This document shows, piece by piece, positions 1-64,000 of a stretch of DNA of 64,000 nucleotides. This stretch comes from an alpha proteobacterium BAL199 (lineage in GTDB: Bacteria > Pseudomonadota > Alphaproteobacteria > Thalassobaculales > Thalassobaculaceae): contig ABHC01000018.1 in NCBI GenBank assembly GCA_000171835.1, positions 1 to 64,000 of the forward strand. Direction: 5' to 3'. The position numbers and the translations under genes were made by a program. Positions within the stretch are counted from its first letter, which is position 1. Each line of letters opens with the position of its first letter. A model generated the notes under the pieces. The model did no database searches. It was not told where the DNA came from and was given only the letters and a program-made list of their open reading frames with translations.

Positions 1-120
1 GAATATCGCCTCTTTTGAAATCCGAGTGGGTAGCGGCTGTCGAGCTGGGGCCTGACGACGGGCCTGCATCGATCCCTTTGTTCGACCGGCGAGACCATCC
101 CCTTGTCCCCCCCCTGCAAC

Positions 121-223
121 CCCCAGCGTGCCAGGCGGGGATCGGCGGTCAAGGATGGCCGGAGGCCACCGCGCAGCGGCGCGAAGCGTCCTTGATGGCC
201 GATCCCCGCCTGGCCATGCTGGG
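121..223. repeat. Long imperfect inverted repeat upstream of the ISL3 transposase
   Basis: CCAGGCGGGGATCGGC at 131-146 is the exact reverse complement of 198-213. Pairing continues imperfectly on both sides (about 121-157 with 186-223), so RNA crossing this leader could form a stem of more than 30 pairs. It lies between the left IS end and the transposase start. Such structures in IS leaders often limit expression from outside promoters; that role is inferred here. Confidence 0.7.
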
Positions 224-255
224 TGCAGGTGGGGCTCTGGAGGCGAGTGCGGGGC

Positions 256-1482
256 ATGCAGAACCAACTCTTCGAGGTGGCCTTGGGCATTGCCGAGCCG
301 TGGTACGTCAACGGCGTCGACTTCGACGCGGCCGAGAAGACCCTGACGATCGGTGTCGATTTCGTCGCCGGGACACGGTTTCCGGCGGCCGGCGTGGCAG
401 GCGTGCATCCGGTCCACGACACCCAGATCAAGCGCCTGCGGCATCTGAACTTCTTCCAGCACGAATGCTTCCTGGAGGTCAGAACGCCTCGCGTGAAGCT
501 GCCCGACGGGCGGGTCGTGCAGGTCGAGCCCGAGTGGTTCGGCAAGCTCGCCGGCTTCACCCTGCTGTTCGAGGCGCTGGTGCTGGCCATGGCCCGGCAG
601 ATGACCTTTGCCGCCGTGGCCAAGCTGGTCGGCCTGTCCTGGCATCGCGTCCATGCGATCTGTTCGCGCTATGTCGATCTCGCCCTGGCCGAGGCCGATC
701 TGTCGACGGTGACGGCGGTGGCGATCGACGAGACCTCCTGCCGGCGCGGCCACAACTACCTGACCATCGCCGCCGATATGGATGAGCGCAAGGTGGTGTT
801 CGTCACCGAAGGCAAGGACGCCAAAACCATCACCCACTTCGCCGAATACCTGGCCGAGCACAAAGCCATGCCCGAGCAGGTCCGCTCGGTGAGCATCGAC
901 ATGTCGCCGGCCTTCATCAAGGGCGTGGCCAGGCAGTTGCCCAACGCGCGCATCACCTTCGACAAATTCCACGTCGTCGCCCATGCGTCCGCCGCCGTCG
1001 ATCAGACCAGGCGCATCGAGCAGCGAACCGATCCGAGCCTCAAGGGGCTGCGCTGGAAGCTGCTCAAAGACCGCGACCGGCTGACTGACGAGGGCCGGGC
1101 CGACCTTGACGCGTTGATCGCTCAGGTCGCCACCAAACGCACGCCGCGCGCCTGGCTCTACCGTGAGAATTTGCGCGACATCCTCGAGCGCAAGCAGATC
1201 AACGTCGTCTCCGCCATGCTCAAGCAGTGGTGCACCAACGTCCTGCGTTCCAAGGTCGAGCCGATGAAAGACGTCGCCAGGATGATCCGTAGGCACTTCG
1301 ACGGCATCGTCGCCTGGACCCAGACCCGCCAGACCAACGGCTTCATCGAGGCGCTCAATGGCCTGTTTCAGGCCGCCAAACGCAAGGCCCGCGGCTACAC
1401 CCGGTTCGCCACCATGCGCACCGTACTCTTCCTCATCGCCGGAAAACTCGACTTCACCCGGATCAACCCGCAGGCCGCATAG
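256..1482 (+). CDS. ISL3-family transposase
   Basis: DDE transposase of about 408 residues, the usual ISL3 length. The ATG at 256 gives the family-typical N-terminus MQNQLFEVALGI; an in-frame GTG at 223 is less likely. Visible features are the helix-turn-helix-like stretch ending LVGLSWHRVHAI, the first acidic residue in VAIDETS, the second in SIDMSPAF and the catalytic Glu in NGFIEALNGLF near the C-terminus. Many ISL3 transposases have a CPxCG zinc finger before the VHDT-like motif; here that stretch reads PAAGVAGVHPVHDT, so the cysteines are absent. The frame is intact, so the element may be active. Confidence 0.93.
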   Translation: MQNQLFEVALGIAEPWYVNGVDFDAAEKTLTIGVDFVAGTRFPAAGVAGVHPVHDTQIKRLRHLNFFQHECFLEVRTPRVKLPDGRVVQVEPEWFGKLAGFTLLFEALVLAMARQMTFAAVAKLVGLSWHRVHAICSRYVDLALAEADLSTVTAVAIDETSCRRGHNYLTIAADMDERKVVFVTEGKDAKTITHFAEYLAEHKAMPEQVRSVSIDMSPAFIKGVARQLPNARITFDKFHVVAHASAAVDQTRRIEQRTDPSLKGLRWKLLKDRDRLTDEGRADLDALIAQVATKRTPRAWLYRENLRDILERKQINVVSAMLKQWCTNVLRSKVEPMKDVARMIRRHFDGIVAWTQTRQTNGFIEALNGLFQAAKRKARGYTRFATMRTVLFLIAGKLDFTRINPQAA

Positions 1483-1568
1483 CCCACTCGAAATTCAAAA
1501 GAGCCCACAATCTGTCATGTTTGACAGACGCGCGGCGGGACCGCGCCGGACACCACATGGGGGCCGGT

Positions 1569-2993
1569 ATGTCTCAAGCTGTGATGCTTCGGTCTTTGAT
1601 CCCGACGATCTTCGTACTCGCGTTCTTGCTCGTCGCATCCGAGCCGGCCCGCGCCGCTGAATCGATGACCGACGCCGAGGTCGAGCGGTTGAGTGAGATC
1701 GCGTTGCTGCGCTCCGGCACCCCCCGGCTCGATGCGCTCGGCCGGCTGGCGGCGCGGGGCAATCCCGATGTCGCCGCCACCCTGGTCATGGCCTTGCGCT
1801 ACCGGCGCGACGTGCTGAACGAAACCGCCTTCGCCTTTCAGTCCGTGACCGGCTCGGACGTCTCCACCTGGTACGACGCCATGCTGTGGCAGCAGGCGCA
1901 TCCGGAGGTCACGGCGCACCCGAGCTACCGCAGCCTCAAGCTGACGATCCTCGAACGCCTTGATCCAGAGTTCCTGCGTTTCCTCGGTGGCGACCTCAGT
2001 CGACCCGACAACTTGGACATCCGATTGGAGGAGATCGTCTGGGGCGGCGTTCGGCCCGACGGTATTCCGTCACTCGACCGGCCGGCGATGACCACAGCCG
2101 CGGACGCCGACTACCTGCTCGACGACGACCTGGTGTTCGGCGTCGCCATCGACGGTGACGTGCGGGCCTATCCGCTGCGGATCATGGGTTGGCACGAGAT
2201 GCTCAACGATGTGATCGGCGGGGTCCCCGTGGCGCTCGCCTACTGCACCCTGTGCGGAGCCGGCATCCTGTTCGAAACCCGGGTGGACGGGAGAGCGGAC
2301 CCCCTGGTCTTCGGGTCGTCCGGCCTGCTGTACCGCTCCAACAAGTTGATGTTCGACCGGGCGACCGACAGCCTGTGGAACCAGTTCACCGGGCGACCGG
2401 TCTCCGGGCCGTTGCGCGGCACCGGCATCGAACTGCGTCAACGGCCGATCGCGATCGAAAGCTGGAAGGCCTGGCGGAGCCGCAACCCGCAGACCCGCGT
2501 GCTGTCGCTCGCTACCGGGCACAGGCGGGACTACGGTTCCGGGGTGGTGTATCGGGAATACTTCGCCAGTCCAGCGCTGATGTTTCCGGCACTGGTCGAA
2601 CCCGGCAGCCCTCAGCAGCCGAAAGAGTATGTGTTCGGAGTTCGGGTCGCCGGAGGTGCCAAGGCGTGGCCGCTCGACGCGTTCGCCGGAGGAGCGGTGA
2701 TCAACGACGCCGTCGGGCTGGAAACCGTCGTGTTGATCGGTGACTGGGAGACCCGCACGGTCCGGGCCTACCGGCGCGGCGACCGGGAGTTCGCCAAAAC
2801 CGACGACCCGACGACACTGACCGCGAGTGGGGTTCTCTGGTCGATGTCGGAGGACGCGCTCAGTAACTCGGATGGTGCTCGGCTGCCACGTCTGCCCGGC
2901 CATGTGTCCTACTGGTTTGCCTGGCCCAACTTCCGCAGTGTCCGAGAGAAGATAGCGCTGGATCAGGGCGTTGCGACCGCCTTGCGGTTTTAG
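1569..2993 (+). CDS. DUF3179 domain-containing exported protein
   Basis: The ATG at 1569 gives a clear signal peptide (hydrophobic LIPTIFVLAFLLVA, cleavage near ARAAES), so it is preferred to an upstream in-frame start at 1521. The protein is about 474 residues and predicted periplasmic. The DUF3179 hallmark is YCTLCGAGILFET, with two closely spaced cysteines, followed by VFGSSGLLYRSNKLMFDR and LWNQFTGRPVSG. The biochemical function of the family is not established; a redox or metal-related role is only a guess from the CxxC. The gene sits between two insertion sequences, with IS1634 starting right at its stop codon, so it may be cargo of a mobile region or a survivor of local rearrangement. 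Confidence 0.88.
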   Translation: MSQAVMLRSLIPTIFVLAFLLVASEPARAAESMTDAEVERLSEIALLRSGTPRLDALGRLAARGNPDVAATLVMALRYRRDVLNETAFAFQSVTGSDVSTWYDAMLWQQAHPEVTAHPSYRSLKLTILERLDPEFLRFLGGDLSRPDNLDIRLEEIVWGGVRPDGIPSLDRPAMTTAADADYLLDDDLVFGVAIDGDVRAYPLRIMGWHEMLNDVIGGVPVALAYCTLCGAGILFETRVDGRADPLVFGSSGLLYRSNKLMFDRATDSLWNQFTGRPVSGPLRGTGIELRQRPIAIESWKAWRSRNPQTRVLSLATGHRRDYGSGVVYREYFASPALMFPALVEPGSPQQPKEYVFGVRVAGGAKAWPLDAFAGGAVINDAVGLETVVLIGDWETRTVRAYRRGDREFAKTDDPTTLTASGVLWSMSEDALSNSDGARLPRLPGHVSYWFAWPNFRSVREKIALDQGVATALRF

Positions 2994-4755
2994 GCACCAC
3001 AGGTATCAGGCTTCGGCGTCAGCGCGTGGGGCGTAGGGCAACTCCTGGAAGACGGGTGGGAGGGTGATGCCGAGGGCGCGGCAGACCGGATCGATGGTCG
3101 GGCCCGGGGCGGTGCGCAGCAGGGCGCGGCGGCCGTCCTGCTCGACCTCGACCTCGCTGAGGTCGGCGAGGTCGTCGAGAATGGTCTGCCATTCCAGCGG
3201 CTTGCGGCCGCGGGCGGTGAGCCGGTCGACCAGCTCCTTGCGCAGCACCAGCGCGAGGAAGGAGCAGAAGATGTGGCCGCGGATGGCGGCGTCGGTCTTG
3301 TGGAAGATCGGCCGGGTGGCGAGCAGCGCCTTGGCGGTCTTGAAGCTGTCCTCGACGGCCAGCAGGTTGCGGTAGCGCAGCACCACCTGCAGGGCCGACA
3401 GGCTGGTGTTGGTGCGCAGCACGAACAGGCCGTCGAACTTGGCGTCGTCCTCGATCTTGGCAGGGTCGATGGCGAAGGCCGGGCCATCGGGAGCGGCGAG
3501 GTACCGGCGGAACCCCTTGTTGGCGACGAGCGCCTTGTCGCCCTGGGCCAGCTTGCGCCGCAGCCCGGCGAGGATCTCGGCCCGGGCCTCGGCGTCCTTG
3601 GCCGCCTCCTCCTCGTTGCGGCACAGCACGTAGCGCCGGCCGGCGACGGCAACCTCGCTGACGGCGAGCTGGGTGGTGCCCTTCTGGTGCGGGATGCTGA
3701 GCGGCACCGGCACGCCGTCGTCCTCGAGCACGAACTCGCGGACCTCACGGCTGCCGCGCTCGCGCACGCCGAGGATGTACTCCATGCCGGCCGCCTCCAG
3801 GGCGGCGATGGCGTCGGCGCTGATCAGGCCGCGGTCGGCGACGACGCAGGCCCGTCGCACGCCGAAGCGGCTGCGCAGGCGCGCGACCACCGGCAGCAGC
3901 AGGGTGACGTCGGCGGTGTTGCCGGGCAGCAGGAAGGAGGCGACCGGCCGGTCGTCGCCGTCGAGCACGATGCCGAGCACCACCTGGGCGAGATGGCCTC
4001 GGTAGTCCTTGGAGTGGCCGCGCCGGCCGAGTGTGGCCCCGCCGCGGCCCTCGAACCACAGGGTGGTGGTGTCGAGGAAGGCCACCGACAGCTCGCCGAG
4101 CAGCGGCTGGCGGTGATGGTACAGCGCCTCCTCGATCGCCTCGCTCATCACCCGGCCGTCGCCCCCTGGACCACCGAGATCCTCGCCGAGCCAGGCCATC
4201 GCCTTGTAGGCGTGGTCGAGCTCCAGCTCCTCGGCCCCCGGCACCCGGTAGGATCGCCGCCAGGTGCTGGCGTGACGGTCGGAGCCGGAGATCATTAGCC
4301 GATGCAGTACCGTCAGGTAGACCGCCCGCTCGACGTCGAAGCCGAAGTGACGGTCGGCCAGCAGCCCGCGCAGCACGTCGCGGCAGCCGGTCTCCTGCCA
4401 CAGCCGGCCGAACACAAGATCCGGGCCGATACCGGTGCGGCGCAGCTCGGCCAACTCGCCGCGGTAGAAGCTCGACAGCACGATGGAGCGGCGCGAGTGC
4501 CGCGCGGCCGAGGCGATCAGCGCGTCGAGCGTGCCCGAGGCCTCGACCTCGTCGCGCCGGCCGAGCGACTTGACAACACGCTGGACATGACGGCCGCCCT
4601 CGCGGGCGTTCTCCACCAGGTACAAGTACTCATAGCCGTTGATCTTCTTGACGCGGACGAACATGGCGCGGCACCTTGCTCACGCAAGGACACCACAACA
4701 TCGCCGCATATGTCAAATTACACGGCGGCACTAACCCTGACAATTTAGCACCACA
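2994..4755 (-). mobile_element. IS1634-family insertion sequence (ends approximate)
   Basis: A single minus-strand transposase fills the element. GCACCACA occurs at 2994-3001 and again, in direct orientation, at 4748-4755, preceded by TTTAG or TTTA, and may be a target-site duplication. Terminal inverted repeats are weak by eye: only TCAGGxTT-like pairing (about 3006-3013 with 4733-4740) is seen, so exact ends are uncertain. The element begins immediately after the DUF3179 stop. Confidence 0.7.
3006..4664 (-). CDS. IS1634-family (IS4-like) transposase
   Basis: The 552-residue protein matches the IS1634 group in length and motifs. The N-terminus FVRVKKINGYEYLYLVE is characteristic. It is followed by AFLDTTTLWFEG (first catalytic Asp), VVADRGLISADAI (second Asp in the DRG motif) and a C-terminal helical part with the family's YRNLLAVEDSFKTAKALL (catalytic Glu in VEDSFK). 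The frame is intact from ATG to TGA. No accessory gene is present. Confidence 0.92.
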   Translation of the reverse strand: MFVRVKKINGYEYLYLVENAREGGRHVQRVVKSLGRRDEVEASGTLDALIASAARHSRRSIVLSSFYRGELAELRRTGIGPDLVFGRLWQETGCRDVLRGLLADRHFGFDVERAVYLTVLHRLMISGSDRHASTWRRSYRVPGAEELELDHAYKAMAWLGEDLGGPGGDGRVMSEAIEEALYHHRQPLLGELSVAFLDTTTLWFEGRGGATLGRRGHSKDYRGHLAQVVLGIVLDGDDRPVASFLLPGNTADVTLLLPVVARLRSRFGVRRACVVADRGLISADAIAALEAAGMEYILGVRERGSREVREFVLEDDGVPVPLSIPHQKGTTQLAVSEVAVAGRRYVLCRNEEEAAKDAEARAEILAGLRRKLAQGDKALVANKGFRRYLAAPDGPAFAIDPAKIEDDAKFDGLFVLRTNTSLSALQVVLRYRNLLAVEDSFKTAKALLATRPIFHKTDAAIRGHIFCSFLALVLRKELVDRLTARGRKPLEWQTILDDLADLSEVEVEQDGRRALLRTAPGPTIDPVCRALGITLPPVFQELPYAPRADAEA

Positions 4756-4814
4756 AATCGGCACGCCGCCGAGACGCGCTAGCATTTCTGCGGCTCTCAG
4801 GCCGCTTCAACGTC

Positions 4815-4834
4815 GACACTGCGGAAGTTGGGCC
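4815..4834 (-). repeat. 20-bp inverted copy of the 3' part of the DUF3179 gene
   Basis: Bases 4815-4834 are the exact reverse complement of 2923-2942, which encode the PNFRSV stretch near the C-terminus of the DUF3179 protein. Read on the minus strand in the same frame, this segment gives RPNFRSV followed shortly by a stop. It lies on the far side of IS1634 in the short gap before the Nudix gene. It may be a fragment of a second DUF3179-like gene or a rearrangement scar. Confidence 0.6.
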
Positions 4835-4866
4835 TGGGACGGGTACCTCGGCCACCGGTAGGAACG

Positions 4867-5421
4867 TTACAGCCCTTCAGGAGGCTCCGCGAACGGCGGA
4901 AACGCCGCGATGTGCCGGGTTTCGCGCCAGTGACCGAGCGCCCAGTGCACGCTGGGAAACGCAATCTCGTCCCAGGGAATATCGTCCCAGGCGAACAGGC
5001 CGACCTCGCGGCTTTCCAGTCCCGCCGCGACCTCCGGCGACAGCAGCCGGGCGCGGTAGATCATCTGGACCTGGCTGATGCGCGGGATGTTGTACACGCC
5101 GATCAGCGCGTCGATCTCAATGCGCGCGTACGCCTCCTCCCAGGCTTCCCGGCGCGCGCCTTCGATGGTGGTCTCGCGTTCCTCCATGTACCCGGCCGGC
5201 AGCGTCCACCAACCGTCGCGCGGCTCGATCGCCCGCTTGCACAGCAGGATGCGGTCGTCCCACAGCGCCACCGATCCGACCACGATCTTGGGATTCACGT
5301 AGTTGATGAAACCGCAGCTGTCGCACACCAGCCGCTCGCGGTCTTCGCCGGGCGGGATTCGCCGGGCTACCGGGCCGAGCGGTTTGGCAGGGACATCGGT
5401 GGGAGCGCCGCGATCCGTCAT
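4867..5421 (-). CDS. Nudix hydrolase with N-terminal zinc-ribbon-like segment
   Basis: A 184-residue protein. The Nudix box is clear at about residues 77-99: G-x5-E-x7-REAWEEA, with the final Gly of the consensus replaced by Ala-Tyr. It is preceded by [14 protein letters not shown]-terminal [13 protein letters not shown] resembles the half zinc ribbon of NudC-like and COG1051 proteins. The family hydrolyses nucleoside diphosphates linked to another group, such as NADH, ADP-ribose or oxidised nucleotides; the substrate cannot be read from sequence. It stands alone on the minus strand. Confidence 0.88.
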
Positions 5422-5484
5422 CGCGCCACTGTGCCGTCGCTGACGACGAGCCGCAAGCAGGGTAGCCGAGGATTCAGGGAGTGA

Positions 5485-5745
5485 TCAGACCAGCAGATCC
5501 ACGTAGTTGCCAAGGAACCCGAACGATCGTCGGAACGACGACGACTGACGTTTGCCATCCACCCTCTGGGTGCGCGCGTTCTCGCTGTCTTCCTGGGCTT
5601 CCTCGGACTCATCGCTGGCCGCAACGGCCCGTGCGGTGATGTTGCGGGTGGTGCCGTTGGTCGGTTCCTGGGTGGTCGGACGCGGCGCCACAACAACCGA
5701 GGTCGGTGCGGTCGGCGGAGACGGACTGATGATCGGTGGCAACAT
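5485..5745 (-). CDS. Small proline-rich hypothetical protein
   Basis: An 86-residue ORF supported by a good ribosome binding site (AGGAG, 8 bases before the ATG at 5745). The N-terminal third is rich in Pro and Thr (PPIISPSPPTAPTS). The middle is acidic (ASDESEEAQEDSEN) and the C-terminus basic then hydrophobic (FRRSFGFLGNYVDLLV). No signal peptide or known domain is recognised. Composition suggests a disordered protein with a short C-terminal binding motif. Confidence 0.6.
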   Translation of the reverse strand: MLPPIISPSPPTAPTSVVVAPRPTTQEPTNGTTRNITARAVAASDESEEAQEDSENARTQRVDGKRQSSSFRRSFGFLGNYVDLLV

Positions 5746-5905
5746 GACATCAACTCCTGACCTCGAAATATACGCCGTTAAGCCTGAAACTTCAAGGTTT
5801 CGGCCGGTGGGCCTGCATTTTGGTCAGAAATTTCCGGATTCACGCTTCATAGATTAACCAAAATCACCATTCTGCCGTGAAAGTTCGACGATCCGTTCGA
5901 GCCCG

Positions 5906-7138
5906 TCATCGCCCGACCCAAACCACCCGCCAGATCGTGCCGCCGAGGTCGTCGGACACCAGCAACGCGCCGTCAGGTGCCACGGCCACACCGGCCGGGC
6001 GGCCCCAGACCTCGGCGCTGCGGGTGCCGTCGATCCAGAACCCGGTCATGAACGCTTCATACCCACCGCTCGGCTCGCCGCTGCGGAAAGGCACATGGAC
6101 GACCGTGTAGCCGCGCGGCTCGGCTGCGTTCCACGACCCGTGCAAGGCCACGAAGGCGCCGCCGCGGTAGTGAGCCGGAAACGCCGAACGATCGTAGAAC
6201 GCCATGTCGATCGGCGCGGAGTGGGCGCGGAAAAGCACTTCCGGCAGGCGGGTCGCGGCCACCAGATCCGGCCGCCTGCCGGCCAGCTCGGGCTGCGGCA
6301 GACCACCGGCATAGGCGTAGGGCCAGCCGTAGAACCCGCCCTCGACCACGCGGGCCAGATAGTCCGGTGCCAGTTCCTCGCCCAACCCGTCGCGCTCGTT
6401 CACAACGGTCCACAGCCGGTCGGTTCCAGGCTGGAACGCCAGCCCGACCGGATTGCGCAAGCCGCTGGCCACCATGCGCCCGCCGCTGCCGTCCAGCCGA
6501 AACTCCTGGATCGTCGCCCGGGGCGGCGGTTCCTCCCCCAGATTGCCACGGCTACCGATCGCCACGACCATCCGCTTGCCATCGGGATGGATCGCCAGAT
6601 TGCGGGTCCAATGTCCGCTGGCAGGGCCAATCGCGCCGGGCGTGGTCAGCGGCTCGAACCCGGCCAGCGGCTCGCCGGTCCGAGGATTCGCCGGCGCCGA
6701 CCAAACCCCGCGCGTGTCGGCGACATAGAGGCGCTCGTCGTGCAAGGCGATGCCGAACGGACGCTCGAAGCCAGAGGCGAGAACCGAACTGGCATCCGAT
6801 CGGCCGTCGCCGTCACGATCGACCAGCCGGACCAGCTTGCCGGGCCGCGACAGCACCGCGATGACGTTCCCGGAGTCCGGAACCAGGAGCCGGCGTGGGT
6901 TTTCCAGGCCGCCGGCAAACAGCGTCACGGTGAAGCCGCTGGGCACCCGGGGAACGACGCCTTCCGGCCGTCGCACCGGGGTGGAACTGTTGGCAGCGCT
7001 CGGCGTCGCATAAGGCGGCGGCAGGTCCTCCGCATGGATCACGAAACGGTCGCCGGGTCGCACCGTCTCCTGAGCGACACCGCGACCCGATGGAAGCAAT
7101 CCCATGGCGAAAACCAGAAGCAGGAGCAATTGGCGCAC
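5906..7138 (-). CDS. Secreted PQQ-type sugar/sorbosone dehydrogenase-like beta-propeller
   Basis: About 410 residues with an N-terminal signal peptide (LLLLLVFAMGLLPSGRGVAQ). The start is GTG at 7138 with GGAGG 8 bases upstream, inside the end of the preceding gene. The propeller repeats of the L-sorbosone/soluble glucose dehydrogenase family are visible: FAGGLENPRRLLV, DRDGDGRSDASSVLASGFE, RPFGIALHDERLYVADT, HWTRNLAIHPDGKRMVVAIG, ALHGSWNAAEPRGY and AVAPDGALLVSDD. Members oxidise sugars in the periplasm with PQQ; cofactor and substrate are not proven here. It is 3 bases downstream of the HugZ-like gene, so the two are probably cotranscribed. Confidence 0.85.
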   Translation of the reverse strand: MRQLLLLLVFAMGLLPSGRGVAQETVRPGDRFVIHAEDLPPPYATPSAANSSTPVRRPEGVVPRVPSGFTVTLFAGGLENPRRLLVPDSGNVIAVLSRPGKLVRLVDRDGDGRSDASSVLASGFERPFGIALHDERLYVADTRGVWSAPANPRTGEPLAGFEPLTTPGAIGPASGHWTRNLAIHPDGKRMVVAIGSRGNLGEEPPPRATIQEFRLDGSGGRMVASGLRNPVGLAFQPGTDRLWTVVNERDGLGEELAPDYLARVVEGGFYGWPYAYAGGLPQPELAGRRPDLVAATRLPEVLFRAHSAPIDMAFYDRSAFPAHYRGGAFVALHGSWNAAEPRGYTVVHVPFRSGEPSGGYEAFMTGFWIDGTRSAEVWGRPAGVAVAPDGALLVSDDLGGTIWRVVWVGR

Positions 7139-7141
7139 GAG

Positions 7142-7906
7142 CTATGCCTCCGTCTGTTCGCGCGCCCGCCTAGCCAGTCTGACCAGTTGAACGCGGGCTT
7201 CGTCGGCGTCGCGAACCGGGATGTCGAAAGACAGCCGAGCGGTCCGGCCCCGCAGGCGCAGGTCCAGGCCTTCAGCGTCGCAGCCGGTCAGAATCCAGCC
7301 ATCGCCGTCAAGCCCGAGCAACGCCCGGGCGTACAGGGCGACCGCGTCGGAATGATCCTCGTTCATATGCGCGACCACATCGGCTTCGCGCGCCGCCAGC
7401 GGCAGGTCCGACTCACCGAGAACCCGGTCCGCCTCCACCCAGTGGATGCGTCCGAACCCGGCGACCAGATGGGCGCGTTCAACGGTCATGCGCCAGATCG
7501 CGAAATCGCCGAACCCGGCATAGCCGGCCGCCGACGGGTGCCGGCGCAGGAACCGGGCCCGTCGCTCGGGGTCGTCATCGCGGGCGAACCGCCCCAGCAC
7601 CGACGCGCGCGCGCCGGTAAGCGGCTCATCCAGCCCGACGGTTCCGTCGACCAGCAACGCCGCTCTCGGATCGGCGATCAGGTTCCTGGTGTGCGCGGCA
7701 AGCGTCGAGATCAGCAGCAATGGCGAGGCGTCATGGTCGACCGCCATCAGCACCAGTGACGGGTACGGCCAACCCGCGGCGTCTTCGTCGCCGATCAGAG
7801 TTGTAGCGAGTGACGCGCGATCCGCCGAGCGCAACAACCCGCGCACAATGCCGCCCGGCGACGTGTCGCCTGAAGGCTTATCGGAAGGGTTGGGGGATTC
7901 GTCCAT
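7142..7906 (-). CDS. HugZ-like FMN-binding/DUF2470 haem-utilisation protein
   Basis: About 254 residues. The N-terminal part is a pyridoxamine-phosphate-oxidase-like split barrel (RSADRASLATTLIGD, YPSLVLMAVDHDASPLLLIS, NPRAALLVDG-like block). The C-terminal part is a DUF2470 domain with ADVVAHMNEDHSDAVALYAR. This pairing is typical of HugZ-like proteins implicated in haem iron use and of related FMN split-barrel proteins. The ATG at 7906 is directly preceded by an in-frame GTG that could also serve. It lies first in a two-gene minus-strand unit. Confidence 0.88.
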   Translation of the reverse strand: MDESPNPSDKPSGDTSPGGIVRGLLRSADRASLATTLIGDEDAAGWPYPSLVLMAVDHDASPLLLISTLAAHTRNLIADPRAALLVDGTVGLDEPLTGARASVLGRFARDDDPERRARFLRRHPSAAGYAGFGDFAIWRMTVERAHLVAGFGRIHWVEADRVLGESDLPLAAREADVVAHMNEDHSDAVALYARALLGLDGDGWILTGCDAEGLDLRLRGRTARLSFDIPVRDADEARVQLVRLARRAREQTEA

Positions 7907-8075
7907 CACCTTGCTGTATAACCTCCACTACCCAAGTGACGGTTCAATGGGGCGCCGCCGGGGCACGATCAGGCTATCTTGCCTTAATCGGGCCGTAGAG
8001 GCGCCCGAATAAACCCTATTGTGAGCCAGGGACGCGTTGCGCATTCCTGCGCAAACTCGACGAAGGGGCGGAATC

Positions 8076-8777
8076 ATGGCGAGCACGATCGCGTTGGTTG
8101 ACGACGACCAGAACATCCTGACATCGGTGACCATGGCACTGGAAGCCGAGGGATTCGAGGTGCGGACCTACAAGGACGGCGAGGAAGCCCTGCGCGGCCT
8201 TACCCAGCGCCCCGTCGATCTCGCCGTGCTCGACATCAAGATGCCGCGGCTCGACGGCATGGAACTGCTGCAGCGGCTGCGCAAAGGCAGCGCGGTACCG
8301 GTGATCTTCCTGACCTCCAAGGACGACGAGGTGGACGAAGTCCTCGGCCTGCGGATGGGGGCTGACGACTACATCAAGAAGCCGTTTTCCCAGCGCCTGC
8401 TGATCGAGCGCATCCGCGCGTTGTTGCGGCGCCAGGAGCTGGCGGCCGACGAAGCCAATCCCGCGTCCGAAGCCAGCATCACCCGCGGCAACCTCGTGCT
8501 GGACGGTGCCCGGCACATGTGCACCTGGAAGGGCCGTCCCGTAGCCCTGACGGTCACCGAGTTCCTGATACTGCGCGCGTTGGCCTCCCGGCCGGGCCAC
8601 GTCAAGAACCGCGACCAGTTGATGGATGCAGCCTACGGCGACAGCGTCTATGTCGACGACCGCACCATCGACAGCCACATCAAGCGGGTCCGCAAGAAAT
8701 TCAAGGCCGCCGACGACGCTTTCAACGAGATCGAGACCCTGTACGGCATCGGCTATCGTTATCACGAACCGGCCTGA
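8076..8777 (+). CDS. chvI: ChvI-type response regulator
   Basis: An OmpR/PhoB-type regulator of 233 residues. The ATG at 8076 has GGGGCGG upstream and starts at the receiver domain ([10 protein letters not shown]), so the longer 8037 start is not used. The phosphoacceptor Asp is in [13 protein letters not shown] and the conserved Lys in DYIKKPF. The C-terminal winged helix contains [17 protein letters not shown] and [15 protein letters not shown]. It is followed directly by its kinase. ChvI regulates envelope, exopolysaccharide and acid-response genes in alphaproteobacteria; the assignment rests on sequence plus the hprK/rapZ/PTS neighbourhood. Confidence 0.93.
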
Positions 8778-8813
8778 TCCTTGAGGCCGGAGCTACCGGC
8801 AAGGGCGGGCGCC

Positions 8814-10505
8814 GTGCGGACAACCGACACGCTGAGGGCCGACAGGGATGATGCGGCGGTTTCGCGCGCCCCCCGCCCGCTGCGACGCCTGAAAGCGGCG
8901 CGACGGCGGTTCCGATCCCGGGTCTCCGGACTGACCATCCGCATCCTGGCCATCAACCTGTTCTCGGTCGCGATCCTGTTCATCGGCGTGCTCTATCTCG
9001 ACCGCTATCAGAACAGCCTGATTCGCGGCGAACTGGACGCCCTGGACCGGCAGGCGGAAGTGATGGCGCGAGCGGTCGCCGAACTCGCGGTCGACACTGA
9101 CGCATCCGTCGACCCCGGACTGGTGCCGGAACGGGTTCGACGGATCGTCCGGCGGCTGTCCGCCGTGCTTGCCTCACGGGTGCGCATCTACAGCGCGGAA
9201 GGCCGGCTGATGGCGGACAGCAGGATGCTGACCGGGCCCGGGGGGACGGTGCGGATCCAGCCTTTGCCGCCGCCGGAACCCGATCCGATGCGGCGGTTCG
9301 CGAACCAGCTGTATGAGCGGATCGTCAACTGGCTGCCGCGCCGCTCCGAACTGCCGGTCTGGAACGAGCTGACCGGCCCCGATGCGCTGTTCGAAGATGT
9401 TCGCCTGGCACTCGGCGGCACGGTCATCCGCAAGGTGCGGGTCACCGAAGCCGGTGGCTTGTTTCTATCGGTAGCGGTCCCGGTGCAGCGCTACAAGCAG
9501 GTGTGGGGTGCATTGATGCTGTCGGTCGAGGGCGCCGACATCGATGCTTCGGTGCGTGAGGTACGGTTCGAAATTCTCGGGATGTTTGCGGTGACCCTGG
9601 GGATCACCATTCTGCTGTCCCTCTACCTGGCGGGCACCATCACCCGGCCGATCCAGCGGTTGGCCACCGCCGCCGAGCAGGTCCGAGCCAGCCACAGCCG
9701 GCGCGAGACGATTCCGGATTTCGGGCGTCGCCGCGACGAGATCGGCGACCTGTCCCGTTCGCTCAAGGCGATGACCGAAGATCTGTGGGCGCGCATGGAC
9801 GCCATCGAGCGGTTTGCCGCCGACGTAGCGCACGAGATCAAGAATCCGCTGACCTCGCTGCGCAGCGCGGTCGAGACCGCCGCGCGCCTGGACGATCCCG
9901 AACGGCGTCAACGCCTCATGGCGATCATCATCGATGATGTCGCTCGGCTGAACCGGCTCATCACCGATATTTCAGATGCGTCACGGGTCGACGCCGAGCT
10001 GTCGCGGGAAGATCGCGGGCCGATCGATATCGCGCAGGCCCTGTCGGCTCTCGCCGAAGTCTATGCCGCAACCGCCGAGGAACGCGGCGGCCCCGCGGTG
10101 CTTGCCGAAGTCGAGGAAGGCGTCGATTTGGTGGTAGCCGGCCAGGAAGGACGCTTGATCCAAGTCCTGCGCAACCTTGTCGAGAACGCCCGCAGCTTTT
10201 CACCGCCGAACGGGACCGTCCGCCTGCAGGCCCGCCAGGACGGCACCGCCATTGTCATCTCGGTCGAAGACGATGGCCCCGGCCTGCCGGACGGCAAGCT
10301 CGAAGCGGTGTTCGACCGGTTCTACTCAGAGCGTCCGGAGGGCGAGAAGTTTGGAACACACTCCGGGCTTGGCCTGTCGATCTCCAAACAGATCATCGAA
10401 GCGCATGACGGGCTGATCCGAGCCGAAAACCGACGCTCCGCGTCCGGCGATGTTATCGGCGCCCGATTCATCGTCCGGTTGCCCTCGACACCCGCCCGCG
10501 CGTAA
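8814..10505 (+). CDS. chvG: ChvG-type sensor histidine kinase
   Basis: About 563 residues from the GTG at 8814, preferred because AAGGGCGGG lies just upstream; a TTG at 8781 is possible. Order: cytoplasmic basic N-terminus, membrane segment near 40-65, periplasmic sensor domain, second membrane segment (FAVTLGITILLSLYLAG), HAMP, HisKA with phosphorylatable His in FAADVAHEIKNPLTSLRSA, and HATPase_c with VLRNLVENARSFS, EDDGPGLP and HSGLGLSISKQIIEAH. This is the ChvG/ExoS layout. It pairs with the adjacent ChvI. Confidence 0.92.
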   Translation: MRTTDTLRADRDDAAVSRAPRPLRRLKAARRRFRSRVSGLTIRILAINLFSVAILFIGVLYLDRYQNSLIRGELDALDRQAEVMARAVAELAVDTDASVDPGLVPERVRRIVRRLSAVLASRVRIYSAEGRLMADSRMLTGPGGTVRIQPLPPPEPDPMRRFANQLYERIVNWLPRRSELPVWNELTGPDALFEDVRLALGGTVIRKVRVTEAGGLFLSVAVPVQRYKQVWGALMLSVEGADIDASVREVRFEILGMFAVTLGITILLSLYLAGTITRPIQRLATAAEQVRASHSRRETIPDFGRRRDEIGDLSRSLKAMTEDLWARMDAIERFAADVAHEIKNPLTSLRSAVETAARLDDPERRQRLMAIIIDDVARLNRLITDISDASRVDAELSREDRGPIDIAQALSALAEVYAATAEERGGPAVLAEVEEGVDLVVAGQEGRLIQVLRNLVENARSFSPPNGTVRLQARQDGTAIVISVEDDGPGLPDGKLEAVFDRFYSERPEGEKFGTHSGLGLSISKQIIEAHDGLIRAENRRSASGDVIGARFIVRLPSTPARA

Positions 10506-10561
10506 TCGATCCTTAACGCTCTTCAGGCCAAGGTGCGCCCGTAAACGCGGAAAGTGACGGC

Positions 10562-12352
10562 ATGTTCAGCCTCGGCGCATCGGCGATTTCCATACTCCAC
10601 GGCCTTGGCGTCCTGGCGCTGATGTCGATCGGCATCTCGATGCTGCAGCCGAGCCGGATCAACATTGTCGCCGGCTGGCGGCGCTCATTGCTGATGGGAC
10701 TGGTATTCGGGGCGACCGTGTCGATCGTCATGGTCGATCCGGTGACCCTGCCGCCGGGCGCGACGTTCGACGCGCGCGGGGCGCCGGCGTTGCTTGCCGG
10801 AATTTATGGCGGTCCGATTGCGGCGATCGTGACGGCGATTATGGGATCGCTGACCCGAATCACGATCGGCGGAGCCGGCACGATCGGTGGTGTCTACGGG
10901 CTGATGGCCTATGCCGTGCTCAGCATCGCGGCACGAGCCTATCTGGAACGCCGTGGCATCCGTCCGAGCGTCCTCTGGATGTTCGGTTACTCGTTGATCG
11001 GCACGTTGGGTGTCCTGCCATCGTTCCTTTTCTTCGCGGATCTGCAGACCGGCCTGACCGTCCTGTCGCACGCTTGGTGGATGCTGTTGTCCTGCAACGT
11101 CGTCGGCGTGCTCGCACTGGGCTTCCTGCTTGAGCAGGACTGGCGGCGGCGGCAGCTTGAACTGGATCTGCGCGAGACCGAAGAACGCACCCGCATCGCC
11201 TCGGACTCCAAAGTCCGATTCCTGGCATCGATGAGTCACGAGATCCGCACCCCGATGAACGCGGTTGTCGGCTTTGTCGACCTGCTCCGCGACTCCCGAC
11301 TCGACAGCTTCCAGAGACGCTGTACCGATCAGATCCGCGACGCCGCGCGTGGATTGCTGCGGATCATCGACGACATTCTGGACTACGCCAAGATCGACGC
11401 CGGCCGCGTCACGCTCGAGCCGCAGCCGACGGACGTGGCGGCGCTGATCAACGGCTGCCGCGAGATGCTCTTGCCGCAGATTGACGGCAAGGGCCTTACC
11501 TGCACCGTCGATTTTGGCGACCGGCCGCCCGCGGTCCTGGACGTGGACCCGGTGCGGGTACGGCAGATCGTGCTCAACCTGCTCGGAAATGCCGTCAAGT
11601 TTACCGATTCGGGAAACATAGCGGTCGTCGTGCGCTACCCGCCTGATGTCACGACGGGCCACGGCGATCTGACCGTCGCGATCTCCGATACCGGAATCGG
11701 AATGACGGCCGAAGAACGCAGCAGCCTGTTCAACCCATTTGTGCAAGGCAACCATACAGGGCGTGGCGGAACCGGCCTGGGTCTGGTCATCTGCCGCATG
11801 CTGGTGCAAGCGATGGGCGGCGAACTGAAGCTGGACAGCGCGTTGGGCGAAGGCACCACGGTGACGATGCGCTTGCCGCTGAGGAAAGCGACGGGCGTGG
11901 GTGAACCCGCAAACGAATCCCATTCGCGGGCCAATGCGACCGGCGTCGCCGGCCTTCGGATACTGGTCGCCGAGGACGTCGCCCTGAACGCCGAGATGTT
12001 GCGGTATACACTGGAGCAAGCCGGCCACACGGTTCACGTCGTTGCTGACGGCCAACAGGCGATCGAGGCGGTTGGCGAAGCACCGTTCGACATGATCCTG
12101 ATGGACGTTCAGATGCCCGTCATGGATGGGCTGGAGGCAACCCGGGCAATCCGGACCGGCGTCGGACCGCAAGCCGCGATCCCAATCGTCGCACTGACCG
12201 CCTATGCCGCCCAGGAAGACCTTAAGTCCTGCCTGGACGCCGGTATGAACGACTACTTGTCCAAGCCGCTCGATCGCTCGAAGCTGCACCAAGTTCTTGC
12301 CCGCTGGGGTAGGCCGGTCCATTTGGAATCAGTGCTGACGGCCAGCGGTTAA
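10562..12352 (+). CDS. 5TM-LYT hybrid sensor histidine kinase/response regulator
   Basis: 596 residues. The N-terminal ~190 residues form a multi-helix membrane domain of the 5TMR-LYT type (FDARGAPALLAGIYGGPIAA is typical). Next are HisKA with MSHEIRTPMNAVVGFVDLL, HATPase_c with LNLLGNAVKFTDSGN, SDTGIGM and GGTGLGLVICRML, and a C-terminal receiver with the phosphoacceptor in ILMDVQMPVMDG and conserved Lys in YLSKPLD. Ligand and output partner are unknown. It lies between chvG and hprK, genes that are usually close neighbours, so it may act in the same circuit. Confidence 0.9.
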   Translation: MFSLGASAISILHGLGVLALMSIGISMLQPSRINIVAGWRRSLLMGLVFGATVSIVMVDPVTLPPGATFDARGAPALLAGIYGGPIAAIVTAIMGSLTRITIGGAGTIGGVYGLMAYAVLSIAARAYLERRGIRPSVLWMFGYSLIGTLGVLPSFLFFADLQTGLTVLSHAWWMLLSCNVVGVLALGFLLEQDWRRRQLELDLRETEERTRIASDSKVRFLASMSHEIRTPMNAVVGFVDLLRDSRLDSFQRRCTDQIRDAARGLLRIIDDILDYAKIDAGRVTLEPQPTDVAALINGCREMLLPQIDGKGLTCTVDFGDRPPAVLDVDPVRVRQIVLNLLGNAVKFTDSGNIAVVVRYPPDVTTGHGDLTVAISDTGIGMTAEERSSLFNPFVQGNHTGRGGTGLGLVICRMLVQAMGGELKLDSALGEGTTVTMRLPLRKATGVGEPANESHSRANATGVAGLRILVAEDVALNAEMLRYTLEQAGHTVHVVADGQQAIEAVGEAPFDMILMDVQMPVMDGLEATRAIRTGVGPQAAIPIVALTAYAAQEDLKSCLDAGMNDYLSKPLDRSKLHQVLARWGRPVHLESVLTASG

Positions 12353-12437
12353 GCCACCATCGACACCGGCCGGCATTTGCTCGGTGGCCCCCGCCTCATG
12401 CGCCGCGAAGGCCGTTGACAGCCGGCCGTCACACGCC

Positions 12438-12869
12438 ATGCTGCCAGGCATGGAGACGGTCTGGGGCACCACCGTAGCAATTGATGGCCGAGCGGTGCTG
12501 CTGCGCGGACCGTCGGGCGCCGGCAAATCCGACGTTGCATTGCGCCTGATCGATGGCGGCGCGGTGTTGGTGTCGGATGACCGTACCGAGTTAGTGCGCG
12601 AGGGCGACCGGCTGGTCGCGCGCGCTCCCGAAGCGTTGCGCAACCGCATGGAGGTGCGCGGCGTTGGGATTGTGACGATCCCCGCCGTCGTGAGAGCCCC
12701 GTTGGTCCTGGTCGTGGACCTGGCGCCACCCGAACAGGTCCCCCGACTGCCTGACCCCGGTCGCTGGACCCATGCCGGCGTGTCGCTGCCGTTGATCATG
12801 CTGACGGCCTTCGAGGCGTCGACCCCAGCCAAGGTGCGGCTTGCAGTGCGGATGGTCACCGGCGAATAA
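12438..12869 (+). CDS. hprK: HPr kinase/phosphorylase, short alphaproteobacterial form
   Basis: About 143 residues: only the catalytic C-terminal domain of HprK is present, as usual in alphaproteobacteria. Walker A is LRGPSGAGKSDVALRLID, followed by VLVSDDRTEL and the HprK signature region around MEVRGVGIVTIP. The enzyme phosphorylates and dephosphorylates the regulatory Ser of HPr, encoded three genes downstream. The start is uncertain: ATGs at 12438 and 12450 are both possible and neither has a strong ribosome binding site; a GTG at 12384 is less likely. Confidence 0.92.
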   Translation: MLPGMETVWGTTVAIDGRAVLLRGPSGAGKSDVALRLIDGGAVLVSDDRTELVREGDRLVARAPEALRNRMEVRGVGIVTIPAVVRAPLVLVVDLAPPEQVPRLPDPGRWTHAGVSLPLIMLTAFEASTPAKVRLAVRMVTGE

Positions 12870-12914
12870 TCCCGCGCTCGATTCGGGCCCTGCCGCGCGA
12901 CATGAGATGAAACG

Positions 12915-13898
12915 ATGACCGATCAACCACGCAGCGATGCTCTGGGTATCGGAGACCGGCGGGACGGCCGCGTTCTGGTGGTCCTGGTAACCGGCCTGAG
13001 CGGGGCCGGACGCAGCTCAACGCTGAACGTATTGGAAGACGAAGGCTTCGAGGCGGTCGACAACCTGCCCCTGGCGCTGCTGCCGATGTTGTTCGCCACC
13101 CAGCGCGGCGATCCGGACGCCGGCGACGCGTCGCACGCTGCCACCATCCGTATCGCCGTTGGCGTCGACCTGCGGACCCGGGGCTTCGACCGTCAATCGT
13201 TGTTCGACCACCTGGCCGCGCTTCGCCTTCGGGCCGATCTGGATCTTCGGGTGGTTTATCTCGACTGCGACGATGCCGTCCTGATCCGGCGCTTCACCGA
13301 AACCCGTCGCCGGCACCCGCTCGCCACCGACCGGCCGGTAGCCGATGGCATCCGGATTGAACGCGAGGTGATGGCGCCGCTGCGCGAAGCCGCCGATATC
13401 GTGATCGACACCTCGGCCCTGCCCCTGGCGGCCCTCCGTCAAGCGTTGGTTGGTGCCTTGGCGTTCGACAGCGAGCGCCAGATGACGGTCACGGTCTTGT
13501 CTTTCTCGTTCCGAGGCGGTCTGCCACGCGAAGCCGATCTGGTGTTCGACGTCCGGTTCCTGGACAACCCGCACTATCAGGAGGCGTTGCGACCAAAGGA
13601 CGGGCGCGACCCGGAGGTAGCCGCGTACGTGGAGCGCGATCCGGATTTCGAGCCGTTCCTGGTCCGGCTGCAAGCCTTGCTGCAACCGCTGCTGCCCCGC
13701 TTCGAGCGCGAAGGTAAGAGCTACCTCACCTTGGCAGTCGGCTGCACTGGCGGGAAACACCGCTCGGTCGTAACCGCCGAACGGTTGGCCGCGTGGTTGA
13801 AGAGCCTCGGCACTCCTGTCACGCTCCGTCATCGGGACCTGCCGGCAGCGGCGGGACGGGGGGAGCAGCCAACGACCGAAGGGGCGATGCATGGCTGA
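12915..13898 (+). CDS. rapZ: RNase adapter protein RapZ
   Basis: 327 residues including a non-conserved N-terminal ~20. The P-loop reads [20 protein letters not shown], with Arg in place of the usual Walker A Lys; the rest of the family pattern ([31 protein letters not shown]) is intact. RapZ controls glucosamine-6-phosphate synthase through small RNAs in enterobacteria; its alphaproteobacterial role is less certain. It sits between hprK and the EIIA gene, the common order in this class. Confidence 0.93.
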
Positions 13899-13903
13899 AG
13901 AAC

Positions 13904-14344
13904 ATGGCTACTTCTGATTCTGGGGCCGGGGACGCGGTGATCGGACTGGTACTGGTGACGCACGGCCGGCTGGCCGAGGAGTTCCGCTCAGTGATGGAGC
14001 ACGTGGTGGGGCCTCAGAAGGCGATCGCCACGGTCTGCATCGGGCCGGACGACGACATGGAAAAGCGACGACGCGAGATCCTGCAGCAGGTCGACGCCAT
14101 GGATGCCGGGCGCGGCGTGGTGGTTTTGACCGATATGTTCGGCGGCACACCGTCGAACCTGGCGATCTCGATCCTGGACCGTCCCGGCGTCGAAGTGATC
14201 GCCGGCGTGAACCTGCCGATGCTGATCAAGTTGGCGAGCGTCCGGGTCAGCGGAACCCTGGCCGAAGCCGCCGCGGCAGCCCGTGACGCCGGCCGCAAGT
14301 ACATCTCGATTGCATCGGAAGTTCTTGGCGGCTCGGGCCGCTGA
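13904..14344 (+). CDS. PTS EIIA component, mannose/fructose superfamily
   Basis: About 146 residues from the ATG at 13904, five bases after the rapZ stop. The active-site His is in LVLVTHGRLAEEF, and VVLTDMFGGTPSNLAI is the family signature. In alphaproteobacteria this lone EIIA receives phosphate from HPr and acts as a regulator, since no matching EIIB/EIIC sugar permease lies nearby. It belongs to the hprK-rapZ-EIIA-ptsH-ptsI run. Confidence 0.92.
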   Translation: MATSDSGAGDAVIGLVLVTHGRLAEEFRSVMEHVVGPQKAIATVCIGPDDDMEKRRREILQQVDAMDAGRGVVVLTDMFGGTPSNLAISILDRPGVEVIAGVNLPMLIKLASVRVSGTLAEAAAAARDAGRKYISIASEVLGGSGR

Positions 14345-14395
14345 CGTGACAGGTCGCGCAAGGAACGCTGGCCGCGCGGTCGCAGTGGGGCCGTC

Positions 14396-14665
14396 ATGAA
14401 CGACCGCCGTGTCCTGTTGATCACCAACAAACGCGGCCTCCACGCGCGGGCCGCCGCAAAGTTCGTGCAATGTGCCGGATCGTTCGACGCTGAGATCACC
14501 GTGACCAAGGACGGACAGTCGGTCTCCGGCCGATCGATCATGGGGCTGATGATGCTGGCGGCCGCCCCCGGCAGTTCGATCGAGGTCACCGCAACCGGCT
14601 CCGACGCGCAACCCGCCCTGGAGGCGATCACGCAGTTGGTCGATGGCAAGTTCGATGAAGACTGA
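14396..14665 (+). CDS. ptsH: Phosphocarrier protein HPr
   Basis: 89 residues, normal HPr length. The PEP-dependent phosphorylation site is the His in KRGLHARAAAKFV, and the HprK-dependent serine lies in VSGRSIMGLMMLAA. Both sites present, with hprK upstream, indicates dual phosphorylation control. The 3' end overlaps the start of ptsI. Confidence 0.95.
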   Translation: MNDRRVLLITNKRGLHARAAAKFVQCAGSFDAEITVTKDGQSVSGRSIMGLMMLAAAPGSSIEVTATGSDAQPALEAITQLVDGKFDED

Positions 14666-16433
14666 AGCGCCCCGAAAGCGCAAAGCGACGCGGGTTGTGT
14701 TCGACGGCATCGGGGTGTCCGGCGGCATCGCGATCGGGCCCGCTTATGTGCTGGACGGTGGCATCGCCCAGGTTCCGGAGTTCACGGTCGAGCCCGAAGC
14801 GCTCGAGGCCGAGGTCGAACGGTTTCAGGCGGCGTTGGCCAAGGCACGCGGGCAGATCCGCAAGCTGCGCCGCAAGGCCGAGGCACTGCCCAAGTCGGTG
14901 CTCGATGAACTCGGCCCGCTGCTCGACGCCCATGGCGCCATGTTGGACTCCAGCCGTCTCGGGGCCGGTGTCGAGGCGATGATCCGAAATCGAGGGACCA
15001 ACGCCGAGGCGGCGGTTCAGTCCGTCGTCGGCGACCTGGCGCGCGGACTGGAAGCGGTCGGAGACGCCTATCTGGCGTCCCGCGGCCAAGATGTCCGCGA
15101 TGTTGGCGACCGGATCCTTCGGCACCTGACCGCTACCCCCTATCACGCGTTTTCGATGCTGCCGCCCGGCAGCATCGTGGTCGCCGAGGAGCTGAGTCCG
15201 GCCGATACCGCACTGATGGATCCAACCCAGGTCGCCGGCTTCGCCACCGCCCTGGGCGGCGCCGACAGCCACACCGCGATCATGGCTCGGTCGATGGGCA
15301 TTCCGGCGGTGCTCGGGGTCCCCGCCCTGTCGTCCCGTGTACGCTCCGGCGTCCGGCTGATCGTCGACGGCGAGGCCGGCCGGATCGTGGTCGATCCGGA
15401 CGCCGACACCCTGGCCGAGTACCGCCGCAAGGCCGAGGCCCGCAAGCGCCTGGAGCGCCAGCTGGCGCGGTTGCGCGCCCAGCCGGCGGTCACCACCGAC
15501 GGCGTACGCATCGTCCTGCAGGCCAACCTGGAGCTGCCGCGCGACCTGGACACCGCCCATCACGGTGGTGCCGAAGGTGTCGGCCTGTTGCGCACCGAGT
15601 TCCTGTTTATGAACCGCCCGGATCTGCCGAGCGAGGACGAGCAGTACGCAACGCTTCGACAGGTGGTCGAGTCGATGCAGGGCCGCCCGGTCACTATCCG
15701 CACCCTGGATGTCGGCGGCGAGAAGCTGGCCACCGCGTTGGGCGAACGCATCGCCGTCTCCGCCAATCCAGCACTTGGCCTACGCGCCATCCGCTTAGCG
15801 CTGAAGGAGCCCAAGCTGCTCGAGGCCCAGTTGGCGGCAATCCTGCGGGCCGGTGCGCATGGGCCGGTGCGGATCCTGTTGCCGATGATCTCGTCGGTCA
15901 GCCAGGTCCGGGCCGTTCGGGTGATCCTGGCCCGGGTCGTCAACCGCCTGAAACGCCGGAAGGTCCGGATCGCCGATCCGATCCCGCCGCTCGGCAGCAT
16001 GATCGAAGTGCCCGGCGCGGCGCTGACCGCCGACGGACTGGCTCGTGAATGCGATTTCCTGGCGGTCGGCACCAACGACCTGACCATGTACACGTTGGCG
16101 ATCGACCGCGGCGACGAGCAGGTGGCCGACCTCTACAACCCGCTGCATCCGGCGGTTCTGCGGTTGATCCAATTCACCGTCGAAGCGGCGATGCGCAACG
16201 AGATCCCGGTTAGCGTGTGCGGCGAGATTGCCGGCGACCCACGCTACGCGCCACTGCTGGTCGGCCTCGGAGTACGCGAACTGTCGATGGCGGGGACCGC
16301 CTTGCCGCGGGTCAAGCAGCGGATCCGCCGGCTGGCTGTCGGCCCTGCCACCCAACGCGCCCGCGCCATCATGGACCAGACCGACGAGGGCCGGATCGCG
16401 GCCCTGCTGGACGACTTCAACGAAGGACTGTGA
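14655..16433 (+). CDS. ptsI: PEP-protein phosphotransferase, enzyme I of the PTS
   Basis: About 592 residues; an in-frame ATG at 14643 would add four. No N-terminal GAF domain is present, so it is an EI rather than an EI-Ntr layout. Visible: N-terminal domain (GIGVSGGIAIGPAYVL), phosphorylated His in GGADSHTAIMARSMGIP, PEP-binding Arg regions (GLLRTEFLFM, LDVGGEK) and the C-terminal Cys in VCGEIAGDP. It takes phosphate from PEP and passes it to HPr. It ends 20 bases from the convergent GNAT gene. Confidence 0.94.
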   Translation: MKTEAPRKRKATRVVFDGIGVSGGIAIGPAYVLDGGIAQVPEFTVEPEALEAEVERFQAALAKARGQIRKLRRKAEALPKSVLDELGPLLDAHGAMLDSSRLGAGVEAMIRNRGTNAEAAVQSVVGDLARGLEAVGDAYLASRGQDVRDVGDRILRHLTATPYHAFSMLPPGSIVVAEELSPADTALMDPTQVAGFATALGGADSHTAIMARSMGIPAVLGVPALSSRVRSGVRLIVDGEAGRIVVDPDADTLAEYRRKAEARKRLERQLARLRAQPAVTTDGVRIVLQANLELPRDLDTAHHGGAEGVGLLRTEFLFMNRPDLPSEDEQYATLRQVVESMQGRPVTIRTLDVGGEKLATALGERIAVSANPALGLRAIRLALKEPKLLEAQLAAILRAGAHGPVRILLPMISSVSQVRAVRVILARVVNRLKRRKVRIADPIPPLGSMIEVPGAALTADGLARECDFLAVGTNDLTMYTLAIDRGDEQVADLYNPLHPAVLRLIQFTVEAAMRNEIPVSVCGEIAGDPRYAPLLVGLGVRELSMAGTALPRVKQRIRRLAVGPATQRARAIMDQTDEGRIAALLDDFNEGL

Positions 16434-16453
16434 GCGGCATTGGCAGCGCCCGC

Positions 16454-16906
16454 TTAATCACCGATCTCCCGCACGAAGCGTTCGTCGTTACGCTCCAGCA
16501 GCCCGAGGCGACGGTAGAAGGCGAAGGCCGGATTGCTTCGGTCGACCAGGAGCTCCACGCGCGATCGCCCGGTCTCGCGGGCATGGTGCTCGACCGCCGC
16601 CATCAGCGCCGTCCCCACACCACCGGTTCGGCGGTCCGGATTGACCCACAGGTTCGCCAAGTAGAACACCTCGTCACCGCTCCAGGTCGGGTACTGACCG
16701 AAGCCCTGGGCGAACCCGAGCGGTTCACCTGCCGGCGTTTCGGCGATCCAGGCGACGAACCGGGCTGGCTCTCCCCAGCCATGGCTGATGAACGCATCTC
16801 GCCCGATCGACGGTTCGCGGCCATGGAACCGGGCCAGCGCCTGCAACATCGCAAACAGCGCATCGGCGTCGATCCGTTCAGCCCGCCGGACCGTGATGTC
16901 CGACAT
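16454..16906 (-). CDS. GNAT family N-acetyltransferase
   Basis: 150 residues from the ATG at 16906 (MSDITVRRAERID); the longer open frame upstream runs antisense into ZapE. The acetyl-CoA-binding motif A is VNPDRRTGGVGTALMAAVEHHA, preceded by FYLANLWV and followed by SNPAFAFYRRLGL (motif B). The substrate is unknown. It is 5 bases downstream of zapE and probably last in the SDR-zapE-GNAT transcript. Confidence 0.9.
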   Translation of the reverse strand: MSDITVRRAERIDADALFAMLQALARFHGREPSIGRDAFISHGWGEPARFVAWIAETPAGEPLGFAQGFGQYPTWSGDEVFYLANLWVNPDRRTGGVGTALMAAVEHHARETGRSRVELLVDRSNPAFAFYRRLGLLERNDERFVREIGD

Positions 16907-16911
16907 CCGCT

Positions 16912-18063
16912 TCACGGTCGGTGCGGTTCGGCGAAATAGGCGGCGGAGCGCATTTCCATCAGCCGCGAGACAGTGCGGTCGAACTCGAAGCCCCAGTCGG
17001 TCCCGGCGTACAACTCGCCCGCCTCGGCATCGGCCGAGCAGACCAAAGACACCCGGCGTTCGTACAGCGAGTCGATCAGCATCATGAAGCGGCGCGCCTG
17101 ATCGCGGATCGAGTCGGTCATGCGCGGCACGTCGTCGATCAGCACCGCCCGGTAGCGGCGCGCGATAGCGAGGAAGTCGCCGGGCCCCAGCGGTCGGTCG
17201 CACAGTTCCCGAAACGCGAAGCGGGCCACACCTTTGGCGGCGGCCGGCACCGTCAGCTCCCGGCCGAGCACGACGACGCTGTCCGGCTCCGGTGAGGCAC
17301 CGCCGGTCAACTCGCCGAACAGCCGGTCGAGCGCGGCGCGGGCCGCTTCGTCAGCCGGCGTGAAGAACAGCATCTCGCCGGCAAGCCGGTCGCGCCGGTA
17401 GTCGGTGCCGTCGCCGAGATCGATCGACGCCAACCGATCCTTCAGCAACTCGATAAACGGCAGGAACCGGTCGCGGTGCAGGCCGCCCCGGTACAGGTCG
17501 TCGGGCGGCCGGTTCGAGGTCGTGACCACCACCACGCCACGCTCGAACAAGGCGGTGAACAGCCGCGACAGGATCATCGCATCGGCGATGTCCTTGACCT
17601 CCATCTCGTCGAAGCACAGCAGCGAAACCTGATCGGCAACGGCCGCCGCGGCCTGCAGGATCGGCGTATCGCCGGCCCCGCCCTCGGTGCGGAACCGGTG
17701 GATCGAGCCGTGCACCTCCTGCATGAACTCCTGGAAGTGCACCCGGCGCTTGGCCGCCACCGGGGCGGCGTCAAAAAACAAATCCATCAGCATGGACTTG
17801 CCGCGCCCGACCGGGCCGTAGAGGTACAGGCCGACCGGCGCGGCGACTTCCTTGGCATGGCGCAGTCCCAGCTTGGACAACCAGCCGCCGGCCGACGCCG
17901 AGCGCGCCTGCCAGCCATCGACTGACCGGGCCAGTTCGTCGAGCCGGGCCGCAGCGGTGGCCTGGACCTCGTCCTCTTTCAGAGCTTCGGACGCAACCCG
18001 GGCCCGATACAGGGCCAGCGGGCCGGCATCCGGCAGGGGCGGCTCCGCCTCAGCGGCCGCCAT
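16912..18063 (-). CDS. zapE: Cell division ATPase ZapE (AFG1-like)
   Basis: About 383 residues from the ATG at 18063, overlapping the SDR gene by 14 bases. AFG1-family AAA ATPase features: Walker A LYGPVGRGKSMLMDLFF, FHEFM-like VHFQEFMQEVHGSIHRFR, Walker B LLCFDEMEVKDIADAMI, and sensor region VVVTTSNRPPDDLYRGGL. The C-terminal RFMMLIDSLYERRVSLV is also family-typical. ZapE acts at the Z-ring in gammaproteobacteria, and mitochondrial homologues help degrade respiratory subunits. Confidence 0.93.
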   Translation of the reverse strand: MAAAEAEPPLPDAGPLALYRARVASEALKEDEVQATAAARLDELARSVDGWQARSASAGGWLSKLGLRHAKEVAAPVGLYLYGPVGRGKSMLMDLFFDAAPVAAKRRVHFQEFMQEVHGSIHRFRTEGGAGDTPILQAAAAVADQVSLLCFDEMEVKDIADAMILSRLFTALFERGVVVVTTSNRPPDDLYRGGLHRDRFLPFIELLKDRLASIDLGDGTDYRRDRLAGEMLFFTPADEAARAALDRLFGELTGGASPEPDSVVVLGRELTVPAAAKGVARFAFRELCDRPLGPGDFLAIARRYRAVLIDDVPRMTDSIRDQARRFMMLIDSLYERRVSLVCSADAEAGELYAGTDWGFEFDRTVSRLMEMRSAAYFAEPHRP

Positions 18064-18799
18064 TGACCGACAACACGGTACCGATGCAGTAGCGCGCGGC
18101 GTCCGACAGCAGCCAGACCACCGCCTCGGCGACCTCGTCGGCGGTGCCCGCACGGCCGATCGGTACGGTGGCGCCAAGCCGCTGCGCCCGGTCCGGGGCG
18201 CCGGCCGTGGCGTGGATGTCGGTGTCGATCATACCGGGTGCGACGGCGTTCACCCGCACGCCCTCGCCGGCCACTTCACGGCTGAGGCCCAGGGTCCAGG
18301 CATCGACCGCGCCCTTGGATGCGGCGTAGTGCACGAATTCGTTCGGCGAGCCGACCCGCGGTGCGATTGACGATAGGTTCACGATCGCCCCGCCGGCGCC
18401 CTTGCGCTTAGTCGACATCCGCCGCACCGCCTCGCGGTTGGCGATCATCACGCCCAGCACATTCAGATCGATCACGCCGCGCATCGCCTCGACGCTCATA
18501 TCCTCGACCCGGGTGATCTTGCCGGTGATGCCGGCGTTGCAGACCACCCCGGTGATCGCCCCTAACTCGCGCTCGGCGGTTTCGAACAGCCGCACGATAT
18601 CGGCTTCCTGCGCCATGTCGCCCTGAACCGTGATCGCCCGACATCCAGCCTTACGCACGGCGGCGGCGGAAGTCTCCGCCGCCTCGGCGTTGCCGGAATA
18701 GTTCACGGCCACATCCCAACCGTCAGCGGCTGCTCGGCGGCACACCGCGGCGCCGATGCCCCGCGAGCCACCCGTCACGATCAGAACTTTCGCGGACAT
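18050..18799 (-). CDS. SDR family oxidoreductase (FabG/glucose-dehydrogenase-like)
   Basis: 249 residues from the ATG at 18799, with a strong GGAGGGCAGG sequence directly upstream. Cofactor motif TGGSRGIGAAVCRRAA, then VCNAGITG, catalytic Ser in IVNLSSIAPR and the YxxxK motif in VHYAASKGAV. Classical short-chain dehydrogenase; the Asn in the beta-2 region (VAVNYSGNAEAA) favours NADP(H). Substrate not deducible. Translationally linked to zapE. Confidence 0.92.
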   Translation of the reverse strand: MSAKVLIVTGGSRGIGAAVCRRAAADGWDVAVNYSGNAEAAETSAAAVRKAGCRAITVQGDMAQEADIVRLFETAERELGAITGVVCNAGITGKITRVEDMSVEAMRGVIDLNVLGVMIANREAVRRMSTKRKGAGGAIVNLSSIAPRVGSPNEFVHYAASKGAVDAWTLGLSREVAGEGVRVNAVAPGMIDTDIHATAGAPDRAQRLGATVPIGRAGTADEVAEAVVWLLSDAARYCIGTVLSVNGGR

Positions 18800-18836
18800 C
18801 CTGCCCTCCCCCAATGTGTTGCCGTTGTGTGTCCCG

Positions 18837-19604
18837 TCAGCCGCCGGTCGCCGACGCCGCCAGAACCACCCGCGCCGAGAGTCGAGCCTTCTCCGCTCCG
18901 ACCAGACCGCCGGCTGGAGCGCTGCCGCCTTCTTTGTATGCCGCGTCGGCGCGTGCCATTGTCATCATCCGGGGCTCCGGCCGGAACCCGGTAGTGAAGT
19001 CGATCATCCGGATCCGGAAGGTGCGATTGCCGAATGCGCTGTTGAGCGCCACGATTTCGCGCGCCACGCGGCCGTAGACCCGCGCACGCAGCCGGTCGAC
19101 CACCGCTTCGCGCTCAGCCACCGTCGGACTGTAGTCAATGCTGGCAACGCTCAGCGCCCGGCCCGGCTTGGTGGCATCCTTGGTCTTGCCTGCGAGATCG
19201 GCCAGCGTCGCCTCGGGCACCCGCGCTTCGGCGACCAGACGCCAGCGCTCGAACCCAGCGTCGTCGCCAAGTTTGCCGAAATCGACGATCCGCCACTCCG
19301 CACCAGCGCCGAAGCCCTGCAGCGTGCTGACCAACTCCTGGCGGGCCGCGCCGAATCGACCGGATTCTACCGCAAGATCGGCAGCGACGTGCACCGTCGC
19401 GGTCTTGGTTTCGACCCAGTCTTCGACCTCCAGCGCAAGAACAACCTCGTCGTCGGCTACTCCCTCGCGCTGCACCACCGTGTCGGAGGTGACAGATTCG
19501 ACCGACTCGGACGCTTTCTGGGCCCACGCAGACGGCGTCGGCAGGACCAGTCCGAGGGCAGCGGCAACGATCAGCGAGACAGGCAGGAGGCGGGTTTGGA
19601 GCAT
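18837..19604 (-). CDS. Exported SIMPL-like (DUF541-like) protein
   Basis: 255 residues with a signal peptide (LLPVSLIVAAALGLVL, cleavage near AWAQ). The fold assignment to the SIMPL/DUF541 group is tentative. It rests on length, the secreted nature, the repeating alpha/beta pattern (VAADLAVESGRFGAARQELV, RWRLVAEARVPEATLADLAG) and a conserved C-terminal ...RMMTMARADAAYKEG. No catalytic motif is seen. The ribosome binding site AAAGGACAG precedes the ATG. It is the first gene of a minus-strand series leading to the SDR gene 37 bases away. Confidence 0.65.
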   Translation of the reverse strand: MLQTRLLPVSLIVAAALGLVLPTPSAWAQKASESVESVTSDTVVQREGVADDEVVLALEVEDWVETKTATVHVAADLAVESGRFGAARQELVSTLQGFGAGAEWRIVDFGKLGDDAGFERWRLVAEARVPEATLADLAGKTKDATKPGRALSVASIDYSPTVAEREAVVDRLRARVYGRVAREIVALNSAFGNRTFRIRMIDFTTGFRPEPRMMTMARADAAYKEGGSAPAGGLVGAEKARLSARVVLAASATGG

Positions 19605-19754
19605 GATCTGTCCTTTCGTCCGAAACGGTTACGGACGGCGAAGCGACCATAGCCAGGAGGCGAAAGGATGGCAATCTGACGGAACGGTCACTGCTGCCGC
19701 CTCAGTATGTTGCCGCTTCCAACCGGACCTTGGACACAGCAGCAGCGGTATGGA

Positions 19755-20591
19755 TCATGAAAACTTACGGTCGAAATGCGCGAGATACTCCGATCCACCA
19801 CGGATCTCGCTGCCCTGAAACCCGGCCTGCCACCAGTCGGGGATCGCGCCACCAAACCCTATCAGGTGGACGTGCAGGTTGCGGCAATGCACGCTACTCG
19901 AGTCATAATTCGGATTGGCCGCTGAGATCACCCTGAACAACGTCAGGTAGACTCGATACCCGGATGCGATCAGGAGATCCACGGCGCGAGCGCCCGCGTC
20001 GCGCCGATCGGCCTCCACCGACACGATTGGCAACGCGGTTCGGAGAGTTTCGGAACCTCCAGCGAGCACCCGAGCCTCCATGCCCTCGACATCGATTTTT
20101 ATAAGGTCGGGAACCAGACCCTGGCGGCGTAGGAAGTCGTCGATGGTCGTAGCCGCTGCGGGATGCTGCCGGTCGGCGTGCCGAGCCTTCGACAGATCGA
20201 GCGCCCCGTAGTTGGCGATCCGATCCGGTTGAATCTCCGCCACCTCGAGCAGTTCTTCGCGATCGGCAAGCGCCAACGGGTACACGGATGCGTTCGGAAA
20301 CCGCCGCAAGTTCGCCATAGCGGCTCCGAAATAGCCGAGTTGCGGCTCGAATGCGACGACCCGGCGCCGTTCATCCAGGCTTGCCATGGCAACACTCAGA
20401 ATTCCGATGTTGGCGCCGACATCGAGGAAGGTTCCACCATCGCCGAGAAGTCTATGGTAGAGGTCGATTTCGTAGGCTCCGTACTCGCCGAATCGGCGCA
20501 GCGCCTCCGACACGCCTGTGTCGTTGGTAAAGCACACCATCGGACCCCAACGGGTTTCGACCAGCGCCTCACCAGGACGCAAAGGAACCAT
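19755..20591 (-). CDS. FkbM family SAM-dependent methyltransferase
   Basis: 278 residues. SAM-binding motif I is GGTFLDVGANIGILSV, then VVAFEPQLGYFGAAMANL and the family's LIKIDVEGMEARVLAGG. FkbM enzymes often O-methylate sugars or polyketides. It stands alone between the SIMPL-like gene and sdhB, 90 bases after the latter, with slightly lower GC than its neighbours, so it may be an acquired glycan-modifying gene. No partner gene is adjacent. Confidence 0.88.
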   Translation of the reverse strand: MVPLRPGEALVETRWGPMVCFTNDTGVSEALRRFGEYGAYEIDLYHRLLGDGGTFLDVGANIGILSVAMASLDERRRVVAFEPQLGYFGAAMANLRRFPNASVYPLALADREELLEVAEIQPDRIANYGALDLSKARHADRQHPAAATTIDDFLRRQGLVPDLIKIDVEGMEARVLAGGSETLRTALPIVSVEADRRDAGARAVDLLIASGYRVYLTLFRVISAANPNYDSSSVHCRNLHVHLIGFGGAIPDWWQAGFQGSEIRGGSEYLAHFDRKFS

Positions 20592-20681
20592 CTCGATATC
20601 CTAGAGGCGTTGCGGCACACCAAACCGGCCGATTGCGATCAGGGCGTCCTCGGCAAGCGGGCCTCGCAGGCCCGGACCACC

Positions 20682-21461
20682 CTACTGGCGCAGCACCATG
20701 AGCTTCTTGATCTCGGCGATCGCCTTGGCTGGATTCAAGCTCTTCGGGCAGGTCTTGGTGCAGTTCATGATGGTATGGCAACGGTAGAGGCGGAACGGAT
20801 CCTCCAGCGCGTCCAGGCGCTCACCGGTGAACTCGTCGCGGCTGTCGGCGATCCAGCGATAGGCCTGCAGCAGCACCGCCGGCCCGAGATAGCGGTCGCC
20901 GTTCCACCAATAGCTCGGGCACGAGGTCGTGCAGCAGAAGCACAGCACGCACTCCCACAATCCGTCGAGCTTGGCGCGCTCGTCCGGGCTCTGCCGACGC
21001 TCCTCGGTCGGCGACGGCAGGGTCTGGGTCTGCAGCCACGGCTCGACCGACGCCAACTGCGCGTACGGCACCGACAGATCGGGCACCAGATCCTTGATCA
21101 CCGGCATGTGCGGCAGCGGGTAGATGTGCACTTCGCCATCGACCTCGTTGATCGGCTTCAGGCAGGCCAGCGTGTTGGTGCCGTCGATGTTCATCGAGCA
21201 CGACCCGCAGATGCCCTCGCGGCAGGACCTGCGGAAAGTCAGGGTGGTGTCGATCTCGTTCTTGATCTTGATCAGCGCGTCCAGAACCATCGGCGCACAG
21301 GTGTCCATGTCGATCTCGTAGGTGTCCAGGCGGGGGTTTCCACCCTTGTCCGGATCCCAGCGGTAGATCTTGAACGTCTTGATCCGCTTGGCACCTTCCG
21401 GCGCCTTGTAGGTGTCGCCAATCTTGACCTTGGAATTGGCGGGCAGGGTGAACTCGGCCAT
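20682..21461 (-). CDS. sdhB: Succinate dehydrogenase iron-sulfur subunit
   Basis: 259 residues. The [2Fe-2S] cluster motif is [21 protein letters not shown]. The two C-terminal cluster motifs are [17 protein letters not shown] and [17 protein letters not shown]. Part of complex II, oxidising succinate to fumarate and passing electrons to quinone. Last gene of the sdhCDAB operon on the minus strand. Confidence 0.97.
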
Positions 21462-21506
21462 CGATGATCCTCGGCTGGGGGTTGGAGCAGCGGTCCGGGC
21501 GGCGCG

Positions 21507-23297
21507 TCAGTAGACGCGGGCGACCGGCGGGATGCTCTCCACCTCGTTCGAGAGAGTGTTCATGTGGACGTCGCGGTACAGGACCTTGTGCTGGTTCTTC
21601 TCGTCCAGCCACATGGCGGTGTGCTTCATCCAGTTCGCGTCGTCGCGGTCCGGGAAATCCTCATGGGCGTGCGCCCCGCGGCTTTCCTTGCGCAGCGACG
21701 CCGACGTCAGGGTGACGATCGCCTGGCTGATCAGGTTCTCCAGTTCCAGCGCCTCGACCAGATCCGAGTTCCAGATCAGCGACCGGTCGTTCAGCCCGAC
21801 ATCGGCCATGCTGTCGGCGACTTCATGGATCTTCTTGAGGCCGGCCTGCATCAGTTCGTCGGTGCGGAACACCGCGGCGTTGGTCTGCATGGTGCGCTGC
21901 ATGTCGAGGCGGATCGCCCCGGCCTTGCGGTCGCCCTTGGCGGTGCGCATGCGCTCCAACCGGGCAATCGCGTGCTCTCCGGCATCGGTCGGCATCGGCT
22001 TGTGACGTTCGCCCGGGGTGACGACCTCGGCGGCGCGGTGAGCGGCGGCCCGGCCGAACACCACGATGTCCAGCAGCGAATTGGTGCCCAGGCGGTTGGC
22101 GCCGTGAACCGACACGCAGGCCGCCTCGCCGATCGCCATCAGGCCGGGAACCACCCGATCCGGATCGTCGGCGGTCGGGCTCAGCACTTCGCCGTGATAG
22201 TTCGTCGGAATGCCGCCCATGTTGTAGTGCACGGTCGGCAGCACCGGAATCGGCTCCTTGGTGACCTCCGCACCGGCGAACACCTTGGCCGTTTCGGAGA
22301 TGCCCGGCAGGCGGTGATGCAGCACCTGCGGATCCAAATGCTCCAGGTGCAGCATGATGTGGTCCTTGTTTGGACCGACGCCGCGCCCTTCGTTGATCTC
22401 GATGGTCATTGCCCGGCTGACCACGTCGCGGCTCGCCAAATCCTTGGCGGTCGGTGCGTAGCGCTCCATGAAGCGCTCGCCTTCCGAGTTGGTCAGGTAT
22501 CCGCCCTCGCCGCGCGCGCCCTCGGTGATCAGGCAGCCGGCGCCATAGATCCCGGTCGGGTGGAACTGCACGAACTCCATGTCTTGGAGCGGCAGGCCGG
22601 CCCGCAACACCATGGCATTGCCGTCGCCGGTGCAGGTGTGGGCCGAGGTACAGGAGAAATAGGCGCGGCCGTAACCGCCGGTCGCCAGCACCGTCTCGTG
22701 GGCGCGGAACCGATGGATGGTTCCGTCCTCCAGGCACAGCGCCATGACGCCGCGGCAGGCGCCGTCGTCGCCCATGATCAGGTCGAGCGCGAAATACTCG
22801 ACGAAGAACTCGGCGTGATTGCGCAGCGACTGCTGGTACAGCGTGTGCAGGATCGCGTGGCCGGTGCGGTCGGCGGCGGCGCAGGCCCGCTTGGCCATCG
22901 CCTTGCCATGGTCCAGCGTGTGACCGCCGAACGGCCGCTGGTAGATCTTGCCCTCGTCGGTGCGCGAGAACGGCACGCCGAAGTGCTCAAGCTCGATCAC
23001 CGCCGGGATGGCGTTGCGGCACATGTATTCGATGGCGTCCTGGTCGCCGAGCCAATCGGAACCCTTGACGGTGTCGTACATGTGGAAGCGCCAATTGTCG
23101 CCTTCGCCCATGTTGTCGAGTGCGGCACCGATGCCGCCCTGGGCGGCGACAGTGTGGCTGCGGGTCGGGAAGACCTTGGTGATGCAGGCGGTCTTCAGCC
23201 CCTCCATGGTCATGCCCAGGGTAGCGCGCAGCCCGGCACCGCCGGCACCGACCACCACCGCGTCATATTCATGGTCGATGATCTTGTAGGATTCCAT
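21507..23297 (-). CDS. sdhA: Succinate dehydrogenase flavoprotein subunit
   Basis: 596 residues, standard length. FAD-binding [16 protein letters not shown], the flavinylation site His in [27 protein letters not shown] and the active-site stretch REDHIMLH-like region ([12 protein letters not shown]). The C-terminal [16 protein letters not shown] is typical of alphaproteobacterial and mitochondrial SdhA. Lies 4 bases after sdhD and 45 before sdhB. Confidence 0.97.
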
Positions 23298-23301
23298 GAC
23301 C

Positions 23302-23700
23302 TCAGCCTCCGAACGCCAGTCGCAGAACGGCGAAGATCGACGCGACCCCGAGCGCGATGGCCGCGAATTTCAAGGCGATCAGCGCCGTCAGCTTGACCGC
23401 TTCGTTATGAACGTAATCCTCGATCACGACCTGCACGCCGAGTTGGGCGTGCCAGTACACCGCGGCGATCAACAGCACCAGCAGCACCGCGACCGGCGCC
23501 GAACCGATCCAGGCAACCGCACCGGCGTGATCCACCCCGGCGAGGCCGGCGATCGATATGACAAACCAGATCGTCAGCGGCACCAGCGCAATCGCCGTCA
23601 GACGCTGCGCCCACCAGTGATGCACACCTTCCTTGGCGGAGCCCAGACCGCGGACCCGTGCCAGCGGGTTGCGCATCGACTGCATGGTCTTTCCAGCCAT
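23302..23700 (-). CDS. sdhD: Succinate dehydrogenase membrane anchor subunit D
   Basis: 132 residues from the ATG at 23700 with GGGAGGG upstream. Three hydrophobic helices ([57 protein letters not shown]). The [15 protein letters not shown] block carries the haem/quinone region His. The N-terminal [16 protein letters not shown] is the alphaproteobacterial SdhD signature. Confidence 0.95.
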
Positions 23701-23711
23701 CCGTCCCTCCC

Positions 23712-24098
23712 TTACGCCGACACGATAGCGATCGCCCAGGCGAGCACCGTGAGCGCCACCGACGCGATCACCACCGCCCATCCAGACTTGTAGACCGTAT
23801 CAAGCTCAAAGCCCCAGCCGGCGTCCCAGAACAGATGCCGGACGCCGTTGCACAGATGGAACATCAGCGCGTAGCTGAAGCCGAACAGGATCAAGTAGCC
23901 GAGCCAGGAGCCGAGAAAGTCCTGAACCACGGCAAACGAATCGGGGCCCGCAGCGGCGGCAAGCAGCCACCATGTCAGCAACAGCAGCCCGGCCGCGAGG
24001 CCAACGCCGGTGGCACGGTGGGAGATCGACAGCACGCTGGTGAGCTGCGGCTTGTAGATCTGGAGATGCGGCGACAGCGGCCGACGGTCAGCGCTCAT
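23712..24098 (-). CDS. sdhC: Succinate dehydrogenase cytochrome b556 subunit
   Basis: 128 residues from the ATG at 24098 with GAGGGGG upstream. The family signature RPLSPHLQIYKPQLTSVLSI, the SISHRATG motif at the quinone site and HLCNGVRHLFWDAG with the haem-ligand His are all present, on three membrane helices. First gene of sdhCDAB; its promoter lies in the 236-bp divergent gap shared with the pentapeptide gene. Confidence 0.96.
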   Translation of the reverse strand: MSADRRPLSPHLQIYKPQLTSVLSISHRATGVGLAAGLLLLTWWLLAAAAGPDSFAVVQDFLGSWLGYLILFGFSYALMFHLCNGVRHLFWDAGWGFELDTVYKSGWAVVIASVALTVLAWAIAIVSA

Positions 24099-24334
24099 GC
24101 ATACCCCCTCACGGCGTTCCAATCCTAGGGCGCATCCAAGTGCGGCCGCGCCCCTGTCCGACCAGAGCCTAGCGCGAGCACGCCCGGCGGTCGACGCGGC
24201 CGTTATAGACCATCGGCGAGCCGGCACAAACCCGCCGAATAACGCAGTGCAGCATTCCTCCCATGGCGCGAAATCGCAAGCGGGCGTTGGTACGCCTCTT
24301 TCCCACCGTCGCGCACGTGCTAGGGTTCCAACCC

Positions 24335-24850
24335 ATGGGCTCCACAGTGAAAATTGCGATCAGCGCCGCGGCCGTCGCCATCCTATCGCTCGTGACCACC
24401 GCCGGACCGGCGGTGGCCGCTTGCACCGATCCACCGCAGCCCGGTGTCGACTGGCGGCAATGCAGTTTCGACCGGTACGATCTCGCCAAGATCGACCTGA
24501 CGGGCGCGCGCCTCGACAATGCCAGCTTCAACCGCGCCACCCTGGCCGGCACCGACTTCACGCGGCTGGAAGGCGGCCGGGTCCGGTTCCTGGGAGCCGA
24601 TCTGAAAGACGCCAAATTCGATCAGGCGCGGCTGCGCGGAGCGGATTTCACCGAAGCCAAGCTGGAGGGCGCCTCGTTCCGCGGCGCCGATCTGGCCGAG
24701 GCCCGACTGGTGTCCGCCAATCTGCGCGGCGCCGACCTGACCGACGCCAAACTGCGTGGCACCGAATTTTTTCGCGCCGACCTTTCCGGCGCCACCTGGG
24801 TCGACGGCAAGAGGGTGTGCGCCGAAGGCTCGGTCAGCTTCTGCCGCTAG
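24335..24850 (+). CDS. Exported pentapeptide-repeat protein
   Basis: 171 residues from the ATG at 24335, chosen because it gives a clean signal peptide (IAISAAAVAILSLVTTAGPAVA). After a Cys-containing start (ACTDPPQPGVDWRQC) come about 15 to 20 tandem A(D/N)LXX repeats, such as LRGADFTEAKLEGASFRGAD, expected to fold as a right-handed quadrilateral beta helix. It ends with a two-Cys tail (VCAEGSVSFC), perhaps disulphide-bonded in the periplasm. Function unknown. Confidence 0.87.
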   Translation: MGSTVKIAISAAAVAILSLVTTAGPAVAACTDPPQPGVDWRQCSFDRYDLAKIDLTGARLDNASFNRATLAGTDFTRLEGGRVRFLGADLKDAKFDQARLRGADFTEAKLEGASFRGADLAEARLVSANLRGADLTDAKLRGTEFFRADLSGATWVDGKRVCAEGSVSFCR

Positions 24851-24952
24851 CCAATTCGCCCGCCCGGCGCCGGTCGTCAGCGTTAACGGATCATTATCAA
24901 CTGCATCGGCATGATCCCGGCTGGGTCAACAGGGACTCAAAAGGGAGCCCGC

Positions 24953-25729
24953 ATGGCAATCGCGGACGAAATTGCAGCCAGACTGACCGGTGAGTTCCTG
25001 GACGACGCCGGCGACCGGCTGGCACGGGCCCAGATCGCGCTGAATAAGCTGGCCAACCGCCCCAAAGATACCCGCCCCCTGCTCCTCGACCTGGCGCGGG
25101 AGATCCATAACCTGAAAGGCACCGGCAAGACCTTTGGGTTCCCGACCATCTCGCTGATCGCCGACCGGTTTGAGGACTATCTGGAAGCCAACGCCGAAAA
25201 GACGCCGTTTCCGATCACCGACCTGCAACGCTTCGCCGACGCTCTGAGCGACATCATCGAGCGCGGCCGCAATCCGGAACCTGACCGCGCCACGTCCATC
25301 CTGCGTGGTCTGCCGTCAGTCTTCGATTTCGACCCGGAAGCGATTAGTGGCCAACCAGGCCGCGCCCTGGTGATTACCCGGGCACGCACCCTCGGACACA
25401 TGCTGGCGCGCGAGCTGGCCAATTGCGGATACCGCACACAGACCGCTTCCGATCCGTTCGAGGCCATGCGTTTCGCCGTCTCGGAGAAGCCCGACATCGT
25501 TCTCAGCTCGGCCGTGCTGGACGGCATGTCGGGAATCGATCTGTTGCGGGCGATCCGCTCGATCCGGCCGACCGCATCGCTGCCGTCCGCCGTTGTCACG
25601 TCGTTCGACGCCGGGCATCCGGAACTGGCGGGCCTGCCGAAAGACGTATCGGTGATCCGGCTCGGCAAGACCCTGTCCGACGATCTGGCGCTGGTTTTGA
25701 CCAACGCCGGCGAGGTGTCGCGCGCCTGA
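24953..25729 (+). CDS. Hpt domain protein with C-terminal pseudo-receiver
   Basis: 258 residues from the ATG at 24953 with GGGAG upstream. The N-terminal ~110 residues are a histidine phosphotransfer domain, its phosphorylatable His in LAREIHNLKGTGKTFGF. The C-terminal ~120 residues fold like a receiver (ALVITRARTLGHMLARELAN; VLSSAVLDGMSGIDLLRAI; LGKTL). The acidic pair is missing, however, and the phosphoacceptor Asp position reads Ser (VLSSAVLDGMSG), so this half is probably not phosphorylated. No kinase is adjacent; the hybrid kinase at 10562 is a conceivable partner. Confidence 0.8.
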   Translation: MAIADEIAARLTGEFLDDAGDRLARAQIALNKLANRPKDTRPLLLDLAREIHNLKGTGKTFGFPTISLIADRFEDYLEANAEKTPFPITDLQRFADALSDIIERGRNPEPDRATSILRGLPSVFDFDPEAISGQPGRALVITRARTLGHMLARELANCGYRTQTASDPFEAMRFAVSEKPDIVLSSAVLDGMSGIDLLRAIRSIRPTASLPSAVVTSFDAGHPELAGLPKDVSVIRLGKTLSDDLALVLTNAGEVSRA

Positions 25730-25741
25730 CGGCAATCCGGA

Positions 25742-27355
25742 TCAGGCGGCCTGACGGATACCGGCGGCCTTGACGCTGTCTTCGACGAACGGCTCGAACT
25801 TCTTGAAGTTCGCCTCGAACCGTCCGCACAGATCGTGGGCGGTCGCGTCGTAGGCGCCCTTGTCGGTCCAGGCACCGCGTGGCAGCAGCACCGAGCTCGG
25901 CACGTCCGGGCACGCCTCCGGCACCAACAGACCGAACCGGCCATCCTCGCGCACCGGCGCGGCGGACAGTCGCCCGTCCACCGCCGCCCGCACCATGGCG
26001 CGGGTGTAGGCGATCTTCATGCGGTCGCCGCCATCCCCGGCCCGGCCACCGGACCAGCCGGTGTTGACCAGCCAGCAGGTCGCCCCGTGCTTGGCGATCT
26101 TGTCGCGCAGCATCGCGCCGTAGATCGACGGGTGTCGCGGCATGAACGGCGCTCCGAAGCAGGTCGAGAACGTCGCCTGCGGCTCCTTGCCGAGGCCTTT
26201 CTCGGTGCCGGCGACCCGCGCGGTGTAGCCCGACAGGAAGTGGTACATCGCCTGTTCGGGCGTCAGCTTGGCGATCGGCGGCAACACACCGAACGCATCG
26301 GCGGTCAGCATCACCACGTTCACCGGATGCCCGGCCACACCGGTTTCCGAGGTGTTCGGAATGAAGTCGATCGGATAGCAGGACCGGGTGTTCTCGGTCA
26401 GGGAATCGTCGTCCAGCATCAGGACCCGCGAGACCGGGTCGTGGACCACGTTTTCCAGCACGGTGCCGAAGCGGTGGCTGGCCGCCCAGATCTCAGGCTC
26501 GGCTTCGGCCGACAGGCGAATCACCTTGGCATAGCAGCCGCCCTCGAAATTGAAGATGCCGGCGTCTGACCAGCCATGCTCGTCGTCGCCGATCAGGGTG
26601 CGCGTGCCGTCCGCCGACAGGGTGGTCTTGCCGGTCCCGGACAGGCCGAAGAACACCGCCGTGTCACCCTTCGCGCCGACGTTCGCCGAGCAGTGCATCG
26701 GCATCACGCCGCGGTCCGGCAACAGATAGTTCAGCACGCCGAAGATCGACTTCTTGATCTCACCGGCGTACCAACTGCCGCCGATCAGGATCAGCCGACG
26801 ATCGAAGTCGACCAGGATGAAGGTCCCGGAGTTGACGCCGTCCGCCTTGCCGTTCGCGCTCAGGCCCGGCGCGTGCAGCACGGTGAAGGCCGGCTCGAAA
26901 CCCGCCAGATCCGCCGGTTTCGGGCGAATGAACATGTTGCGGGCGAACAGGTTGTGCCAGGCGGTCTCGGTCACCACCCGCACCGGCAGTCGGTATTCGG
27001 GGTCGGCGCCGGCCCAGCAATCAAGTACGAAGGCGTCGCGGCCTTTGTAGTAGTCGGTGACGCGGGCATACAAGGCGTCGAACCGGTCGCGGGTGATCGG
27101 CTGGTTGATGGTTCCCCAATCGACCGCGTCATGGGTGCCGTCGCTGTCGACGATGAACTTGTCCTTGGGTGATCGGCCGGTGTGCTCGCCGGTTGTCACC
27201 AACAGCGCGCCGCCGGCGGTTACCACACCCTCGCCGCGGCGGATCGCTTCTTCATACAGCGCCGCCGGACCCATGTTCCAACGCACGGACTTCAGATTGG
27301 TCAGCCCGACAGTGTCGAGCCCGACTTGGCTCGTGTGACCGGTGAAGATCTGCAC
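25742..27355 (-). CDS. pckA: Phosphoenolpyruvate carboxykinase (ATP)
   Basis: 537 residues starting at a GTG (27355) with GGAGGAA six bases upstream. P-loop [20 protein letters not shown], metal-binding and substrate regions ([23 protein letters not shown]) and C-terminal [18 protein letters not shown] are intact. Converts oxaloacetate and ATP to PEP in gluconeogenesis, supplying the PEP that the PTS block uses for signalling. Convergent with the Hpt gene. Confidence 0.96.
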
Positions 27356-27429
27356 GATGTTTCCTCCAACCTTAAACCTTGCGGGACCGTGTTGCCCGGC
27401 CCCTTCCGTTGCCGTCAGAAAGGGATAGG

Positions 27430-27456
27430 GGAGCGGTTCCCGGTTGGCAACGCTCC
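27430..27456 (-). terminator. Possible terminator after pgk
   Basis: GGAGCG at 27430-27435 pairs with CGCTCC at 27451-27456, with partial extra pairing inside the loop. On the minus strand it follows pgk and is trailed by a pyrimidine-rich tract rather than a clean T run. Weak support. Confidence 0.35.
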
Positions 27457-27518
27457 ACGCCGCCGGGCGTTGCGCCGAACTCCGGCGTCACCGGATCTGC
27501 GACGTTTGGCCGCGACCG

Positions 27519-28712
27519 TCAGAGCTTCAGCACCGCGACGCCGGGCAGGTCCTTGCCCTCGAGCCATTCCAGGAACGCACCGCCCGCCGTCGAGACATAG
27601 GAGAAGCGCTCCAGCACGCCGGCGTGTGCGAGCGCGGCGACCGTATCGCCGCCACCAGCCACCGTGAGCAGCCGGCCCTGGTCGGTCAACTCCGCCGCCG
27701 CCTTGGCCAGCGCGTTGGTGCCGGCATCGAACGGCGCGGTCTCGAACGCCCCGAGCGGCCCGTTCCAGACCAGGGTCCGACAAGCCGCCAGACGCTCCGA
27801 CATGGCAGCGACCGTCGCCGGACCGACATCCAGGATCATCGCGCCCGACGGCACCGCGTCGACGCCGACCACCGTCGTCACCACACCCGGCGCCAACTTG
27901 TCGGCAATCACCACGTCGATCGCCAGCAGGACGTCACAGCCTTTGGCCTCCGCCTTTTGCAGGATCGCCCACGCGGTGTCGGCGAGATCGCGTTCGGCCA
28001 GCGAAGCGCCGACCTCGATCCCCTGCGCGAACAGGAAGGTATTGGCCATGCCGCCGCCGATCGCCAGCACGTCGACCCGCTCGACCAGGTTGCCGAGCAG
28101 GTCGAGCTTGGTCGATACCTTGGCCCCGCCGACCACCGCCGCAACCGGGCGGGTCGGCGATTCCAGCGCGCGGCCGAGGGCATCCAGTTCGGTCTGCATC
28201 AGCCGGCCGGCATAGGCCGGTCGCAATCGGGCCACGCCGTCGATCGAGGCGTGGGCGCGGTGCGCCGCCGAGAAGGCATCATTGACGTAGAGATCACAGA
28301 GATTTGCCAGGGCCGCCGCGAATTCCGGATCGTTGGCTTCTTCCCCGGCATGAAAGCGCAGGTTCTCCAACAGGGCTACGCCGCCGTCGGCCAGATCACC
28401 GACAGTCGCCGTCGCGGAAGGACCGATGCAGTCGTCGGCAAACGCCACCGGTCGGCCAACCGCAGCGGCTAACGGATCGGCCAACGGCTTCAGCGACATT
28501 GTCGGATCGGGTTTGCCTTTCGGCCGGCCGTAATGCGAGACGACCACGACCTTCGCGCCTTTTTCGGCCAGTTCCTTGACGGTAGGCGCTGCGCGCTCGA
28601 TGCGGGTTGCGTCGGTGACCCGGCCGTCCTTCATCGGAACATTGAGATCCAGCCGGACCAGCACCCGTAGCCCCGCGACTTCCACCTGATCCAGGGTCCT
28701 GAACGCCGCCAT
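27519..28712 (-). CDS. pgk: Phosphoglycerate kinase
   Basis: 397 residues from the ATG at 28712. The PGK signature [14 protein letters not shown] is at the N-terminus, with [38 protein letters not shown] and the C-terminal nucleotide-binding [13 protein letters not shown]. Interconverts 1,3-bisphosphoglycerate and 3-phosphoglycerate. It is alone, with no gap or fba neighbour inside the window, but near pckA. Confidence 0.97.
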
Positions 28713-28842
28713 GGCTGCGCTTCCACCTCGTGTCACTGTCGGCGGGATGTGCCACACCGCCGACCGGGGGGCAAGAGCGGGAGAGTGCTCATCCTCTGGA
28801 ACCGGCATCCATCGTCACTCGTCATCGGCCGGTCGTCGATCG

Positions 28843-30015
28843 TCACCGGTACGGGTCCGCGGCGTCACGCAGGCCGTCGCCGAAGAAGTTGAAGGCCAGC
28901 ACCACCAGGATGACCGGAATCACCGGTGTCATGATCCAGGGATACAGCTCGACCGCGTTGATGTTCTGCGCCTCGGTCAACAGCACGCCCCACGACGTGA
29001 TCGGTGGCCGCAGACCAAGGCCGAGGAAGCTGAGCGCGGTCTCGCCGAGGATCATCGACGGAATCGACAGGGTGGCCGAGGCGATCAGGTGGCTCATGAA
29101 GCTCGGCAGCAGGTGTCGGCCAATGATCCGCCGCGGTTTCGCGCCCATCAGTTCGGCGGCCACGCAGAAATCCTCTTCGCGCAGCGCCAGGAGCTTGGAG
29201 CGCACCGCCCGGGCCAAACCTGTCCAGTCCAGCAGACCCAGGATCAACGTGATCCCGAAATAAATCACGATCGGACTCCAGGTCACCGGCAACGCGGCCG
29301 ACAGCGCCATCCAGAGCGGCAACTCGGGAAACGATCGCAGGACCTCGATCACCCGCTGGATCGACGCGTCGATCCAGCCGCCGTAGTAGCCGGCGACCCC
29401 ACCGATGACGATGCCGAGCACGAAACTGATGGCAATGCCGATTAGGCCGACCGTCAGCGAAATCCGGGTGCCGTAGACGATGCGCGAAAACATGTCGCGC
29501 CCGAGTCGGTCAGTCCCGAGCAGGAACAGTGTCCCATCCTCGGCCGGGCATACCAGATGCAGATCAGCCTCGAACATCCCCCAGAACTGGTAGGGATCGC
29601 CGGAACAGAAGAACCGCAGCTCCTGCCGCTTGTCCGGATTGGCCACGTAGTCGCGCTTCAGGGTCCGCAGGTCCAGGGTGTAGTCGAGCCCAAGGACGTA
29701 CGGCGCTACGAACCGGCCGTCGTGAAACACCTTCACGCTCTGCGGTGGCGCATAGATGAACTCGGTGTTGCGGCTGGCCAACGCGTACGGCGCGATCAGC
29801 TCGGATATCAGGACCGAGGCGTACAGCAGCAGCAGGAACAGGCCGGAAACCACGGCGAGGCGGTGGCGGCGCAGCTTCCACCACATCATCCGCCACTGCG
29901 ACGCCATGTAGTAGCGTTCCTGCTGCGGCGTCAGGATCTCGTCTGCACCGGGATTGAAGGGCGCCCGGTCGACGAAATGGCGGGCGCGCGGGCGCGGCGT
30001 GTCGGAGACGCTCAT
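28843..30015 (-). CDS. ABC importer permease, OppC/YejE type
   Basis: 390 residues. One N-terminal membrane helix (VVSGLFLLLLYASVLISELI) is followed by a long periplasmic loop of over 100 residues, then the BPD_transp_1 domain beginning LLGTDRLGRDMFSRIVYG with the EAA-like loop ELMGAKPRRIIGRHLLPSF. The C-terminus FNFFGDGLRDAADPYR is typical of OppC/DppC. The long loop is larger than in standard OppC. Last gene of the importer block, overlapping the other permease by 4 bases. Confidence 0.93.
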   Translation of the reverse strand: MSVSDTPRPRARHFVDRAPFNPGADEILTPQQERYYMASQWRMMWWKLRRHRLAVVSGLFLLLLYASVLISELIAPYALASRNTEFIYAPPQSVKVFHDGRFVAPYVLGLDYTLDLRTLKRDYVANPDKRQELRFFCSGDPYQFWGMFEADLHLVCPAEDGTLFLLGTDRLGRDMFSRIVYGTRISLTVGLIGIAISFVLGIVIGGVAGYYGGWIDASIQRVIEVLRSFPELPLWMALSAALPVTWSPIVIYFGITLILGLLDWTGLARAVRSKLLALREEDFCVAAELMGAKPRRIIGRHLLPSFMSHLIASATLSIPSMILGETALSFLGLGLRPPITSWGVLLTEAQNINAVELYPWIMTPVIPVILVVLAFNFFGDGLRDAADPYR

Positions 30016-31010
30016 CGTCCGGTCCCCGCGCCCAGCCGGATGCGTGGGTCAAGCCACGCCAGCGCGAGATCCGAAATCAACATGCCCACCACGGTCAGCG
30101 CCGCCAGGAACATTAGGAACGATCCCGCCAGATACATGTCCTGGCTCTGCAGCGCGGTGATCAGCATCGGCCCGGTGGTCGGCAGCGACAGCACCATGGC
30201 GACCACCGCCGAGCCCGACACCACCTGCGGCAGCATGTTGCCGATGTCGGCGATGAATGGGTTGAGCGCCATGCGCAGAGGGTACTTCAGCAACGCCCGC
30301 ATCGGCGACAGCCCCTTGGCGCGGGCGGTGATCACGTACTGCTTCTGCAACTCGTCGAGCAGATTGGCCCGCAGTCGCCGGATCATCGCCGCCGTGCCAG
30401 CGGTGCCGATCACGATCACCGGCACCCACAGGTGTTCCAGCACCGACAGTACCTTGGGCCAGGTCCAGGGCTGGTCGATGTAGGACGGATCCATCAGCCC
30501 GCCGATCGAGGTGCCGAACCAGACATTCGCGAAGTACAACAGCACTAGCGCCAGCAGGAAATTCGGCGTCGCCAGGCCGATGAAGCCGAGCAGGGTCAGG
30601 CTGTAGTCGCCCCAGCTGTACTGGTGGGTGGCCGAGTAGATCCCGATCGGGAACGCCATCAGGTAGATGAACAGGATGGTGCCGAAGTTCAGCACGATGG
30701 TCAGCATCACCCGGTCGCCGACCACGTCGGCAACCGGCAGCTGGTATTCGAAGCTGTAGCCGAAATCGCCGCGCAGGAATCCGATCGCCCAGTAGAAGTA
30801 CTGCTCCCACATCGGTTTATCGAGGCCATACTGGGCCCGCAACGCCGCGACCTTAGCGAAGTCGACGTTCTCGCCGCGACTCTCCATCTCCGCGATCAGG
30901 GTCGACAGGTAGTCGCCCGGCGGCAACTGGATGATGATGAACGTGATGATGCTGATTGCGATCAGGGTCGGGATCATTATCAGCAGGCGGCGGGCCAGAT
31001 AGTCGAGCAT
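30012..31010 (-). CDS. ABC importer permease, OppB/YejB type
   Basis: 332 residues from the ATG at 31010 (MLDYLARRLLIMIPTLIAIS), the standard OppB start. Six predicted membrane helices, with the EAA loop at YVITARAKGLSPMRALLKYPLRMALNP. The N-terminal FIIIQLPPGDYLSTL matches family members that import peptides or oligosaccharides. Follows the binding-protein gene by 7 bases. Confidence 0.93.
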   Translation of the reverse strand: MLDYLARRLLIMIPTLIAISIITFIIIQLPPGDYLSTLIAEMESRGENVDFAKVAALRAQYGLDKPMWEQYFYWAIGFLRGDFGYSFEYQLPVADVVGDRVMLTIVLNFGTILFIYLMAFPIGIYSATHQYSWGDYSLTLLGFIGLATPNFLLALVLLYFANVWFGTSIGGLMDPSYIDQPWTWPKVLSVLEHLWVPVIVIGTAGTAAMIRRLRANLLDELQKQYVITARAKGLSPMRALLKYPLRMALNPFIADIGNMLPQVVSGSAVVAMVLSLPTTGPMLITALQSQDMYLAGSFLMFLAALTVVGMLISDLALAWLDPRIRLGAGTGR

Positions 31011-31017
31011 ATCTACC

Positions 31018-32979
31018 CTATCTCCGGCTGCGGACGGCAGCGGTGAGCACCGATTCCGGCGTGCGCGGACGCGCCGGACCGAAGAAGAAGGTGTCCGGCC
31101 GGTAGATTCCGAAATGCGCGCCCGGTTCCCAGGCATAGACGCCTTGGACCGGCACGTTGTGCAGTTCCAGATCCACGACGACCGGCTGCAGCACCCCGGC
31201 GATCAGCCCGATGCTGTAGACCTGCTCGGACCAGATATCGAGCATTTCGGCCCAGATCCGGGTGCGTGTCTCCGCCGAATCAGCGGATCGCCAGGACCGG
31301 TACAGCTCCATCAGCCGGCTGGCCTCGGGCAGGTCCGGTTTCTCGCCCGCCTTCCCGCCGGTCTGGTAGTACTGCCCCCATTTCGGCCACATGTACTGGA
31401 TCTGGTCGGTCGGCGCGAACGCCTGCGGGCTGGTCTCGGCGGTGGCCAGGCCGTTCTCGGTGCCTGATGAGATTGCCATCAGGGTCTTGCCGGCGAACAC
31501 CCGGTTGCGGAACACCGTGCGCTGGGTCGGTCGGCTGTACAGCTTGATTCCGGCGGCCATCCAACCGTCATGGATCAGTTCCAGGACATCAGTCTGCTCG
31601 GTACTTTCACCGGCAGTCTCGACCACGATTTCGGCCGGCCGGCCGTCGGGCAGCAGCCGCACGCCTCGGGAATCCCGCTTGGTCAGGCCGATCTCGTCGA
31701 GCAGCGCGTTGGCCGACTTCGGGGAGTAGCTGGCCCATCGCTCGCGCAGCCCCTCGCGGTACAGCGGCGAGGTCGGCAGCAGCGTGTCGGCCCCGTCGAG
31801 GGCTAGGCCGTAGTAGATGACCTCGTTGATCTCGTGCCGGTTGATCGCCAGCGACAGGGCGCGCCGGAACCGCACATCGCGCATCAGCGTGCGCCACACC
31901 GGGTCCTCGGCGTTCATGTTCGGGAACAACGCCAGATGCGCGCCATAGGCGGTGCGCCACAGGTAGGTCTCATAGCCGGACCGGGTCTCGCTCTGGCGCA
32001 GGAAAGTATAGTCGTCGAACGACAGGTAGCGGGCCTGCAGCGCCGACTCCCCGGCGCCGGTCTTTGCCGGGATCAGGCCGGGTGCCGCGACCTGGAACAC
32101 CGCTTCGTCGATGTACGGCAGCTGCCGCCCCTCGGCGTCGACCCGGTGGTAGTACGGGTTGCGGCGGTAGATGAAGCGGTCCGACGGCGGCTCGGTCACC
32201 GCCATCCACGGCTGCAGGGTCGGCAACGCCGGATTGTCGAATTTGTACATGTTGTCGAGCTTGTTGTGCAGCGCCGCCCAGTTGCGCTGGTGCCCGGACT
32301 TGATGCGCTTCTCCAGCTCGGCCGGGTCGGCGTAGTCGCCGTGCACGGTCTTCAGGTAGTGCGCGGGACGGTAGAGATACAGCGGGCTGGCGCCGGCCAA
32401 CGCCGGCAGGAACTCAGGATTCGGTTTCGACCAGGAATACCGCACTACCGTCGGCGACAGGATCTCGACCTTCGGGGCCTCGCCGTCAACCATCAGCTCG
32501 CTCGGCGGACCGGTCGGGGACAATGCCGAGTTGTTGGCCACGTCGTTCCAGAAGTACCGGAAATCCTCGGTGGTGAATGGCTGGCCATCGGACCAGCGAT
32601 GGCCTTCGCGCAGGGTGAAGGTGAACACCCGGTCGTCCTGGACGTCGACCTTGGCCGCCAGATCCGGCACCAGCTCGAAGGTCTTCGGCCGGTACACCAC
32701 CAACCGGGCGTAGCCGTACACCACCATCTGCCGGGTGTCCTTGTCCCGGCCCATGATCATCGTCAGTGTGCCGCCGTACTGGCCGGGCTCCTTTTGCTCG
32801 GCGCCGAGGTCGACCACCGACGGGTTGCGCGGCAGCCGATCGGCGATCGGCGGCAACCGGCCTGCCGACACGTCTTCGGCCAAGACCGGCGGCTCGACAT
32901 AGATCTGCGCGAACCCCGGTCGGCCCGCCGTCAGCAGCATCAGCAGGGTCGCCAGTGCCAGAGCGAGGCGGCCGGTCAC
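31018..32979 (-). CDS. ABC importer solute-binding protein, family 5
   Basis: 653 residues with a signal peptide (LALALATLLMLLTAGRPGFA). SBP_bac_5 features: GGTLTMIMG, LVPDLAAKVDVQDDRVFTF, LREGHRWSDGQPFTTEDFRY and RRALSLAINRHEINEVIYYG. Its length exceeds classic OppA (about 540) and matches the long periplasmic proteins of this family in rhizobia. Ligand class (peptide or oligosaccharide) cannot be fixed; the glycosyltransferase neighbours make a glycan-derived ligand possible. Confidence 0.92.
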   Translation of the reverse strand: MTGRLALALATLLMLLTAGRPGFAQIYVEPPVLAEDVSAGRLPPIADRLPRNPSVVDLGAEQKEPGQYGGTLTMIMGRDKDTRQMVVYGYARLVVYRPKTFELVPDLAAKVDVQDDRVFTFTLREGHRWSDGQPFTTEDFRYFWNDVANNSALSPTGPPSELMVDGEAPKVEILSPTVVRYSWSKPNPEFLPALAGASPLYLYRPAHYLKTVHGDYADPAELEKRIKSGHQRNWAALHNKLDNMYKFDNPALPTLQPWMAVTEPPSDRFIYRRNPYYHRVDAEGRQLPYIDEAVFQVAAPGLIPAKTGAGESALQARYLSFDDYTFLRQSETRSGYETYLWRTAYGAHLALFPNMNAEDPVWRTLMRDVRFRRALSLAINRHEINEVIYYGLALDGADTLLPTSPLYREGLRERWASYSPKSANALLDEIGLTKRDSRGVRLLPDGRPAEIVVETAGESTEQTDVLELIHDGWMAAGIKLYSRPTQRTVFRNRVFAGKTLMAISSGTENGLATAETSPQAFAPTDQIQYMWPKWGQYYQTGGKAGEKPDLPEASRLMELYRSWRSADSAETRTRIWAEMLDIWSEQVYSIGLIAGVLQPVVVDLELHNVPVQGVYAWEPGAHFGIYRPDTFFFGPARPRTPESVLTAAVRSRR

Positions 32980-34877
32980 GACGCCAGCCTGAAGTTTAGG
33001 ATCTGCGGGTCGGCACGCACGAAATGCTCATCGCCCAGGTCCATGAATTGCGGCGTGTGCTGCGCGTCGATGGTGAACGGCGCCGGCCAGTCCGCGGGCT
33101 GCGATGCCCGTTCGTCCATGATCCGGGCGAAATCGAGCGGGTGGTCGAGGCTCGGGTCGGGGACCGCCGCCAGCAGCGCCTGGGTGTAGGGATGCACCGG
33201 GTTGCGGAACAGCTCCTCGCGGGTCGCCAGCTCCACCAGCCGGCCGGCGCACATCACCGCGATCCGGTCGGCGATGTAGTCGACCACGGCAAGGTTGTGG
33301 GAGATGAACAGATAGGTAAGCCCCAGGGTCGCCTTCAGATCCTTCAACAGGTTCAGCACCTGGGCCTGGATCGACACGTCGAGCGCCGAGACCGGCTCGT
33401 CACAGATCAGCATCGGCGGCCGCAGGGCCAGCGCCCGGGCGATGCCAATGCGCTGACGCTGGCCGCCGGAGAAACTGTGCGGGTAGCGGCTGAGGTGGCG
33501 CGCGTCGAGCCCGACCAGCTTCATCAGCTCCGACACCATTTCACGCCGCCAGGCGGGTGTGCCGATCCCGTGAATCACCAGCGGCTCGGCGATGATGTCG
33601 AACACCGGCATTCGCGGATTCAGCGAACCGAACGGGTCCTGGAACACGAACTGCAGCTTGCGCCGGAACACCGCCAGCGCGTCGCCCTCCAGGCCGAGCA
33701 CGTCGACCGGACCGTCGTCGTCGGTGAAGGTGACCCGGCCGCTGTCCGGCCCGATGGCCCGCATGATGACTTTCGACAGCGTGGTCTTGCCGCACCCTGA
33801 CTCGCCCACCAGGCCCAGGCATTCGCCGCGCCGAACCTCGAACGAGACATCGTCCAGCGCCATCACCCGTTTCGCGGTGCCGCCGAACAACCCGGCCTTG
33901 CGAATGGCGTAGGTCTTCGACACGCTTTCGACCGACAGCAACGGCTCGGTCTGCGGCGTGGAACGGGCTGTCTGATGTCCGGAGTCCGACAGCAGGTGGC
34001 CGGTCTCGGCCTTGATCTCGCGGATCGGCTTCAACCGCTCTCCCGGCGCCATATCGAAGCGCGGCACCGCCGCCATCAGCGACCGCAGGTACGGGTGCTC
34101 GGGACGCCGGAAGATATCCTCGACGTCGCCGGACTCCATGACCCGGCCGCGGTACATCACCACCACTTCCTCGGCCACATTGGCGACCACGCCAAGATCG
34201 TGGGTGATCATCAGGACCGCCATCTGCAGTTCCGTCTGCAGGTCCCGGATCAGCTTCAGGATCTGCGCCTGGATGGTCACGTCCAGCGCGGTGGTCGGTT
34301 CGTCGGCGATCAGCAGGGCAGGTCGGCAGACCAGAGCCATCGAGATCATGGCGCGCTGGCGCAGGCCACCCGACAGTTCAAATGGATAGGTCTTCAGTGC
34401 CCTGGCCGGATCCGGGAACCCGACCAGACGCAGCATGTCGCGAGTCAGCTCGCGGGCCTCCGACCCGGAGACCGTACGGTGCAGGCGCAGCGCCTCGGTG
34501 ATCTGGTCGCCGATGGTGTGCAGCGGCGACAGCGAGGTCATCGGCTCCTGGAAGATGATCGAGATGCGGCCGCCCCGCAGGTCGCGCATCGGCCGGCCGT
34601 CGGGTGCCAGCCGGACGATGTCGGTGATCGTGCCGGGCTTGTTCGGATCGGCGAACAGGATCGAGCCGCCCAGCACCCGGGCCGGCCTCGGCAGCAACCC
34701 CATGATTGCCTGGCTGACCACCGATTTTCCGGAGCCGGACTCACCGACCAGCGCCACGGTACCGCCGCGCCGGATCTGGAACGACACGCCGTCGACGGCG
34801 ACCAGCCGCCCCTCCGGCAGGTCAAATCCGATGCGCAGGTCGTTAACGCGGAGCAGCGGCGTCGCGCGATCCTTCAT
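32976..34877 (-). CDS. ABC importer ATPase, fused OppD-OppF type
   Basis: 633 residues with two complete ATPase halves. First: Walker [20 protein letters not shown], signature [12 protein letters not shown], Walker [14 protein letters not shown]. Second: [46 protein letters not shown]. The YejF-like fusion energises the two permeases. Its start overlaps the stop of the small membrane protein gene by 4 bases (ATGA), tying the importer to the glycosyltransferase operon. Confidence 0.95.
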
Positions 34878-35407
34878 CCCATCCCCACACGGCCGTCGTC
34901 TCCGGACGCCGTCTCCCTCGGCACCCCAGCGCCGGCGGACAAACCGAGCGCTTTTAGATTCTCTTGGGTGGTGTCGGAAAGTGCAAGCCGATTACCGCTC
35001 GCGGCCCGTGCAGCGCGCTCCGCCACGGCCTCGAAGTCATCGAGCGTTGATTCCAGCGACAACTCGCTCCCGCCGCCGCGCAGCCGGAGCTGCATCCACC
35101 CGCCTTCCTTATCGCGTCGGGTGGCAAAATACCGCAACTGCATCCCGTCCAGCGCGTCCCAGCGGATCGCCCGACCGAACGGCCCGGATGCGCGGATACC
35201 CACGTCATCGACCTCGATGACGGTGACGCTGCGCTGCCAGGCCCGGAACAGGTAGACCGCGAACAGCAGGGCGAAGGCCCCGAACGCCACGGCAAGCCAG
35301 GTCACCATCGGCATGAACAGCAACGGCCCCGCGGTGACCAGCAGCCCGAATCCACCGCGCACGAAATCGCCTGCAATGGAACTTCGTTCGTAACGATGCG
35401 TGGTCAC
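34874..35407 (-). CDS. Hypothetical membrane protein with PH-like C-terminal part
   Basis: About 177 residues from a GTG at 35407 with GGAGG upstream, overlapping the stop of the preceding gene as GTGA. Two adjacent hydrophobic stretches (FGLLVTAGPLLFMPMVTWLA; VAFGAFALLFAVYLF) are followed by a cytoplasmic region with alternating beta strands (VTVIEVDDVGIRASGPFG, DGMQLRYFATRRDKEGGWM), reminiscent of small PH-like domains. No known family is recognised with certainty. Its position in a fully overlapping operon argues for a role in the glycan system. Confidence 0.75.
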   Translation of the reverse strand: MTTHRYERSSIAGDFVRGGFGLLVTAGPLLFMPMVTWLAVAFGAFALLFAVYLFRAWQRSVTVIEVDDVGIRASGPFGRAIRWDALDGMQLRYFATRRDKEGGWMQLRLRGGGSELSLESTLDDFEAVAERAARAASGNRLALSDTTQENLKALGLSAGAGVPRETASGDDGRVGMG

Positions 35408-36207
35408 GCCGTCCTCCGAATGTCGCTTCCGGCTTCCACCACCGGTGTTGTCGTGACCGCCGCCAAAGCCGCCGTCGGGTCCAGCCATCGCACCGCCGCA
35501 TGCCGTGACAGCATCGCGAACAACGGCTGCCAAGCCTGCCACGTCCCTGCTTGGGTCACCAAATGATGCGACAGGATGCCAATCGGCCCGACGTGTTGCG
35601 GGATACGCACCTCAAGCGCCGATGCCACCGCCTCGACCGTCAGAGGTACCCGCCCGGCGTGCCAATCGATCAGGTCGACATGGGTATCCAGCCGCGGCAC
35701 ATCAGACGGGGCCGATGGGCGGTGCCAAGGCGCGAAGCCCGACAGCGCCATCACACCGGTTCCGCCCAGGCGATCGAGCAGATCGTCGCCGAGCCGGTTC
35801 CAGGGCGGCACGAAGCAAGGCACCAGCCGATCACCCGCCAGCGCCGCCAGCCGGCGCCGGCCGTCGGCAATCTCGGCAAGCCGGGCCTCGATCGGTCGCT
35901 CTGGTCCGAACTCGGACTTCTTGGCACCGGTCGCCGAATGATCGGCGTGCATCCAGCCGTGAACGAACAACCGCGCCGACGTACCTTCCAGCGCCGGCAG
36001 CACGTCGACAACCATTCGTCCCGCCACCGCCGCCAGGGCCGGAACGATGCCGTGCTCCCCCAGCGCGCCAAGCAAGACGTCGAGCGCCGCTGACGGCCGT
36101 TCCAGGTCGTCGTCGCGCCACCACAGGTCGACGGTGCCGCCGACGGCACCAATCGCGTCGAGCGTGGAACACAGGCGGTCGACGCCGTCGGTGCCGCGAC
36201 CGGTCAT
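35404..36207 (-). CDS. Polysaccharide deacetylase-like protein
   Basis: 267 residues with no signal peptide. Resembles NodB-like deacetylases of the group found in glycosyltransferase operons: VDLWWRDDDLERPSAAL (candidate metal-site Asp pair), LFVHGWMHADHS (candidate His) and CFVPPWNRLGDDLLDRLG, then IGILSHHLVTQAGTWQAW near the C-terminus. It would remove acetyl groups from a sugar or lipid-linked glycan in the cytoplasm. Four-base overlaps on both sides. Confidence 0.8.
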   Translation of the reverse strand: MTGRGTDGVDRLCSTLDAIGAVGGTVDLWWRDDDLERPSAALDVLLGALGEHGIVPALAAVAGRMVVDVLPALEGTSARLFVHGWMHADHSATGAKKSEFGPERPIEARLAEIADGRRRLAALAGDRLVPCFVPPWNRLGDDLLDRLGGTGVMALSGFAPWHRPSAPSDVPRLDTHVDLIDWHAGRVPLTVEAVASALEVRIPQHVGPIGILSHHLVTQAGTWQAWQPLFAMLSRHAAVRWLDPTAALAAVTTTPVVEAGSDIRRTA

Positions 36208-37370
36208 GCCGCCGCCCGTTCGCGCATCACCCTCGCCACCAGTTCGCCGGTGGCCTTGGCGCCATCGAGATCAACCGCCGGCACCGCATCGCGCGGACGG
36301 GCCATCGCCCGGTTGATCGCCGATTTCAGGGTTTCGATGCCGAGTTCGGCCTCGGGAACCACCTCCAGGGCGCCGACATCGGCCAGCAGATCGGCACGCA
36401 ACCGCTGCTCGGTCTCCACCCCGCCTTCGAACGGCACCACGACCGCCCGGGCGCGCACCGCCAGCAGCTCGAGGAGGGTGTTGTAGCCGGCCTGGCTGAT
36501 CGACAGCGCCGCACCGGCCATCAGCGCCGGCAAGTCCGGCCGCATGGTTTCGACCACCAGATTCGGCCGGCCAAGCGACCGAAGGTAGTCGATGGTATCC
36601 GGACGCATATGATGCCCGGTCACGAACCGCCAGGTCCGATCGGCCAGCGGCAGGCTCGGCATCGCGTCGGCGACCCGGCGCATGAAATCGTGCCCGACGG
36701 CACCACCACCCGCAGAGATCAGGACCTCGCCGGTAGCCAGCGGATCGGTATCCGGCACGGCCAGATCGTCGGCGTTCACCACGTAGCCGGTATAGGTCAG
36801 AGGCACCCGGATGTCGGCCGCCATCGGGAAGGTCCGCTCGAGCCGGATCAACCGGGGATCGGCGTGAATCAGCGCGGCGTCGTAGTAGGCGTTCAGGGTA
36901 TCGACGATCTCCTGGTTGCGATCGGCCCGCGGCTTGGTCACCAGGATGTCGCGCATCGACGAGAACACAGCCGGTCGCCAGGCTGCTGCCTGCGCCGCCT
37001 GCAACAGCGGGATCAATTCGAACCGCATTTGCCGGCGTCCGAACGGAAACAGCTCGGTGATCACCGCCGCCGGCCGCCGCTCCTGCAGCAGGCCGAGCAG
37101 TCGGTCGCGGCGGGCATCCCTGAAGGTATCGTCGATCGGCTGGTCGTGTTCATCGACCAGGATCTTGAACGCATCGTCCAAGGCCCGGACCGGTGGCAGC
37201 TGGACCAACTCGGCGCCACCCAGCGGCAGGTGCGGTACCGGCATCCCGCCGGACACGAAATAGACTGCCATCCCGTGCGCCGTCAGGCCGCGGGCCACCG
37301 CCGCGGCGCGGCGCAGATGGCCGATGCCGAGCAGGTTCTGGACGTACAGCAGGACGCGCGGTGCGCTCAT
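36204..37370 (-). CDS. Glycosyltransferase, MurG-like GT-B fold
   Basis: 388 residues. N-terminal VLLYVQNLLGIGHLRRAAAV with the GxGHLRR loop seen in MurG/GT28-like enzymes. The C-terminal half has VLISAGGGAVGHDFM and MAGAALSISQAGYNTLLELLA, the nucleotide-sugar site, followed by VVVPFEGGVETEQRLRAD. Related in layout to the enzyme at 40397 (both begin with a YxxxxLGxGHLRR segment), so the operon has two paralogous transferases. Confidence 0.88.
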   Translation of the reverse strand: MSAPRVLLYVQNLLGIGHLRRAAAVARGLTAHGMAVYFVSGGMPVPHLPLGGAELVQLPPVRALDDAFKILVDEHDQPIDDTFRDARRDRLLGLLQERRPAAVITELFPFGRRQMRFELIPLLQAAQAAAWRPAVFSSMRDILVTKPRADRNQEIVDTLNAYYDAALIHADPRLIRLERTFPMAADIRVPLTYTGYVVNADDLAVPDTDPLATGEVLISAGGGAVGHDFMRRVADAMPSLPLADRTWRFVTGHHMRPDTIDYLRSLGRPNLVVETMRPDLPALMAGAALSISQAGYNTLLELLAVRARAVVVPFEGGVETEQRLRADLLADVGALEVVPEAELGIETLKSAINRAMARPRDAVPAVDLDGAKATGELVARVMRERAAA

Positions 37371-37957
37371 TCAGGCGGCTCCAGCGATATGTTGGCGCGT
37401 TTCAAGCTCCAATGCCCGGTCGCATCGAGAAGGAACAGATGGGCCGCCCCCCAGTCAAGCCGCGCCGGAGGCTTGCCGGTCATGTCCCAGCCGGTCGCCA
37501 GGGACAGCGCGGCCCGGATCACTCCCTTGTGCGAGATCGCCGCGGTATCGCGGCCATCCGCCAGCAGCCGACGTCCGAACTCCTCCAGGCGCGCCTGGAT
37601 CTCGCGCGGCGTCTCGCCACCGGGCGGCCGGAAATCAAGACCGAGCGCCTCGTTGACGGCGACGGCCTCAGGGTTCTCAGCCCTTACCTGCCCCAGCGTC
37701 CGCCCCTCCCAGGCACCGAAATCCATCTCAATCAGTGCCGGCTCAATGTCCGCGGTCACGCCCAGCAATGCCGCCGTCTCGCGTGCCCGGGCCAGCGGGC
37801 TGGTCACCCACCGAAATGTCGTGAATTCAGGTGGCAGCACCTTCTGTCGCACCGCCTGCCATCCGAGGGACGACAGCGGGATGTCGGATCGTCCCTGCAG
37901 ACGCTTGGTGGCGTTCCACTCGGTCGGTCCGTGCCGCAGCAGGACAAGCTGGATCAT
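37367..37957 (-). CDS. Histidine phosphatase family protein
   Basis: 196 residues. The phosphoglycerate-mutase-like RHG motif LVLLRHGPTEWNATKRLQGR contains the catalytic His; the second His lies in AAISHKGVIRAALS, and the acidic motif is EMDFGAWEGRTLGQV. The size and absence of a signal peptide point to a cytoplasmic phosphatase, perhaps acting on a phosphorylated sugar within this operon. Overlaps both neighbours by 4 bases. Confidence 0.9.
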   Translation of the reverse strand: MIQLVLLRHGPTEWNATKRLQGRSDIPLSSLGWQAVRQKVLPPEFTTFRWVTSPLARARETAALLGVTADIEPALIEMDFGAWEGRTLGQVRAENPEAVAVNEALGLDFRPPGGETPREIQARLEEFGRRLLADGRDTAAISHKGVIRAALSLATGWDMTGKPPARLDWGAAHLFLLDATGHWSLKRANISLEPPE

Positions 37958-39099
37958 GCCCGACCGTCCGTCCGACGCTCAAGCGCCGCCCGAAACCACC
38001 CGTCCATCGCGATGGAAGCGCCGTCGAGTGTATGTTCGGCCAGAACCGTTTGCCGCGCCGCCTCGCCCATCAACCTCCGCCGGGCCGGATCGTCCAGCAG
38101 TGCCGCCACTGCGCCTGCAAACGCGTTGCCGTCACCCACTGGTACCAAGACCCCGGTCCGCCCGTCGCGCACGATGTCCGGAACGCCCCCAACATCGCCC
38201 GCCACCACCGGCAATCCGGCCGCCTGAGCCTCCAGCAGCGCCATTCCGTAGGCCTCCTGAACCGCCGGCCATACCATCAGGTCGGCAGCGGCATAGATCT
38301 CGTTCAGACGAGTCGCATCGACGGCACCGATCAACCGTACCCGATCGCCAAAGGGAGCTACAGCGGCCACCACGTCAGCCCTAGTCGGGCCGTCGCCGAC
38401 CACGATCAGCCGCCACGGGCGATCGGGCAGCTTGGCAAGCGCCCCCGCCAGCACCCGATAGGATTCGGTCTTGGCACCCGGCCGCATCATCCCGACCGCC
38501 AGCAGCCACGGCTCTTCAGCCGGCAGTCCAAGGCGTTGCGCAAGACGTCCGCGCGCGGTCGCGTCGACCGTCCCGGCCTGCGGTTCCAGGAATGGGCGCT
38601 GCCGTTCGTAGCGGCCATCGACACCGAGCCTCGGTTCAACCGCGACGGCATCCCGGCTGTTGAAGCCGATCACCAGATCGGCCCGGGCCAACGCCGCCAG
38701 CACCGCATGGTGACCGACGTCCCAGGGACCGTCGGCGCGTTTGCCGGCAACCGACGCCTCGGCAACGACGTAAGGGATGTCCAACGCGTCGGCGACCGCC
38801 GGCCCGATCCAGTCCGGCGCTTTGTAGTACAGATGGTAGGTGAACCAGAGGTCGGGCGCCGGGCGCCTGCCCGACCGCACCGATCGGACATAGCGATCCG
38901 CCAGCCGACGGCCCAGGCGGGCCATGCGTCGCTGCCGGTCCGGAACACCCGCCGCATCACGGCTGCGCAGCCGCGCCGCCAACTCGACCGTGTGTCCCGC
39001 CTGTCCCAACGCTCCGATCAACAACCGCGCCATCGTGCGATCGCCCGAAGGCCGGTCGGAATCTGGCGGCTTGAGCGGGGCGTAGAACGCGACCCTCAT
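37954..39099 (-). CDS. Glycosyltransferase family 4 protein
   Basis: 381 residues. N-terminal FYAPLKPPDSDRPSGDRTMA is the acceptor-side loop; the C-terminal GT4 site is WLLAVGMMRPGAKTESYRVLA, VGDGPTRADVVAAV, DLMVWPAVQEAYGMALLEAQ with the catalytic EX7E-like glutamates, and AAGLPVVAGDVGGVPDIV. Retaining GT-B enzyme of unknown donor. Second of three consecutive glycosyltransferases in transcription order. Confidence 0.92.
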   Translation of the reverse strand: MRVAFYAPLKPPDSDRPSGDRTMARLLIGALGQAGHTVELAARLRSRDAAGVPDRQRRMARLGRRLADRYVRSVRSGRRPAPDLWFTYHLYYKAPDWIGPAVADALDIPYVVAEASVAGKRADGPWDVGHHAVLAALARADLVIGFNSRDAVAVEPRLGVDGRYERQRPFLEPQAGTVDATARGRLAQRLGLPAEEPWLLAVGMMRPGAKTESYRVLAGALAKLPDRPWRLIVVGDGPTRADVVAAVAPFGDRVRLIGAVDATRLNEIYAAADLMVWPAVQEAYGMALLEAQAAGLPVVAGDVGGVPDIVRDGRTGVLVPVGDGNAFAGAVAALLDDPARRRLMGEAARQTVLAEHTLDGASIAMDGWFRAALERRTDGRA

Positions 39100-40400
39100 G
39101 CGACGTCAGCAAGCCCCGCACCGGCGGTCAGACCGAAGCGCGCGGCCAGGCGGTTCAAGCCGGCGTCATGCCCGAAGGCGGTGCGCACCCGATCGCGGCC
39201 AGCGCTCCCCAGCGCCGCCCGGCGGCTTGGATCGGACGCCAATTCGCTCAGGGCGGCCGCCAAAGCCATGGGATCCTGAGGCGGGACCAGCACGCCGGTC
39301 GCACCGTCGTCGATCAGTTCCGGGATTGCCGACACCCGGGTCGCCACGGTGGCCAGCCCGGACGCCTGCGCCTCCATCAGCACGTTCGGCAGGCCGTCGC
39401 GGTCGCCATCCCCGGCGATTTTGCTGGCCAGCACGAACAGATCGGCGTCGGCCAGGGCCGCCAGCACCGCCGCCCGTGGCTGAGCGCCGCGCCAGGTGAT
39501 CCGGTCGCCGATGCCGAGGCGACGGGCCTGATTTCGCAGAGTGTCCTTCAGCGCACCGCCGCCGATGTGGACAAATCGCCAGTGCAGATCGGACGGCAAC
39601 GCGGCCAGCGCGGCCAGAAGGTCATCGTACCCCTTCTTCACCACCGCCCGGCCGATCGACACGATGATCACGGGAGCGTCGGCACGGCTGCCGTCGCGCG
39701 CCGGTCGCGGCTGCGGCGTCGGAAAATCGGCGAGGTCCAGGCCGTGATACAGCAGGTCCACCCGCTCCCGATCCGGCGCGAGTGCTGCCAAGTGCTCGCA
39801 TCCGACGGCGGTGCAGGTGACCGCCCACGCTACGTCGGCCAGTTTCTCGCGCTTCTCCCAGTCGGGCGTGGTCCAGATGTCCTTGGCGTGAGCCGACGCC
39901 GACCAGCTTCGCCCGGTGATCAGCGCAGCGTAGCGCGCGACCGAGGACGGCGTGTGCAGGAAGTGGGCGTACAGATGCCCGACGGCCGGGTCCAATTCGG
40001 CGGCCAGGACGCATGCCTGACCGAAACGCCGGATCCGGTTGGGGGTCGGGTCACGCAGCAGGTCACGCCACCAAGTTGCCAGCGCCGAACCGTATCCGGG
40101 CAGGCGTCGAACCGACCACCAGCCGCGCAGCACCCGCAATGGCTCCTGATACAGGTACTCCGGCAAGTAGCTGACCGGGGCCGTGATGGCCTCATGGACC
40201 GGGTGCATGCTGCGATCGGTCGGATGGCGCAGTGCCACGATCCGAAAATCCAACCCGCGGCGCTGCAGGCCGAGCAGTTCCTGAGCAATGAACGTCTCGG
40301 ACAGCCGGGGGTAACCCTTCAGGATCACCGCTACCGGTCCGGGCGTGACACGCCGGCGCAGCGCGGCTGCCGACGCGGGAGCCCCCGCCGACGCGTTCAC
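39096..40400 (-). CDS. Glycosyltransferase family 4 protein
   Basis: 434 residues. N-terminal VAVILKGYPRLSETFIAQEL resembles exopolysaccharide transferases of the colanic-acid WcaL type. The C-terminal half has IIVSIGRAVVKKGYDDLLAAL, FVHIGGGALKDTLRNQARR, DGLPNVLMEAQASGLATVAT and the ATGVLVPPQDPMALA motif. Probably adds a sugar to a lipid-linked intermediate. Coupled by ATGA overlaps to the genes on both sides. Confidence 0.92.
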   Translation of the reverse strand: MNASAGAPASAAALRRRVTPGPVAVILKGYPRLSETFIAQELLGLQRRGLDFRIVALRHPTDRSMHPVHEAITAPVSYLPEYLYQEPLRVLRGWWSVRRLPGYGSALATWWRDLLRDPTPNRIRRFGQACVLAAELDPAVGHLYAHFLHTPSSVARYAALITGRSWSASAHAKDIWTTPDWEKREKLADVAWAVTCTAVGCEHLAALAPDRERVDLLYHGLDLADFPTPQPRPARDGSRADAPVIIVSIGRAVVKKGYDDLLAALAALPSDLHWRFVHIGGGALKDTLRNQARRLGIGDRITWRGAQPRAAVLAALADADLFVLASKIAGDGDRDGLPNVLMEAQASGLATVATRVSAIPELIDDGATGVLVPPQDPMALAAALSELASDPSRRAALGSAGRDRVRTAFGHDAGLNRLAARFGLTAGAGLADVA

Positions 40401-41626
40401 GCCGGTTGGCGGAACGGCACGACCGGACGCGCCGCCCGCGCCTTGACCCAGCGATCGACCAGTTGCGCCACCCGGTCCAATCCATCCAGCAGCGGCAGTC
40501 CCGTCGCTTCGGACGGCAGCTTCTGGGCCGGCAAGCGACGCAGCGCCTCGGCCATCGCCTTCGGGTCGCGGTCACCGTCCTCGACCATCACGCTGAGCAG
40601 GCCCAGTTCCTCAGCCCGCTTGGCCCGGATGTACTGCTCAAGCCGCGGTTCGGTCCGAGGGACGATGATCGCCCGTTTATCGAACGAAAGGATCTCACAG
40701 AAGGTGTTGTAGCCGCCCATCGCCACGATTGCTGCACACCGCGACATCAGCGCCTCGATCCGGGAATCGAAGGTGATGACGTGCACCCGATCGAGCCGCT
40801 CGGCTCGCTCCATCAGTTCGTTCTGCTGCTCATGCGGCATGAACGGACCAAGCACCATCAGGACCGGATAGGGCAGTTGGGAATCTTCTTCATACGCCCG
40901 CAGCACCCAGTCCATCATCGGCTCACCGTCCCCGCCACCACCCGCGGTCACCAGCAGATACGGCTCGTCGCCAAACGGAATGACCGGCGCGGGCGTAGTG
41001 ACCTTGGAGGCATGACGGCGCAAATAGCCGGTATAACGGGTCTTCAGTCGGACCGAGGCCGGAATCTCCACGCCGTCGAACGGGTCGCAGACCTCTTTCA
41101 CGCCATACACCCAGATCTCGTCGTAGAGGTCCTGCAATGCCGGCAGAACCTTCTTGCGCTCCCATTCCGGGACCAGCAGTTCCGGCTCGTCCATCACGTC
41201 GCGCAGGCCGAGGATCAGCGGGGTGCCCCGCGCCTTCAGCATTTCCAGCGTGTCCTTCACCTCGCCACGCAAGCCCCAGGGCTCCTTGTCGACGATGAAC
41301 ACGTCCGGGTCGAAGTACTCCGCGGTGTGCTTGATGATGGCGGCGCGCAACTGCACCGTCTCCTCGATGTCCATGTGCAGGGACAGCGAGGTGTAGTCGC
41401 CGTTGCGCAGCTTGATGACGCCGGGAATCCGCACGAAGTCGACACGCGTGCGGAAATCGAAGCTGCCGATGATCGGCGAACCCGACAGGATCAGCACGCT
41501 GATCTCGGGGTCGGCTTCGACAAGCGCATGCGCGATCGCACGGCACCGGCGAAGATGGCCAAGGCCGAGCGTGTCATGGCTGTACATCAAGACACGCGCT
41601 GGCGTCCGACGTTTGGGATGAGTCAT
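40397..41626 (-). CDS. Glycosyltransferase, MurG-like GT-B fold
   Basis: 409 residues; the first gene of the long minus-strand operon, with GAGGACG upstream of the ATG at 41626. N-terminal VLMYSHDTLGLGHLRRCRAI and C-terminal YLLVTAGGGGDGEPMMDWVL, then IVAMGGYNTFCEILSFDKRAIIVP, are the GT28-like donor site. DVFIVDKEPWGLRGEVKDTL in the N-half is a conserved block of this subfamily. Homologous in layout to the 36204 gene. Confidence 0.9.
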   Translation of the reverse strand: MTHPKRRTPARVLMYSHDTLGLGHLRRCRAIAHALVEADPEISVLILSGSPIIGSFDFRTRVDFVRIPGVIKLRNGDYTSLSLHMDIEETVQLRAAIIKHTAEYFDPDVFIVDKEPWGLRGEVKDTLEMLKARGTPLILGLRDVMDEPELLVPEWERKKVLPALQDLYDEIWVYGVKEVCDPFDGVEIPASVRLKTRYTGYLRRHASKVTTPAPVIPFGDEPYLLVTAGGGGDGEPMMDWVLRAYEEDSQLPYPVLMVLGPFMPHEQQNELMERAERLDRVHVITFDSRIEALMSRCAAIVAMGGYNTFCEILSFDKRAIIVPRTEPRLEQYIRAKRAEELGLLSVMVEDGDRDPKAMAEALRRLPAQKLPSEATGLPLLDGLDRVAQLVDRWVKARAARPVVPFRQPA

Positions 41627-41803
41627 CGGCGTCCTCGCGACCGTTGCCGGAATTCACGACGATCGGCTGCGATCCCCCGCGAGCCGACTATGCCACAATG
41701 ACTGTGCTCCGGAAATGGTAACCTTTTCAGGCGTTGCGATGTTGAACGGTGCTACAAACATCCTCAAACTCGATCTGCATCCACAGTCGCCGGACCGACC
41801 GTC
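41627..41803. promoter_or_regulatory. Divergent promoter region of the glycan cluster
   Basis: A 177-bp gap separates the minus-strand glycosyltransferase operon from the plus-strand ABC/cNMP/methyltransferase genes. It is less GC-rich than its surroundings (for example GGAAATGGTAACCTTTTCAG around 41711-41730) and must hold both promoters. No clear -35/-10 pair or operator was picked out by eye. Confidence 0.5.
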
Positions 41804-44461
41804 ATGGAACCGACTATCTACCGGTTCATCTTCCGTCACAGCAAGCGCGAGCAGATCGTTCTGCTGATCATGACGGCGTTGTCGTTCCCATTTCTCTACT
41901 ACTCACTCGATCTGCCGAAAAAAATCATCAACGAAGCGCTGGGCGCCAAGGGAAAGGCTGCATTCCCGACCAATTGGCTCGGGTTCGAGTTCGACCAGTT
42001 GGAGTACCTCTGGACCCTGTCCGGCGTGTTCCTGGCGTTGGTGTGAATCAACGGCGCGTTCAAATACGTCATCAACGTCTATCGCGGCCAGCTGGGCGAG
42101 CGGATGCTGCGCCGGCTGCGCTTCGACCTGTACGCCCGCATCCTTCGGTTTCCGCTGGGCAGATTCCGGCGGATGAGCCAGGGCGAGATCATTCCGATGG
42201 TCACCGCCGAGGTCGAGCCGCTCGGCGGCTTCATCGGCGACTCGATCTCGCTGCCGGCATTCCAGGGCGGCACGCTGATCACGATCCTCGCCTTCATGTT
42301 CATTCAGGACCCGATACTCGGACTCGCGGCGATCTCGCTGTATCCGATCCAGGGCTACGTGATCCCAAAGCTGCAACGCCAAGTGAACCTGCTCGGCAAG
42401 GAGCGGGTCCGTACCGTCCGCACCATGTCGGACAAGATCGGGGAGACCGTCTCGGGGGTGCTGGAGGTTCACGCCAACGACAACGCCAGGCTGATGCTGG
42501 CGCGTTTCGCGGAGCGGCTGAACCGGATCTACGACATCCGATTCGAGATCTATAAGAAAAAATTCTTCATCAAGTTCCTGAACAACTTTCTGGCCCAGCT
42601 GACGCCGTTCTTCTTCTATTCGATCGGCGGGTACCTGGTGATCCGCGGCGAGCTGTCGATTGGCGCCATGGTGGCCGTCCTGGCGGCGTACAAGGATCTC
42701 TCCGCCCCGTGGAAAGAATTGCTCGGCTACTACGAGCGCAAGGAAGACGCGCGGATCAAGTACGAGCAGGTGATCGAGCAGTTCGATCCACCGACGATCA
42801 TGGATCCGGCGCTTCAGACCGGTGACGCGGACGCCGGTCCGGCCGAATCGGCTGGAATCCGCTCGTCAAACCTCGGTTGGATCGACGACGACGGCGAGAT
42901 GCAGGTCGAAGGTATCAGCATCAAGATCGAGCCGGGCGAGCGGGTGGCCTTGCTGGGCCCGCCGAACGGCGGCAAAGAGGCGCTGGGCCTGCTGCTCGCG
43001 CGGCTGGTCCTGCCGACCAGCGGCAACCTCAATTTCGGCGATCGGGACATGACCGTCCTGCCCGAGGCGGTCACCGGTCGACGCCTTGGCTATGTGGGAC
43101 CGGCGGCGTTCGCGTTCTCCACATCGATCCGCGAGAACCTGCTGATCGGGGCCATGCATCGACCGTTGATCGAGGCCGAACGTGACGCAGCGGCACAAGC
43201 GGTTGCGAAGCGTGCGGCCGAGAACGCGGCTATAGCCGGCAACTCGACCGACGATCCGCACGCCGACTGGGTGGACTATGCTGCGATCGGTGTTGACGAC
43301 GCCGGTGGCCTGTCGAAGCGGCTGGTTGAGCTGCTCGATGTCGTCGATCTGTGGGACGACTGTTATCAGCTCGGGCTGCGCGGCACGCTCGACCCGCAAA
43401 AGCGGCCGGACATCGCCGAGCGCATCCTGGATGCCCGCCGCAGCTTCGCCGACCGTCTCGCCGGGGATCCCTCACTCGCTGAACTGGTCGAGCCGTTTGC
43501 CGCCGACCGCTACAACTCCAATGCGTCGGTTGCCGAGAACCTGCTGTTCGGCACGCCGGTCGACGGCACGTTCGCCAGCGATTCCATAGCCGCCAGTCCG
43601 TACGTCCGCCAGATCCTGGGCACCGTCGGTCTGACCGACGATTTCCTGACGATGGGCCGGGACATGGCGGCCACCATGGTCGAACTGTTTGCCGATCTGC
43701 CGGCCGACCATGAGTTCTTCTCTCAGTTCAGCTTCATTTCACCGGACGACCTGCCGGAGTTCCAGGCGCTGGTTACCCGGGTCGATCGCAGTGGGGTCGG
43801 CGGCCTGTCGGAGGATGACCGCAGCCGGTTGCTGTCGTTGCCCTTCAAGCTGATCGCCGCACGCCATCGGCTCGGTTTGCTCGATGATGCGATGAAACTT
43901 CGGATCCTGGAGGCCCGCAGGGCGTTCGCCGAGAATCTGCCATCGGAAATGGCCAACGCGGTCGCCTTCTTCACGGCCGACACCTACAACGCGGCCGCCT
44001 CGGTCCAGGACAACTTCCTGTTCGGCAAGATCGCCTACGGACAGGCCGACGCGCCGGCCCGGGTCGGCAAGGTGATCGCCGAAGTCCTTGAGAGCCTCGA
44101 TCTGCGCGCGACCGTGATCGAGGTCGGGCTGGACTTCGAAGTCGGTATCGGAGGTTCACGGTTGAGTGCGGCACAACGCCAGAAGATCGGAATTGCCCGC
44201 ATGCTGCTGCGCCGACCCGACATCTGCGTGTTCAACGACGCGGTGGGCAGCATCGAATCGGCTGCCCAGAACCGGGTGATCGACCGGGTTCTCGCCGAGA
44301 CCGAGGGACGAACGGTGATCTGGTCACTGCAACATCCCGACCTGGCCCGTCGGTTCCAGCGGGTCCTGGTGTTGCGCGGCGGTCGGGTGGTGGAAGATGG
44401 CGCGCCCGACAGCCTCGACCGCAGCGGTACCGAATTCCACACCATGGCAGCTGGGAGCTGA
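41804..44461 (+). pseudogene. ABC-exporter-like protein with degenerate, expanded ATPase; in-frame TGA
   Basis: An 885-residue frame broken only by TGA at 42044-42046 (codon 81); the same frame continues at once with INGAFKYVINVYRGQLGERM, clearly the rest of the same membrane domain. Residues 1-330 form an ABC exporter membrane domain. The ATPase part is odd: the Walker A-like loop is GPPNGGKEA (codons 385-393, Glu for Ser/Thr), the signature LSAAQ (787-791) replaces LSGGQ, and the Walker B position reads CVFND (Asn/Asp for Asp/Glu, 808-812); the H-loop His is kept (SLQHP, 844). About 340 extra residues between Q-loop and signature contain two related modules. The TGA may be a real nonsense mutation or a sequencing error. 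Confidence 0.8.
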
Positions 44462-44479
44462 CCGGGAGAGACGCGAACG

Positions 44480-44938
44480 ATGAGCATCAATCAGGAAGTT
44501 GAACTTCTGCGGAACATTCCGCTGTTCGCCAAGATCGAGCCGGCCAAGCTGAAACTGCTTGCGTTCACTTCGGAGCGTCTCACCTACCAGCCGGAGCAGA
44601 CGCTGTGTCACCAGGGAGATATTGGGGATGCGGCGTACATCATCATCGACGGCGAGGCGGTGGTTCGCATCGGCACGTCTGCAGGAGAGATCGAGGTCGC
44701 ACGGCTTGGAAAGGGCGATGTCGTCGGCGAGATCGCGATCCTGTGCGATGTGCCCCGCACCGCCACCGTCCTGGCGGTCGACCGGGTGACGGTCCTCAAG
44801 ATCACCAAGGAGCTGTTCTTCCGATTGGTCAACGAGTTCCCGCAGATCGCCATCGAGATCATGCGCGAACTCGCGGCGCGACTGGAGCGGACGAACGCGC
44901 AGCTCCGGGACGCGGTCAGCCGCAACGGCACCACCTGA
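44480..44938 (+). CDS. Cyclic nucleotide-binding domain protein (single domain)
   Basis: 152 residues: only a Crp-like cNMP-binding beta barrel (LRNIPLFAKIEPAKLKLLAF, AYIIIDGEAVVRIG, GKGDVVGEIAILCDVPRTAT) and the C-helix region, with no DNA-binding domain. The phosphate-binding cassette matches G-E-x-A-x(6)-R-T-A, consistent with cyclic nucleotide binding. It starts 18 bases after the ABC gene with GGGAGAG upstream. It probably serves as a regulatory subunit for the ABC protein or a neighbour. Confidence 0.9.
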   Translation: MSINQEVELLRNIPLFAKIEPAKLKLLAFTSERLTYQPEQTLCHQGDIGDAAYIIIDGEAVVRIGTSAGEIEVARLGKGDVVGEIAILCDVPRTATVLAVDRVTVLKITKELFFRLVNEFPQIAIEIMRELAARLERTNAQLRDAVSRNGTT

Positions 44939-44964
44939 ACCGTCTTGAAATCGAAGGTAAATTC

Positions 44965-45456
44965 ATGAGTCGATTGGACAGCGCGATCCGCCGTCTGCAG
45001 GCCCAGAAGGCCGCGCTGGAGGATGCGGCGCGGCGGACAGCCGGCCTGCGCGGTTTGGTGCTGGAGTTCGGACTGGGCAATGGCCGCACCTACGACCATC
45101 TGCGCACGATTCTGTCCAACCGGCGGATCGTGGTGTTCGATCGTCAGGTCGCGGCCCATCCGGACTGCATCCCGCCGGACGAGGACCTGTATCTCGGCGA
45201 CCTGTTTAAGACATTGCCGCGAGCCATTGCCGAACTTGGCCGCAGCGCGGTCATCGCTCATCTCGACATCGGCACCGGCAACAAGGACCAGAGCGTCGCA
45301 CTGGTCACCCGAGCGGCGCCGATGATTGCCGACCTGCTGGCCAGTGGGGCCATCCTGGTCAGCGATCAACCGATTGAAAGCATCGCAGGCCTGATCCCAC
45401 TTCCGTTGCCCGACGGAATCGCCGACGGGCGTATTCACATGCTGCAGCGGACCTGA
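44965..45456 (+). CDS. Small class I SAM-methyltransferase-like protein
   Basis: 163 residues from the ATG at 44965 (GAAGGT upstream), 26 bases after the cNMP gene. After a coiled-coil-like start (RLDSAIRRLQAQKAALEDAA) comes LVLEFGLGNGRTYDHLR, a motif I-like loop, then RIVVFDRQVAAHP (motif II) and AVIAHLDIGTGNKDQSV. The core is short for a methyltransferase, so it may lack a substrate lid or act only as a partner. Third gene of the plus-strand unit. Confidence 0.8.
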   Translation: MSRLDSAIRRLQAQKAALEDAARRTAGLRGLVLEFGLGNGRTYDHLRTILSNRRIVVFDRQVAAHPDCIPPDEDLYLGDLFKTLPRAIAELGRSAVIAHLDIGTGNKDQSVALVTRAAPMIADLLASGAILVSDQPIESIAGLIPLPLPDGIADGRIHMLQRT

Positions 45457-45465
45457 ACGTCCGGG

Positions 45466-46260
45466 TCAGGACAGATCGAGGTCGACGATCACCGGAACAT
45501 GGTCCGAGGCCTTCTCCCAACCGCGCGCCTCGCGAAGTACCGACGCGGCGCGCACCGTACCGGCCAGGGGCGGTGTCACCCAGACATGGTCGAGACGCCG
45601 GCCGCGATTCGATTCGTCCCAGTCGCGGGCTCGATAGCTCCACCACGTATACAGGCTCTGTTCCGGTGGAATGCGCTGGCGCACCGCATCGACCCAGCCG
45701 AGATCGGCCTGCAGCGCGCCGAGCGCCTCGACCTCGACCGGCGTGTGGCTGACGACGCCCAGCAATTGCTTGTGCGACCAGACGTCGGTTTGCAAAGGGG
45801 CGATGTTCAGATCACCGACCAGGATCATCGGCTGTTCGCGGGTGCGTTCTGCGGTGAACCACGCACGGCTCTCCGCCAGGAAGTCCAGCTTGTGCGCGAA
45901 TTTGGGGTTGACCGCCGGGTCCGGAACGTCGCCGCCGGCCGGAACGTAGAAGTTATGCAACTCGGGCCCGCCGGCGACCCGGACCGCAACGTGGCGGGCG
46001 TCGGCCTTGGCGCAGAAGTCGCATCGGTCGGTCTCCTCGATCGGCAGTCGCGAGACCACCGCCACACCGTTGTAGCCTTTCATGCCGGAAACCGCCTGGT
46101 GCGGGTACCCGGCCTCGGCGAACGCAGCCGCCGGGAATTGGTCGGCCATCGCCTTGGTTTCCTGGAGACACAGGACGTCCGGCTGAACCGCGGCGATCAA
46201 CTCGAGCGCCCGCGGCAACCGCAGGCGCACCGAGTTGATGTTCCAGGTGACGACCCGCAT
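45466..46260 (-). CDS. xth: Exodeoxyribonuclease III
   Basis: 264 residues. AP-endonuclease/EEP fold: VVTWNINSVRLRLPRALEL, LCLQETKAMADQFP with the metal-binding Glu, ILVGDLNIAPLQTDVW, YTWWSYRARDWDESNRG and RLDHVWVT and SDHVPVIVDL at the C-terminus. Repairs abasic sites and trims 3' blocks. One base separates it from the upstream fumarylacetoacetase-family gene on the same strand. Confidence 0.95.
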   Translation of the reverse strand: MRVVTWNINSVRLRLPRALELIAAVQPDVLCLQETKAMADQFPAAAFAEAGYPHQAVSGMKGYNGVAVVSRLPIEETDRCDFCAKADARHVAVRVAGGPELHNFYVPAGGDVPDPAVNPKFAHKLDFLAESRAWFTAERTREQPMILVGDLNIAPLQTDVWSHKQLLGVVSHTPVEVEALGALQADLGWVDAVRQRIPPEQSLYTWWSYRARDWDESNRGRRLDHVWVTPPLAGTVRAASVLREARGWEKASDHVPVIVDLDLS

Positions 46261-46261
46261 A

Positions 46262-46948
46262 TCAGGTGATCCGGACGTGCAGGTCGCTCAGCCCGTCGAC
46301 ATGGCCATGCAGGACATCGCCGCGGCCCACGGCGGCCACGCCTTCCGGGGTACCGCTGAAGATCAGATCCCCCGGATGCAATTCCACCAGGCCGGACAAA
46401 TAGCTGATGGTTTCCGACACCGACCAGATCAGCGCCTTGAGCGTCGATTGCTGCCGGCGCTTGCCGTTCACGTCGAGCCAGATCTCGCCGTCCTCGATCA
46501 GGCCGGTCGCGCTCACGGGATGCAGCGGGGCCAGCGGGGCCGACTTGTCAAACCCCTTGCCCATGTCCCAGGGCCGACCAAGCTTCTTGGCTTCGCCCTG
46601 GAGATCGCGCCGGGTCATATCGAGACCGACACCATATCCCCAGATCAGGTCGCTCGCCGCCGACACAGGTATGTCCCGACCGCCCTTGCCCAGCGCGACA
46701 ACCATTTCGATTTCGTGATGAAGATCGGATGTCGCCACCGGATAAGGCATGTCGGCCCCTCCGGTGACCAGGGCATCGGCCGGTTTCATGAAGAAGAACG
46801 GCGGTTCGCGGTCCGGGTCGTGGCCCATCTCACGGGCATGGGCAGCGTAATTTCGACCCACACAATAGACCCGACGCACCGGAAAACGGGCGTCGGATCC
46901 TGCAACGGGTGCGGCAGCTTGCGGTGCAGGATCGATTACGTATTTCAT
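46262..46948 (-). CDS. Fumarylacetoacetate hydrolase family protein
   Basis: 228 residues from the ATG at 46948; the upstream extension lies in low-GC intergenic DNA. FAH-fold motifs: VYCVGRNYAAHAREMG, PFFFMKPADALV, LHHEIEMVVALG with metal-binding Glu residues, GYGVGLDMTRRDLQ and DLIFSGTPEGVAAVGRGD. Members are acylpyruvases, oxaloacetate decarboxylases/tautomerases or related isomerases. The divergent TRAP transporter could import its substrate or a precursor. Confidence 0.92.
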   Translation of the reverse strand: MKYVIDPAPQAAAPVAGSDARFPVRRVYCVGRNYAAHAREMGHDPDREPPFFFMKPADALVTGGADMPYPVATSDLHHEIEMVVALGKGGRDIPVSAASDLIWGYGVGLDMTRRDLQGEAKKLGRPWDMGKGFDKSAPLAPLHPVSATGLIEDGEIWLDVNGKRRQQSTLKALIWSVSETISYLSGLVELHPGDLIFSGTPEGVAAVGRGDVLHGHVDGLSDLHVRIT

Positions 46949-47395
46949 TAGTTTCTCTCGCTTTTTTGGATCGTTATACTCGCCCGAACAGGCCTGCTGG
47001 CCGCCGACTGACCACCTTTGAACCGATGGTTTCACCGGCACTGGCCGGCATTTGAAAACGAAACCGGTCCACGGTCCAGTGCTCGAATGCGCCGAATGCC
47101 GTGTACCGCCTCGCGGACCAACCCTCACTCGGCGAACACCGCTGTCTAGACCGGCGTTGGACCTGAGGTCCAAGACTGTCCGAAGGTTCTCGGTCACCAG
47201 GGTCGTCAGTTAGGTCATAACCAAACGTTAGTCGTATAGTTTTCGTATGGTTATGTATAAGTTTTGAGTAAATCAAAACTAGCTCGTTGACACGGGAAGC
47301 GGCGGTTTTCATAGTCCTCGATATCCGCCGCCGAGCGAGAATCGCGAGCCCGTCTGAAGAACGGGGAGCGGAACATCATTGTGGGAGGATTCACC
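46949..47395. other. 447-bp divergent intergenic region, lower GC
   Basis: No convincing gene is seen between the FAH-family gene and the TRAP operon. The right half is markedly AT-richer than the window average and holds the operator-like repeats listed separately at 47216-47280. Open frames crossing it have atypical composition and no ribosome binding sites. Confidence 0.7.
47216..47280. promoter_or_regulatory. Operator-like repeats upstream of the TRAP operon
   Basis: CATAACCA (47216-47223) is inverted as TGGTTATG (47248-47255), extended by ACG/CGT after one mismatch; the half-sites are 32 bp apart centre to centre, about three helical turns. Between them CGTATAG and CGTATGG repeat directly at 11-bp spacing (47233, 47244). 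Next, AGTTTTGA-5-TCAAAACT forms a perfect palindrome at 47260-47280. A regulator of the transporter, the FAH gene or both probably binds here. Confidence 0.6.
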
Positions 47396-48424
47396 ATGCA
47401 GACTCGCCGTCTCGTGCTCGGCGCGCTGACTGCCGCCGTGCTTGCTTCACCGTTCGCCACCGCCCAGGCCGCCGACGTCACCTTGCGGGTACATCACTTC
47501 CTGCCGCCGATGGCCAACACCCAGACCAAGGTTCTTTAGCCCTGGAAGAAGGAGATCGAGGCAGCCTCCGGCGGCCGGATCGCCATCGAGATTTTCCCGG
47601 CGATGCAGCTTGGCGGCAAGCCACCGCAGCTGATCGACCAGGCGCGCGACGGCGTGGTGGACATCGTCTGGGCGCTGCCCAGCTATACCCCGGGACGGTA
47701 TCCGACCGCGGCCGTCTTCGAACTGCCGTTCATGGTCTCGACCGCCGCCGGGACCACGCTGGCGGTCCAGGAATTCTATGAAAAGCACATGCGCGACGAG
47801 TTCTCCGACGTGCATCCGTTGTTGTTCCACGTCCACGCGCGCGGCGTCATCCACACCAAGAATCCAGTGGAGAAGATTGACGATCTCGCCGGCATGAAGA
47901 TCCGCGCGCCAAGCCGCTCGATCGGCAAGGCTCTTGAGGCGATGGGTGCTACGCCGGTGTTCATGCCGGTGCCGGCCCTGCCGGAAGCGTTATCCAAGGG
48001 CGTGGTCGACGGTGCGGTGATTCCGTGGGAAATCACCATCCCGCTGAAGATCTCCGAGCTGGTCGACAACCACGCGGTCACTCCCGGCCCGCGCGGTTTG
48101 TACACCTCGGTCTTTGTGCTCGCGATGAACAAGGCGAAGTATGACGGCATGCCCGCCGATCTTCGGAAGATCCTGGACGACCATTCCGGAATGACGATGG
48201 CCGCCTGGGTCGGCAAGGCCTGGGACGAGATCGAGCAGCCGGGGCTCGCCAAGGCCAAGGAAAGCGGGACCGTCCGCGAGATGTCGCCCGACCAGGTGGC
48301 CAAGATGCGCGAGATCACCGCCAGCGTGACTGCCGAGTGGATCGCCGAGATGGACAAAGCCGGCAAGAACGGCGCCGCCCTGCTCAAGGACGCCAACGCG
48401 CTGATCGACAAGCACACCAAATGA
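47396..48424 (+). pseudogene. TRAP transporter solute-binding protein (DctP family), in-frame TAG
   Basis: The frame opens at ATG 47396 with GGGAGGA six bases upstream and a signal peptide (LVLGALTAAVLASPFATAQA). It then reads VTLRVHHFLPPMANTQTKVL before TAG at 47537-47539 (codon 48). The same frame continues PWKKEIEAASGGRIAIEIFP and stays open to 48424, giving a DctP protein of normal length (342 codons) with normal motifs (MKIRAPSRSIGKALEAMGA, VVDGAVIPWEI). A CAG or GAG to TAG change, or a base-call error, would explain it. If real, the transporter lacks its binding protein. Confidence 0.88.
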
Positions 48425-48455
48425 GCCCGCGTTTGGCGCCAGGACACGCGCGTCC

Positions 48456-48995
48456 ATGACGTCCGACACACTTGATCCGTACGCCGCCCCGGCCGATCCG
48501 GTCGGGGCGGCGCTGCGACTCCTGTCGGTGGCGCTCGCGGTGTTTGGTGGGCTGCTGTTGAGCGCGGGGGCGTTGATGACCGTCATCAGCGTCACCGGAC
48601 GCTATCTGTTCTCGGCGCCGATTTCCGGCGATATCGAGCTGGTGGAATTGGGGGCCGGCGCCGCGATCGCGGCGTTTCTGCCGTACTGCCAGATCTCCGG
48701 CAGCAACGTCATCGTCGATTTCTTCACTGGCGCCATGACGTCGCGCGGCCGCGCCCGGCTGGACGCTATCCATGGGCTGGTGTTCGCGTTCTGCTCCGGC
48801 CTAGTGGCCTGGCGGATGACGCTCGGCGGGATCGATGCGTATCTGAACAACGATGAGACCATGGTGCTGGGCGCGCCGATCTGGATCAGCTTCGTAGTCA
48901 TGGTCCCGGCGTTCGGCCTGTTGTGCCTGGTTTGCCTGCACGGAGCCGCGGTTCGCTTCATTCACGGAGCACCGCCTCCGGGAGCTGAGTCATGA
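48456..48995 (+). CDS. TRAP transporter small permease, DctQ family
   Basis: 179 residues, four predicted membrane helices: VALAVFGGLLLSAGALMTVI, VELGAGAAIAAFLPYCQI, LDAIHGLVFAFCSGLVAW, ISFVVMVPAFGLLCLVCL. ITGRYLF-like SVTGRYLFSAPISGDIELVE is the family hallmark. Follows the binding-protein gene by 31 bases and overlaps dctM by 4. Confidence 0.92.
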   Translation: MTSDTLDPYAAPADPVGAALRLLSVALAVFGGLLLSAGALMTVISVTGRYLFSAPISGDIELVELGAGAAIAAFLPYCQISGSNVIVDFFTGAMTSRGRARLDAIHGLVFAFCSGLVAWRMTLGGIDAYLNNDETMVLGAPIWISFVVMVPAFGLLCLVCLHGAAVRFIHGAPPPGAES

Positions 48996-50311
48996 GCGGA
49001 GTCGGGCTCGGTCTGGCGGTGTTTGCCGGCATGCTGGCGTTGATGGCGACACGCATGCCGATCGGAGTCGCCATGCTGGTCGCCGGCGGCGGCGGGTTTG
49101 CCTATCTCGCCGGCTGGATCCCGCTGATCGCCCAGTTGAAGTCGAGCGCCTACTACCTGTTCTCCAGCTACTCGCTGACCGTCATCCCGCTGTTTCTGCT
49201 GATGGGCCAGTTCGCCACCAAGTCCGGCCTGTCGCGCGGCCTGTTCGGGGCGGCCAATGCCTGGCTCGGGCACCGTCCTGGTGGCATCGCCATGGCGGCG
49301 ATCGGCGGGTGCGGGCTGTTCGGCGCGATCTGCGGATCGTCCCTGGCGACCGCCGCTACCATGGGCCAGGTAGCACTACCGGAGCTGAAACGGTATAACT
49401 ACTCGGGGGCCCTGGCTACCGGAGCCCTTGCTGCGGGCGGGACTCTGGGTATTCTTATCCCGCCGTCGGTCATACTTGTGATCTACGCGATCCTGACCGA
49501 GCAGAACATCGCGAAGATGTTTCTGGCCGCTTTCATCCCCGGCATTCTCGCCGCGCTCGGCTACATGCTGGCCATTGCGGTCTATGTGCGCCTCTACCCG
49601 GAGGAGGGTCCCGCCGGACCTGAGCACCCGCTGTCGGAGAAGCTGCATTCGCTGATCGACATCTGGCCGGCGCTGCTGATCTTCGTGCTGGTGATCGGCG
49701 GCATCTACACCGGCGCGTTCACCCCGACCGAGGCGGCGGCGTTCGGTGCCGTTGCGACCGGCTTGCTGGCCGCGGTCAAGGAAGGCATGGGCTGGCAGGG
49801 GTTGAAGGAGTGCCTGCTGGGCGCCGCCGGAGCGTCGGCGATGATCTTCCTGATCCTGTTCGGGGCCGAATTCTTCAACAGTTTCCTGGCACTGACCCGC
49901 ATGCCCGACACCCTGGCCGATCTGATCGGCAGCAGCGGGCTATCGCCGCTGCTGGTGCTGGCGGCGATTCTGGTGCTGTACCTGCTGCTCGGCTGCGTGA
50001 TGGACAGCCTGTCGATGATCCTGCTGACCATTCCGATCTTCTTCCCGATCATCATGGCCCTGGACTTCGGCCTGACGCCGGAGGGCACCGCCATCTGGTT
50101 CGGCATCCTGGCGCTGATCGTGGTCGAGGTCGGGCTGATCACGCCTCCGGTCGGCATGAACGTGTTCATCATCAACTCGATGGCGCGCGACGTGCCGATG
50201 CTGGAGAGTTTCCGTGGCGTGCTGCCGTTCCTGATCTCCGACGGCGTCCGGGTGGTGCTGCTGATCGCGTTCCCGCCGATCACGCTCTGGCTGGTGCGGT
50301 TTCTAGGCTGA
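48992..50311 (+). CDS. TRAP transporter large permease, DctM family
   Basis: 439 residues with about 12 membrane helices. Family motifs: RMPIGVAMLVAGGGGFAYLA, the gate region GGCGLFGAICGSSLATAATM, AAGGTLGILIPPSVILVIYA, and VVEVGLITPPVGMNVFIIN. Drives sodium-coupled uptake of organic acids or similar ligands delivered by the DctP protein. Convergent with the downstream hydrolase gene. Confidence 0.95.
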   Translation: MSGVGLGLAVFAGMLALMATRMPIGVAMLVAGGGGFAYLAGWIPLIAQLKSSAYYLFSSYSLTVIPLFLLMGQFATKSGLSRGLFGAANAWLGHRPGGIAMAAIGGCGLFGAICGSSLATAATMGQVALPELKRYNYSGALATGALAAGGTLGILIPPSVILVIYAILTEQNIAKMFLAAFIPGILAALGYMLAIAVYVRLYPEEGPAGPEHPLSEKLHSLIDIWPALLIFVLVIGGIYTGAFTPTEAAAFGAVATGLLAAVKEGMGWQGLKECLLGAAGASAMIFLILFGAEFFNSFLALTRMPDTLADLIGSSGLSPLLVLAAILVLYLLLGCVMDSLSMILLTIPIFFPIIMALDFGLTPEGTAIWFGILALIVVEVGLITPPVGMNVFIINSMARDVPMLESFRGVLPFLISDGVRVVLLIAFPPITLWLVRFLG

Positions 50312-50322
50312 GCAACGGCCGC

Positions 50323-51108
50323 TTATTCGGCCGCCGCCGCGCTGACCGACGCCGCGCCGGCAGCCCGGCTGCGAACCGCCGCCGCAAACGCCTGAAACAC
50401 CGACCGATCAATGCCTTGGCAGGGCCGCGGCCATTCCGGATGCCACTGCACGCCGAGCGCGAAGCCCGGCGCGTCGGCGATCGAGATCGCCTCGACCACG
50501 CCATCGGGGGCGGTCGCCTCGACCCGAACACCGGCGCCGAGGCGGTCGATGCCCTGACCATGCAGGGAATTGATCATGTGCGGACCCGGTCCGGCGATGC
50601 GATCCAGCACCCCGCCCGGGGTTACGGCAATCGGGTGTGCTTTGCGGTACTTCCAGTCGAACGGAACGTCCCGGCGCATGCGATGGTCGAGCTTGCCAGT
50701 GTCGTCATGGATCCGCTGAACCAAACTGCCACCGAACGCCACGTTCATCTCCTGGATGCCCCGGCACAATCCCAGAATCGGCACGCCGGCGGCCACCGCA
50801 GCACGGATCAGCGACAGGGTCACGGCGTCCCGCGCCAGGTCGTGTTCGTCGGGATTCTGCGACGGAGTGCCCTGGTAGTGCTGCGGATCGATGTTTGACG
50901 GACTGCCGGTCAACAGAATGCCGTCCAGACGGTGCACCAGGACCCGGGGATCGATTCCAACCTCCAGGGCGGGGATCATCACCGGGCAGCCGCCTACTTC
51001 CTCGACCACGACGGTCACGTATTTCTCGGTGACCCGCTGATAGGCGTGCTCCTCGGTCTTCACCCGGCACGCGGTCACCCCGATCAGCGGCAACAGCCCC
51101 TCAGTCAT
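50323..51108 (-). CDS. Class I glutamine amidotransferase-like hydrolase (PuuD/peptidase C26)
   Basis: 261 residues. Catalytic Cys in ILGLCRGIQEMNVAFGGSL, His in LGVQWHPEWP followed by a late acidic residue. DGILLTGSPSNIDPQHY and HMINSLHGQGIDRL are typical of gamma-glutamyl-gamma-aminobutyrate hydrolases of the PuuD type. Substrate not certain; glutamylated amines or related compounds are usual. Alone on the minus strand. Confidence 0.9.
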   Translation of the reverse strand: MTEGLLPLIGVTACRVKTEEHAYQRVTEKYVTVVVEEVGGCPVMIPALEVGIDPRVLVHRLDGILLTGSPSNIDPQHYQGTPSQNPDEHDLARDAVTLSLIRAAVAAGVPILGLCRGIQEMNVAFGGSLVQRIHDDTGKLDHRMRRDVPFDWKYRKAHPIAVTPGGVLDRIAGPGPHMINSLHGQGIDRLGAGVRVEATAPDGVVEAISIADAPGFALGVQWHPEWPRPCQGIDRSVFQAFAAAVRSRAAGAASVSAAAAE

Positions 51109-51183
51109 GCCAAACCCTCGCCCATTTCCGGCGCCGCGGCCCGTCCACGGCCGCCACAGGCTAGCACACGGCGCGGAACCGCG

Positions 51184-51819
51184 TCAGCGGCCGACCTCGT
51201 CACCGGGTCTGCCAAGGTCTTTGGGCCGGAACAGCTCGTTCGGAATGGTGACGCCGAATTCCGGGTCCAGCAGCGCTACCTTTACCGAAACCTGCTGGGC
51301 GTCGACGATGGTCCACTGCTTGAGCGACATCGGCCGATCCTGGAAAACCAGGGTGACGTAGCCCTGATCCGGCTCCTTGCGCAGCCGGATCCTGACCCGA
51401 AGCACATTGGATTCGCGCTTGACCTCGTCGACGATCAGCTCTTCGCCGAACGTGACGTTCTCCTCGACCAACACACTGAGCGGCGAAGTGAATAAAGGGA
51501 TCTGGTTGGTCTGCTTCAGTTCAAGATCTTGATAAGTGACGAGAATTCCGTCCGATGTAATGAGAATTGGCGAGGGTGGATCGTACTCGAAACGCATCCG
51601 ACCGGGCCGTCTGAGCCACACCCGGCCCTTCGCGACGAGCCCGGTCGAGCTGGCCTGCAGGAAATTCGAGCGCATCGACGTGATGCCGTTGAAGTACGCT
51701 TCGACACGGGCCAGATCGGCCTTGTCTTCGGCACTCAGGGAGGCGGCCGTCGCCGAACCGGTCCACAGACCGGCGACAACCAAAACGCCCATCAGGGCGG
51801 ATGTCAGGGTGCGTCGCAT
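51184..51819 (-). CDS. lolA: Outer-membrane lipoprotein carrier protein LolA
   Basis: 211 residues from the ATG at 51819 with signal peptide (LTSALMGVLVVAGLWTGSATA). LolA fold: VEAYFNGITSMRSNFLQAS, GRVWLRRPGRMRFEYDPPSP, ILVTYQDLELKQTNQIPL and the C-terminal SLKQWTIVDAQQVSVKVALL. Ferries lipoproteins across the periplasm. It lies 100 bases downstream of ftsK, a frequent pairing in alphaproteobacteria. Confidence 0.93.
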   Translation of the reverse strand: MRRTLTSALMGVLVVAGLWTGSATAASLSAEDKADLARVEAYFNGITSMRSNFLQASSTGLVAKGRVWLRRPGRMRFEYDPPSPILITSDGILVTYQDLELKQTNQIPLFTSPLSVLVEENVTFGEELIVDEVKRESNVLRVRIRLRKEPDQGYVTLVFQDRPMSLKQWTIVDAQQVSVKVALLDPEFGVTIPNELFRPKDLGRPGDEVGR

Positions 51820-51919
51820 GGGTGTTGATGTGCCCCTGGAGCGGTGCCGGATCAAGCGGCAATGTGCGGGCAGGTCTGTGGCTTTGTGAAGGCACGGCTC
51901 CGATCGGCCGGCCGCTTGC

Positions 51920-54379
51920 TCAGAGATCGGAGTGATCGCCGACCAGAACCTCGCGCTTGCCGACGTGATTGGCCTGGCTGACCACACCTTCGCTCTCCAT
52001 CCGCTCGACGATGGTGGCGGCGCGGTTGTAGCCGATCTTCAGGTGGCGCTGGATGAACGAGGTCGAGCACTTGCCCTCGCGGGCCACCACCGCGACCGCC
52101 TGGTCGTACAGATCGTCGCCGGAGCCGCCGCCCTCGGTGCCGCTGGCACCAAAGCCGAGCGGATCGCCGAGCATGTCGTCGTCCTCGGTGATGCTCTCGT
52201 TGTACTCCGGCTCGCCCTGGGCCTTGAGGTGCCGGACCACGTCCTCGACCTCCTCGTCGGAGCAGAACGGCCCGTGCACCCGGGTGATGCGCCCGCCGCC
52301 GGCCATGTACAGCATATCGCCCTGGCCCAGAAGCTGCTCGGCGCCCTGCTCGCCCAGGATGGTGCGGCTGTCGATCTTGGAGGTGACCTGGAAACTGATC
52401 CGGGTCGGGAAGTTGGCCTTGATGGTACCGGTAATAACGTCCACCGAGGGCCGCTGGGTCGCCATGATCACGTGGATGCCGGCGGCCCGCGCCATCTGCG
52501 CCAACCGCTGGACCGCGCCTTCAATGTCCTTGCCGGCCACCAGCATCAGGTCGGCGACCTCGTCGATCACCACCACGATGAACGGCAGCGGCGTCAGGTC
52601 GAGCGGCTCTTCCTCGAACACCGGCTTGCCGGTGTCGGCGTCGAATCCGGTCTGGACACGCCGCTTCAGGATCTCGCCCTTCTTTACCGCCTCGCCGAGC
52701 CGGGCGTTGTAGCCTTCGATGTTGCGCACCCCGAGCTTGGACATCGCCCGATAGCGGCTCTCCATCTCGCGCACCGTCCACTTCAGCGCCACCACCGCCT
52801 TCTTCGGGTCGGTCACGACCGGTGAGAGCAGGTGCGGGATGCCGTCGTAGACCGACAGTTCCAGCATCTTCGGGTCGATCATGATGAACCGACAGCGCTC
52901 CGGCGGAAGCCGGTACAGCAGCGACAGGATCATGGTGTTGACCGCAACCGACTTGCCGGAGCCGGTGGTGCCGGCGATCAGCAAATGCGGCATGCGCGCC
53001 AGATCGACCGCGACCGGGCTGCCGGCGATGTCCTTGCCGAGCGCGATCGCCAGCTTGCCACCGCTGTTGCCGTAGGCGTCGGCCTCCAGGATCTCGCGCA
53101 GATAGACGGTTTCGCGCTTGGCGTTCGGCAGCTCGATGCCGATGACGTTGCGTCCCGGTACCACGGCGACGCGGACCGACACCGCGCTCATCGAACGCGC
53201 AATATCGTCGGACAGGCCGATGACCCGGGAGGACTTGGTGCCCGGCGCCGGCTCCAGTTCGTACAGCGTGACCACCGGGCCGTAGCGGACCTTGCCGATG
53301 GTGCCCTTGACGCCAAAGTCCTGGAGCACCGATTCCAGCATTCGGGCGTTCTGCTCCAGCGCGTCGTCGTCGGGACCGTGGCCGATCGTCCGCGGCTCGG
53401 TCAACAGCTCCAGCGCCGGATAGTCGTAGGTGCCGGTCGGACCGAGATCCAGGCTGCCCTGGCTGGCGGTCGACTTGCGCGGCGAGCGGGCCGGTTTCTC
53501 GACCCGCTTGGCGGCCCGTTGCGCCGCCCGCACGGCGACCGCCGGTCCGCTGTCGGAATCGCTTGATGGCTCGGACTCGTCCACGTCGAACGGCGGATCG
53601 TCGTCGTCGGAGGTCGGCCGTCCGACGCTCCGGGTTCGGCCCAACCGCGGTTCCGGTCGCTCGTCCGCGCTGCGCGCCAGTGCCCGCGCACCGAGACGGG
53701 CACCGGCACCGGCGCCACGCCAGCCCAGCCGGGCGCCGGCGCCCAGCAGTGCCGCAGCACCGCGGCTGAGGCCCCACACTCCGACCGCCGCTTCCCGCAA
53801 TCCGTAGCCGACGCACCACAGCGCCAGCCCGAGCGCCACCAGGCCGACCAGGATGGCCACCGGCAGCAGCCCACCGACCGGCTCCAGATGCGGAATGACC
53901 CGGCCCATCGGCTGCAGCAGGAGTTGGCCGACGAACCCGCCGAGCCCGGCGCGCAACGGCCAAGTCGGCGGCACCGGAGCCGCCGCCGCCGCCAACGTCG
54001 CCAACGCCAGGGCGATCGGCAGCAACGCGACGCGCAGCGCCGGCCGTCCGATTGTCTCATGGCGCAACAGCCGCCAGCCCCAGATCGCCGGCATCAGCAC
54101 CAGCAGCGCGCTGGCCACGCCCAGCGATTGCAGCAACAGGTCAGCGGTGATCGCGCCGGTGATGCCCAGCGGGTTGACGATCTGCGCGCTGCGGGCCGCG
54201 CTGCCAGCGGTGTTCATGGACGGGTCGGCGATGTCGAATCCAACCAAGGCCACCGCCAGGGCGGCCGCCAGGGCGACCAGGACGACCCCGATGATCTCCT
54301 CGGCGCGGCGCCGCAGGTATCGGCTTGCCACGTCCGGCAACAAGGTTCGTGTTTCGCCTCGGCTGCTGGCCCGCGCCAT
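51920..54379 (-). CDS. ftsK: DNA translocase FtsK
   Basis: About 819 residues from the ATG at 54379; an upstream in-frame start at 54412 is less likely. Order: N-terminal membrane domain with four helices, Pro/Ser/acid linker ([20 protein letters not shown]), motor alpha/beta with Walker [21 protein letters not shown], Walker [36 protein letters not shown], and C-terminal gamma winged helix ([20 protein letters not shown]) that reads KOPS sites. Coordinates chromosome dimer resolution with division. Confidence 0.96.
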
Positions 54380-54537
54380 GATCTCGCCGTCCCCTGTCAC
54401 GCCACGGAGCACCCTCCGATCCTGAAGGTTCGCCGTATCGGTTTTGTTCCAAATCCCGAACTACTCTATACGACAGTGTATTAGCGGGCAACCTTGAGGC
54501 TGAGCATCAGGAGTTTTCGGTGTCGCCCGCAAAAGAA

Positions 54538-54566
54538 CAGGCCCGGAAGCGTCGCCGCCGGGCCTG
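54538..54566 (-). terminator. Intrinsic terminator for the glnK-amtB unit
   Basis: CAGGCCCGG at 54538-54546 pairs perfectly with 54558-54566 (11-base loop). On the minus strand the stem is followed by TTCTTTTGC, a T-rich tract. It lies in the gap between amtB and ftsK, so it should stop transcripts leaving amtB. Confidence 0.65.
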
Positions 54567-54606
54567 AGTCGTGAAATCGAAAGAGTCGTCGCGGGAGAGG
54601 TAAGAG

Positions 54607-54634
54607 CCGGGCGGCCCCGGAACAGGCCGCCCGG
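54607..54634 (-). terminator. Perfect 10-bp hairpin just after amtB
   Basis: CCGGGCGGCC (54607-54616) pairs with GGCCGCCCGG (54625-54634) around an 8-base loop, 9 bases after the amtB stop. No T run follows, so it may act as an mRNA 3'-end stabiliser ahead of the terminator at 54538-54566. Confidence 0.6.
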
Positions 54635-54643
54635 TCCTGAGGG

Positions 54644-55981
54644 TCAGAAGGTCTGCGAGCCGCGCCCGAACTCCGGGTAGGCTTCCAGACCCAGCTCGGC
54701 CCGGTCGAGGCCCATGTCCTCGTCTTCCTCGCTCGGCCGAAGCCCCAAGACGGTCTTCAGAACGAACCAGACGACGGAACTGGTCACCAGCATGAACACG
54801 CCGACCGCGACGATGCCGATGATCTGAGCCGAGAAGGTGGCGTCAGAGTTCGACAGAGCCACGGCGATGGTGCCCCAGATGCCGCACACCAGGTGCACCG
54901 GGATGGCGCCGACCACGTCGTCGATCTTCAGCTTGTCGAGGATCGGCACCGCGAACACCACCAGTACGCCGCCGACCGCGCCGACGAACACCGCCATGCC
55001 GACCGACGGGGCCAGCGGCTCCGCGGTGATCGACACCAGCCCGCCGAGCGCGCCGTTCAGCGCCATCGTCAGGTCGACCTTCTTGTACATGATCGAAGTC
55101 AGGGCGATCGCCACCACGACACCGGCCGCCGCCGCGATGTTGGTGTTCACATAGATCTTGGCGATTGCGACGATGTCGGCCGCCGATCCCATGGCCAGCT
55201 GCGAGCCGCCGTTGAAGCCGAACCAGCCGAGCCACAGCACGAAGGTGCCGAGGGTCGCCAGTGCCAGGTTGGAGCCCGGCATCGGGTTGACCGAGCCGTC
55301 CTTGTTGAACTTGCCACGGCGGGCACCGAGGATGATCGCCCCGGCCAGAGCCGCCCAGCCGCCGACCGAGTGCACGATGGTCGATCCGGCGAAGTCGAGG
55401 AACCCGGCTTCCTTCAGCCAGCCGCCGCCCCAGCTCCAGGAACCCTGGATCGGGTACAGCACGCCGGTCAGAACGATCGTGAAGATCAGGAACGGCCATA
55501 GCTTGATGCGCTCGGCCAGCGTGCCCGACACGATCGACGCGGCGGTTGCGACGAACACCATCTGGAAGAACCAGTCGGACGACGCCGAATAGCCCGCCTC
55601 GTCGGCGTTGAACACGAAGCCGTCGGCGGTGACCTGGGCGTCGGCCGCAGACCAGGGGCTGATCGACCCGAAGTAGCCGCCATCGACGCCGGAATACATC
55701 AGGTTGTAGCCGATGACCCAGTACAGCAGGCCGGCGATCGAGTAGATCGCGATGTTCTTGGTGCACTGCATCGCGGTGTTCTTGGTGCGAACCAGGCCCG
55801 CCTCCAGCATCGCGAAGCCGGCGGCCATCCACATGACCAGGAAGCCGTGCAGCAGGAAGGACAGGCTGTTCAGGATGAACACCGTCTCCTGCTCGACCGC
55901 CGCCGAGGCTGTGTGAGCGAAGCCGATGGTGGCGACGCTTGCCGCGATCGCCATCAGGCTGAAGCTCGTGAATCTCTTCAT
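54644..55981 (-). CDS. amtB: Ammonium transporter AmtB
   Basis: 445 residues from the ATG at 55981. Signal-like N-terminus (LMAIAASVATIGFAHTASA), then the Amt core: FLVMWMAAGFAMLEAGLVRTKNT, LYWVIGYNLMYSG, DFAGSTIVHSVGGWAALAGA with the pore His, and AIPVHLVCGIWGTIAVAL with the second pore His. The C-terminal tail ends GLEAYPEFGRGSQTF, a GlnK-contact region. Imports ammonium; gated by the adjacent GlnK. Confidence 0.96.
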   Translation of the reverse strand: MKRFTSFSLMAIAASVATIGFAHTASAAVEQETVFILNSLSFLLHGFLVMWMAAGFAMLEAGLVRTKNTAMQCTKNIAIYSIAGLLYWVIGYNLMYSGVDGGYFGSISPWSAADAQVTADGFVFNADEAGYSASSDWFFQMVFVATAASIVSGTLAERIKLWPFLIFTIVLTGVLYPIQGSWSWGGGWLKEAGFLDFAGSTIVHSVGGWAALAGAIILGARRGKFNKDGSVNPMPGSNLALATLGTFVLWLGWFGFNGGSQLAMGSAADIVAIAKIYVNTNIAAAAGVVVAIALTSIMYKKVDLTMALNGALGGLVSITAEPLAPSVGMAVFVGAVGGVLVVFAVPILDKLKIDDVVGAIPVHLVCGIWGTIAVALSNSDATFSAQIIGIVAVGVFMLVTSSVVWFVLKTVLGLRPSEEDEDMGLDRAELGLEAYPEFGRGSQTF

Positions 55982-56003
55982 CGTGGTTATCCCCCGCCTT
56001 GTC

Positions 56004-56600
<597 letters not shown>

Positions 56601-56690
56601 CGCCACACGCGACGCCGAGTCACGCTTGCCCGGGCGGCCGAGTCCGCTAGTGTCTGACCCGACGTACACCACGGTCGCGGAGCAGCCAGC

Positions 56691-57899
56691 ATGGAACGCA
56701 CGGACGCCGTCGTCGCCGGCGCCGGACTGTCGGGATTGTCGGCCACCCTTGCGCTGGCCGAGGCCGGATTGACGGTGACGATGGTCGATCGCACCGACCC
56801 GCGCGCCGCGGTCGCCGGGAAAGGCGACGTGCGGACCACCGCGATCTCCCTGTCGTCGCGGCGCCTGCTGGAGACCCTGGACGCCTGGACCGCCGTGGCC
56901 GATCGGGCCGAACCGATCCTCGACATCCGGGTGTCCGACGCCGAATCGCCGATCCATCTGCATTTCGACCACCGCGTCGTCGGCGACCAGCCGATGGGCC
57001 ATATCGTGGTCAACGACGATCTCAAATCGTCCCTGCTCGACCGTCTTGAAGGCCATCCCAACGTGACGATCGCCGATCCCGGAATGATCGAATCCCTGGA
57101 GGTCAGCGGGGCCGGCGCCGCACTGTTCCTGGCCGACGGACGACGGCTCGAAGGTTCGCTGGTGATCGCGGCCGACGGACGGGAATCGGCCGTCCGGCGC
57201 CTTGTGGGACTGCGGACCACTCGGTTGCCCTACTGTCAATCGAGCATCATCGACACGATCGGCCATGACGAGCCGCACCACGGACTGGCGCACGAGCGGT
57301 TCCTGCCCGGCGGGCCGCTCGCCCTGCTGCCGCTGTCCGGCAACCGCTCCGCCCTGGTCTGGACCGAGCGCAAGGCGGTTGCCGAGCGCATCGCCAAGCT
57401 CGACGACGCATCGTTCTCGGCCGCCCTGCTGGAGCGGTTCGGTGCCTCGCTCGGCGGGCTGCGCCCGCTCGGGCCGCGCCGGCTCTATCCGCTGGAGATG
57501 GTGACGGCGGAGAGCTTCATCGCCGATCGGGTAGCGCTGGTCGGGGACGCCGTGCACGCCATCCACCCGGTCGCCGGGCAGGGCTTCAACCTCGGCCTGC
57601 GCGACGTGGCGGCACTGGCCGAAGTGCTGGCCGATGCCATCCGGGTCGGCCTCGATCCCGGCGCGCCGACAGTGCTGCGCGACTATCAGCGCCGTCGCCG
57701 GTTCGACAGCGTGAGCCTGACGGCCTCGACCGACGGACTGGTCCGGCTGTTCTCCAACGACATCGCCCCGGTCCGTGCGGTGCGCGACCTCGGCCTCGGG
57801 ATGGTTCAACGCATCCCGGCGTTCAAGCGGGTGGCGATCCGGCATGCCATGGGCACGCTCGGCACCTTGCCACGACTGCTGCGCGGCGAGCCCTCCTAG
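56691..57899 (+). CDS. FAD-dependent ubiquinone biosynthesis hydroxylase (UbiH/COQ6 family)
   Basis: 402 residues. FAD-binding AVVAGAGLSGLSATLALAEAG, the DG motif VIAADGRESAVRRLVGL and the family signature VALVGDAVHAIHPVAGQGFN then LGLRDVAALAEVL. Aromatic-ring monooxygenase of ubiquinone synthesis; whether it is the C5, C1 or C6 enzyme cannot be fixed here. GGAG upstream of the ATG. crcB follows 25 bases after. Confidence 0.93.
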   Translation: MERTDAVVAGAGLSGLSATLALAEAGLTVTMVDRTDPRAAVAGKGDVRTTAISLSSRRLLETLDAWTAVADRAEPILDIRVSDAESPIHLHFDHRVVGDQPMGHIVVNDDLKSSLLDRLEGHPNVTIADPGMIESLEVSGAGAALFLADGRRLEGSLVIAADGRESAVRRLVGLRTTRLPYCQSSIIDTIGHDEPHHGLAHERFLPGGPLALLPLSGNRSALVWTERKAVAERIAKLDDASFSAALLERFGASLGGLRPLGPRRLYPLEMVTAESFIADRVALVGDAVHAIHPVAGQGFNLGLRDVAALAEVLADAIRVGLDPGAPTVLRDYQRRRRFDSVSLTASTDGLVRLFSNDIAPVRAVRDLGLGMVQRIPAFKRVAIRHAMGTLGTLPRLLRGEPS

Positions 57900-57924
57900 C
57901 CCCGGCCCGGATGGAGCATGGTCG

Positions 57925-58311
57925 ATGATCGCTAACGTGATTCTGGTGGCGCTGGGCAGCGCGCTTGGCGGGGTCGGACGCTACCTGCTCGCGGTCGCGT
58001 TGCCCTACGATCCGGTGGGCGGCACGATTCCGGTCGCGACGCTGCTGACCAACCTGTCGGGATCGGCGGTGATCGGGGTGATCGCCGGATTGACGCTGCC
58101 CGGCGGGCTGCTGGCCAGCGCGCCTGGAGCGACGCTGTTCCTGGCGGTCGGTGTCCTCGGCGGCTTCACCACCTTCTCGGCCTTCAGCGAGCAGACCGCG
58201 GCCATGTTTGCCGACGGCGAGCCGTTTTTGGCGCTGATCTACATGACCCTGTCGGCTTGGGGGTGCGTCGCGATGGCGCTGCTCGGCCTGATGCTCGGCT
58301 CGCGGATCTAG
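57925..58311 (+). CDS. crcB: Fluoride efflux transporter CrcB
   Basis: 128 residues from the ATG at 57925, four membrane helices. Family motifs: ALGGVGRYLLAVAL, TLLTNLSGSAVIGVIAGL and VGVLGGFTTFSAFSEQTAAM. Forms dual-topology fluoride channels. The 25-base gap before it is too short for a fluoride riboswitch. Confidence 0.95.
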   Translation: MIANVILVALGSALGGVGRYLLAVALPYDPVGGTIPVATLLTNLSGSAVIGVIAGLTLPGGLLASAPGATLFLAVGVLGGFTTFSAFSEQTAAMFADGEPFLALIYMTLSAWGCVAMALLGLMLGSRI

Positions 58312-58315
58312 GCGC

Positions 58316-58699
58316 TCAGGCGTTCCGGCTCAGACCCTTAGCAGCCAGCGCGGCGGTGTAGGCCGCCATGATTTTCTCGCCCTCCACCCCGAGCTTGTGC
58401 AGGTAGCGCCACGTGTAGATGCCCGACGAATGGCCGTCGTCGAAACCGATCCGCACCGCGTAGTTTCCCACCGGTTCGACCGAAACGATGGTGACGTTCG
58501 CCTTGCCGCCGACCAGGGTCTTGCCGGCGGCGCTGTGGCCCTGCACCTCGGCGGACGGGCTCTCGATCCGCAGCAGTTCGGCCGGAACCGTGACCGTCGG
58601 GCCGTCCTGGAACACCACGGTCAACGCGCGGCGATCCTTGGCCACCCGGAGTTCCGACGGCCAGAACGGTGTATCGAAACGCTCGTCACCCAGGCTCAC
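58316..58699 (-). CDS. DUF971 domain protein
   Basis: 127 residues. [21 protein letters not shown] then LPAELLRI-like [18 protein letters not shown], and the C-terminal [18 protein letters not shown] are the DUF971/gamma-butyrobetaine-hydroxylase N-terminal-like pattern. Small proteins of this family are often near iron-sulfur and ATPase genes; function unsettled. Overlaps the Trm112 gene by 4 bases. Confidence 0.9.
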
Positions 58700-58938
58700 G
58701 GTGCCACCTTGTCGGTTGCGTCCGGCTCGGCATCGAGCGAACGGGCTTCATCCACCAGCATGATCGGCACGCCATCGCGGATCGGAAACGCCAGACGCGC
58801 CGACTCGCTGATCAATTCACCGGCCTCGCGGTCGTAGGACAGCTGGCGCTTGGTGATCGGACACACCAGGATTTCCAGAAGCTTCGAGTCGACCACCGGG
58901 CCGCCCGCCGCCGCGCCGCCGGTCTCAGTGCCGGACAT
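58696..58938 (-). CDS. Trm112/YcaR family protein
   Basis: 80 residues from the ATG at 58938. Core [20 protein letters not shown], then [18 protein letters not shown], is the Trm112p-like fold, with only one of the zinc-ribbon cysteines kept. Probably a small activator of partner methyltransferases or enzymes. Overlaps the LON-domain gene by 14 bases and DUF971 by 4. Confidence 0.92.
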
Positions 58939-59590
58939 GATCGTCTCCCTGATCGCCACCCGCCGTTCCCATCTCGAACAGCGCCTGCAGCAGCTCGGCC
59001 CGGGCCGCCAGCGAGTCGGCTTCCAGAATCGCCTGCTTCTCGCTCGGCTTGAACGGACAGATCATCGCCAGCGACGTTACCAGCCGCTCATCCGGGGTCG
59101 ACTGAATCGAGTCCCAGTCCCCGGAGATGCCCTTGGCTTCGGCATAGCGGCGCAGCCGGTCCACCAGTTGCGCGCGGTCCAGCTTGATGGTCTCCGGCGC
59201 ATCAATATCGTTTCGGAACCGGTTCCAGTCCGCCACCACCCGCCGATAGCCGCGCATCGAGGCGACCTCCTCGGTAATGGCGAACCGGCAGACCCCGGTC
59301 AGCGAGATCAGGTAGCGGCCGTCATCGGTTTCGGCGAACTGGGTGATCCGCCCGGCGCAGCCGATTTCGTAGAGTTCCGGCACCTCGGCTCCCTCGTTGC
59401 CGTGGCGCGGCTGGATCATCCCGATCAGTCGGCCCGCACCGAGGGCGTCACGCGTCATGTTCAGATAGCGCGGCTCGAACACGTTCAGCGGCAGCTTGCC
59501 GTTCGGCAGCAGAAGCACCCCGGCCAGCGGAAACACCGGCAAGGTCACCGGCAGTTCGTCGAACCGGGTGCTGAACGCGCTGTCCGCCAT
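58925..59590 (-). CDS. LON peptidase substrate-binding domain protein
   Basis: 221 residues. PUA-like LON N-terminal domain: [44 protein letters not shown] and [26 protein letters not shown] in pieces. No Lon ATPase or protease domain follows. Function unknown. Fourth in a minus-strand set starting with the thioredoxin gene 12 bases upstream. Confidence 0.92.
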
Positions 59591-59602
59591 CCGAACCAGC
59601 CG

Positions 59603-60538
59603 TCAGGAGAACAGCACGGAGGCCAGCTTGCGCCGCGCCGCCACGGTCACCGGGTCGGTCGGGCCCAGTGCCTCGAAGTACTTCAGGAGCTGCTTGCGCG
59701 CCGCCTCATCCTGCCATTTCCGGTCGATGCGGATGCTGTCGAGCAACTGGTCGAGCGCGCCCTCGGTGTCGCCAGTGGCATACAGCGCCGACGCCAGGTC
59801 CAGCCGAGCCTGATGGTCCTTCGGGTTGGCCTCGACCCGGGCCTGGAACGCCGCCAGCTCGCCGGCCGCCTTCGCACCCTGCTCGGCCAGCTCAAGCTGG
59901 GTCGTCACCGCCTGCACGGCCTTGTCGGCCTTGAAGGCATCCGTGGCCTGGGCCAGCACCGCCTTGGCCTCGTCGAGACGGCCGTCGGCGATCAGGCATT
60001 TCAGGAAACCGGCGAACGCCGGCGCGTTCTCGGGGTCGTGGCCCATGACCTGCTGGTAAATCGCGCCGGCCGACTGATGGTCGCCCTGTTCGAGCAGCGT
60101 GTCCGCCTGCTCCAGCGCCTGCGCCACCGGGGAGTCGGAGGCCGCCCCACCGGTCAGCCGGTCGATCAGTTGCTGGATCTGGCTCTCCGGGACCGCGCCC
60201 TGGAAGCCGTCCACCGGCTGGCCGTCCTTGAAGGCGTAGACGGTCGGGATCGACTGGATGCGCAGCTGCTGCGAGATCTCCGGGCTTTCGTCCACGTTGA
60301 TCTTGACCAGCTTCACCGCGCCGCGCGCGTTGCGCACCACCCGCTCCAGCGTCGGAGTCAGCTGCTTGCACGGCCCGCACCACGGCGCCCAGAAATCCAC
60401 CAGCACCGGGGTGGTCATCGACGCATCGACCACGTCGGCCATGAAGGTTGCCGTGGTACCGTCCTTGATGACGTCCGCGCCCGCTCCAGCCCCGGCGGGG
60501 GCAGGGGTGGCGCCGTTCGGCATGATGAAGGATTCCAT
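59603..60538 (-). CDS. Thioredoxin-fold co-chaperone (CnoX/YbbN type)
   Basis: 311 residues. The thioredoxin domain (about 30-130) has the active site FWAPWCGPCKQLTPTLE, so unlike E. coli CnoX (SxxC) it keeps CGPC. The C-terminal half is four TPR-like repeats (QALEQADTLLEQGDHQSAGA, YQQVMGHDPENAPAFAGFL). The pair of domains is the YbbN/CnoX architecture, binding unfolded proteins for GroEL/DnaK. GAGG lies 10 bases upstream. Confidence 0.93.
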   Translation of the reverse strand: MESFIMPNGATPAPAGAGAGADVIKDGTTATFMADVVDASMTTPVLVDFWAPWCGPCKQLTPTLERVVRNARGAVKLVKINVDESPEISQQLRIQSIPTVYAFKDGQPVDGFQGAVPESQIQQLIDRLTGGAASDSPVAQALEQADTLLEQGDHQSAGAIYQQVMGHDPENAPAFAGFLKCLIADGRLDEAKAVLAQATDAFKADKAVQAVTTQLELAEQGAKAAGELAAFQARVEANPKDHQARLDLASALYATGDTEGALDQLLDSIRIDRKWQDEAARKQLLKYFEALGPTDPVTVAARRKLASVLFS

Positions 60539-60630
60539 TGGTTCCTACCTCGCTATCGGTGAGGGTAATGTAAAGCGGACCGGCGCGCAGACAAGCGGTC
60601 GGCGGGCAGCGGTCCAGGCCAGATGCGGCA

Positions 60631-61173
60631 TCAACCGCCGGACGCCGGATCGAGGTTCAGGACGCGCGGCGTGTGACCGCCGGCTTCCAGGAAACGGATC
60701 AGATCTTCAGGCGACACGGCGATTGTCGTGGTGTTGACCAGCGGGTGATAGTTCAGCGGCCGGTGCTCCAGCATCGCCTTGTCCAGAATCACCTCGACCG
60801 CGACCTCGGTGTCGTTGATCAGCGCGAACGGCGACACCGCGCCCGGCAGCACGCCGAGCACCCGCATCAGCCGGTCGGCGCTGCCGAACGACAGCCGCAC
60901 CCCGCCCAGCAGTTCGCCCAGCGCCTTCAGGTCGATCTGCCGGTCTTCCAGGCACACGACCAGCCACATCGCGCCCTTGCGGTCGCGCAGGAACAGGTTC
61001 TTGCAGTGCCCGCCCGGCAGGTCCCCGCGCAACGCCTTGGAGTCGTCGACCGTGAACAGCGGCGGATGGTCGTGGCGGACATAGCCCACGCCGAGCCCGT
61101 CCAGATGCGCCAGAAGGGTCTCGGGGCTGGTCGGCAGGTCGCCCGCGGAGGCGGCAGTTGCGGCATCGTTCAT
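60631..61173 (-). CDS. Prolyl-tRNA editing protein (ProX/YbaK family)
   Basis: 180 residues. YRHDHPPLFTVDDSKAL-like VRHDHPPLFTVDDSKALRGD, GGHCKNLFLRDRKGAMWLVV with the catalytic Lys, and LKALGELLGGVRLSFGSADRL are the free-standing INS-domain signature. Deacylates mischarged tRNA-Pro (alanyl or cysteinyl). Monocistronic, 230 bases from tRNA-Gly. Confidence 0.93.
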   Translation of the reverse strand: MNDAATAASAGDLPTSPETLLAHLDGLGVGYVRHDHPPLFTVDDSKALRGDLPGGHCKNLFLRDRKGAMWLVVCLEDRQIDLKALGELLGGVRLSFGSADRLMRVLGVLPGAVSPFALINDTEVAVEVILDKAMLEHRPLNYHPLVNTTTIAVSPEDLIRFLEAGGHTPRVLNLDPASGG

Positions 61174-61405
61174 CGGTTCGGTCTTCCCGGATCACACGTG
61201 GATCGCCGCCGCCGGTTGTAGCCAACGCCCGCCCGGAAGGAAAGGTTCGTCGCCCGCCGATCCGAAGCCGTTGTAAACATTCGCGAAACCAGCCAGCCGG
61301 CATCGAGTGTCGCGGGCTCGCGATTTTCGCACGAGACCGCTTGCATTCGGCAGACTCGCCGCTATTATCCGCCGCCTCGACGCTGCCTAACGGCGGCACT
61401 GGAGC

Positions 61406-61480
61406 GCGGGCGTAGCTCAGGGGTAGAGCACAACCTTGCCAAGGTTGGGGTCGTGAGTTCGAATCTCATCGCCCGCTCCA
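61406..61480 (+). tRNA. tRNA-Gly (anticodon GCC), CCA encoded
   Basis: The acceptor stem GCGGGCG (61406-61412) pairs with CGCCCGC (61470-61476), with discriminator T and encoded CCA (61478-61480). D-arm GCTCAGGGGTAGAGC, anticodon arm CAACC-TTGCCAA-GGTTG with GCC at 61438-61440, and T-arm GTGAG-TTCGAAT-CTCAT. Its 3' end is the attachment site for the adjacent integrase element. Confidence 0.96.
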
Positions 61481-61551
61481 ATTTCTCTTCAAAGCCGACT
61501 CTAAGCCATTCCGGCGCAAGCATTCTTGCTTCCCGGAGGCTCGGAGTGCGC
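61467..61551 (+). repeat. Left arm of an exact 85-bp inverted repeat, attachment-site side
   Basis: Begins with the last 14 bases of tRNA-Gly (CATCGCCCGCTCCA), runs through the tRNA-distal flank, and ends just after the integrase start codon, thus including its ribosome binding site. Its exact reverse complement is at 62706-62790, just beyond the integrase stop. Confidence 0.95.
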
Positions 61552-62700
61552 AACAAACTGTCGAACAAATCTCAGGCTCCATACGTCCTATGTCGGGACG
61601 GCGTGTACTACTTCGTCCGTAGGATTCCCGCAGACGTTCGAGCGCATCATGGTACCCACCGGCTGTACTTCAGCTTGCGGACCAAATCAGCTCGAACGGC
61701 GGAGAGAGCGGCCCGTTCTATCGCCCAACGCCTGGACGACTACTGGATGGGCGTTCGGCTCCAGAAGATGGATATCCCGCATTTGACCGTGGTGCCTGGG
61801 TGGGGCGATCAGCATCGGGACGCTCCGCTACTTTCGGAAGCCGTCGAGCTGTATGTGCGGCTGAAGGGCAGCAACAAAGGCAAGATTTTTCACCGATCCA
61901 CAATGCGGATGCTGGAGAACGTGACTGAGGTGCTAGGTGACAGACCGGTCAGCGCCTATGCCTCAGACGACGCTGGTAGGTTCAGGGACTGGCTGCTCAC
62001 CAAGGGGCTGACAACGGTCTCCGTGAAGCGCGTGTTCGCCATAACTCGCTCGGTCATCAATCTCGCGATTAGCGAGCATGGCTTGGACTGCGGCAATGCC
62101 TTTGCACGCGTCTTCATGCCGGAAGACGGCGAGCGTCGGAGACGCCAACCGATACCACTCCGAAACATTCTCGATCTTCAGGCTTCATGCAGAGAAATCG
62201 ACGATGATTTACGTTGGCTTCTTGCGCTCATAAGTGACACCGGATTGAGGCTTGCAGAAGCGGCAGGGCTCGCCACAGCCGACCTGCATGCTGATGCTGA
62301 AGTCCCCTATGTCGATGTCAGGCCGCACCCGTGGCGCCCACTGAAGACGGATAGCAGCACACGGACGATACCATTGGTCGGGGCGTCTCTATGGGCAGCC
62401 CAACGGATCGTCGAAGCCAGCACAGCGCCCTATGCCTTCCCGCGCTATGTGGATGGGGGCGACTGCAACGCTAATTCCGCAAGCGCAACGTTAAATAAGT
62501 GGTTGAAGGCGTACGTCCCGGATGGCTGCGTGGTGCACTCGTTCAGGCACAGCCTTAGGGACCGACTGCGTGCCGTGGAATGTCCGTCCGAGATCGTTGA
62601 TCAGATCGGCGGATGGGCGCGAGGGTCAGTTGGACAGGGGTACGGCAACGGCTTCCCTCTCGACGTTCAGCACCGTTGGATGCGAATGCTGGTCGCTTGA
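61546..62700 (+). CDS. Tyrosine-type site-specific integrase
   Basis: 384 residues from the GTG at 61546, which has GGAGG six bases upstream; longer starts fall inside the tRNA. The N-terminal domain (YVLCRDGVYYFVRRIPADVR) is the DUF6538-like/SAM-like arm found in tRNA-targeting integrases. The catalytic C-half has the first Arg in LISDTGLRLAEAAGL, HxxR in VHSFRHSLRDRL, a GWARGSVGQGY segment with the probable nucleophilic Tyr (VGQGYGNGF), and a short tail. Codon use and GC are lower than the core genes. Inserts at the tRNA-Gly 3' end. Confidence 0.93.
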   Translation: MRNKLSNKSQAPYVLCRDGVYYFVRRIPADVRAHHGTHRLYFSLRTKSARTAERAARSIAQRLDDYWMGVRLQKMDIPHLTVVPGWGDQHRDAPLLSEAVELYVRLKGSNKGKIFHRSTMRMLENVTEVLGDRPVSAYASDDAGRFRDWLLTKGLTTVSVKRVFAITRSVINLAISEHGLDCGNAFARVFMPEDGERRRRQPIPLRNILDLQASCREIDDDLRWLLALISDTGLRLAEAAGLATADLHADAEVPYVDVRPHPWRPLKTDSSTRTIPLVGASLWAAQRIVEASTAPYAFPRYVDGGDCNANSASATLNKWLKAYVPDGCVVHSFRHSLRDRLRAVECPSEIVDQIGGWARGSVGQGYGNGFPLDVQHRWMRMLVA

Positions 62701-62705
62701 CCTTG

Positions 62706-62790
62706 GCGCACTCCGAGCCTCCGGGAAGCAAGAATGCTTGCGCCGGAATGGCTTAGAGTCGGCTTTGAAGAGAAATTGGAGCGGGCGATG
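62706..62790 (-). repeat. Right arm of the 85-bp inverted repeat
   Basis: Exact reverse complement of 61467-61551, starting 6 bases after the integrase stop. It carries an inverted copy of the tRNA-Gly 3' end and of the integrase ribosome binding site and GTG. Integration normally leaves direct repeats, so the inverted order is unusual. Confidence 0.95.
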
Positions 62791-63556
62791 GTTGGTGGTG
62801 CCTGGCTCCTGCTCCAAGCCGTATGCCGGTGCAAGCGATTCCAATAGGTTACTTCTTTCGGGACTCCCGTCAACACGCTCCAGATGTTCTACAGTTTGAT
62901 GCGCAGTGCGCCTGTGCTCACCAACGCTCCCCTCAGTACCCCAAGCTAACCCTCTGCTGACCCTGGTTGGCTCAGGTGGGCTATCGTGGATGGGGTCAGG
63001 GGACGAAGCGCGGCAACATGCATCCAGTGGGCCGGGCGCATCCCCGAGTTGGGGGACAATCCCCTACTAGTATATAGAGCTATATGTCCCCTAACTCGTC
63101 TGGGTTGTGGAAACCTGTATCGCCTCAGGGTGCCATCTCACAAGCGTATGGCTACCTGCTTCACAGAACTGGATCCCCTTGTAAGCCCAGGTGATCAAGA
63201 AGCCTGGATGACTGCAGCAGGCTCCTGGTGTGTTCCTGGATCATGCATGCCCCTGCTAGGGGGGAGGCGGTCGCCAGGGCCCCCCTGGAGGATATGATAG
63301 ATCTGGTTACCGGCACTTACTCAGGATCATCGTCAACACATGCCCTGCTGTATCAAGGCTGAACCGGTTCTATCTGATGAGATCAGGTAGCCATAGCCTG
63401 ATAAAAGCTTGGAGCATCAGCCTGGGAAACAGATTGATGGTTGGATACGGCTGATCGATATTATTATTTATTAACAGTTGGTTAGGTTAACTCAGCAGCC
63501 CCTAGAGAGATCTATGTGAAGGTCCGTGCATGGCTTCACCAAAGTGCGGGATTTTT
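62791..63556. other. Gene-poor, hairpin-rich, lower-GC segment
   Basis: No convincing coding region; the best open frame (62986-63297) has odd composition and no ribosome binding site. GC is clearly below that of the core. Hairpins include GGGGA-3-TCCCC (63052-63064), AGCCTG-11-CAGGCT (63201-63223), CCCCT-3-AGGGG (63250-63262), CCAGGG-3-CCCTGG (63274-63288), palindrome GAACCGGTTC (63361-63370), CTGAT-3-ATCAG (63374-63386), ATCAGG-9-CCTGAT (63382-63402) and GTGAAG-12-CTTCAC (63516-63539). May be element DNA with structured RNA, or decayed phage/plasmid sequence. Confidence 0.6.
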
Positions 63557-64000
63557 GGCTCTTTTGAATTTCGAGTGGGCTATGCGGCCTGCGGGTTGAT
63601 CCGGGTGAAGTCGAGTTTTCCGGCGATGAGGAAGAGTACGGTGCGCATGGTGGCGAACCGGGTGTAGCCGCGGGCCTTGCGTTTGGCGGCCTGAAACAGG
63701 CCATTGAGCGCCTCGATGAAGCCGTTGGTCTGGCGGGTCTGGGTCCAGGCGACGATGCCGTCGAAGTGCCTACGGATCATCCTGGCGACGTCTTTCATCG
63801 GCTCGACCTTGGAACGCAGGACGTTGGTGCACCACTGCTTGAGCATGGCGGAGACGACGTTGATCTGCTTGCGCTCGAGGATGTCGCGCAAATTCTCACG
63901 GTAGAGCCAGGCGCGCGGCGTGCGTTTGGTGGCGACCTGAGCGATCAACGCGTCAAGGTCGGCCCGGCCCTCGTCAGTCAGCCGGTCGCGGTCTTTGAGC
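63557..64000 (-). mobile_element. ISL3-family insertion sequence, second copy, cut by window end
   Basis: The terminal repeat begins at 63557 (GGCTCTTTTGAATTTCGAG) and the sequence equals the reverse complement of 1062-1505 with no length difference over 444 bases. It is in inverted orientation relative to the first copy. The remainder lies beyond the window. Confidence 0.93.
63580..64000 (-). CDS. ISL3-family transposase, C-terminal part (continues past window)
   Basis: The frame is open from the window edge to TAG at 63580-63582 and encodes about 140 C-terminal residues identical to those of the transposase at 256-1482, including the catalytic Glu motif NGFIEALNGLF. Only the window edge truncates it; no mutation is visible. 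Confidence 0.92.
   Translation of the reverse strand, partial: LKDRDRLTDEGRADLDALIAQVATKRTPRAWLYRENLRDILERKQINVVSAMLKQWCTNVLRSKVEPMKDVARMIRRHFDGIVAWTQTRQTNGFIEALNGLFQAAKRKARGYTRFATMRTVLFLIAGKLDFTRINPQAA

Follow-up and report, generated by a model that had tools for sequence, protein, structure and literature searches.

The window, the whole 64,000-nucleotide stretch of the alphaproteobacterium BAL199 that was analysed, carries an ABC half-transporter gene bordered by genes for glycosyltransferases, a histidine phosphatase and a peptide-type importer on one side, and by genes for a cyclic-nucleotide-binding (cNMP) domain protein and a Methyltransf_17 protein on the other (Table 1). The transporter gene is present in a single copy in the BAL199 genome (6.1 Mb, 69 contigs). 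Its product belongs with the ABCB-like exporters by fold and descent, as a PF00664 transmembrane domain (TMD; ABC_membrane) is fused to an ABC nucleotide-binding domain (NBD), in which Pfam recognizes ABC_tran (PF00005, 3e-12, in the part after the stop codon described below). The TMD has an identical length in all 31 rows aligned, with a mean column identity of 69%.

Table 1. Features of the transporter locus, in window positions; codon numbers are counted from the ATG at 41804.
Feature	Coordinates	Strand	Basis or remark
ABC half-transporter, whole frame	41804..44461	+	885 codons, interrupted by one in-frame TGA; PF00664 and PF00005
In-frame TGA (codon 81)	42044-42046	+	sense codon in relatives
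Transmembrane domain after the stop (residues 82-330)	42047..42793	+	PF00664, 1.2e-20; most conserved part
Degenerate Walker A GPPNGGKEAL, with K391 and E392 (codons 385-394)	42956..42985	+	sequence; 73-member comparison
First Q-loop-type motif SIRENLLIG (441-449)	43124..43150	+	Asn in 72/73 members
Inserted module A (residues 450-583), ending SVAENLLFG (575-583)	43151..43552	+	Asn in 73/73 members
Inserted module B (residues 584-741), ending SVQDNFLFG (733-741)	43553..44026	+	Asn in 73/73 members
Degenerate signature LSAAQ (787-791)	44162..44176	+	sequence; 73-member comparison
Degenerate Walker B end Asn811-Asp812	44234..44239	+	73-member comparison
H-loop position Gln 843, neighbour His 844	44330..44332	+	alignment with homologues
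Cyclic-nucleotide-binding domain protein, 152 aa	44480..44938	+	PF00027, 1.7e-20; cassette GEIAILCDVPR
Methyltransf_17 protein	44965..45456	+	PF12692, 2.5e-53
GT28-type glycosyltransferase, divergent	40397..41626	-	PF04101
GT4-type glycosyltransferase	39096..40400	-	PF00534
GT4-type glycosyltransferase	37954..39099	-	PF00534, PF13692
Histidine phosphatase	37367..37957	-	PF00300
Second GT28-type glycosyltransferase	36204..37370	-	PF04101
Peptide-type importer: two permeases, SBP_bac_5 binding protein, fused double ATPase	28843..34877	-	

As assembled, the gene is broken off upstream of the ATPase region by the TGA at codon 81, downstream of which 804 codons are open. The earlier note passed over this codon apart from its word "repaired". 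All 47 of the 47 other full-length members aligned have a sense codon of varying kind at this position, and the closest homologue, from Thalassobaculum fulvum, is uninterrupted and shares 83% identity across residues 1-803 of the part after the stop. Readthrough as selenocysteine is unlikely: no SelB scores above the cut-off in the genome (best 190 of 242 bits), the sole tRNA-Sec match above the cut-off is a tRNA-Ser according to ARAGORN, and the residue found there differs widely among relatives. Between BAL199 and T. fulvum, dN/dS is 0.17 for the gene, 0.10 for the TMD and 0.19 for the insert within the ATPase domain. Lineage-specific amino-acid changes number 27 in the BAL199 copy, compared with 15 and 39 in its two nearest relatives, so an acceleration in BAL199 is not clear. 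Together, the dN/dS values and change counts give no indication that the interrupted copy has been decaying for long; the stop is either recent or a sequence error.

The ATP-site motifs were compared across 73 distinct members, obtained from 81 rows (52 from the relatives' loci, each with a frame of 860 aa or more and BAL199 among them, and 29 from a phylum-wide draw) by dropping 8 near-duplicates, in a set that leaves out fragments and TMD-only proteins. The Walker A ending in GKE, the LSAAQ signature and the Asn-Asp Walker B pair to which the earlier note drew attention are all present in the BAL199 protein. Its GGKE departs from the canonical GxxGxGK[ST]; Lys 391 is found in 37/73 members, and the next position is Asp or Glu in 50/73 and Ser or Thr in only 5/73. 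LSAAQ likewise departs from LSGGQ, with a third-position Gly in 5 of the 73. In place of the Walker B Asp and catalytic Glu, BAL199 has Asn and Asp; position 811 is Asn in 49/73 members and Asp in 13/73, and position 812 is Glu in 29/73 and Asp in 16/73 (a carboxylate in 45/73). The apparent survival of the H-loop His, claimed in the same note, proved to be a misalignment: homologues place Gln 843 at the H-loop, with the His being residue 844. Across the family, the H-loop position is His in 13/73 members and Gln in 21/73.

When the Walker A K[ST], the Walker B DE and the H-loop His are considered together, 58/73 members keep none of the three, 13/73 keep one, 2/73 keep two and 0/73 keep all, the nearest to canonical being those of loci L047 (KE, DE, H) and L081 (KS, DE). 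The site that we take to be the adenine-stacking A-loop residue is Tyr in 6/73 members, and the position preceding it has 3 Tyr and 2 Trp. Judged by these motifs, the NBD looks like a pseudo-ATPase. Nucleotide binding or slow hydrolysis is possible given the retention of Lys 391 and of the carboxylate at 812 in many members. A charge-swap covariation between acidic 392 and Asn 811 appeared significant in raw rows (42/50 vs 7/23, Fisher p 2e-5); on the tree only 5 independent pairs were left, without significance, so the pairing reflects shared ancestry and not covariation.

A second hallmark of the family is a large insert within the ATPase domain. The earlier note had recognized three Q-loop-type motifs, at codons 441-449, 575-583 and 733-741, as well as the similar helices RILDARRSFA (codon 540) and RILEARRAFA (codon 700), and all five lie where it placed them. 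The distance from the first to the third motif ranges from 241 to 356 residues (median 283), and the insert is present in all 73 members. Comparison of family profiles with hhalign aligns the two module ends (500-600 vs 655-760) with a probability of 98.6, an E value of 7e-16 and a score of 85.3, at 43% identity over 61 columns, while the whole units (440-600 vs 575-760) align over 145 columns (E 1.6e-13). In a control of 46 segments, forward and reversed, those that overlap module B scored highest (84.6, 36.0), followed by those holding the first Q-loop (26.5, 26.1), with the remainder at 17.5 or less.

On this profile evidence, modules A and B are homologous to each other, which upholds the earlier idea of a duplicated module; the insert size of 340 residues given with it does not hold, as the insert spans about 290 residues (450-741). 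Nor do the modules simply mimic the Q-loop region, as had been proposed, because the 145-column repeated unit is larger; the alignments are suggestive of a copied helical-subdomain segment rather than the Q-loop alone. Against the native C-terminal part, hhalign also gives the second module a weak match (probability 11.7, E 0.0025, 118 columns); for the first module the match is weaker still (probability 3.2). Searches with the insert returned no Pfam family for 43139-44158 at E 0.1, no NCBIfam family for the inserts of three relatives at E 1, and nothing below E 0.7 among PDB sequences compared with the insert profile.

AlphaFold2 modeling of the BAL199 NBD from 24 aligned rows gives a mean pLDDT of 90.4 and a pTM of 0.84. 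The top VIA-align row for this model is SUR2B (255 of 555 residues, Z 29.3, rmsd 2.2), tied with many exporters. The match is spread over the whole model, which indicates an ABC core intact around the insert, in agreement with the earlier placement of the modules inside the ATPase fold; a Foldseek search of the NBD model is also in line with this. The helices and the ENL motif of module A are visible in the predicted models. Modelled alone, the insert reaches a pLDDT of 89.6 and a pTM of 0.75, and Foldseek finds 0 matches for it in the PDB at E 0.001 or less and 0 in BFVD. VIA-align scores for the insert alone are Z 4.8 or less, with ABC proteins at ranks 1-5 and 9 (Z 3.4-4.8), six of the best nine; by numbering, these rows presumably align over the Q-loop-to-helical region. 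Such weak structure scores establish neither kinship nor a new fold. The models thus predict a retained ABC fold with a compact insert that has no convincing solved match. Taken with the weak profile match, the low Z scores make kinship to the native helical subdomain suggestive, in which case the domain would contain three such segments in tandem, two of them extra.

At E 1e-60 or better, 43/81 relatives' genomes have a homologue, and a phylum-wide draw of 299 genomes recovered the insert in 25 (E 1e-8) and the transmembrane part in 22 (E 1e-30), BAL199 being included in each count. Among the 47 listed homologue matches in relatives, 17 fell outside the first locus set, and some of these entered later. 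The insert is also present in 256 plasmid records. Homologues with canonical motifs and no modules, which according to the earlier note would make the BAL199 protein merely a decayed copy, were sought in the 73-member set: 73/73 keep the insert, and 0/73 are canonical at Walker A, Walker B and the H-loop. The altered motifs and both modules are therefore conserved across the family and do not reflect decay of one copy; with the low dN/dS values, they are family traits under purifying selection. Constraint in these sequences is inverted, the module Asn being invariant at both copies while the Walker A Lys is kept in about half of the members. The family is apparently undescribed so far, with no description among the matches listed in a search of open-licence PMC papers by titles and starts of abstracts. 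In the sequence records consulted, its members carry generic names only, such as "ABC transporter ATP-binding protein".

Neighbouring genes were counted in 57 loci, some of which share a genome and many of which have cut flanks. These counts leave out the duplicate L156, the TMD-only L193 and L194, L195, L196, and the short or near-duplicate L038-L040, L042, L044, L049, L056, L060 and L062. A cNMP domain is found in 51/57 loci and was not detected in the other six of those scanned: L054 and L055 (both Motiliproteus), L154, and L171-L173. The BAL199 cNMP protein has a CRP-type domain, combining PF00027 with the G-E-x8-R phosphate-binding cassette; the cassette, as G-[ED]-x8-R, is intact in 50/51 of the cNMP domains, 42 of them with Glu. 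The protein encoded beside the transporter is a likely cyclic-nucleotide sensor. Transporter and cNMP domain form a single protein in L046, L057 and L061; in L048 and L052 a degenerate GGDEF-like domain that lacks the signature is fused in as well. A cyclase-like gene lies near in 10/57 loci (one of which, L057, supplied a query) and was not detected in the remaining 47, which include BAL199.

At least two cluster glycosyltransferases accompany the transporter in 33/57 loci and are missing from 24/57; a histidine phosphatase is found in 25/57, Methyltransf_17 in 18/57, and at least one importer gene in 24/57, with 33/57 having none. In Rhizobium leguminosarum WSM2304, an annotated adenylate/guanylate cyclase stands upstream of the cluster, followed consecutively by the importer, three glycosyltransferases, three other genes, the transporter and the cNMP protein. 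A search of the BAL199 genome with the GT28 protein gave, besides its neighbour in the cluster, a single weak match (E 6e-4), and one with the cNMP protein gave three weak matches and no others (25-29% identity), so the cluster linkage is not a background effect.

Loss of the ATP site extends further in some relatives. The Rhodobacteraceae branch lacks the P-loop, the signature and the H-loop His and retains the modules. TMD-only relatives, which have no NBD, adjoin copper-resistance genes where the flank suffices, and their existence indicates that the TMD can persist without an ATPase. Four more distant TMD-only relatives, L132-L135 (24-27% identity to such a protein), have no copper genes within 3.7 kb. 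The one TMD-only protein scanned, L067, has a PF00664 match and no SbmA family among its Pfam rows.

The reading we put forward tentatively, and as a whole chain rate as slightly short of probable, is that of a pseudo-ATPase exporter that does not hydrolyse ATP, is controlled by a cyclic-nucleotide partner and carries a glycan. Under this model, a proteobacterial ABC-exporter-like half-transporter would act as a homodimer and change its conformation by some means other than ATP hydrolysis. Its NBD carries, inserted between the Q-loop and the signature helix, two diverged copies in tandem of a segment comprising a Q-loop-type strand, the ENL helix and further helices ending in the ARR-type helix, and these extra modules may serve as additional docking faces. 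The neighbouring or fused cNMP domain would then set the state of the transporter, which suggests a pump under unusual control. The cargo is probably a glycan, judging from gene order, and the adjoining glycosyltransferases could be the source of such a glycan or glycolipid. The alternatives raised in the earlier note, that the protein binds but does not hydrolyse ATP or uses a new regulatory mechanism, are plausible from its motifs. A bolder version, which we regard as doubtful, holds that ligand control has replaced the hydrolysis engine altogether: with the helical subdomain present three times, a cNMP-bound partner would drive or gate glycan translocation, and the series from near-canonical members through motif loss to the TMD-only proteins of copper operons would record the shedding of the ATPase.

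Alternatively, the protein may still be ATP-driven, either because the altered residues bind MgATP differently or because a canonical ABC partner is encoded elsewhere. The retained Lys 391 and Asp/Glu 812, together with the near-canonical sites of L047 and L081, are consistent with the former. For the latter, locus L047 has, immediately upstream of the transporter gene, a gene for a stand-alone ABC ATPase of 247 aa whose Walker A and B are canonical, and 56 other places in the BAL199 genome match the transporter at E 0.001, indicating that other ABC proteins are at hand. A degenerate site is also reported for 21/29 human non-homodimeric ABC transporters in an excerpt of the review PMC7756269. 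Against a partner of this kind, a canonical half-exporter has no constant place beside the gene. A scan with a loose pattern picked out ORFs bearing one canonical Walker A-to-B pair in 16/57 loci, but a half-exporter-like layout by pattern occurs only in L163 and L190 (2/57); several other ORFs from the scan are importer ATPases truncated where the locus ends, or lack a family assignment. BLAST with the transporter itself flagged no second exporter in the loci at a threshold of 60 bits. One row of the pattern scan is an ORF in the BAL199 window, about 8 kb beyond the transporter. In addition, a homodimer would have both composite sites degenerate, and the Rhodobacteraceae branch has lost Walker A, the signature and the H-loop yet keeps the modules. 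On balance, an ATP-driven protein seems somewhat unlikely.

It is quite unlikely, though compatible with several of the same observations, that the protein is a membrane receptor or scaffold that, like the sulfonylurea receptor, employs its ABC fold as a switch and passes a signal on to glycan synthesis or the cNMP protein. Loss of the catalytic residues beside a strongly conserved TMD would fit such a role, as would the fusions to cNMP and degenerate GGDEF-like domains and the top structural rows, which are SUR2B. However, these rows are tied with many transporters, so that the Z ranking does not discriminate, and the conservation of the TMD and the linkage to glycan genes suit transport equally well. 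Finally, the in-frame TGA could mean that the BAL199 gene is a mere pseudogene, stopped by a nonsense codon and with its motifs worn. This is most improbable, as intact relatives share these altered motifs, and the long open frame past the stop, the low dN/dS and the unremarkable number of lineage-specific changes all speak against it.

If the pseudo-ATPase exporter reading is true, it becomes possible to test whether ATP hydrolysis is dispensable to an ABC transporter, and what would take its place as the driving force, in a family that lacks a canonical site of its own and keeps duplicated modules more strictly than the ATP site. It would also provide a function for clusters conserved in rhizobia, Azospirillum and marine Alphaproteobacteria, with the prediction that cyclic nucleotides act directly in glycan export.

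Among known systems, the BAL199 protein shares its PF00664 TMD and ABC fold with MsbA, NdvA-ChvA and other ABCB-like half exporters. MsbA is the best NCBIfam profile for the part after the stop (E 6.9e-40), but that part scores far below the cut-offs of both the MsbA equivalog TIGR02203 (137.1 bits vs 602) and chvA (75 vs 585), and the protein differs from these exporters in its degenerate catalytic motifs and about 290 extra residues. In Sinorhizobium meliloti, the known symbiosis gene msbA2 (SMb21191) lies in a four-gene operon starting with an acyltransferase gene, with glycosyltransferase genes upstream, according to excerpts of PMC3687685, PMC5596199 and PMC12239276. The family copy on pSymB (strain Rm41) sits behind an importer and three glycosyltransferases. 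Identity of this copy with msbA2 was considered and set aside by gene order alone, and we think that the two differ. The importer near the BAL199 transporter is a linked gene set only, likened to Yej by its gene make-up (SBP_bac_5, two permeases and a double ATPase, as in YejBEF-YepA and Opp-type importers); in Agrobacterium, YejBEF-YepA imports muropeptides (PMC9790009, in excerpt).

Degenerate ABC sites can work beside one canonical site. In TAP, TmrAB, CFTR and BSEP, as described in an excerpt of PMC7756269, an NBD has lost the Walker B Glu and H-loop residues while one site is canonical. The BAL199 family shows the same motif losses but has no constantly linked canonical partner and has modules added. 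SbmA, an ABC-type TMD, runs on protons (PMC13316013, in excerpt), and the TMD-only relatives parallel SbmA/BacA (SLiPT) as a TMD without an NBD, whereas the BAL199 model has an NBD fold. The cyanobacterial PCAT HetC resembles the present arrangement in joining an ABC exporter to a cNMP-type domain, which is needed for function and binds ppGpp. By contrast, as far as the excerpt of PMC10986499 describes it, HetC has an essential ATPase, a peptidase domain and an N-terminal cNMP domain.

The half-transporter's transmembrane domain (TMD) also occurs on its own. TMD-only relatives lacking the nucleotide-binding domain are found at loci L063-L074, L193, and L194, where they are ~380-454 amino acids long, with 44-49% identity. 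Copper-resistance-type genes (CopA, CopB, cupredoxin, PCuAC-like) adjoin these relatives at all 14 of the 14 loci, a count that includes both L069 and L193, which probably lie on the same contig. At L066, L069, and L193, the sole copper-type neighbor is a PCuAC-like gene whose match falls below the Pfam cut-off. In the 3.7 kb covered at each of four more distant TMD-only loci (L132-L135), no copper-resistance-type genes were found.

Coordinates of individual features in the window and at homologous loci
Location	Coordinates	Feature
Window	42044-42046	In-frame TGA
L047	425-1165	Separate ABC ATPase whose Walker motifs are canonical, immediately upstream of the transporter (Gammaproteobacteria MAG)
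L048	7937-8905	Cyclic-nucleotide-binding domain and GGDEF-like domain without the GGDEF signature, fused to the transporter
L052	5554-6450	As for L048

The in-frame TGA of the window copy is either a recent null or a sequence error; the rest of the frame is open and constrained. Elsewhere, the transporter is present as three diverged paralogues (L162, L163, and L164) in a single genome, G157, from the family coded f23.

Five members of the family coded f47, which we guess to be sphingomonad-like, contain the two-module insert (L097-L100 and L104; E 1e-58 to 1e-62), and their TMD falls below the threshold of the TMD search. This retention of the insert suggests that the modules outlive the TMD sequence.
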